A stretch of DNA of 23,585 nt, taken from positions 1 to 23,585 of the IMG/VR virus record IMGVR_UViG_3300022673_000005. One strand, written 5' to 3'. Positions 1-23,585 of the stretch are shown here, piece after piece; within the stretch, counting starts at the first letter, position 1; every line of letters begins with the position of its first letter. The notes under the pieces were generated by a model. The model had not been told where the DNA came from. It saw nothing but the letters and a program-made list of their open reading frames with translations, and made no database searches. The stretch comes from a virus. A program made the position numbers and the translations under genes.

Positions 1-1696
1 TAAACCACTGATTATAAATATTGTTATGCAAAATAAAAATTTCAAACGCATCGTTGGGAGCTGTTGCATCTGACGCAATAAAAATACCGTCGCCATAATT
101 TCTGCGTATATCACAATGAGTAATAGTGATTCCAGATGTCCCTGCATCTGCTGCTTTTGCGGGTGTTCGTATAAATATGCCGCCCCTTGCAAGAGAGGCG
201 CTGCCGTTATCCCTAATTGTGCATGCCTCAATTAAAACGTCATCGATAACACCTTCAGTCGTGCCGATAATACCGATGCCTTCGCCGCCGTTGTTGCGCA
301 TTATGCAATTTTTCAATGTTAATTCACGCGCTTCTAAAGTTTGAACGCCGTCTGGCTCGATATCAAAACCTGCTTCAGGAGATTGGCCGTTGCTACCGAT
401 AAATGCTGAATTCGTGATTTCTATATTGTCATACAAGATGGCAGAGCCGCCATTTCTTCTGGCATTAGAAACCGTTATGTTGTCACAGACAATATTTACT
501 GGCTCAGTGTTATCGGTTTCACCAATGCCGTTTTTATCGAAGTAAATACCATCGCCCCACGTATCTTTGATATAAACATCACGAATAACGCCAATATCTA
601 CATTTGTGACGTGTATGCCATGACCACCTTGACCGCTGCCAGATCGTATATCTCTATCACCAACAATTGTTCCGCCTGTCCACTTGATATTATTGATTCG
701 GTCTGCTGCTAACGACCCTTCATCAGCTTTACGTTTACCAAAATAAACAACATGATAAAGGCCGGTACTGGTAGACTCGGTTGACTCAAATCTCGCGCCT
801 GGAGCGCACTCGATTTCTGTGTCATCAACCGCAAAAAATATACCTGTAGTAGTAGATATGCCGCCAATCGAATAGGTTCCTGCGGGTGCATACCAGCTAC
901 CGCCTAACGCTAGACATGCGTTAATTTCAGAACTGGTCTCAGAGCCGCCTGCATTATCGACGCCACCAATCAATATTGATGTTTTTCGACCATCATCACG
1001 ATAATGGATACGTCCGACACCACCCATCCCTGTCGCCGGAAGCACTTTAACATTGTCAACAGTATCTGTGCTGCTTGCGTCGTAATAGTAGCCAGCGGCG
1101 CCGCCATCACCCGGCGTGGTATGCCCAAGCGTTGCTATGGCCTGGTTATCTACTAGGCCGGTTAAAGCTTGCATTACTGTAACATTACCAACGAATACGG
1201 CATCACTGCTTTGAACCGCGACAGTAGGTAATTCAGCATTTTGCAATACAAGCGACGATGACCATTGCAAAAATTTCAAAGAGGATGGTTCGGGAATAGT
1301 TACATCTGTAACGATTTCATCCGTAATGGAAGCTTTGTAACTTCTATCGATTTGCTCTTGAAGATCTTGCACAAGTAGCGTTAGCTTATCTAATGCGGCT
1401 TCGTGAGATGCGGCTGGGAATGTGCCGCCTGCGGGGTAATCTGTTGCTTGTGTTTGAGGGATATCGCGAACAATGACTATTTTTGTACCGTCTGCTGGGG
1501 CGCTAACAAAGGTTACTGTGCCGCCATCAACGTCACCCGCACCTGAAACAGAATAATTGGTCGTTTCAGTTTGTAGCGTATCATCTACATAAACTTTTAG
1601 GTCAGACGTAGCAAGGATAATATTGTCATAATCGAATTCATCTGTAGAACCATCACCATCAAACTCCCACCGGCTGGTTGTTGCTGAAATCGTCAT
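1..1696 (-). CDS. Tail fibre/tailspike, T7 gp17-like N-terminus plus beta-helix body (3' end outside window)
   Basis: Receptor-binding appendage of the virion. The frame is open from the ATG at 1696 to the left edge (565 codons), so the C-terminus is missing. Residues 1-125 look like the T7 gp17 N-terminal attachment domain: RWEFDGDG near residue 9, repeated short beta strands, then a helix (ASHEAALDKLTLLVQDLQEQID, in two halves around residues 96-117). Residues 185-235 carry the GDGGAAGYYY segment common at the start of phage spike bodies. From about residue 285 the protein is Gly/Asn/Asp-rich with repeated short strands (for example GIHVTNVDIG, DIEPDG, RNNGGEGIGI), which fits a pectate-lyase-type right-handed beta-helix, often a capsule or LPS depolymerase. 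It starts 7 bases after the preceding stop and is the last virion gene seen. The enzymatic activity is inferred; no catalytic site could be assigned. Confidence 0.88.
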   Translation of the reverse strand, partial: MTISATTSRWEFDGDGSTDEFDYDNIILATSDLKVYVDDTLQTETTNYSVSGAGDVDGGTVTFVSAPADGTKIVIVRDIPQTQATDYPAGGTFPAASHEAALDKLTLLVQDLQEQIDRSYKASITDEIVTDVTIPEPSSLKFLQWSSSLVLQNAELPTVAVQSSDAVFVGNVTVMQALTGLVDNQAIATLGHTTPGDGGAAGYYYDASSTDTVDNVKVLPATGMGGVGRIHYRDDGRKTSILIGGVDNAGGSETSSEINACLALGGSWYAPAGTYSIGGISTTTGIFFAVDDTEIECAPGARFESTESTSTGLYHVVYFGKRKADEGSLAADRINNIKWTGGTIVGDRDIRSGSGQGGHGIHVTNVDIGVIRDVYIKDTWGDGIYFDKNGIGETDNTEPVNIVCDNITVSNARRNGGSAILYDNIEITNSAFIGSNGQSPEAGFDIEPDGVQTLEARELTLKNCIMRNNGGEGIGIIGTTEGVIDDVLIEACTIRDNGSASLARGGIFIRTPAKAADAGTSGITITHCDIRRNYGDGIFIASDATAPNDAFEIFILHNNIYNQWF

Positions 1697-1702
1697 TGTT
1701 TG

Positions 1703-4252
1703 TTACCTCACTACCTCTGAAGGGCTAACTAGAAAAGTTTGAGCATTATCTCGCTCTACACGTCGCTCCATGCGTCGTAAATAACCCGGATTCATGGCTT
1801 CCTGAAGATGATAGATGAATAAGTAATCTAATGCCATTCGGGTATAGAACAGGTTGATAAATGGTGTGTTATCTATTCCAAAACGCATAGCGGCTGACAA
1901 GAAGTCTGCATCCTCATCACCCAGTAAACCTTGCCTTGCGCGGTGGAATAATCCGAGCAAATCTTCAGCACTACCAAGGACTGGACCTGCCGTAGTTTGA
2001 ATGGCACCACCACCAAAACGATTGGCTTCCCCAAACAAGAAGTCACCATAAATACCTAATGCGCCCCCCTGTAACATGGCTGCCACCCATGTGGATTTTG
2101 CCGAAGGATCTCGCGGTGTACGACCTTTGAGCATATCTTTAGCAGACATGGCCAAATAACCAAACGCTGTAGTCCAAGCTATTAATGCCGCAAAGCCTCG
2201 TTTTTCACCGTTACCGTGGCGCAATGCTTGGATTAATTCTTTCATAGGTGCCAATGTTGTACCGTATTCCGTTGGGATATACCCACGACCATAAAGCTCA
2301 CGCCCCATTGATTTTTGAATAACGGCCATAGGAAACGCTTTAAATTGACCAATAAACCGCATTATCTCGCCGGTTTTTGTGCCTGGTAGCGTATTTTGGC
2401 GCATGATTGATCGTGTACGGGCATCTGGCTCAATAACCGCATAAGACGCCCTATCAGTAATAAAAGCCCGTAGCGCACCTGTTAGCTCGGTTTTAAACTC
2501 ATTGATAGCTGCCTGATTTTGTACCCGTAACAAGGGTTTGATTACATCATCAGGGATACCATCGATACCTTCAGCCACCATAAACGCTTTGCCATCTTCT
2601 GCACTTTTAACACTGTACTCTCGCAACAAATCCCATTTAGTTTTATCGATACCGTAAAGTGACATCACCCGTGACAAATCACCCAAGTCATCAAAACTTT
2701 TAGCAGCGTTACGGCCTAGATTTTGACTTATCATTAATGCCGCCGATGAGCGCATACTCTCTGTCCACCAGTTGAGTAGATTAGCCTTGAAAAACCAAAA
2801 CTGCGCCCTGGACATTTTTCCGCCTAACTGATCATCGGCACTAAATCTATTAATAATCGCACCGCGCATAGATTCAAAATAAATACCAAGGTCCGCCAGC
2901 ATCTCACGCTGTTCTATTTTTTTACGGCCTTTCACTAAACCATCTAATAACCCACCCATCGAACCTAAGAAGCTTTGCCCTTGGTATGTCATTTCGCTGG
3001 CTGCTATTGGTAAATCAGAGATAGCTGAAACGGTAGCCCCGCCGAGCTTTGTCATGTTAGTCCATGCGCGACTATATGCAGCCCATTTTGCCAGTGTTTG
3101 ATCTACAGGAACGTTCATACTTCCATCTACTGCGCGGTATCGCCGCCATAGCTTGCCTTCTTTATGCGTATGTTCCGCAAACTTTCGACGTTTATTAGGA
3201 TCATCCTTGATCAGATTCATGGACATATCCATGATTTGTTCCAAATTAGCCTCAGCATTAGGGCCGAGTTTTCGCATTAGCGCGGTTCTATGTGCGAGCA
3301 ACTCTATGCTGCCAAAAACCGCCTCACGCACATTGTTTGCACCATACTTTTGATTGTAAGCAAACCATGATTCGGCATCCTTAAAATGCAAAGTCCTTTC
3401 TGCGCTAATACTTTTAGCAAGGTTTCGCGGTCCTTTAAACCCGTTAGGTTTTTGCTCGCCTGGTTCGATATGTTTTAAGTGCACACCAGAATCTAACGCG
3501 GTATAGGCCGATGTTAAAAACTCATCAGGATTAGCACCTTTAAACGTTGCAGGATCAAGCCACTGCAACATATCAGCCTTCCATTCTTCATCACCGTGGG
3601 CGCGTATCTTATAAGGGTCGTGACTTTGTTTTACCATGTAATCATCACGCTTACCGATAGCTGCACCTGCTCGATTAGCGTCAATACGGGATATTTCTTG
3701 GTATTTACGGAAAACCTTAGCAGCTTCAACAGCGTTAGCATCAAGCCCTTTAAAATCAGGCTCTTCTTTATTGAGTTCAAACATAGCTTTGGCTATATCT
3801 AAATCAACAGCTTCGCTATCAACAATGTTAAGCAAGTCGCCTTTTTCCAATTCGTTAAGCATGCCGCCAAGATAACTTTGTGATAGTTGTTTTTGCTCAG
3901 CATCAACAGAATAGCGAGATCCAACCCTTGAAACGTTTGTACCCACCAAAAAAGATTCAATACCTAAGCTTGGGTTATCAGACCAATTCTCTTTAATGTA
4001 ATTCCAGGCTTGCATGCGACGACGAAAGTTTAAATACGTATGACGTTTTTTCAAAAGCGCTGCCTGCTCCATGGACTTTTGTAAAGCATCGGCTGCTTCC
4101 ATGGCGGCGGCTTCATCAGAAAGCAAATCATTCTCTGTGCGAATTTCACGAAGCTTTTCTTGATACGTTTCGATTAGATCAACTAATTCGTCTTCGCTCA
4201 GTTCGTTATTTGTAGCTTTATTTATTGCGTCAATGCAATCATTGGCGGCCAT
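1703..4252 (-). CDS. Internal virion (ejection) protein, resembling the C-terminal part of T7 gp16-type proteins
   Basis: An 849-aa protein, probably part of the internal core that is ejected to form a channel across the host envelope. The N-terminal 80 residues are charged and helical, with coiled-coil character. A motif RFIGQFKAFPMAVI at about residues 630-645 is typical of the large internal protein of T7-like and related podophages. Hydrophobic stretches follow near residue 690 (IAWTTAFGYLAMSA) and around 715-755 (Gly/Ala-rich). The ATG at 4252 is preceded by GGAAGG, which overlaps the last codons of the upstream gene; only 3 bases separate that stop from this ATG, so translation is probably coupled. 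Together with the 569-aa product upstream the total is 1418 residues, close to T7 gp16 (1318), suggesting a split large internal protein. No lysozyme or transglycosylase signature was seen. Confidence 0.8.
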   Translation of the reverse strand: MAANDCIDAINKATNNELSEDELVDLIETYQEKLREIRTENDLLSDEAAAMEAADALQKSMEQAALLKKRHTYLNFRRRMQAWNYIKENWSDNPSLGIESFLVGTNVSRVGSRYSVDAEQKQLSQSYLGGMLNELEKGDLLNIVDSEAVDLDIAKAMFELNKEEPDFKGLDANAVEAAKVFRKYQEISRIDANRAGAAIGKRDDYMVKQSHDPYKIRAHGDEEWKADMLQWLDPATFKGANPDEFLTSAYTALDSGVHLKHIEPGEQKPNGFKGPRNLAKSISAERTLHFKDAESWFAYNQKYGANNVREAVFGSIELLAHRTALMRKLGPNAEANLEQIMDMSMNLIKDDPNKRRKFAEHTHKEGKLWRRYRAVDGSMNVPVDQTLAKWAAYSRAWTNMTKLGGATVSAISDLPIAASEMTYQGQSFLGSMGGLLDGLVKGRKKIEQREMLADLGIYFESMRGAIINRFSADDQLGGKMSRAQFWFFKANLLNWWTESMRSSAALMISQNLGRNAAKSFDDLGDLSRVMSLYGIDKTKWDLLREYSVKSAEDGKAFMVAEGIDGIPDDVIKPLLRVQNQAAINEFKTELTGALRAFITDRASYAVIEPDARTRSIMRQNTLPGTKTGEIMRFIGQFKAFPMAVIQKSMGRELYGRGYIPTEYGTTLAPMKELIQALRHGNGEKRGFAALIAWTTAFGYLAMSAKDMLKGRTPRDPSAKSTWVAAMLQGGALGIYGDFLFGEANRFGGGAIQTTAGPVLGSAEDLLGLFHRARQGLLGDEDADFLSAAMRFGIDNTPFINLFYTRMALDYLFIYHLQEAMNPGYLRRMERRVERDNAQTFLVSPSEVVR

Positions 4253-4255
4253 TAT

Positions 4256-5965
4256 TTACCTTCCTAAACTACATAAAGCAACGGCATTGTAAGCTTTGCT
4301 ATATGTCTCTGTTGACTTCTCAATATCAGCTAATTCTTTCAAGTCATCCGCAATCGATTTCTCATCTAATCCATATTCATCCATTACTTGTTTTGCGATT
4401 TCTTCTTCATCTGCTGCTGATTTTCGCATTTCCACCAGATCATCGCCTACACCTTTTAAACGCTGGCTCAACTCAATGGATAATGCTTCGCGGCCATCTT
4501 GCACAGGTTTGTTTTGAACGCGAGACAATTCATCTGAGTTTTTAGGTGGGCTATAAATATCTTCGACATTAATTTCTTTGCCGTTGCTTGATTGGGCTAA
4601 CGCTGTTTTTAGTGCTTTAACTTGCGTTCCAAAGTCTGCGTTATTAACACGCTGAGAAGCTGATAACCTAATCTGTGATGATAGCGGTTTTTCTTGAAAG
4701 CCTTTTAACTTATCTCGCATTCTAAGCTTAACGCGCTCTTGCATCGTATCAGGAACAATACCTTTCTCTAGTAAGGCTTTATCTTGTCGCCGCATTTCTT
4801 GTGAACGATTTAATTCTATACGACTTTGGTTTTCAGCTTTTAACTTGTTAAGTTGCTCGCGCTCTTTTGCTATTGCCTGTCTTGCTAATTGCTCAGATTT
4901 TTTGCGTGAGTTACCTTCTGCCTGAAATTCCCTGGCGACTGTTTGAAAATGCTCTTTGGTATCCAATACCTCTAAACGTCGATCAGCTAAACGGTTTTCT
5001 TTTTTAATCTCACGAACAGGAAAACGTTCGCCATTTGCTTCAATGTCATCAGCTAGCCTAGCTATCTCTTCATCGATAAAATCACGTTGAGCACGTTCAC
5101 GAATAGCGAACTCATTTTCTTGTAACTGCCTGCGCATAGTGGCTGCAATATCAGGCTGTTCATCAATAAATCCCGGTGAAGTTATTTCTTGTTGCGCTGG
5201 TGCTTCTGGGGCTTCTGGTGTTAATGATTTTTCCACCTCATCAACTAACCGCTGTTTACGGATATCGCCAATTAACCCGCCAACACTATGCATGCCACCA
5301 CCAAGCACACCACCAAACACGACATTCAATAAACTGTCTGTCATATCGTAATCTGCTTGGTCGTAATCTGACGCTGTTAGTATTAAGGGTTCTAATGCGG
5401 CTGCACCAACAGCACCCTCTAGAGCGCCAACACTTGCACGTACACCAACACGACCAATCATAGATGACGCACCAGCAACTAGCGCGGTATACCTGGCCTC
5501 ACCAACAATAGGAATAAAACCAGACGCAAGGTTTAAAGGATCTAATGCAGAAGCCGCTAAACCAGAACCTAAAACAAAAGGTATCGCTGATTTCGGTGCC
5601 GACTGAAGAATAAGATTGCGCTCTTTCTCTTCGCGCTTACGGCCAATAATGATGTTTAGCGTTTCTTCACGCATACCTTGTTCTGGCACATCAATATCTA
5701 AACCTGACTCATTAACGCGGTTATCAGCTTCTTGTTTCGTTAGTTGTGGTGATTGTGGTTCGCGACGATAAGATGGCAATCCTTTTTGCCCAAAAACAAA
5801 CTCACCTTGTTCTGATTCATCAATTGTTCTGATTCGATTTAATGCGCTAGTGGGGTTTTCAAACAATGCTTGCTCAAACGCAGCACCCATCGCAGAAGGT
5901 ATCGATGAATCAATATCTAACGGGCTTACTTGGCGGCCTTTAACTACATCGGTAAATAGTGTCAT
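4256..5965 (-). CDS. Internal virion protein, probable N-terminal counterpart of a split gp16-like ejection protein
   Basis: A 569-aa protein. Residues 125-235 hold long Ala/Gly/Leu/Val-rich hydrophobic stretches (SAIPFVLGSGLAASALDPLN, then LVAGASSMIG and LLNVVFGGVLGGG) that could insert in a membrane. Residues 240-560 are strongly charged (Glu/Lys/Arg/Gln) and likely coiled coil. This layout suits an ejected core protein. The start ATG overlaps the stop of the upstream gene by one base (TAATG), a translational-coupling junction. The protein ends in AYNAVALCSLGR, and the next gene begins almost at once, with a fresh Shine-Dalgarno sequence inside this gene's last codons. T7 gp16 carries an N-terminal lytic transglycosylase domain; I see no such domain here. 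Function rests mainly on position and composition. Confidence 0.72.
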   Translation of the reverse strand: MTLFTDVVKGRQVSPLDIDSSIPSAMGAAFEQALFENPTSALNRIRTIDESEQGEFVFGQKGLPSYRREPQSPQLTKQEADNRVNESGLDIDVPEQGMREETLNIIIGRKREEKERNLILQSAPKSAIPFVLGSGLAASALDPLNLASGFIPIVGEARYTALVAGASSMIGRVGVRASVGALEGAVGAAALEPLILTASDYDQADYDMTDSLLNVVFGGVLGGGMHSVGGLIGDIRKQRLVDEVEKSLTPEAPEAPAQQEITSPGFIDEQPDIAATMRRQLQENEFAIRERAQRDFIDEEIARLADDIEANGERFPVREIKKENRLADRRLEVLDTKEHFQTVAREFQAEGNSRKKSEQLARQAIAKEREQLNKLKAENQSRIELNRSQEMRRQDKALLEKGIVPDTMQERVKLRMRDKLKGFQEKPLSSQIRLSASQRVNNADFGTQVKALKTALAQSSNGKEINVEDIYSPPKNSDELSRVQNKPVQDGREALSIELSQRLKGVGDDLVEMRKSAADEEEIAKQVMDEYGLDEKSIADDLKELADIEKSTETYSKAYNAVALCSLGR

Positions 5966-8031
5966 TATTTTATATTTGTAAACCTTTCAGGTTTTATTTT
6001 ATCCTCGCGAATACTTGATAGTGTGTCGAAATCCACTTCGATACGTTCACCATTAGCGCCCGGTATTAATTGCCCATCACGGTATAAAACTAGCCCGGTC
6101 TCATCCTCATTAGTCACCCAATAAACCTGATTCCTTAGTTGCTTAACACGATCTTGAAACAGGTTTTTAATAAATGATTTTGAGGTGCCTTTCAGTTCTG
6201 GATCATCCATATTAAAACCAAAGTCATCAGCGTCAAGCTTTCGAATGGCTTCAGAAGCGCCTCTTCTCACTGCATCAGTATCTATTTCAATACCGTTAAC
6301 AACTTTTGGAATCCTGTAAGTTTGAACGATATCATATTGATCATCGACGATTGCGGTATAGGCTTTCTCGCTGGCATCACTCACTGACATTCCTTGCGAG
6401 TGATATGCATAAGCTAGACGCTTTGCTTCATCGTTTAAGATAGCAAACGTTTTTCGACCGGCTGCACCGTTCTGTGCAAGTGTTCTTTGCATGTCAACAA
6501 ATTTACTATCTATGGATTTGTTGATATCGCTTGAGGAAGTATTTGGAATACCGGATTTCAAATCTTCCGTTTTAATGTTGGCAATGCTGCCAATCATAGT
6601 TTTAGCGGCATCGTCACTGATAGCGCCTATCACTAATGCCCCTGAAGGAAGATCATCAGATAGTTGACGGTAAACAGTAGGCCAATGCTTACCCCATTCA
6701 TTGGCAAGCCCTGTCATCATGTCATTAGCATTCTGGCCGTCATCTTTTGTTGTGAACGATAAAGCAATTTTTTGAGCTTGTGCTTTAGGAATTATTTGCG
6801 GTACTGGTACGCCTAACCTTTCTTGTTCTGCAATCATGAGTTTAGCGTATTCATCAGTTGTGAAATTGCCGTCGATTGTTTCCTTATAAAGATCAGCATA
6901 TTCATTGTTATGCTTCATGATGAACCCGGCTGGATCATCTTGTTTTTGTTTTTCAAGATTCGTCGCAGACTTAACAAGGAATTCATAACGCTCAGCATCA
7001 ACAGCAAACCCTTTTGTAGCAGTACCGTCTTTTCTTGGTTTTAATTCTGCTAAAGTGGTCTTCATTTCTTGTGCAGATTGATTCGGCATATTGCTAATAA
7101 TAGGTGATATTTCTTGGTATTTTTTAAAGTCAGCATACCGCTGTTCACCATCATTAGGATAAGCAATCATGAACTCGGCTTTTGATGGTGGATTATCATA
7201 ATCAAGCCCGTGCATGTAGGCTGTTGTTGCATCCTTTACGCGGTAGTTGACATCTGCCTTTACTCTAGCATCAACGCGCTCTAACTCGGTTTTAGCTTGA
7301 TTGATTAGCTTGATACGTGCCGGTGTATCGATATTCTTAGCAACGCTTTTTTCATCGCGTAATATTGTTAGTGCTTGTGCTGGATCTGATTCAATCAACC
7401 CCATCATGGCACGACTTGCGATAGCATGCCGAGAATCCCTTTTTTTCTCAGTTGCATCACTGAACAGCTCACCACTTGATTTGATGGTCTCATCTGACCT
7501 ATTTAGAAAATCATCAATAAGCTCGGGATTATTGTAAGCACTAAAGGCCATACCATCTAACGAATCATTAATCGTATTGGTTGCTTTCTCGATACGGCGA
7601 TTATTCTCATACGCAGACGCTTTTGTAATCATGTTCCCGCGTAACGTTGAAAGCTCTACATCAATGCGCTGCAAAGCTTCTGCTGAAGGTCTGTAACCTT
7701 GCTCTTTTATACCTTCAACTAACCGTTGCTGTGTGGACTCGTAAGCACCAGAAAGCTTTTCAATAAACGTGTTATCTGCTTCATCAACTAAAGATTTATT
7801 AGTTTCAAAATCATCATTAAAAGCTTTATCTGCATTAGATCTGATATAGGCAAGACTAGCGGTATCCTCGGCGCGCTGGCGGCGTTCATACATGACATTC
7901 GAAAGACGTTGAACGCTATTAGTTAGATTGCTGAGTGCGTTATATTCTTGTCCAGCATTAGGCGCTGAAGTAGGAACCGCTTGCCCTGAAACCAGAGAAA
8001 TATCACTTGGCCCAGGTATTTTAATCGCCAT
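5965..8031 (-). CDS. Internal virion (core) protein, T7 gp15-like by position and size
   Basis: A 688-aa protein (T7 gp15 is 747 aa), largely helical, charged and without clear membrane segments or enzymatic motifs; recurrent helices rich in Asp, Lys, Ala and Glu. It lies between a small gp14-like protein and the two-part gp16-like proteins, the order of T7 genes 14-15-16, so a structural role in the ejectosome is inferred. I place the start at the ATG at 8031 (MAIKIPGP) because AGAGGTG lies 6 bases upstream of it. A GTG three codons earlier would have no such spacing. The gene overlaps the upstream gene by 11 bases and ends at the TAATG junction with the next gene, so the whole internal-protein block is translationally coupled. 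Confidence 0.75.
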   Translation of the reverse strand: MAIKIPGPSDISLVSGQAVPTSAPNAGQEYNALSNLTNSVQRLSNVMYERRQRAEDTASLAYIRSNADKAFNDDFETNKSLVDEADNTFIEKLSGAYESTQQRLVEGIKEQGYRPSAEALQRIDVELSTLRGNMITKASAYENNRRIEKATNTINDSLDGMAFSAYNNPELIDDFLNRSDETIKSSGELFSDATEKKRDSRHAIASRAMMGLIESDPAQALTILRDEKSVAKNIDTPARIKLINQAKTELERVDARVKADVNYRVKDATTAYMHGLDYDNPPSKAEFMIAYPNDGEQRYADFKKYQEISPIISNMPNQSAQEMKTTLAELKPRKDGTATKGFAVDAERYEFLVKSATNLEKQKQDDPAGFIMKHNNEYADLYKETIDGNFTTDEYAKLMIAEQERLGVPVPQIIPKAQAQKIALSFTTKDDGQNANDMMTGLANEWGKHWPTVYRQLSDDLPSGALVIGAISDDAAKTMIGSIANIKTEDLKSGIPNTSSSDINKSIDSKFVDMQRTLAQNGAAGRKTFAILNDEAKRLAYAYHSQGMSVSDASEKAYTAIVDDQYDIVQTYRIPKVVNGIEIDTDAVRRGASEAIRKLDADDFGFNMDDPELKGTSKSFIKNLFQDRVKQLRNQVYWVTNEDETGLVLYRDGQLIPGANGERIEVDFDTLSSIREDKIKPERFTNIK

Positions 8032-8443
8032 CAAACACACCTCTGTCTGCTAATATTGATGCGCCTTGGAACGCCGAGCCTACCGCATTAAGTACGCCAG
8101 CTTTCGCGGCAACCTGCCCACCTTTACGCAATGCTGCGGCTCTTGCTTTCCCTTGTCTATCTATCTCGGCCATTTGTGTTGCGGCCTCTCTAACCGTGGC
8201 TTCATCAACCAATAACGCGCTACCAGTATTCATCACTATGCCAGATACAGCACGCCTAGCCCTTGCTGTCCCCAATAGGGCGCTGGTTTTCTTTTCATAG
8301 TTACGCTTATTGATCGCCGTTGCCAGTATCTCAGCATCTGCTGATTCGTTATAAGCTTCTTTTTGTTCTTGCCCTTGCTTAATACCACTAAAGATATCTA
8401 AGCCAGTTTTGGCCATAACTAATAATGTAAATGGGTCAGCCAT
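8021..8443 (-). CDS. Small internal virion protein, T7 gp14-like
   Basis: A 140-aa Ala-rich protein. Residues 3-20 are moderately hydrophobic (PFTLLVMAKTGLDIFSG). The middle (residues 55-105) has the pattern LLGTARARRAVSGIVMNTGS followed by a charged helix, which I recognise as common in podophage internal proteins placed just after the tail nozzle gene. The C-terminus (VLNAVGSAFQGASILADRGV) is small and hydrophobic. It is shorter than T7 gp14 (196 aa). The ATG overlaps the stop of the nozzle gene by one base (TAATG). The role in DNA ejection is inferred from context and general resemblance. Confidence 0.72.
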   Translation of the reverse strand: MADPFTLLVMAKTGLDIFSGIKQGQEQKEAYNESADAEILATAINKRNYEKKTSALLGTARARRAVSGIVMNTGSALLVDEATVREAATQMAEIDRQGKARAAALRKGGQVAAKAGVLNAVGSAFQGASILADRGVFDGD

Positions 8444-11031
8444 TATTTCATGTCCTGCGTATTCATCTCAGGGGCTACTGCTAACAGCGTAAAAGCACTT
8501 GGCGCGTTTGAGTAGATTGATAGGCGTGTATCAAGGCTCCAATCACTATCAATTTCTTGGCGTCTTTCACCTGTGAACAAAGGAACCGCTGTATCCATGG
8601 CGTCTTCTGTATCTCTAAACTCTAACACCTCAAGCGTCGTCACATCCAAACTTGTACCAAAATAAAATGTGCAGGTATCCATCACCACATAAGTTACTTC
8701 GTGCATACGTTTCGTTTTGCCTATAGCTGTTCCAGCAACCGCACCATAAGGTAGTTTTAGTGATAGGTAGCGATGCGCATAACCTAAACCTATATGTACT
8801 TTTGATGCAGCCTGATCAAGCGTGATAGCGCCGCTACTCACCGTTAGATCACGATGAATGCCACCATCAGCTAATACCTTAACAACCTCACCCTCTAGGT
8901 GATCAAGCCCAGTAATACTAGTGGCCGCTGCACCATCATAGGTTAGACCACAATCAACATAAAAAGCGTCTTGTTGCGCTGTCAACATGGCGGTTTCCCA
9001 TGTGGCATTGCTTGAATAATCGTGCCTATATGGACCCTCAAATACGTTTTCTAAAACCTCGATATAACGCACAGTTGCACCGTTAATTGTTCGGCTAACC
9101 AATAACCAAACTTCATCACGATCACCACTATCAAGCGTGCGTCCACCGCCATCTTGACCAGGGATAACAGCCATACTTTCGACTACGGTATTTGTTCCGC
9201 CTAACTTTTGGCGAGTCCAACCAACTTTTCCACTTTCTGGCTTATACGTTAATGACGCCAATACTCCATCACTACGAAGACCATATAAAATTGAATCAGG
9301 CTCTTGCGCGTACATGAGTTGCTCAAACGCGCTTTCGCTTCCGGCGATATGATGCGCTATTTCTGTTAAGTCTCGTGCTTGGAAGTTATCGGCTTCGAAT
9401 ACAAAACGGTAATCGTATATTTTCTTTCCGTTCTTCTGGATGAATACAATATTATCGTTAACTAACGCTGGATCTTCTTCAATGCTGCCTTTTGTGGTTC
9501 GACGCTCGGCTGTAAAATCTGTAGGGCTTAATGCCGCGCCTTGTGACGAAAATACCCATTCGCCGCCGCTTGTACCTAAAACAAGATTTCTAGATGCTTC
9601 TAACCATCGCACAATATTGGCTTGTGTTGATGCTATCGTGAAATTCATTGCATCATCATCTTCAACCGTTAACGCGCTACTCACAAAGCTATCAGGCCGC
9701 ATATTTTCAATATCACCTGACTGGCTGAACATTATTGACTGTGGGTTAGTGGATGTATTCCCAACAACTAATCGTTGCTGGAAAAATGTTGCAACGCTTG
9801 GGTATCCAGTATTAATTGAAAAAGCACCTAACCACCATCGAGTGGTAGCGGTCGTCACATTAAAATCACGTCTTACGTCAGCAACGGCAACCGTAGTGCT
9901 ATTGATTGATGTAATTACAGCATAACCCGCGTCTGCGCTCGCTGATTGCTGAATTCGGACCAATCGGCCTATATCATTACTATTAAAACCTGCGTCGTTG
10001 TTAATCCCCTCGGTGCTGCTAGCTGTAATCGTAATACCTAAGCCTGTTGTTGCAGAAGGCGCTAGGGTTGTAGCTGATCCAGTTTTTGTTGAACGCTTTA
10101 CATTTAAACCAACTGTTGCGTTAGCGGGTAAGATATTATCAATGTTTTGATCAAGGTAAGGTCCGTCGATAAATTCAACAGTCTCAAGCGACCAATCTAA
10201 ATTCCCATACCTAAGCAGCTTTCTTGGCGCACCAAACCCACCGACAAAAATATACATAACGTCGTTAGTTTGCGGTGTAACGGCTGTATCTATGTTGTCT
10301 GTACTGTACGGGGTTACAAGCTCTAACGCCTGGTCGGAGAGGAATTCAACATCATCAATCAATATTGATTTTGCGCGGTCATTAACAAACTGAACATAAA
10401 TTGTTGTAGCGCCTGGTGTAAAGCTTACGGTATGCCAACCCGCACCGTAAATTTCATCAATTAATTCTGTGCCTGTTGATGTTGTGCCAACCTGCAAACG
10501 AATGTAATCACCAGCAATAGAAGCAACACGAAAACGTAATACATGTGTAACGGCAGTATATGATGCGCCAACCGAAACAGATTGCTCAGCATGCCCGTCT
10601 GTTGTTCCGTTAGATGTAACAGCCATCATATTAAATGTGCTGTCATGAGAGATAGAACTACCCGCACCACTTTGATCAGTCCAGCTACTTACATCGCTAT
10701 CGAAAGTGCCATTAGTTATAGATGCATCTGTCTCTGCTATAACAATTTGCGCTTGATCAGTATAAAAACGGAAATAGTTTGTTCCAGCCTCAATGATATA
10801 TGATTCTTCAGTATTGTATTCGAAGCTTAAAAGATGAGATTCATTCGCTGAGTTTTTTGTTTCAGATATATAGCGAGTTCCACCACGTCGCACTAATGCG
10901 CCTTGGCTTGTGCATATCAAGTTTTCAGCGACTTCACAAAGTTTTGTGTATCCGTCAAAATCAGCACGCGCATGAAATCTTGGCCCTGCTTCGCCTGAAA
11001 AATCTAATAATAAAGGATTTGAACGGGCCAT
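8443..11031 (-). CDS. Tail tubular/nozzle protein, T7 gp12-like, with inserted carbohydrate-binding-like domain
   Basis: An 862-aa protein forming the tail nozzle below the gp11-type adaptor (T7 gp12 is 794 aa). The N-terminus has the family pattern: NPLLLDFSGEAGPRF, a Cys-containing helix, then QGALVRRGGTRYI at residues 43-55 and LLSFEYNTEESYIIEAG around 67-83. The family continues normally from about residue 234 (ALELVTPYSTDNI, then a GAPRKLLRY strand). Between them, residues 104-233 form a separate beta-rich segment beginning ITNGTFDSDVSSWT and ending ILIDDVEFLSD. That start and end pattern is typical of CBM4/9-like jelly-roll carbohydrate-binding modules. The GGTGG before the ATG overlaps the stop region of the gp11-like gene. 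The domain insertion accounts for much of the extra length. Confidence 0.88.
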   Translation of the reverse strand: MARSNPLLLDFSGEAGPRFHARADFDGYTKLCEVAENLICTSQGALVRRGGTRYISETKNSANESHLLSFEYNTEESYIIEAGTNYFRFYTDQAQIVIAETDASITNGTFDSDVSSWTDQSGAGSSISHDSTFNMMAVTSNGTTDGHAEQSVSVGASYTAVTHVLRFRVASIAGDYIRLQVGTTSTGTELIDEIYGAGWHTVSFTPGATTIYVQFVNDRAKSILIDDVEFLSDQALELVTPYSTDNIDTAVTPQTNDVMYIFVGGFGAPRKLLRYGNLDWSLETVEFIDGPYLDQNIDNILPANATVGLNVKRSTKTGSATTLAPSATTGLGITITASSTEGINNDAGFNSNDIGRLVRIQQSASADAGYAVITSINSTTVAVADVRRDFNVTTATTRWWLGAFSINTGYPSVATFFQQRLVVGNTSTNPQSIMFSQSGDIENMRPDSFVSSALTVEDDDAMNFTIASTQANIVRWLEASRNLVLGTSGGEWVFSSQGAALSPTDFTAERRTTKGSIEEDPALVNDNIVFIQKNGKKIYDYRFVFEADNFQARDLTEIAHHIAGSESAFEQLMYAQEPDSILYGLRSDGVLASLTYKPESGKVGWTRQKLGGTNTVVESMAVIPGQDGGGRTLDSGDRDEVWLLVSRTINGATVRYIEVLENVFEGPYRHDYSSNATWETAMLTAQQDAFYVDCGLTYDGAAATSITGLDHLEGEVVKVLADGGIHRDLTVSSGAITLDQAASKVHIGLGYAHRYLSLKLPYGAVAGTAIGKTKRMHEVTYVVMDTCTFYFGTSLDVTTLEVLEFRDTEDAMDTAVPLFTGERRQEIDSDWSLDTRLSIYSNAPSAFTLLAVAPEMNTQDMK

Positions 11032-11037
11032 TAATAT

Positions 11038-11655
11038 TTACCACCCCGGTGTTGATCGATCGAAACTGCTGTTTCTTACGTCGGACCAACTACCATCAGG
11101 GAATTGTTCAGGATAATCCTCAAGTGCGCCATAGCTCCGCGCTTGTCGAATCGTATCTTTGTAATCCCTTCGCATGTCATCAGACAATGAGCGGGATTCT
11201 GCAATCGACACAGCCAACGTTACAGCAAGCTTATAAGCTAACGCCATTCTGAAAGTAGGGTCAAAATTCTGCACGCTGGTAATGTTTGCAACGTAAGTTA
11301 TCCACACCTCATCACTTGAGCACCAAATAACTTTTGTATCGTCTTCATCGTAACCAAGCTTATACCGCACACTGCCTAGACCAGCATCGTTGTCATAAAC
11401 CGCAATCAAACGCACATAATCATTAGGTAAGGGGTACTGGTAATCAAACTCGAAGACGGGGGTATTGCTGCTACGGGCGAGCTTTTTCCGTTTGGTGGCA
11501 AATTTCCAGTGATACGCTCGCAACAACGCATCACGATAATGCTCATAAAGCTGGGAAACTTTATTGGCATTTTTAGTGCCATCCGTGAAAGCAGTAATAG
11601 TGCTTGCACCAATAGACTGTAATGCGATGTTAGCTATATCGGTTTGGCTCGCCAT
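11038..11655 (-). CDS. Tail tubular protein A, T7 gp11-like adaptor/gatekeeper
   Basis: A 205-aa protein (T7 gp11 is 196 aa) that would form the dodecameric ring between portal and nozzle. The N-terminus TDIANIALQSIGASTITAFTD followed by YRDALLRAYHWKFATKRKKL (residues 36-60) is the usual opening of the family: helix, then a Trp-containing helix leading to a basic stretch. The middle has FDYQYPLPNDYVRLIAVYD (about 70-88), another family hallmark. The C-terminal half is a long helix with a short basic tail. An AGGA lies 10 bases before the ATG. It precedes the gp12-like gene by 6 bases, the same order as T7 genes 11-12. Confidence 0.9.
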   Translation of the reverse strand: MASQTDIANIALQSIGASTITAFTDGTKNANKVSQLYEHYRDALLRAYHWKFATKRKKLARSSNTPVFEFDYQYPLPNDYVRLIAVYDNDAGLGSVRYKLGYDEDDTKVIWCSSDEVWITYVANITSVQNFDPTFRMALAYKLAVTLAVSIAESRSLSDDMRRDYKDTIRQARSYGALEDYPEQFPDGSWSDVRNSSFDRSTPGW

Positions 11656-11670
11656 AACAGTTAAATCCTA

Positions 11671-12105
11671 TTAAGCAGTATCTTTTTTGGCTTCTTCTTC
11701 AAAATAAGCAAGCGCTTCTTCGGCTGCTTTCTTGTTCGGGAATTTATCAATAAGACCCTCGCCCTCGTACAACTCCCAACAGTTTTTACCTTGAACAATG
11801 CGCATTTCTTTGTTGATTTGTTTGATTTGAACAGGTTCGCGCATCATCCAAAAAGTTAAAGGATCAGCCTTGTTGATTAAGACTTCGGCCATTGCTAACA
11901 CTTCGCCGTCTCTAACCTGAACAATTCGCATTGTGTCGCCTGTGCGAAAAGGCTTATAGGTTTTGAAATACTCTGGATCGAGCATCACTTCCATGGGGTG
12001 TTCGTGGTGATATGTCCACATCTGACCGAAATTAACTGAATCACTCATGATAAGATTTTGCGGGATCACTTTAAGTGGGCGAGCGGTTGAAAGTTTAGCC
12101 GACAT
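11671..12105 (-). CDS. Conserved-looking phage protein of unknown function upstream of the tail adaptor gene
   Basis: A 144-aa soluble protein. The N-terminal half has the pattern RPLKVIPQNLIMSD, then WTYHHEHPMEVMLDPEYF (about residues 30-47) and FRTGDTMRIVQVRDGE, suggestive of a small beta-barrel fold. The C-terminal third contains NCWELYEGEGLIDKFPNKKAAEEALAYFEEEAKKD, in which an acidic amphipathic helix is clear. I associate this type of protein with podophage genomes near the capsid and tail-adaptor genes but cannot name a function. AAGG lies 8 bases before the ATG at 12105. It is the first gene after the 97-base gap that follows the cargo cassette and is separated from the gp11-like gene by 15 bases. 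Confidence 0.75.
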   Translation of the reverse strand: MSAKLSTARPLKVIPQNLIMSDSVNFGQMWTYHHEHPMEVMLDPEYFKTYKPFRTGDTMRIVQVRDGEVLAMAEVLINKADPLTFWMMREPVQIKQINKEMRIVQGKNCWELYEGEGLIDKFPNKKAAEEALAYFEEEAKKDTA

Positions 12106-12202
12106 AGGTTGTACCTTGGTTTGTTAGTCTACGTTTTGATCATATCAATACTACCATACTGTAGAAGCATAGTATGATACGAAGGGTATACAAATTGCAC
12201 TG
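12106..12202 (-). promoter_or_regulatory. Intergenic region with two AT-rich hairpins between the cargo cassette and tail genes
   Basis: The transcribed strand folds into a 9-bp stem (52-60 with 71-79 in the 12100s, that is 12152-12160 with 12171-12179) with a 10-base loop and one G-U wobble; the opposite strand would have an A-C mismatch there. Downstream, 12136-12148 is a second inverted repeat, TTGAT-CAT-ATCAA. No U tract follows either hairpin, so a simple intrinsic terminator is unlikely. A processing site, operator or new promoter region are alternatives. No convincing -35/-10 pair was found (the best, TTGTAT and TATGCT 16 bases apart on the minus strand, is weak). Confidence 0.35.
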
Positions 12203-12838
12203 TTAATCACTATTTTTGATAAAAGCAAAGCTTACTATATCATCGCGTCCTGCTTCGGTTTCACAGGCATTGCACTCGACCATAGAAAATTTATGCCGCA
12301 ACATCCAAGACACGAAGCCACCACGCTCAAAATAGTACAAATGCTCACCAGGTTTGTAATGTTTCCAGGTTAATACATCGTTAATATTTTGAATGATTGG
12401 TATTGATGTGAACAAATAATCACCTGGCTTTATGCGCTGAAAATAACTAATTGGTTCCGGTACGTGCTCGATCACATCCCAAAACGTGAATGCGCGGAAA
12501 TCACCAAAACACTCACTGTATAACTTGTTGCTTTTTAACCAGTTAACGGCGTGCTCGTTCACATCGTAGCCATAAGTACCCGGTCTAGTTTTAATAAATT
12601 CCCCGTTACCAATACCGACGTCTAAAACTGAGCCGGTATGATATTTATCCACAAAAAACCTTCTTGCTTTATTAATTTCTTCGGCGACTTGAGAACCTGA
12701 ATAACCTTCATACTTAAGAAAGTAATCACGATCATAGGACGCGGTAATCTTCATGTCTCGCTGATAAGCGACGCCCACGTAAGGCATGATCAGCAAATCG
12801 GCTTTTGTGTATCCGTACCGCTTTATGATTTCATCCAT
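12203..12838 (-). CDS. Class I SAM-dependent methyltransferase
   Basis: A 211-aa protein with a Rossmann methyltransferase core. Motif I is VLDVGIGNGEF at residues 71-81 (SAM-binding loop). The acidic end of strand 2 appears as GYDVN at 90-94. Residues 119-129 read FWDVIEHVPEP, the post-strand-4 motif typical of methyltransferases of the UbiE/Methyltransf_23 type. HLYYF at 166-170 is also common in sugar and small-molecule methyltransferases of that type. It overlaps the GT29-like gene by 16 bases and has GGAG 8 bases before its ATG. As the last gene of a cassette of glycosyltransferase-like genes, an O-methyl cap on a glycan is a reasonable inference; a DNA or protein substrate is not excluded. 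No DNA-methyltransferase catalytic motif (DPPY/NPPF) is visible. Confidence 0.85.
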   Translation of the reverse strand: MDEIIKRYGYTKADLLIMPYVGVAYQRDMKITASYDRDYFLKYEGYSGSQVAEEINKARRFFVDKYHTGSVLDVGIGNGEFIKTRPGTYGYDVNEHAVNWLKSNKLYSECFGDFRAFTFWDVIEHVPEPISYFQRIKPGDYLFTSIPIIQNINDVLTWKHYKPGEHLYYFERGGFVSWMLRHKFSMVECNACETEAGRDDIVSFAFIKNSD

Positions 12839-13512
12839 GTCGTTTGCTCCATAATATGGTTAAGTTTATCGTCAACGCTGATTGGATGTTGGAACCTATG
12901 ATACTTCAACCAATTTAACTCAGCTTCAGGGTCATGGCCGATAGGATCGGACGGATCAATACCGCGCCAAGCTTCATCAACGTTGTGAATGCGTGACTGA
13001 AAAAAATCAAACCCCGTAATATAAATATGCTCAGGTTCGGTTTTTACTATATCTAAGATAGCGGCGAACCCTGTTGTTGGTACGCGCTTATTGAGTAGAT
13101 GAAATTTCTCGTTAAAGTGAGTTAGATCGGGAACAAAAGTTGGGCAAAACCAAAAATCTTTACGGTGATAATAAATATACCGGTAATCAATGCCAAACAA
13201 CTTCATGCGCTTAGCATGCCAATGTGAGCTTTTTAATATCTTGGCATCAGGACATTTGCAAACACAAAGACCTACACCGTCACTTTGCAATTGTTCTTTT
13301 GTTTTGGCGATTGACTTACCATAAAAAGAATAATGAACATCTGTTCTATAGCCTGTAGGCTCGCTTAACTTATAGTTGTTAACGCGAACAACAACGTCAA
13401 AACTATCAATGAATCCTGGCTCGTTATCTAATACACCTGGACCGCTACCAACAATAGCTACTCGCTTATTGTGAAACCTCTGCTTCAAAAGCAACCAGTC
13501 GTTGAAAATCAT
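12823..13512 (-). CDS. GT29 (sialyltransferase)-like glycosyltransferase
   Basis: A 229-aa protein. Residues 16-59 resemble the sialyltransferase large motif: basic residues, then VAIVGSGPGVLDNEPGFID, then FDVVVRVNNYKL and GYRTDVHY. Residues 144-171 resemble the small motif: VPTTGFAAILDIVK followed by EHIYITGFDFF. A later HDPEAELNWL (193-202) supplies a His/Glu pair as seen in bacterial relatives. GT29 enzymes transfer sialic acid from CMP-sugar; distant bacterial and phage members may use other sugars, so donor and acceptor are unknown. The ATG at 13512 overlaps the GT9-like gene by 47 bases and has only a weak Shine-Dalgarno. It is shorter than eukaryotic family members and has no signal or membrane segment, so it probably acts in the cytoplasm. 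Confidence 0.68.
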   Translation of the reverse strand: MIFNDWLLLKQRFHNKRVAIVGSGPGVLDNEPGFIDSFDVVVRVNNYKLSEPTGYRTDVHYSFYGKSIAKTKEQLQSDGVGLCVCKCPDAKILKSSHWHAKRMKLFGIDYRYIYYHRKDFWFCPTFVPDLTHFNEKFHLLNKRVPTTGFAAILDIVKTEPEHIYITGFDFFQSRIHNVDEAWRGIDPSDPIGHDPEAELNWLKYHRFQHPISVDDKLNHIMEQTTWMKS

Positions 13513-14263
13513 CTATTACTCGCTTGACCGCATCCGGTCTCCAATCATCATAAACATAAAACTCTTTACCGGTATTTTGCAGCATTTTTCGAGGTATCAA
13601 TTGCCGCACAAATTTATGCTTATCTCTTGCGGCTGCGCGAGAAAAAACATATAAAGCTGGCTTATTAAAGGATTCTGATAAGGGCATAAAAAAAGAAGGA
13701 TAACCAATAAACCCGTCTACTTGCGAGGCAATATCAATAAGCTCGGCAATACTGGTTTTGTTGGCTAAGTTAATATCAATATTTTTAAATTTGAATAAAG
13801 GCTCACCTGCGCCTAGCTGAATATAACAGGCTTTTATTTTATTGATAATGTATTGGATTACGCTGCAATCGGGCAGAATGGTGTTTCCGTATCCGTCTGT
13901 TCTTCCCATGGGGTTTCGAGGCAACAACACGGCAATCGTAGGTTTCCTTGGCCGTTTAGCAAGTAGTGAAGAGGGCTTCCAATCAAGGCGTAATTCCGTA
14001 TCTTGCGGTATACCTGCTGTAATGCAGCAATCTTGGAATTGTGTTGTTTCTTCTGATTTGCGCGTAGTGTACACAGCCAAAATATCAATATTCTCTCGCG
14101 AAAACGGGACGACATTAACATCGAGTTGGCTAAAAATATCTGGATAATTAGAGCATACATTAAGAATATCATCCCTCTCTTTAAGTAGGTATCTAACAAC
14201 ACCCTGCAAATAAAGACTGTCTCCTAATCCGCTACCACAACGAATCCTTTTAACTAGGCTCAC
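13466..14263 (-). CDS. GT9 (heptosyltransferase)-like glycosyltransferase
   Basis: A 265-aa protein with a GT-B layout. The N-terminal GSGLGDSLYLQGVVRYL (residues 10-26) matches the Gly-rich first loop of the GT9/ADP-heptose:LPS heptosyltransferase family (G-x-G-D). The C-terminal half has YIQLGAGEPLFKF (about 147-159), then TSIAELIDIASQVDGFIGYP and SFFMPLSESFNKPALYVFS, the nucleotide-sugar-binding half seen in that family. It is shorter than typical heptosyltransferases (about 320-350 aa). I choose the GTG at 14263 because AAGGAG (14272-14277) is 8 bases away; the TTG one codon earlier would leave only 5. It overlaps the upstream gene by 14 bases. Transfer of a sugar to a surface or virion glycan is inferred; the exact substrates cannot be read from the sequence. 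Confidence 0.7.
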   Translation of the reverse strand: MSLVKRIRCGSGLGDSLYLQGVVRYLLKERDDILNVCSNYPDIFSQLDVNVVPFSRENIDILAVYTTRKSEETTQFQDCCITAGIPQDTELRLDWKPSSLLAKRPRKPTIAVLLPRNPMGRTDGYGNTILPDCSVIQYIINKIKACYIQLGAGEPLFKFKNIDINLANKTSIAELIDIASQVDGFIGYPSFFMPLSESFNKPALYVFSRAAARDKHKFVRQLIPRKMLQNTGKEFYVYDDWRPDAVKRVIDDFQRLVAFEAEVSQ

Positions 14264-14846
14264 CAAACACGCTCCTTGTCCACCCTGACATTGATTTCAC
14301 GTTATCATGAAAATCCACATCGGCTAATAATTCCTTGCGATAATGGTCAATTACTTCTGTTTTAACCATAGCTCGCGAGGGTTGATTACCATTATAACAC
14401 CCAGGGTCTAACGGCATCCCACATAGCACCACCAAATCAAACCCCATATAAGAAGCCACGCGCCTAGCACCCCAACCGCTTGTTGCTCCACCTGCGCCGT
14501 ATTTCCACCAATAATCAACGAAAGGCTTGTATTCGCGAAGTTTTCCGAATGCCGTCTTATCTTTCGCGGTGCCGGCTGAATGGCAGGTAAATTCATCATG
14601 AAAGCGCTGCTGTGCGCGTATCCATTTTGGAAATTTAGCGGGGTGTTGTGTGAATAGTGCAAAAGCTTGAGTGTAGTTTGCTGCACCGTTTACGGCGATT
14701 ACAGGGGCATCAGGGAATAACCGTCTTGCTCGTTGGTAATCATCATGTAAGCAAAAAGCATTACCTAAAACTAAAACGGTGCCTGAATGTTTGAAAGGAT
14801 ACCGAGGTAATGATTCTGGACCGCTTTTCTTTTTCTGTTTATCCAT
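14250..14846 (-). CDS. DUF115/MptE-like Rossmann protein, first gene of the glycan cassette
   Basis: A 198-aa protein. Motifs in order: VLVLGNAFCLHDD (24-36), VIAVNGAANYT (49-59), then TSGWGARRVASYMGFDLVVLCGMPLD in two parts (122-135 and 136-147). This order (nucleotide-binding start, V-x-A-V-N-G, [ST]-G-W/L-x-A ... A/C-G-x-P) fits the DUF115/6-hydroxymethylpterin-pyrophosphokinase-MptE-like fold, often found beside glycosyltransferases in surface-sugar loci. A frame extending upstream to a TTG at 14888 would start inside a terminator stem, so I use the ATG at 14846 (MDKQKKK). That ATG has no clear Shine-Dalgarno and lies 15 bases after the terminator U tract, so expression may be low or conditional. 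The exact reaction is unknown. Confidence 0.65.
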   Translation of the reverse strand: MDKQKKKSGPESLPRYPFKHSGTVLVLGNAFCLHDDYQRARRLFPDAPVIAVNGAANYTQAFALFTQHPAKFPKWIRAQQRFHDEFTCHSAGTAKDKTAFGKLREYKPFVDYWWKYGAGGATSGWGARRVASYMGFDLVVLCGMPLDPGCYNGNQPSRAMVKTEVIDHYRKELLADVDFHDNVKSMSGWTRSVFGEPS

Positions 14847-14861
14847 GAAATGTAAGTGTAC

Positions 14862-14902
14862 AAAAAAATACCCCGACTGCGTAAACAATCAGGGTATTTT
14901 TT
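14862..14902 (-). terminator. Strong intrinsic terminator after the capsid unit
   Basis: On the transcribed (minus) strand 17 consecutive pairs form from 14902-14886 with 14879-14863, including six A-U at the base, ACCC/GGGT in the middle and two G-U wobbles, closed by a 6-base loop. A run of seven U follows (14868-14862). The plus strand would have A-C mismatches at both wobble positions, though it too ends in a T run, so weak bidirectional action is possible. It sits 26 bases after the stop of the 123-aa gene and just before the cargo cassette. Confidence 0.88.
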
Positions 14903-14928
14903 ATTGCCTATACGATGCTAATGATTAA

Positions 14929-15300
14929 TTAGTCACCATACGCTAGGGTTGTACCACCATGCAATTCGTTACTTAAGTTGATCGCTGTACCATCATTTTC
15001 CATGACGATGCATTGACCGTAATCACTTAAGCCGGTGGCTTTATCTTCTGAGATATCGCGAGAATCATCAAGCGAACCTACAACAAAGATGTTGATAATA
15101 TCGCCAATTCGAAGCATATCGAGGGCAATTTCTCCGTCATCAGTGCTGTTATCGATGTAACCGGAACCATCTACTGTAGCTATGGCATCCGTGGTGACGT
15201 ATTCGTAAATACGGCTACCTGGAGGCGCAGCATCAGCGACACATTGCAGATACATCTTGCTTTTGTACTGGTTAGAAGTACCGCGTAGTTGAAAAGACAT
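14929..15300 (-). CDS. Probable capsid decoration or head-associated protein
   Basis: A 123-aa, mainly beta protein with small residues: YEYVTTDAIATVDGSGYID (about 33-51), then LDMLRIGDIINIFVVGSLDD (around 60-80), ending in a Gly/Thr-rich tail. The pattern (V/T)-TTDAIATV ... GY-x-D ... L-x-x-GD-I/V is one I associate with small phage head or fibre-associated proteins encoded just after the major capsid gene. It has a strong AAAGGAGA (15309-15316) 8 bases before its ATG and shares the transcript with the capsid gene, from which it is separated by 50 bases. The terminator right after it makes a two-gene capsid unit. Decoration function is inferred from position, size and pattern. Confidence 0.62.
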   Translation of the reverse strand: MSFQLRGTSNQYKSKMYLQCVADAAPPGSRIYEYVTTDAIATVDGSGYIDNSTDDGEIALDMLRIGDIINIFVVGSLDDSRDISEDKATGLSDYGQCIVMENDGTAINLSNELHGGTTLAYGD

Positions 15301-15350
15301 TATTAAAGTCTCCTTTTAATAAATACGCTAATTAATATTCAATACCAATA

Positions 15351-16250
15351 TTATTCGGTATCTGCGGTTGCGATTGCTGTTGTGTCGTTTAGGTTCGACT
15401 CAATCACGCCTGTGGTATCAATCAAACACGCGCCACCACTCATAACGTGGTTAACAAAATGTGAGTGACGATCACCATGCCAAGTAATATCAGCAGATAC
15501 GCCTTGATTACCTGCAATGTTACCAGCGTGCTTCAATGTTGCATATCCCATTGAATTCTTGTGATAAGCGAACATTTTAGCCGTAGCCGTACCTTTGCCT
15601 GGACAACCAGTGTGAACCTTCCAAAGAACGCCGTTCCAGTTACGCCAGCGACCACCAACAGGAGCGCCCTCAGTGAACGGCATACCAGTAACCGATACAT
15701 AGTCAGAGCTTGAAAACTCTTTAAATGTACAAGCTTGTGAATGACCGCGGGGGGTTAATACAGCATAACGCTGGCCATCGTTAGGCACGTCGTTATCGTC
15801 TAGCGCTTCACAAATTTGTGTGAGCGTGTTTCGGATAGCCGCCGCACTCGTCACGGTCCACGAAATAGTGCTTTCAGAAGTGCCGTCTGCTGCTGTTAGG
15901 ATTTGATCGTCAACTTTACGACCTAACGCCCATGCGCCACCCTTAGCAACTGCCATGCGCTCATCGTGGTTGACTTTGGCCTCATCTAACTTGTCGACCC
16001 AATCACCCGCAAAGAAATCATCCAAAGGACATTCGATAGCGGTATGGTCTTGGTTCATTGGCGTGATAACACCGTGACGGGCTTTAGTTGTCGCCGTGCC
16101 GGTGCCGATTTTTTGGAAAGTTGTGGAATAACCTACAACATTGTCTTTAGTTCGTACTGAATTACGAAGAAATCCACCTTGGCGTTGGAAAACGTGGTGT
16201 ACATCTCGCTCGTAATCACGAACAAAGGATTGATCAATAGTGGTACTCAT
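15351..16250 (-). CDS. Major capsid protein
   Basis: A 299-aa protein, shell subunit of the head (T7 gp10A is 345 aa). The N-terminal part has VFQRQGGFLRNSVRTKD (20-36), then an ATTKARHGVITPMNQDHTA stretch and DDFFAGDWVDKLDEAKVNHD followed by RMAVAKGGAWALGRKVDDQI (about 77-117). This is the order of the Phage_capsid_2 type (Pfam PF19821, from memory): FQRQG-S, IG-x-x-x-A, N-x-x-H, D-x-VDKLDE, ALGR-x-x-D. AAGGTG lies 7 bases before the ATG. It follows the scaffold gene directly, as in most podophages, but after a 166-base gap containing a structured RNA. Two likely reasons for that gap are a stable leader for high expression or an mRNA processing site. Confidence 0.9.
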   Translation of the reverse strand: MSTTIDQSFVRDYERDVHHVFQRQGGFLRNSVRTKDNVVGYSTTFQKIGTGTATTKARHGVITPMNQDHTAIECPLDDFFAGDWVDKLDEAKVNHDERMAVAKGGAWALGRKVDDQILTAADGTSESTISWTVTSAAAIRNTLTQICEALDDNDVPNDGQRYAVLTPRGHSQACTFKEFSSSDYVSVTGMPFTEGAPVGGRWRNWNGVLWKVHTGCPGKGTATAKMFAYHKNSMGYATLKHAGNIAGNQGVSADITWHGDRHSHFVNHVMSGGACLIDTTGVIESNLNDTTAIATADTE

Positions 16251-16257
16251 AGCATTT

Positions 16258-16263
16258 CACCTT
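16258..16263 (-). promoter_or_regulatory. Shine-Dalgarno of the major capsid gene
   Basis: AAGGTG 7 bases before the ATG at 16250, within an AT-rich leader of about 75 bases that follows the three-way-junction RNA. It fixes the capsid start. Confidence 0.75.
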
Positions 16264-16289
16264 AATAAGTAACCGTTAAAAACAGAAAA

Positions 16290-16306
16290 GGTTAAGTTTA
16301 GGTTAA
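16290..16306 (-). repeat. GGTTAA direct repeat, one helical turn apart, in the capsid leader
   Basis: On the plus strand GGTTAA occurs at 16290-16295 and 16301-16306, 11 bases start to start; a related GTTAA lies at 16275-16279. The spacing places the copies on the same DNA face. It could be a protein-binding site or chance in an AT-rich leader. Confidence 0.3.
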
Positions 16307-16325
16307 AATGCGTCCATACAGTGGG

Positions 16326-16384
16326 CCGGGTAACGTGCCGTTTTGTCTGCGGGTTTAGCCGGAAACTAAACTCACGCTACCCAG
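16326..16384 (-). ncRNA. Three-way-junction structured RNA in the major capsid leader
   Basis: On the transcribed strand the outer stem pairs 16384-16373 with 16337-16326 (12 bp, two G-U wobbles). Inside it, helix 2 pairs 16371-16366 with 16358-16353 (GUUUAG/CUAAAC, extendable by two U-G pairs), and helix 3 pairs 16352-16350 with 16340-16338 (CCG/CGG, 9-base loop). Only one base (16372) is unpaired at the junction. On the plus strand the outer stem would contain A-C mismatches where the minus strand has G-U, so it is the transcript of the structural operon that folds well. No U tract follows, so it is not an ordinary terminator. I do not recognise a known RNA family. Confidence 0.6.
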
Positions 16385-16416
16385 GTTATCAGGATGCGCT
16401 TTGTAGATACCGAGAA

Positions 16417-17409
16417 TTAACTATCGCCGTAATACTGCTTTGATTTTCTGGCACGCTCATCGAATAATCTATTCGCTTTTGCGTTATTGCCAGCATTCAA
16501 CGCGGCTTGAGCTTCCTCGGTTAACCGTTCTTGCTCTGCTTCGAATGACTCTTGATCTGCTTGAGTCATGATCGTTTGCAATCCACCCTCACCCATTTTG
16601 CGACCAATGTCGGAAAACACTTTGATGAAAGCTGGATGATTAACAAGCTCTACACCTTCATATGTAGCATTTGTGAGCGCACTTGTAAACTCTTCGTTCG
16701 CAAATTGTTTAAAACCGCGCTGTGCGTAGTTGTTGTTTTTCTCGAATTCATCGCCCCATTCATTTTTGAGTGCGGTATCAGCTTTGGCTATATTTTCCTC
16801 AAACTGAGCAGAATCCGCCTTGTGACCTTCCACTATGCGGTTTAATGTATAATCAATGATCGATTTTGCTTGCTCTGGTGTGGATCCAGTTTCATGCAGC
16901 ATGGTTTTCATGTCGCCGATTATTGGTTGCAATTCATCCACGTTGACGGTTTCCGGCCAATCCGATGTATCAGGCATTTGGTAGCTGTAACCTTCTGCTG
17001 AATCAGGGACACCAAGCGCTTTACGGTAAGCCGCTTTCTCTTCATCAGTAGCATTTTTACCAATCTTAGGGATAACATTTGATAGTTTCTGTCTGAATTC
17101 AAATGCTGTTTTGAGTGCGTCCTGTGGTGTGTTGAATTGCTCAGAAAACTTTTTAAGGTTTCCATCGGTAATTTCATCGCGCCATGATGCAGAGGTGGTT
17201 ACTTGACCTTGGCCCTCACCTTCACCTTCACCTTGGCCTTCTCCGGCACCGCCCTGGCCTTGGCCTTGGCCTTCGCCTGTACCACCTTCACCCTGGCCGC
17301 CTTGGCCTTCACCTTCTCCGGTTCCCGCGCCGCCTTCGCCGCCCTGGCCTTCGCCGCCTGCTTGTTCCCAATATCCACGTGCTAACAATTGTTGAAGTAA
17401 TCGATTCAT
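16417..17409 (-). CDS. Capsid scaffolding protein with Gly/Glu/Gln tract
   Basis: A 330-aa acidic protein (T7 gp9 is 307 aa) that would guide capsid assembly and leave the head. Residues 18-69 consist only of Gly, Glu, Gln, Ala and Thr. The rest is helical and polar: KKFSEQFNTPQDALKTAFEF, then a segment with GVPDSAEGYSYQMPDTSDWP (about 129-148), and a C-terminal coiled coil from about 285, rich in Glu/Gln/Ala, with a short basic end. The D/E-rich helical body plus 'GVPDSAEGY' type segment is usual for scaffolds of this group. Position between portal and capsid supports it. AAGGA lies 10 bases before the ATG. Confidence 0.85.
   Translation of the reverse strand: MNRLLQQLLARGYWEQAGGEGQGGEGGAGTGEGEGQGGQGEGGTGEGQGQGQGGAGEGQGEGEGEGQGQVTTSASWRDEITDGNLKKFSEQFNTPQDALKTAFEFRQKLSNVIPKIGKNATDEEKAAYRKALGVPDSAEGYSYQMPDTSDWPETVNVDELQPIIGDMKTMLHETGSTPEQAKSIIDYTLNRIVEGHKADSAQFEENIAKADTALKNEWGDEFEKNNNYAQRGFKQFANEEFTSALTNATYEGVELVNHPAFIKVFSDIGRKMGEGGLQTIMTQADQESFEAEQERLTEEAQAALNAGNNAKANRLFDERARKSKQYYGDS
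17203..17358 (-). repeat. Low-complexity coding repeat (Gly-Glu-Gly-Gln) in the scaffold gene
   Basis: 156 bases of GGN-GAA/CAA-type codons encoding 52 residues drawn only from Gly, Glu, Gln, Ala and Thr. The repeat unit is irregular (GEGQ, GQGEG, GGAG), with varied third bases, so it looks old or selected at the protein level rather than recent slippage. Confidence 0.85.
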
Positions 17410-17433
17410 ATTGAATTTATCCTTGTGCCGGTA

Positions 17434-17449
17434 TTAATGTAAACATTAA
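17434..17449. promoter_or_regulatory. Palindrome upstream of the scaffold gene
   Basis: TTAATGTAAACATTAA: 7-base arms around two central bases, between the stop of the Bbp19-like gene and the scaffold ATG. It is symmetrical like a dimer-binding operator, or could form a small AT-rich hairpin. No matched promoter was found beside it. Confidence 0.35.
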
Positions 17450-17470
17450 CAGCTTCACTTAGTTGGTTGG

Positions 17471-17896
17471 TTAGTTATCTATTGTTGGTTTTGCGTGCAT
17501 GGCTTTAATGATCCATTGGCCAACAGATCGCTTACCCGCCGCAAAGGCAAGTTTACCAGGGGAATCAGCATCTTTCTCGAATATCAATAACCCCTCACAT
17601 TCGCTGATAATCTGACTTAATACGCGCCTACCTTGCCCGCCATCATTATCTTTTAGGAAGACAGAACGAAAATCTTTGTATTTATCGGCTGGTGTGTACT
17701 TAACGCCTGCTCGCCTAAAATTAAGAGAGTCGTAAAACTTCTGCAAATCCTGTGAATCAATGCCGGGGTCATAGTTTTGATCTAGCGTAATTTGTCGCTG
17801 CTTCACATAAAAAAACACCATCAATGCAGTGATGGCGCTTAATAACATTCCCGCAACAAAGGCGATGATGATTAAGAAATTGATATCAAGTTCCAC
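17471..17896 (-). CDS. Membrane-anchored Bbp19-like phage protein
   Basis: A 141-aa protein. Residues 7-31 form one hydrophobic segment (FLIIIAFVAGMLLSAITALM plus a short tail), followed by a Lys/Gln/Arg stretch, so a single N-terminal membrane anchor is predicted. Residues 70-134 have the order DFRSVF, then GQGRRVLSQIISEC, then AFAAGKRSVGQWI, which matches my recollection of the Bbp19-type domain of phage proteins (F-x-x-VF ... GRRVL ... GRR-x-V). The start is GTG at 17896, supported by GAGGA 9 bases upstream, and overlaps the portal gene by 11 bases. The function of Bbp19-type proteins is not established; association with a membrane here is unusual. Confidence 0.65.
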   Translation of the reverse strand: MELDINFLIIIAFVAGMLLSAITALMVFFYVKQRQITLDQNYDPGIDSQDLQKFYDSLNFRRAGVKYTPADKYKDFRSVFLKDNDGGQGRRVLSQIISECEGLLIFEKDADSPGKLAFAAGKRSVGQWIIKAMHAKPTIDN

Positions 17897-19508
17897 TATT
17901 TAGATTCCTCGCAGTTTCTGAAAGTTGTTGGCTTTGCTCAAGTTGAGCTTGTTGTTGTTGTGCTTGTGCGCGCTGCTCGCGTATACCGTCACGCTCATCG
18001 ATTCCCCTTAGATATTCCATAGGCAAGCCAAAGGTATCTGGTAAATCACGAGCAATTGCATCACCGTCAAAATTATCCATTATGTTTGGATCATATTCAA
18101 TGAATGGGGCGAGCACCTGAAGACCTTGGCTAGCGGCCATAGCTTCAATTTGACGCTTAGCGCGCTGAATAGGTGATTGAATTTGAAATTCTACATTCTT
18201 ATCTTGTAAAACTTGTGGCGGCTCTGGAAAAGCACCTGCACGCAACATGATTCCAAAGACGCGTTCAGCGATTTGGCCGGGGTAATCCGTTTCGAGATGA
18301 CCGAGTATTGGCCCCATCTCACGAACAAATTCTTCTTTTCGCTCGATAATCTCTGTTGCTGTCATTTGCGGACCATCAACAGGAAGATTAAACACGTTTT
18401 TAAAGAATGCGGCTTCAACTTCTTGGCGTTTAGTGTTCTGCATTTCGGCAGTCAACGGTATATTTTTACCGAAATCCATTGGCTGTAATGGCCAGCTACC
18501 GAAACCTTTGGCGACATCAGAATCAATAAACGTATTCCCACCGGGGAAGGTGCGCAATGTACCAATCACTGCGTCATCCAATTGCATCATAGGCGGATCT
18601 ACGGCTTTCTGACCGGCAACCAAAAACGTCTTACCCATGGCTTGCAAGGTCTTCGCATCAGGCAACGCCACCATAGCAGGGCTACGCGGATAAACCTCGC
18701 CCGCTTCAGTTTCCCATCGCGGTACAGCAAACGGGAATTCGTGAAAACCAGACTCTAAAATTAAATGATCACTTTGTTTGTCAATGATGTATTGAGCAAA
18801 TGGAAGATTAGTATTACTCACTGCTGATCGATCGCGATTTTTACGGGGTTCAACGCACATGATAAATTCATATTTTTTACACGTCTTAGAACTATCCCTA
18901 TCGCTATCAATATCCTGTAACGTCTTCTCGCCTAGGTTTTGTTTTCCCCAAGCGGAAATAGCTTGTCTAGCAGTGTAGCGAATACGTATATAGATCTTAT
19001 CAATAACACCATCGTCATTTTCAAAAATAACCACATCACGGGGGTGAACACTTTTAAAGTTGAGGCCGTTAAGCTGTTTGTTCTCGCCAATGTAAAGAAT
19101 GCCCAAACCAAAAGTAACCAAATCGTCGTCACATTCACCAGAGCGTTGAATAAAGCGAGCAGTGCGCGCATAGATAGCTGACCACATTTTCTTTTCAACG
19201 ATGCGAAACCACCGTTTAGCTTCATCGTTATTATTGATTTCATCATCGGACGCTCGAATTGAAAACCATTGTGATGTTTTGGGTTTAAGTAATCCATCCA
19301 CACCATTGCGCAAACCCCGTCGTGCGCGCATAGGTGAGCCATCATACAATACGCTGTGACGGTCTTCTCCCGCCTCTGATTCATCGGTAATTGTTGCGCG
19401 ACGGGGGAGCATAACCTCGGCTAACTCTTGCCAGTAATTATGCCATTGACCTTTCGCGGTCATGCCGTTATCAAATTCGCTGATATAATTTTTTACTGAC
19501 ATATCCAT
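17886..19508 (-). CDS. Portal protein (head-to-tail connector, T7 gp8 type)
   Basis: A 540-aa protein (T7 gp8 is 536 aa), the dodecameric ring through which DNA is packaged. It fits the Head-tail_con family (PF12236): NYWQELAEVMLPRRATIT near residue 23, then a DGSPMRARRGLRNGVDGLLK stretch (55-74) and SQWFSI. Residues 106-145 hold a GECDDDLVTFGLGILYIGE helix pair. The central region has NKDRSAVSNTNLPF-type loops. MTATEIIERKEEFVREMGPIL at about 390-410 is a strong family motif. The C-terminus is Gln/Ala-rich (residues 507-525). The ATG at 19508 has AAGG 11 bases upstream; a second ATG two codons later is less well spaced. Confidence 0.92.
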   Translation of the reverse strand: MDMSVKNYISEFDNGMTAKGQWHNYWQELAEVMLPRRATITDESEAGEDRHSVLYDGSPMRARRGLRNGVDGLLKPKTSQWFSIRASDDEINNNDEAKRWFRIVEKKMWSAIYARTARFIQRSGECDDDLVTFGLGILYIGENKQLNGLNFKSVHPRDVVIFENDDGVIDKIYIRIRYTARQAISAWGKQNLGEKTLQDIDSDRDSSKTCKKYEFIMCVEPRKNRDRSAVSNTNLPFAQYIIDKQSDHLILESGFHEFPFAVPRWETEAGEVYPRSPAMVALPDAKTLQAMGKTFLVAGQKAVDPPMMQLDDAVIGTLRTFPGGNTFIDSDVAKGFGSWPLQPMDFGKNIPLTAEMQNTKRQEVEAAFFKNVFNLPVDGPQMTATEIIERKEEFVREMGPILGHLETDYPGQIAERVFGIMLRAGAFPEPPQVLQDKNVEFQIQSPIQRAKRQIEAMAASQGLQVLAPFIEYDPNIMDNFDGDAIARDLPDTFGLPMEYLRGIDERDGIREQRAQAQQQQAQLEQSQQLSETARNLNSGT

Positions 19509-19542
19509 AATGCATTAAACCTTGGTGTGTAGTTTGGCGTGA

Positions 19543-19887
19543 TTACTTAGCTAGTAATGTTGGTCGCCTGGTATTTTCTTCTTGCAACAATAGACTGCCG
19601 CGCTTGTTTAAGCGTGTCGCGTTAATACCTTGGCGCTGCCTTAGTTTCTTTTTTTGTTCTTCAGTGAAGCCGCTTGTCTGCATGTCCGGTATTGATTCTT
19701 GATTACCGCCATCTTTACCGCCGATTGCGCCCTCAATAGACCCGCCCATTGCCGCGACTGGCAAATCTACCGCTAACGCCTTACCCGTCTTAAGAAGTGG
19801 ATCATTAACAATAGCCGATTTGCCTGCCTTAACGACTGATTTAAACCCAGTCTTCACACCTTTTTTTAGTTCTTTCAATAAACCCAT
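19543..19887 (-). CDS. Small phage protein of unknown function upstream of the portal gene
   Basis: A 114-aa protein with no family I can name. Residues 3-25 form a basic amphipathic helix (LLKELKKGVKTGFKSVVKAG), the middle is Ala/Gly-rich, and the C-terminus RQRQGINATRLNKRGSLLLQEENTRRPTLL resembles the ends of small proteins encoded beside portal genes in other podophages. AGGT precedes the ATG by about 8 bases. It lies 34 bases before the portal gene. A minor virion or head component is possible. Confidence 0.6.
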   Translation of the reverse strand: MGLLKELKKGVKTGFKSVVKAGKSAIVNDPLLKTGKALAVDLPVAAMGGSIEGAIGGKDGGNQESIPDMQTSGFTEEQKKKLRQRQGINATRLNKRGSLLLQEENTRRPTLLAK

Positions 19888-19900
19888 AATACGCTACCTG

Positions 19901-20113
19901 CTACCATTTGAACGGATCATATTGACTGTCCGTTGTACTGTTTATGTTGTGCTTCCGATTGCCCGAGGTCCAAGGTAGGATGCATTCAAGCGCAAAATCC
20001 ACATGATCATCAAAAGCATTCTCTCGCTCGTTAATATAGTTGTTCAAACTTTCCTCTGTCCAACCGTTGCGTATTTCTTCTTCAGTCGGTTTGACTCGCT
20101 CATCAGTGCTCAT
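19901..20113 (-). CDS. Small acidic protein of unknown function ending in YDPFKW
   Basis: A 70-aa acidic protein, mainly helical in the first 50 residues (EEEIRNGWTEESLNNYINER), followed by a short hydrophobic turn with CILPWTSG. Its last six residues, YDPFKW, closely match the last six of the large terminase, YNPHKW. The ATG overlaps the upstream gene by 11 bases and has AAGAG 8 bases before it. I do not recognise a family. Confidence 0.6.
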   Translation of the reverse strand: MSTDERVKPTEEEIRNGWTEESLNNYINERENAFDDHVDFALECILPWTSGNRKHNINSTTDSQYDPFKW

Positions 20114-20549
20114 GATTGAAGCTCTTCTGCACGACTGAGCGCATCCATTCGTCCGCTAGGATCTGGTCAATATTCTTGATCGATAAATCTGGAGCGCCGG
20201 GGAAGTTTTTACGATACTGAATGAGCGTCATTTGCCGCATTTTCTTAATATCTGAATCATCAAACGCTCGATGAAATGCTGCGGTATCGATTTCAGTTGT
20301 CGTTAATCTGTGTGTTACCAATGCCTCAGCTAACAATAGCTTACACCGCTCATTAGGTGGTTTTGGCATTTGCGAGGTAGGCTGCAAAATCTGAAACTGG
20401 ATAGGACCATATACAACCGATTGCTCGCTTTGTTCGGTTTCGAATAGTTCAATCAGCATGATTTGAGCCTTTTGAAACTGCTCATCCGTCTCATACCAAA
20501 TTGACGCTTGTCTAGTTTCGCCTACTTCGTAATCATATTCTTGAATCAT
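20103..20549 (-). CDS. Unknown protein downstream of the large terminase
   Basis: A 148-aa soluble protein with no recognised domain. It has an acidic, helical N-terminal region (EQFQKAQIMLIELFETEQSE) and a C-terminal part with several helices and Arg/Lys (DDSDIKKMRQMTLIQYRKNF). Its GGTGA Shine-Dalgarno is formed by the last Trp codon and stop of the terminase gene, 6 bases before the ATG, so its translation is tied to terminase translation. A packaging or head-completion role would be a guess from position only. Confidence 0.65.
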   Translation of the reverse strand: MIQEYDYEVGETRQASIWYETDEQFQKAQIMLIELFETEQSEQSVVYGPIQFQILQPTSQMPKPPNERCKLLLAEALVTHRLTTTEIDTAAFHRAFDDSDIKKMRQMTLIQYRKNFPGAPDLSIKNIDQILADEWMRSVVQKSFNHEH

Positions 20550-20555
20550 TATTGA

Positions 20556-22124
20556 TCACCATTTGTGCGGATTGTAACCACCATTAGATACAGATTGTAC
20601 ACGATTATTCCTTCTCCGTTGCTGCTTGCGCTTTAATGTCTTGATACCGCAAAAAGTTAAAGCTAACGCATCGCCGGCGTCAGGGGAAAAGCCAAATTCC
20701 TTTATGATTTTTTCTTTACGCCATAATACGATGCGATCATTTGAATCACGGTCATATGGTGACGCCATCAAATCGGCTTGTACTTCATCGTCGTCTGGTA
20801 TATCAGGCGGCAAGTTTTCATCCCGTAACCATAGATTCATTTCGCCCCACATCTCACAACGCTTGTTCGGGTATTTTTCAGGGTTTAACGGCGAGCCACC
20901 AAAAGCAATAGCGACCACGTTTTCATAACCCAGTTCATGCAGCCTATCAACAATTTCAGCGCCACCACCTGCATCAATAAACATCATATCTGGAACGCGG
21001 CCGGCTACGGGGTCAATGGTATCCAATATTTTTTTTAACTTAGCAACCTGCTTTCCCAGTGAGTCAATATCAGTGCCGAAGTAGCGCTCATAACCCCATG
21101 ACTTAGGACCAGCCCGTCTAATAATTGCAAACCTATCACCGCCGCGAGAAGGGTCAACACCTACCATCAATGTTGATCCTGGCGTTTTATCGCGCTTACG
21201 TGCTGGCAAAATAACGTCTGAAGTGATTAATCCGTCTCGCCCGGTAAACTGGAACGCCTCAACTGAGGAACAAGGATATTCTTGTTTGAATGCTCGTGTT
21301 CCATCCTGACCATCGGCTGACAATTCAATAATTTTATTTCGACGCCAAGCAAGCTGCTCATCGTTCAGCCCGTAGAAAGAAACTAAATCCTCTTCTTCTT
21401 TGCTGCGTTCAAAATCTTCAGGTACTACGGATTTGTATTCTTTTTGCCAAAACCAAGGAACAAATATTGCGATGTATTCAGACTTGCCAACTTCGGCGGC
21501 TTTCCATTGTTGATGAAAGTAATTACCAATACCGTTAGCGGTACTCTCTAGAATAACTTCAGTGTCATCAACGTTTGGTACAGACTGCAAAATACCTTTT
21601 GTGTGTTCAGCAGCGTTTGCCCAAAATGCAACCTCAGAACCGTGAAAGTATTGATTTGTCTGTGATCGGCCTACCGTTTTGTTTCCTGCTGTACCGACTT
21701 TGTAACCGCTATCGAGGATACCAAAATCCATCTCTTTAGCGTTCGCGGCGCGTGTCTTAGGTTTTACTTGTGGCGGTAGGTTGTCGTAATAACGCTTTGC
21801 CATGTTGAACAGGTTGGTTGTGGCGTCATCTTCGTGCGTTAAGATAAAAGCTTGGCAGCCTTTTCGGTGAGTAACTTTCCACATAAACCGGCCTTCAACA
21901 TATGTAGAACAACCCTGTTGACGGCCTTTTAATATAATTGCGCGGATATAGCCTTTTTCTTTTAACTGTTCTTCAAGTCGCTCATGGATGTAACGCTGAG
22001 CCTCATTAAGCAAAAAGGGCTTAACCTCGCCCTCTTTTGTTCTGATCTTTAAACAATTACGCGCATAGAATTCGAAATTTGTTTTTAATTCAAAGCGGCG
22101 TTCTATTTCAGGTTGTCTAGCCAT
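20556..22124 (-). CDS. Terminase large subunit (ATPase plus nuclease)
   Basis: A 522-aa packaging motor. ATPase: variant Walker A KGRQQGCST at 66-74; Walker B-like YFHGSEVAFW at 159-168 with the catalytic Glu; coupling motif ESTANG at 193-198. Nuclease (RNase H-like): VGVDPSRGGD at 321-330 (first Asp 324), MFIDAGGG at 381-388 (Asp 384) and SPDAGDALALTF at 480-491. All three acidic clusters are intact, so it should cut concatemers and pump DNA. The ATG overlaps the small-subunit gene by 22 bases; GAGGT lies 12 bases upstream. The C-terminus ends YNPHKW, a possible docking tail. The ATPase motif set differs in detail from T7 gp19. Confidence 0.94.
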   Translation of the reverse strand: MARQPEIERRFELKTNFEFYARNCLKIRTKEGEVKPFLLNEAQRYIHERLEEQLKEKGYIRAIILKGRQQGCSTYVEGRFMWKVTHRKGCQAFILTHEDDATTNLFNMAKRYYDNLPPQVKPKTRAANAKEMDFGILDSGYKVGTAGNKTVGRSQTNQYFHGSEVAFWANAAEHTKGILQSVPNVDDTEVILESTANGIGNYFHQQWKAAEVGKSEYIAIFVPWFWQKEYKSVVPEDFERSKEEEDLVSFYGLNDEQLAWRRNKIIELSADGQDGTRAFKQEYPCSSVEAFQFTGRDGLITSDVILPARKRDKTPGSTLMVGVDPSRGGDRFAIIRRAGPKSWGYERYFGTDIDSLGKQVAKLKKILDTIDPVAGRVPDMMFIDAGGGAEIVDRLHELGYENVVAIAFGGSPLNPEKYPNKRCEMWGEMNLWLRDENLPPDIPDDDEVQADLMASPYDRDSNDRIVLWRKEKIIKEFGFSPDAGDALALTFCGIKTLKRKQQRRRNNRVQSVSNGGYNPHKW

Positions 22125-22522
22125 TCCTCGTGACTTACCTCGACTTTCGCGTCAACCTCTGATTTATCCGCTAAACCTAAATCACGCGAAATTATATTGG
22201 CATTGAACATGTTAACGGCTGCACCCACGAACTTGTTTTCATAGATAACCGCATCAACAATTTCACACAGATCTTTAAACTTTTCGTCTTTGCGATAAGT
22301 GCGCCACGTTGTGTCACTGATACCGATAAATAAACAAAGGCCGCCGATTGTGAATGGTCTGACACGTTTATTTTTATCACCATCTTCAACTGGATTTTCC
22401 ATAACCCAATCAAAGTAATCACGGCACGCCTGAGCTAATTGGCTATCATCTTCAAACTTGGTAGGTTTATTGAGTTCGCGAAGCTGCCATAGTTGATTAC
22501 CCTTCTCAAACGGTCTACTCAT
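22103..22522 (-). CDS. Terminase small subunit (P22 gp3/GP3_package type)
   Basis: A 139-aa protein that recognises the packaging start site and delivers DNA to the large subunit. The pattern GNQLWQLRELN, YFDWVMENP, then FTIGGLCLFIGISDTTWRTY (55-80 or so), followed by a helix and GAAVNMFNANIISRDLGLAD at about 100-119, is the usual one for GP3_package (PF16677) small terminases. GAGGG is 8 bases before the ATG. It overlaps the large-subunit gene by 22 bases. Pairing with a T7-type portal is a mosaic arrangement common among podophages that are not close to T7. Confidence 0.88.
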   Translation of the reverse strand: MSRPFEKGNQLWQLRELNKPTKFEDDSQLAQACRDYFDWVMENPVEDGDKNKRVRPFTIGGLCLFIGISDTTWRTYRKDEKFKDLCEIVDAVIYENKFVGAAVNMFNANIISRDLGLADKSEVDAKVEVSHEEWLDNLK

Positions 22523-22526
22523 AACG

Positions 22527-22799
22527 TTAACCCTCTAAATCAGCTACCGCATTAGAGACTTTAGGCGTCCACACAAAATAATATTGCACACCATCCGCAT
22601 TAAATTTCTTCATCGTTGGAAAGTGCGCATCCCATAACAATACATAATCAATGGTTGTGCTGGCTGGGCGCGTGTATAACTCAAGCTTTCCGCCATCAGT
22701 AGGCGTGCAGTCATAACAAATGTCTACGTCTGCGGAGCCTGTTGCCGGTGAGCTACTACCATCGAAAGCGGCAGTTTGTTCGCTAAAAATTGTCGCCAT
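22527..22799 (-). CDS. Small unknown protein before the terminase genes
   Basis: A 90-aa beta-rich protein with no family recognised: residues 1-20 rich in Ser/Ala/Gly, two Cys in DICYDCTPTDGG (27-38), then YVLLWDAHFP and YYFVWTPKV. The start at 22799 lies 75 bases inside the preceding gene, in another frame, with CAGGG 11 bases upstream. No other Met is available before residue 63, and the N-terminal residues look normal, so I accept the long overlap, with some doubt. The gene ends 4 bases before the small terminase gene. Confidence 0.55.
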   Translation of the reverse strand: MATIFSEQTAAFDGSSSPATGSADVDICYDCTPTDGGKLELYTRPASTTIDYVLLWDAHFPTMKKFNADGVQYYFVWTPKVSNAVADLEG

Positions 22800-22954
22800 G
22801 TTTTTAAGTACCCTGTGATGTAATCGTCTATATAATCATTGATGTAATCGCGCACATAACCAAAGAACTGCGTGGGTGAGACGCCTTCACCGGCACCTTC
22901 AAGCCAATAGTTTTCTTCCCAGTGATTGGCGTTCCAGTAATTATCATTCCACAT
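22724..22954 (-). CDS. Small aromatic-repeat protein (Trp and Tyr periodic motifs)
   Basis: A 76-aa protein. The start is the ATG at 22954 (MWNDNYW), with AAGAG 10 bases upstream and an 11-base overlap with the previous gene; a TTG six codons earlier lies inside that gene and has no better signal. Residues 2-18 have Trp at 2, 7, 12 and 17, each unit W-x-x-N-Y/H. Residues 33-51 have Tyr at 33, 37, 41, 45 and 49, each unit Y-[VIL]-x-[DG]. Between them is a short flexible GAGEGVSPTQ segment. The family is unknown to me, although Trp/Asn/Tyr repeats of this general kind do occur in small phage proteins. The C-terminal 25 codons overlap the next gene. Confidence 0.6.
   Translation of the reverse strand: MWNDNYWNANHWEENYWLEGAGEGVSPTQFFGYVRDYINDYIDDYITGYLKTWRQFLANKLPLSMVVAHRQQAPQT
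22802..22858 (-). repeat. 12-base tandem coding repeat
   Basis: Imperfect copies of GAT-TAY-ATH-RNN encoding the Tyr tetrads of the 76-aa protein. At least four units; the last diverges to GGG-TAC-TTA, which also supplies the CAGGG ahead of the next gene's start. Confidence 0.7.
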
Positions 22955-23165
22955 TGCCGCAATACTCTTCAATCATCGTTCGACATTCTTGCAGTGTTGC
23001 GGGGACGATGGCGGCTTGTGATTCCAAATACTTCACTTGCATAATCACGCCTTTGATATTTCCATCCACAACATAACGTTCTAAGCGTTGCAAGTTCTTA
23101 ATGATCTTTTGAACGCGGTCCGTGCTTATCTCTTCACTCGTTAACGCTTTCTTTCTGCCAAACAT
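22944..23165 (-). CDS. Small basic unknown protein
   Basis: A 73-aa protein, start supported by AAGGA 8 bases before the ATG. It is helical and charged, beginning MFGRKKALTSEEISTDRV, with a later LESQAAIVPATLQECRTMIE helix. No membrane segment, no known family. It lies between the repeat protein and the aromatic-repeat gene, overlapping the latter by 11 bases. Confidence 0.55.
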   Translation of the reverse strand: MFGRKKALTSEEISTDRVQKIIKNLQRLERYVVDGNIKGVIMQVKYLESQAAIVPATLQECRTMIEEYCGNVE

Positions 23166-23186
23166 ATCAGTATTCCTTGCCTGTTA

Positions 23187-23585
23187 TTAGCTCGATGGGG
23201 TTAAGGTCATTGCTGTACGCTCATTAGATACGTTTGTTGTTGCTGCTACTCGTGTAGATACCCCGTTAGGCGTACTAAACGTTGCACCAGAATCGCTAGT
23301 TTGACCGGCGCATACCGAAAGAATAATGCTTAACACTTGCTGCATTGTGTAAGTGCCTTGCGCTTCAACTTGCGAGCCTATGACCGCTGAGGCTATCGCT
23401 GAAGCTGTTGGATCATTCAATGCTGCGATCAACCCTGGAATATCATCAGACTGTAACTCATTAGTATCTGCCACGATCGCGGCTAACTGCGTTGAGTTAG
23501 AATCCATTTCCGCACGGTTTTCCGCCGCTGTTGGTAACGCTGCAATCAGTGTCGGTATATCGTCCGATTGCAATTCGTTGGTATC
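23187..23585 (-). CDS. Repeat-containing phage protein (5' end outside window)
   Basis: At least 132 codons, open to the right edge, so the N-terminus is missing. The visible part starts in one copy of an ADTNELQSDDIP-x-LIAAL unit and contains a second copy 39 residues on. The C-terminal 60 residues (YTMQQVLSIILSVCAGQTSD, then a Thr/Ser-rich stretch and NERTAMTLTPSS) match a C-terminal domain I recall in many phage proteins that also bear 'DIP-x-LIAAL-NDP' linkers. A tail- or fibre-associated structural role is possible but not shown. No start codon can be assigned. Confidence 0.62.
   Translation of the reverse strand, partial: DTNELQSDDIPTLIAALPTAAENRAEMDSNSTQLAAIVADTNELQSDDIPGLIAALNDPTASAIASAVIGSQVEAQGTYTMQQVLSIILSVCAGQTSDSGATFSTPNGVSTRVAATTNVSNERTAMTLTPSS
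23418..23585 (-). repeat. Two copies of a 117-base coding repeat
   Basis: Copies at 23535-23585 and 23418-23468, each encoding DTNELQSDDIP-[TG]-LIAAL, offset by exactly 117 bases (39 residues). The DNA has diverged at many third positions, so it is not a recent duplication. More copies may lie to the right of the window. Confidence 0.75.

Follow-up and report, generated by a model that had tools for sequence, protein, structure and literature searches.

The particles of bacteriophages are usually regarded as bare protein. Mycobacteriophages show that virion glycosylation by phage-encoded enzymes exists (PMC11652166), a precedent that the original prediction for the locus described here had invoked; two papers that cite Freeman 2023 (PMC11652166 and PMC12619734) describe phage glycosyltransferases whose presumed targets are capsid or tail proteins. 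A literature search, run without preprints and without most subscription papers, returned mycobacteriophages as the only precedent for phage virion glycosylation. Two bacterial systems offer further points of comparison. Maf is a cytosolic protein glycosyltransferase able to use either Neu5Ac or Kdo (PMC7591256), and TibC is likewise described as glycosylating proteins in the cytosol (PMC4358343).

Here we examine a viral record from IMG/VR (23.6 kb, a partial genome), all 23,585 nucleotides of which we refer to as the window. Its minus strand encodes the structural module of a T7-like podovirus, comprising terminase subunits, portal, scaffold, capsid protein (MCP), tail-tube and internal virion proteins. 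Four genes between capsid and tail genes had been predicted from the letters alone to form a glycan-modification cassette. Our analysis makes a glycan function of this cassette very likely. It also leads us to favor, with less assurance, the reading that an exchangeable virion-glycosylation locus takes one of its forms in the cassette, whose products probably glycosylate a capsid or decoration protein in the cytosol and cap the glycan. The exchangeable locus and its link to the phages P1 and D3 are the surprise, more than the single cassette.

Results

The cassette lies in the interval between the genes for MCP and the tail-tube protein TTA (the slot), which holds the following features in order of transcription.

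15351–16250, minus strand: MCP, left anchor of the slot (Pfam Phage_capsid_2 PF19821, 2e-53)
14929–15300, minus strand: g123, small gene after MCP, conserved there in relatives (PHROG 18004, which carries no functional annotation)
14862–14902, minus strand: strong intrinsic terminator after the capsid genes (−25 kcal/mol, z −6.1)
14250–14846, minus strand: gene A, 198 aa, predicted GT42 sialyltransferase/Maf-type fold, probable glycosyltransferase
13466–14263, minus strand: gene B, 265 aa, GT9 heptosyltransferase-fold glycosyltransferase
12823–13512, minus strand: gene C, 229 aa, GT29 (sialyltransferase family) glycosyltransferase
12203–12838, minus strand: gene D, 211 aa, class I SAM methyltransferase
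11671–12105, minus strand: g144, closes the slot; a small counterpart is present in empty slots too
11038–11655, minus strand: tail-tube gene TTA, right anchor of the slot (PHROG 394, 4e-54)

Transcription runs from A through B and C to D. We could reproduce the predicted coordinates and the overlaps of 14, 47 and 16 bases, the first of which holds with a GTG at 14263 as the start of gene B, eight bases past AAGGAG; the ATG of gene A has no clear Shine-Dalgarno sequence. Since all four reading frames have conserved relatives, they are genes and not chance ORFs. The position between capsid genes (MCP and g123) on one side and g144 with TTA on the other was also confirmed. The two elements thought to bound the cassette did not hold up as such. 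A hairpin with a T-tract follows the g123 counterpart in 19 of 27 relatives that lack a cassette and in 13 of the 21 that carry one. The terminator at 14862–14902 is thus shared with empty-slot relatives and ends the capsid transcription unit instead of marking a cassette boundary; expression of the cassette from upstream would need read-through of it. In the gap at 12106–12202, the predicted hairpin does not exceed chance (z −1.5; 19 of 200 shuffled sequences fold equally well). Base composition proved uninformative about a foreign origin: genes B, C and D are slightly AT-richer (39–40% vs 43% GC), near the value of IVP1 (41%).

The proposed enzyme identities stand, for C and D by Pfam and for A and B by predicted structure. 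Gene C scores 24.9 bits against GT29 (PF00777, gathering cut-off 23), and one of its relatives falls just under this cut-off (19.9). Sialyl motifs L, S and VS are present in an alignment of 23 sequences, in all of which the histidine and the glutamate of the VS motif (H193-x4-E198) are invariant. A profile search of PDB sequences connects gene C weakly to ST3Gal (E 0.98). Gene D matches Methyltransf_23 (PF13489, 3e-8, 34 bits, gathering cut-off 27) and PHROG 6564 (8e-52), with relatives in D3 (orf13), Psp6 and Eowyn.

Gene B stays below the gathering cut-off of the GT9 family (PF01075, 12.8 bits, cut-off 22) and found no relevant match in the profile search of PDB sequences. Its predicted structure (pLDDT 94) retrieves GT9 enzymes in all top rows, with Z scores of 16.9 for WaaF over 234 residues and 16.6 for TibC, and of 15–17 over about 230 residues for WaaF, TibC and WaaC together. 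Within the GxGD motif, G15-D16 is invariant in 20 relatives. The model has a heptosyltransferase fold that carries the catalytic Asp after GxG. Because WaaC and WaaF fit as well as TibC, the fit does not single out a protein as the acceptor of gene B.

Gene A matches no Pfam family at E values up to 1 and no relevant PDB sequence by profile. The label "DUF115/MptE-like" was therefore right by fold and not by Pfam, where PF01973 gave no match. A sister family, C0, is related to gene A (hhalign 96%), matches PF01973 below the cut-off and points weakly to CstII in the PDB-sequence search (E 0.22). The predicted structure of gene A (pLDDT 89) superimposes on CstII (GT42) with Z 12.6 (168 of 198 residues, 3.0 Å) and on Maf (5mu5) with Z 10.9; SteA (Z 12.4) and HPPK (Z 11.4) have the same fold. 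HPPK and SteA are not glycosyltransferases. The structural search thus placed the models of A and B nearest to glycan enzymes, as predicted, with the qualification for A that its fold also occurs outside this group, so that transferase activity of gene A is likely, short of certain. The conserved residues N53, H68, Y151 and H180 are candidates for catalysis or CMP binding. Profile comparison detected no relation between A and C, and a weak link between C0 and C (71%).

To compare relatives with and without the cassette, as had been proposed, we collected 80 viral contigs with a close MCP relative (58–73% identical) and measured the slot in the 46 whose locus includes MCP as well as TTA. The MCP–TTA distance is 0.66–1.57 kb in 32 of them and 2.1–8.05 kb in the other 14, and the TTA–TTB junction is near zero in nearly all. 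An empty slot consists of MCP, a g123-like gene, one small gene and TTA, with conserved flanks. The long slots have exchanged contents. One type (L055/L067) combines gene A with a c12 transferase, a radical SAM protein, thiamin-enzyme halves, a DegT aminotransferase, a PseB-like dehydratase, a nucleotidyltransferase and an HddA-like heptose kinase; another (L047/L107/L103) contains A, methyltransferases and GT2. A third (L073/L105/L110) holds varying sets of c19, PseB-like, WbuX, WbuZ, cytidylyltransferase, acetyltransferase and NeuB/PseI-like genes, which by their family assignments together resemble a nonulosonic-acid pathway. The nucleotide-sugar genes of the slots were identified by their matches (PseB 4e-90, WbuZ 6e-80, RfbH/PseC 1e-76, HddA 8e-43, NeuB 8e-24; WbuX above its cut-off). 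The first gene of the nonulosonic-type slots, c19, matches no Pfam family and is not related by profile to A, C0 or C. At least 87 of the 149 slot proteins belong to glycan-related or sugar-modifying families; 30 had no family at first, of which a later check placed four. With the slot empty in most capsid relatives and filled by other glycan modules in the rest, the designation "cargo module" is strongly supported. As side observations, radical SAM genes, thiamin-enzyme genes and homing endonucleases are further contents of slots, and L056 and L087 have some of their sugar genes outside the slot, upstream of the portal gene.

On the MCP tree, the filled or empty state changed at least seven times, two of these changes being forced by well-supported branches; this tree was made quickly and has several long branches, and gain and loss are not distinguishable on it. 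Close sisters carry different modules or none (L086 vs L092, L067 vs L074). Between capsid and tail genes, the nearest isolates by terminase (H6/1 and Vibrio 1.182.O) lack a cassette. Simple hydropathy analysis found no membrane segments in A–D and none of the 149 slot proteins with two or more, compared with seven segments each in Oac and Wzy of D3. Capsid and g123 proteins of filled loci showed no Ser/Thr enrichment. The median length of g123 is 123 aa in filled and 88 aa in empty loci, a difference confounded by the kinship of the empty-slot phages.

Gene A lies near the capsid gene in most loci that contain it. A tblastn search of 50,697 phage records gave a single match for A (28%), adjoining the capsid gene of Paracoccus phage Pkon1, and none for B or C. 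Viral contigs scanned with the single A protein returned no match; with the A alignment as query we found 16 loci, 15 of which have MCP one small gene upstream, although ten of the loci repeat contigs of the MCP scan.

Genes B, C and D occur behind other head modules. With B or C as the only query, and no capsid gene, a search of viral contigs retrieved 32 loci, mostly from siphophages with unrelated capsids, and betaproteobacterial genome assemblies added three that look like prophages. The usual order is C0 (DUF115-like), B, C, one or two methyltransferases and D. Of the 35 loci, 28 have head genes upstream, 18 have neck or tail genes downstream and 15 have both; most of the remainder are truncated at contig ends. 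A single distant match (27%, Omnitrophota) lies outside a recognised phage context.

Relatives of the cassette are also found in cultured phages. In Pseudomonas phage D3, orf7 belongs to C0, orf12 is a weak relative of B (2e-4) and orf13 is a relative of D, all three inside the head/neck block. D3 differs from the cassette in that it has no GT29 relative and that three genes stand between C0 and the pair orf12 and orf13. Its genes for conversion of host LPS (iap, O-antigen acetylase and wzy-beta) lie elsewhere, at 21.0–24.6 kb. The jumbo phage Eowyn carries C0, a weak relative of B, and D in a row. In the PmgO-PmgP-Ppp-PmgQ group of P1 (HdmB, HdmC and HdmD in P7), PmgO falls into the C0 family (5e-43), PmgP matches the profile of the gene A family (2e-8) and PmgQ groups with the c12 transferases of the slots (2e-33). 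A late promoter precedes the gene group that contains these three P1 genes, which, unlike the cassette, are away from the capsid gene; the tested stretch of P1 contained no relatives of B, C or D. They are nonessential and dispensable for plaque formation (PMC10695390). Glycans are not mentioned in the text of the P1 virion proteome paper (PMC9024508).

Discussion

We propose that soluble transferases are made from the phage structural operon and would act in the cytosol. Either A (GT42/Maf-like) or B (GT9, TibC-like) may add the first sugar to Ser/Thr of the capsid or of a small decoration protein; MCP is a possible acceptor, and g123 could be a decoration protein and acceptor as well. B and C (GT29) would extend the glycan with host donors, probably ADP-heptose for B and a CMP-activated ulosonic sugar such as CMP-Kdo for A and C, after which D may methylate the glycan and so cap it. 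Since the enzymes differ among relatives, some of which encode a nucleotide-sugar pathway themselves, particles would differ in surface glycan like bacterial serotypes. The benefit might be, for instance, shielding of the particle or altered attachment. Virion glycosylation, the preference of the original prediction, is favored by the position after unrelated head modules, by a slot with soluble proteins only, by the location of the D3 LPS genes elsewhere, and by the mycobacteriophage precedent; the virion target itself we infer. Glycosyltransferase genes linked to structural genes, one feature expected of a virion glycosylation system, are present here. Points that weigh against this reading are the missing Ser/Thr enrichment in capsid and g123 proteins of filled loci, the distance of the P1 genes from the capsid gene, the silence of the P1 proteome text on glycans, and the fold that gene A has in common with HPPK and SteA.

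ADP-heptose and CMP-Kdo are LPS donors, and modification of the host surface would also be compatible with their use. LPS core or capsule would then be altered, blocking superinfection or freeing progeny from receptor debris. GT9 together with sialyl/Kdo-type transferases is typical of LPS synthesis, and D3-type phages are known for seroconversion, D3 itself carrying LPS genes. These genes, however, form a separate cluster, and the slots lack the membrane, flippase and polymerase proteins that characterize serotype conversion of the gtr/oac/wzy type. The tie of the cassette to head genes in unrelated phages and its expression with the late structural operon, which would leave little time for a surface change, also make this explanation improbable. 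We regard it as similarly unlikely that the glycan is destined for another virion protein (tail tube, internal virion or tail-fibre protein) instead of capsid or decoration protein. The slot is equally close to the tail-tube gene, and capsid and tail-tube subunits of mycobacteriophages both bear glycans (PMC12619734), but the association of gene A with MCP noted above, even with its ten repeated contigs, speaks for the capsid side.

Decoration of hypermodified DNA bases against restriction seems highly improbable to us. Virus-encoded glycosyltransferases that hypermodify DNA exist (Pyle 2024, as cited in PMC12619734), and in a partial genome base-modifying genes could lie outside the window. 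On the other hand, neither the window nor the slots contained base-modification genes, the cassette occupies the capsid–tail interval, and the proteins with the most similar folds have glycans or proteins as substrates. A separate soluble function of glycosyltransferase-like folds, in small-molecule or nucleotide metabolism or in counter-defence, would accord with the HPPK/SteA fold of gene A and with the radical SAM, thiamin-enzyme and homing endonuclease genes in other slots. It is nonetheless very doubtful given that all four genes of the cassette point to glycan chemistry and that most slot proteins belong to glycan-related or modifying families.

Virion glycosylation of a capsid or decoration protein remains our preferred reading, and with another virion protein counted as a further possible target, virion glycosylation as a whole is the most likely explanation. 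Somewhat more tentatively, many phages of Gram-negative hosts may have a virion "serotype locus" at a fixed position beside the capsid genes, at which whole glycan modules, among them nonulosonic-acid pathways that are almost complete, are exchanged and give particles different sugars of bacterial style, and pmgO, pmgP and pmgQ of P1 may belong to the same toolkit. If so, virion surfaces would diversify like bacterial serotypes, which would affect particle stability, adsorption, predation and immune recognition, and many phage "auxiliary metabolic genes" for sugar nucleotides would shift from host metabolism to particle building. Since P1 and D3 carry relatives of the cassette, the idea can be examined in well-studied phages, where the locus would give P1 pmgO, pmgP and pmgQ and D3 orf7, orf12 and orf13 a testable function.

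Among the described systems, the cytosolic glycosylation of flagellin with nonulosonic acids by enzymes of the Maf/FlmG type is similar in the fold of gene A, in its soluble cytosolic enzymes, and in the PseB, NeuB/PseI and cytidylyltransferase genes in slots of cassette relatives. It differs in that gene A is a bare domain of 198 residues compared with about 630 residues in Maf, and there is no flagellin here. Gene B shares its fold and the GxGD motif with the GT9 enzymes TibC, WaaC and WaaF at 10–14% identity, and TibC, unlike gene B, has an extra N-terminal part and forms dodecamers. In mycobacteriophages the glycan has been seen experimentally, whereas here it is predicted from the genes. 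As a further difference from the mycobacteriophage system, the locus reported here is swappable; its enzymes are of the GT42, GT9 and GT29 types, and its relatives add nucleotide-sugar pathways.

Gene content around the capsid-tail slot

The slot is the interval between the capsid gene with its small follower g123 and the tail-tube gene, and its content differs among relatives. Features in and around it are as follows.

Window 14929-15300: g123, small gene 3' of the capsid gene; with its relatives it forms family c3
L110:6449-7297, L105:10729-11634 and others: members of family c19, about 280 aa
L101:10292-11404 and slot genes of L085, L088, L102 and L105: GIY-YIG or HNH endonuclease genes
L087:87-4191 and L056:3311-4273: sugar genes 5' of the portal gene, NeuB/PseI-like ones among them
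Window 16417-17409: scaffold-like protein

In slots of the nonulosonic type, the first gene past g123 belongs to c19 and occupies the place of gene A, the first gene of the window cassette. A Pfam search with c19 returned no match, and comparison of its profile with those of A, of the A-related DUF115-like family C0 and of the GT29 gene C revealed no relation to any of them. The median length of c3 proteins is 123 aa in filled-slot loci versus 88 aa otherwise, in a raw comparison that ignores kinship, and in most c19-type loci they reach about 205-220 aa. The greater length in filled-slot loci is possibly tied to glycan. Some relatives also carry GIY-YIG and HNH endonuclease genes in the slot, and homing by these enzymes might drive the exchange of its content. 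In L087 and L056 some sugar genes, including NeuB/PseI-like ones, lie 5' of the portal gene and not in the slot. The scaffold-like protein of the window has a long N-terminal tract of Gly/Glu/Gln repeats (GEGQGG...), which is atypical of a scaffold.

Database records

Capsid or C0 proteins of bacteriophages have matches in the records of Dunaliella viridis virus SI2 (HQ332136/NC_023841) and Tetraselmis virus, whose listed hosts are green algae. The viruses in these records are probably bacteriophages that infect alga-associated bacteria.

L139:5813-6409: orf7 of phage D3, C0 family, annotated start 5951

The annotated start of D3 orf7 looks too far downstream, because the frame stays open upstream of it and this extension, which overlaps annotated orf6.5, holds the conserved C0 motif ASGPSL.

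Follow-up and report, generated by a model that had tools for sequence, protein, structure and literature searches.

A conserved leader RNA with a recurrent internal loop precedes capsid genes of podovirus-like phages and may act as a translational switch

Introduction

Phages need capsid protein in large amounts and timed relative to the scaffold, and how tailed phages set the level of capsid post-transcriptionally is, to our knowledge, poorly known. The window that we analyzed, a 23,585-nucleotide stretch of viral DNA (positions 1 to 23,585 of IMG/VR record IMGVR_UViG_3300022673_000005), raises this question at a single locus, where a folded element at 16326-16384 sits between the gene in the scaffold position and the major capsid gene. 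An initial annotation of this DNA described the element as a compact three-way-junction RNA. Here we ask what this RNA looks like, whether the capsid genes of other phages are preceded by it, and what it may do for the gene that follows.

Results

The initial annotation located the element just upstream of the major capsid gene, a placement that the gene product bears out. Specifically, the minus-strand gene at 15351-16250, which lies 3' of the leader, codes for a protein that matches Pfam PF19821 (Phage_capsid_2, E 2e-53) and PHROG 3437 (major head protein, E 7e-50). Upstream of the leader is a second minus-strand gene (16417-17409) that has its stop at 16417, 14 nt before the basal stem P1 described below. 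The product of this gene has no Pfam match, and its PHROG matches are confined to groups of unknown function or groups labeled 'protease'. Since a capsid assembly gene occupies the same place in MEP301, we infer from gene order that this product is a putative scaffold. The Gly/Glu/Gln-rich N-terminal stretch of the same protein is encoded by a low-complexity DNA repeat (17184-17414), and the protein retrieved no relatives when used as a query. Elsewhere in the window, the minus-strand region between the head and tail genes (12203-14888) contains glycosyltransferase-like (Glyco_transf_29), methyltransferase and unknown genes. The window contains no tRNA or tmRNA, a repeat search of it found no further copies of the element, and a search of phage records by DNA similarity found no relatives of it.

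When folded in the capsid sense (minus strand, 16384-16326) the element reaches -29.0 kcal/mol with a z score of -5.3, and none of 200 dinucleotide shuffles folded as well, as compared to a z score of only -2.2 when the same positions are folded as the plus strand. The 12-bp outer stem that had been described (P2, CUGGGUAGCGUG/CACGUUACCCGG) is indeed present, and the two positions in it that depart from Watson-Crick pairing read U-G and G-U in the capsid sense. However, the two hairpins with a single unpaired junction base that were thought to be enclosed by this stem did not hold up. The three-way junction folds at -22.7 kcal/mol, falling 6.3 kcal/mol short of a simple rod, and it has an ensemble probability of 2e-5 versus 0.65 for the rod fold built from GUUU/AAAC, GUUU/AGAC and CGG/CCG helices. 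Energy and ensemble probability thus do not support a compact three-way junction at 16326-16384, the top of the element being a rod. The GUUU/AGAC helix, as read from the sequence, is present in the relative L002 too. An intrinsic terminator was ruled out, as the initial annotation had it, by the absence of a U tract after the stems and of any terminator-like site at the element in a scan.

Analysis of the whole leader revealed that the element is larger than 16326-16384 and reaches beyond it in both directions, to P1 and to a Shine-Dalgarno-hiding helix. The complete unit, which is on the minus strand and spans 16402-16252, is built on the basal stem P1, which a 2x5 internal loop with AC facing CCCAC separates from the 12-bp P2 stem, and it also includes the helix that hides the Shine-Dalgarno sequence. 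In the MFE fold of the leader the P1 5' strand AAAGCGCAUCC (16392-16402), the lower half of which competes with the Shine-Dalgarno helix, is paired as AAAG.GC.UCC..AUA with UGU..GGA.GC.UUUU of the P1 3' strand GGACGCAUUUU (16305-16315), and this stem covaries both in six relatives and in 80 members of the class described below. P1 is followed by the AC strand of the internal loop (16385-16386), by the P2 5' strand (16373-16384), for which there is evidence from the fold and from covariation in six relatives, and by the apical rod (16338-16372), which replaces a hairpin, H3, of full-length class members. The return path is formed by the P2 3' strand (16326-16337) and by the CCCAC strand of the loop (16321-16325), which is invariant in the six relatives (alignment A8). 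Finally, local folding defines the 5' strand GCAUUUUAACCU (16300-16311) and the 3' strand AAGGUGAAAUGC (16252-16263) of the Shine-Dalgarno-hiding helix, the latter containing the Shine-Dalgarno AAGGUG. A 2x5 loop is present in the MFE folds of the window, L001, L005 and L234.

We explored how widespread this structure is by using the window capsid protein as a query, which retrieved 80 viral contigs and 17 genome contigs, and by using L002 and L001 as queries, which added 142 further loci. This provided 128 distinct leaders in all, the window and phage records included. The leaders have a recurrent set of motifs (for example GACGGCUCACCCGAAAGGCCCCGUC ... GCCCCGGU ... GUCGGCCCCGAAAGGCUUACCCGAC ... 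ACCGGCUCACCUGAAGG ... AGUGUCC ... GAGAGGACAU-AUG) that resolves into the helices H1, P1, P2 and H3. Full-length members begin with hairpin H1 and continue into a long arm, P1-P2, that bears hairpin H3, and they contain the 2x5 loop three times, once each in H1, H3 and the P1/P2 junction. The loop has CC (or AC, GC) opposite CUCAC (or CUUAC, CCCAC, CACCC, UAUCC; there are also some 4-nt forms), with the 5-nt strand coming first in H1 and second at P1/P2 and in H3. Its recurrence is also observed in alignment-free analyses, as MFE folds contain the loop in 22 of 128 leaders versus 4 of 1920 shuffles, and contain two or more loops in 13 of 128 leaders versus none of the 1920 shuffles. A hairpin descriptor finds at least two modules in 48% of leaders, the corresponding values being 5% for shuffles and 1.7% for coding controls.

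Covariance models locate this RNA in 82 of the 128 distinct leaders. Model R1, built from 17 leaders, was run on 502 kb and gave 57 matches with E up to 1. All of these are on the capsid-sense strand, and the only ones away from a capsid start are extra copies in L028 and L036/L091 plus a match in L049, where the capsid match starts only at residue 14. Model R2, built from 43 leaders, recovers, at E<0.01, 33 of the 44 distinct leaders that it had not seen. Strong model matches are in the capsid leader on the capsid-sense strand, with the exception of copies upstream of HNH-like genes. The weaker R2 matches away from a capsid leader (L045:251-375, L042:1606-1729 and L026:1589-1711, E 4e-4 to 0.014) represent either a degenerate second copy or chance. 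The match in L045 spans the start of the scaffold-position gene. An RNA class located upstream of the capsid genes in a large group of podovirus-like phages is well supported.

Several loci have additional features. In L028 (2067-2989) and L036 (1975-2986), as well as in L091, an endonuclease-like ORF (PHROG 1035, endonuclease VII, with an HNH-like motif by eye) lies between two copies of the leader RNA, and its reading frame crosses the second copy, the one before the capsid gene. This arrangement suggests a homing element through which the leader was brought in or duplicated. L064, which belongs to the same contig group as L126, has a group I intron at 2318-2951 (Rfam RF00028, 51.3 bits) located 3' of its leader RNA match at 2100-2286, and the capsid gene seems to be split by this intron after roughly codon 13. 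L049 and L185 are similar in that their capsid match runs only from residue 14, and a comparison of L049 with Rfam gave no match.

Eight tested leaders from phage records (isolates and one faecal clone) have no significant model match. The capsid leader of Alteromonas phage ZP6 (L087) has two hairpins with GUAG-containing asymmetric loops after a perfect TTGACA-17-TATAAT promoter; it is similar in architecture, differs in sequence, is missed by the models, and may be a cultured phage's analog of the leader.

A first pattern scan with GGCCCACTG... gave eight chance matches and was discarded. A second, gene-blind scan was unspecific, with mostly chance matches, and was used only where R2 support or a partial match coincided with a capsid-like ORF. 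Among the matches listed for it, the motif precedes a capsid-like gene by 22 nt in L294, 20 nt in L263 and 32 nt in L332, and it is near the divergent capsid-like genes of L275, L305, L311 and L335. In L294 and L311 the protein is a distant relative within the same capsid superfamily. The R2 E value is 0.006 for L294, the other matches are weak alone and those of L332 and L335 are partial, so the relevance of these loci comes from the place of the motif before capsid-like genes and not from the R2 score.

The proposed helices are also reflected in how the leaders vary. In alignment A4 (43 leaders), which like A6 and A7 was fitted to the structure, 89% of cells are paired versus 71% after shuffling, there are 200 double changes versus 54, and 21 of 24 pairs covary. 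A set of 34 leaders outside the model gave 91% paired cells versus 74% in shuffled controls, again with covariation at 21 of 24 pairs. When 80 leaders were analyzed against a phylogenetic null that redistributes substitutions on the tree, the top six of 7,875 column pairs were proposed base pairs belonging to H1, P1, P2, the P2/H3 link and H3, and no other pair was significant. RNAalifold also recovered H1, P2 and H3 from a plain, unfitted MAFFT alignment without being told of them. The initial annotation had named lack of covariation and conservation in homologous leaders as grounds for giving up the fold; the strong covariation observed here speaks for keeping it.

We specifically addressed whether the window element belongs to this class. 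R1 scores the window leader at only 3.3 bits (E 0.11 on 251 nt, not significant) and the element is absent from the listed R2 matches on the window. As the main-class models miss it, the case for membership is made by the subfamily model R3 together with shared architecture. R3 describes a subfamily characterized by GGCCCAC, which is common to the window and its nearest relatives (AACCUG or GACCUG is also found in L001, L002 and L234), and it was built from an alignment of six relatives with the window left out. In an unfitted alignment of these six relatives without the window, 11 of 16 pairs covary and 90% of cells are paired versus 68% after shuffling. The top R3 match in the window, at 16399-16308 on the minus strand, has 24.7 bits and an E value of 1.1e-6 over the whole window, a value to be read with the relatives and structure having been picked after the window had been studied; the next match has 9.9 bits (E 0.21). 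R3 also recovers the unseen leaders L134, L093, L095, L004, L069 and L092 (E 8e-8 to 0.03), and it matches the main-class leaders L050, L043, L239 and L027 at their P1-P2 domain. Because a model made without the window both finds this element and reaches main-class leaders, the element is, judged by its sequence, a shortened and diverged member that keeps the P1/P2 copy of the loop and is without recognizable H1 and H3 loops. Indeed, the window leader contains no hairpin module with a further loop copy and the apical rod has no 2x5 loop. Failure of the main-class models and unrecognizable H1 and H3 would also be expected of a chance or generic intergenic structure unrelated to the class. However, such a structure would not be expected to give the R3 E value noted above, a z score of -5.3, a loop of the 2x5 kind that arises in only 2 of 2000 shuffles of the window leader, and the same place before the same gene. 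This explanation, already disfavored, is thus highly improbable, and the window element is almost certainly a conserved functional RNA of the capsid-leader class.

In six leaders (L029, L054, L077, L025, L078 and L036) there is a sigma-70-like promoter (TTGACA-17/18-TATATT-like), and the end of its -10 box is exactly 6 nt ahead of the RNA, which would place the start of the transcript at the foot of H1. In the window, a general promoter scan lists no minus-strand site near 16400-16440. Two or three interrupted hairpins near a promoter are an outline that resembles put RNAs, and the leader could in principle work on transcription as an HK022 put-type antitermination leader or as an attenuator. 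However, the stems have no U tract after them, the RNA goes with the capsid gene and not with early promoters, and the conserved pairing partner is the Shine-Dalgarno right before the start codon, so a transcription-level role is very unlikely.

The pairing of the Shine-Dalgarno was analyzed with a local hairpin test, as its mean unpaired probability over whole leaders shows only a small difference (0.19 vs 0.26). The hairpin right after P1 pairs the Shine-Dalgarno with a mean z score of -1.95 over 39 leaders (Wilcoxon 5e-8), relative to -0.36 in the coding control. In the window the corresponding region (16313-16251) folds at -12.8 kcal/mol (z -3.0, p 0.006), with GCAUUUUAACCU pairing with AGGUGAAAUGC, and the GCAUUUU within this helix doubles as part of the 3' strand of P1. 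In the window, a fold with full P1 is about 4.5 kcal/mol less favorable than the one with the Shine-Dalgarno helix. Reuse of at least 2 of 4 P1 3' nucleotides is observed in 60 of 69 leaders; the null is high for this sharing (63% vs 87% observed), and a partner near the start codon has a null of 43% vs 74% observed. P1, strand sharing and a paired Shine-Dalgarno are found together in 46 of the 69 leaders. L001 and L002, the closest relatives of the window, have no clear Shine-Dalgarno hairpin (z 1.4 and -0.45, respectively), which makes the general case weaker.

This build of the leader suggests control over when the ribosome may begin the capsid protein, and from the anatomy we infer that the leader is probably a translational switch in which P1 and the Shine-Dalgarno helix are alternatives. 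The initial annotation had offered four readings, namely a 5' stability element, an RNase III site like those in T7 late mRNA, a protein-binding leader that autoregulates capsid, and a novel structured RNA. Covariation, conservation before capsid genes and the Shine-Dalgarno helix favor the last of these and a regulatory capsid leader, whereas a pure RNase III or stability reading predicts neither that the 2x5 loop would recur nor that a helix over the ribosome-binding site would be conserved. An element that stabilizes or processes the 5' end (an RNase III site or a 5' hairpin) and shields abundant capsid mRNA, with no regulation involved, would fit with H1 being the very 5' end in the six leaders that have a recognizable promoter, and with the long, nearly perfect stem in the window. 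However, it leaves the repeated conserved loop, the Shine-Dalgarno helix and the strand sharing unexplained, and occlusion of the Shine-Dalgarno, unless relieved, would decrease capsid output and not increase it. We thus consider a purely protective role unlikely.

Discussion

The best overall explanation of these leaders is, in our judgment and with somewhat better than even confidence, a translational switch between P1 and the Shine-Dalgarno helix. A closed P1 would leave the Shine-Dalgarno free, and when P1 is open its 3' strand would hide the Shine-Dalgarno. A putative ligand at the 2x5 loops would stabilize P1 in competition with the Shine-Dalgarno helix, and the balance that it sets would time or limit capsid synthesis. 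The copy of the loop that is kept in the window is the one adjoining the Shine-Dalgarno and ribosome-binding site. If the leader is a switch, its ligand is, given the threefold repetition of the site, more probably a protein than a metabolite, with a phage protein, scaffold or capsid, as the candidate. Given a switch, the odds also lean slightly toward a ligand that turns translation on.

A riboswitch that senses a nucleotide or other small molecule and gates capsid translation would share with this switch a conserved core and a translational expression platform with competing helices. However, three copies of one loop in separate helices, only one of which is kept in the window, are unexpected for a single-pocket aptamer, and the controlled gene is structural, not metabolic. 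A metabolite sensor thus has a low probability.

In its working the capsid-leader RNA would resemble several known translational leaders, and by the tests applied it belongs to none of them. As the initial annotation stated, it corresponds to no known family: Rfam 15 at gathering score gave no match in the window or in 16 relatives, and no leader match was obtained at E 0.5 in L041, L074, L234 and L052. A JUMPstart hit (14.1 bits vs a cut-off of 35) was dismissed as chance.

The coat-protein operators of the RNA phages MS2/R17 and Qbeta are single hairpins with an unpaired interruption near the ribosome-binding site of the replicase gene. The leaders described here likewise have an interrupted hairpin close to the ribosome-binding site of a phage gene, but they are present in tailed DNA phages, have a repeated 2x5 loop, and form the capsid gene's own leader, with protein binding being putative. 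T4 gp32, gp43 and RegA are autogenous translational repressors with known binding proteins. Their targets are similar in that a phage mRNA leader governs initiation of translation, which in the present case is a putative function; they differ in structure and in the genes involved, and the binding protein is established for the T4 systems and only proposed here. As in translational riboswitches that sequester the Shine-Dalgarno, a strand of the basal stem is reused by the Shine-Dalgarno-hiding helix, but there is a repeated loop instead of one pocket, there is no Rfam match, and the ligand is only proposed. The T7 gene 10 leader has a T7 RNA polymerase promoter and an RNase III processing hairpin. 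By analogy it too is a structure just upstream of a podovirus capsid gene, from which the leaders described here differ in that the T7 leader carries that promoter and that processing hairpin. Finally, the candidate structured RNAs manA, wcaG and PhotoRC-II of marine phages are also structured leaders found in phages and metagenomes, but these are associated with metabolic or photosynthesis genes and not with a capsid gene, the word 'capsid' being absent from the main text of that study (PMC2864571).

A search of the open-access literature (subscription papers and preprints lie outside its coverage) found no description of a capsid-leader RNA. It is thus apparently an undescribed RNA that is widespread before the capsid genes of many uncultured phages. 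We know of no conserved structured switch described earlier on the capsid gene of a tailed phage, and this class would be the first if the switch is true. In its fullest form, the proposal that a promoter-proximal leader with a threefold 2x5 loop switches capsid translation in tailed phages, is read by a capsid-assembly protein, and constitutes a new and widespread class is tentative. A conserved leader that Rfam lacks, on the capsid genes of a large group of environmental phages, would open a direct route to the control of capsid level, and three like loops would, if the proposal is true, provide a tractable new RNA-ligand system. The leader RNA would also serve as a marker for capsid genes in unannotated phage sequence.
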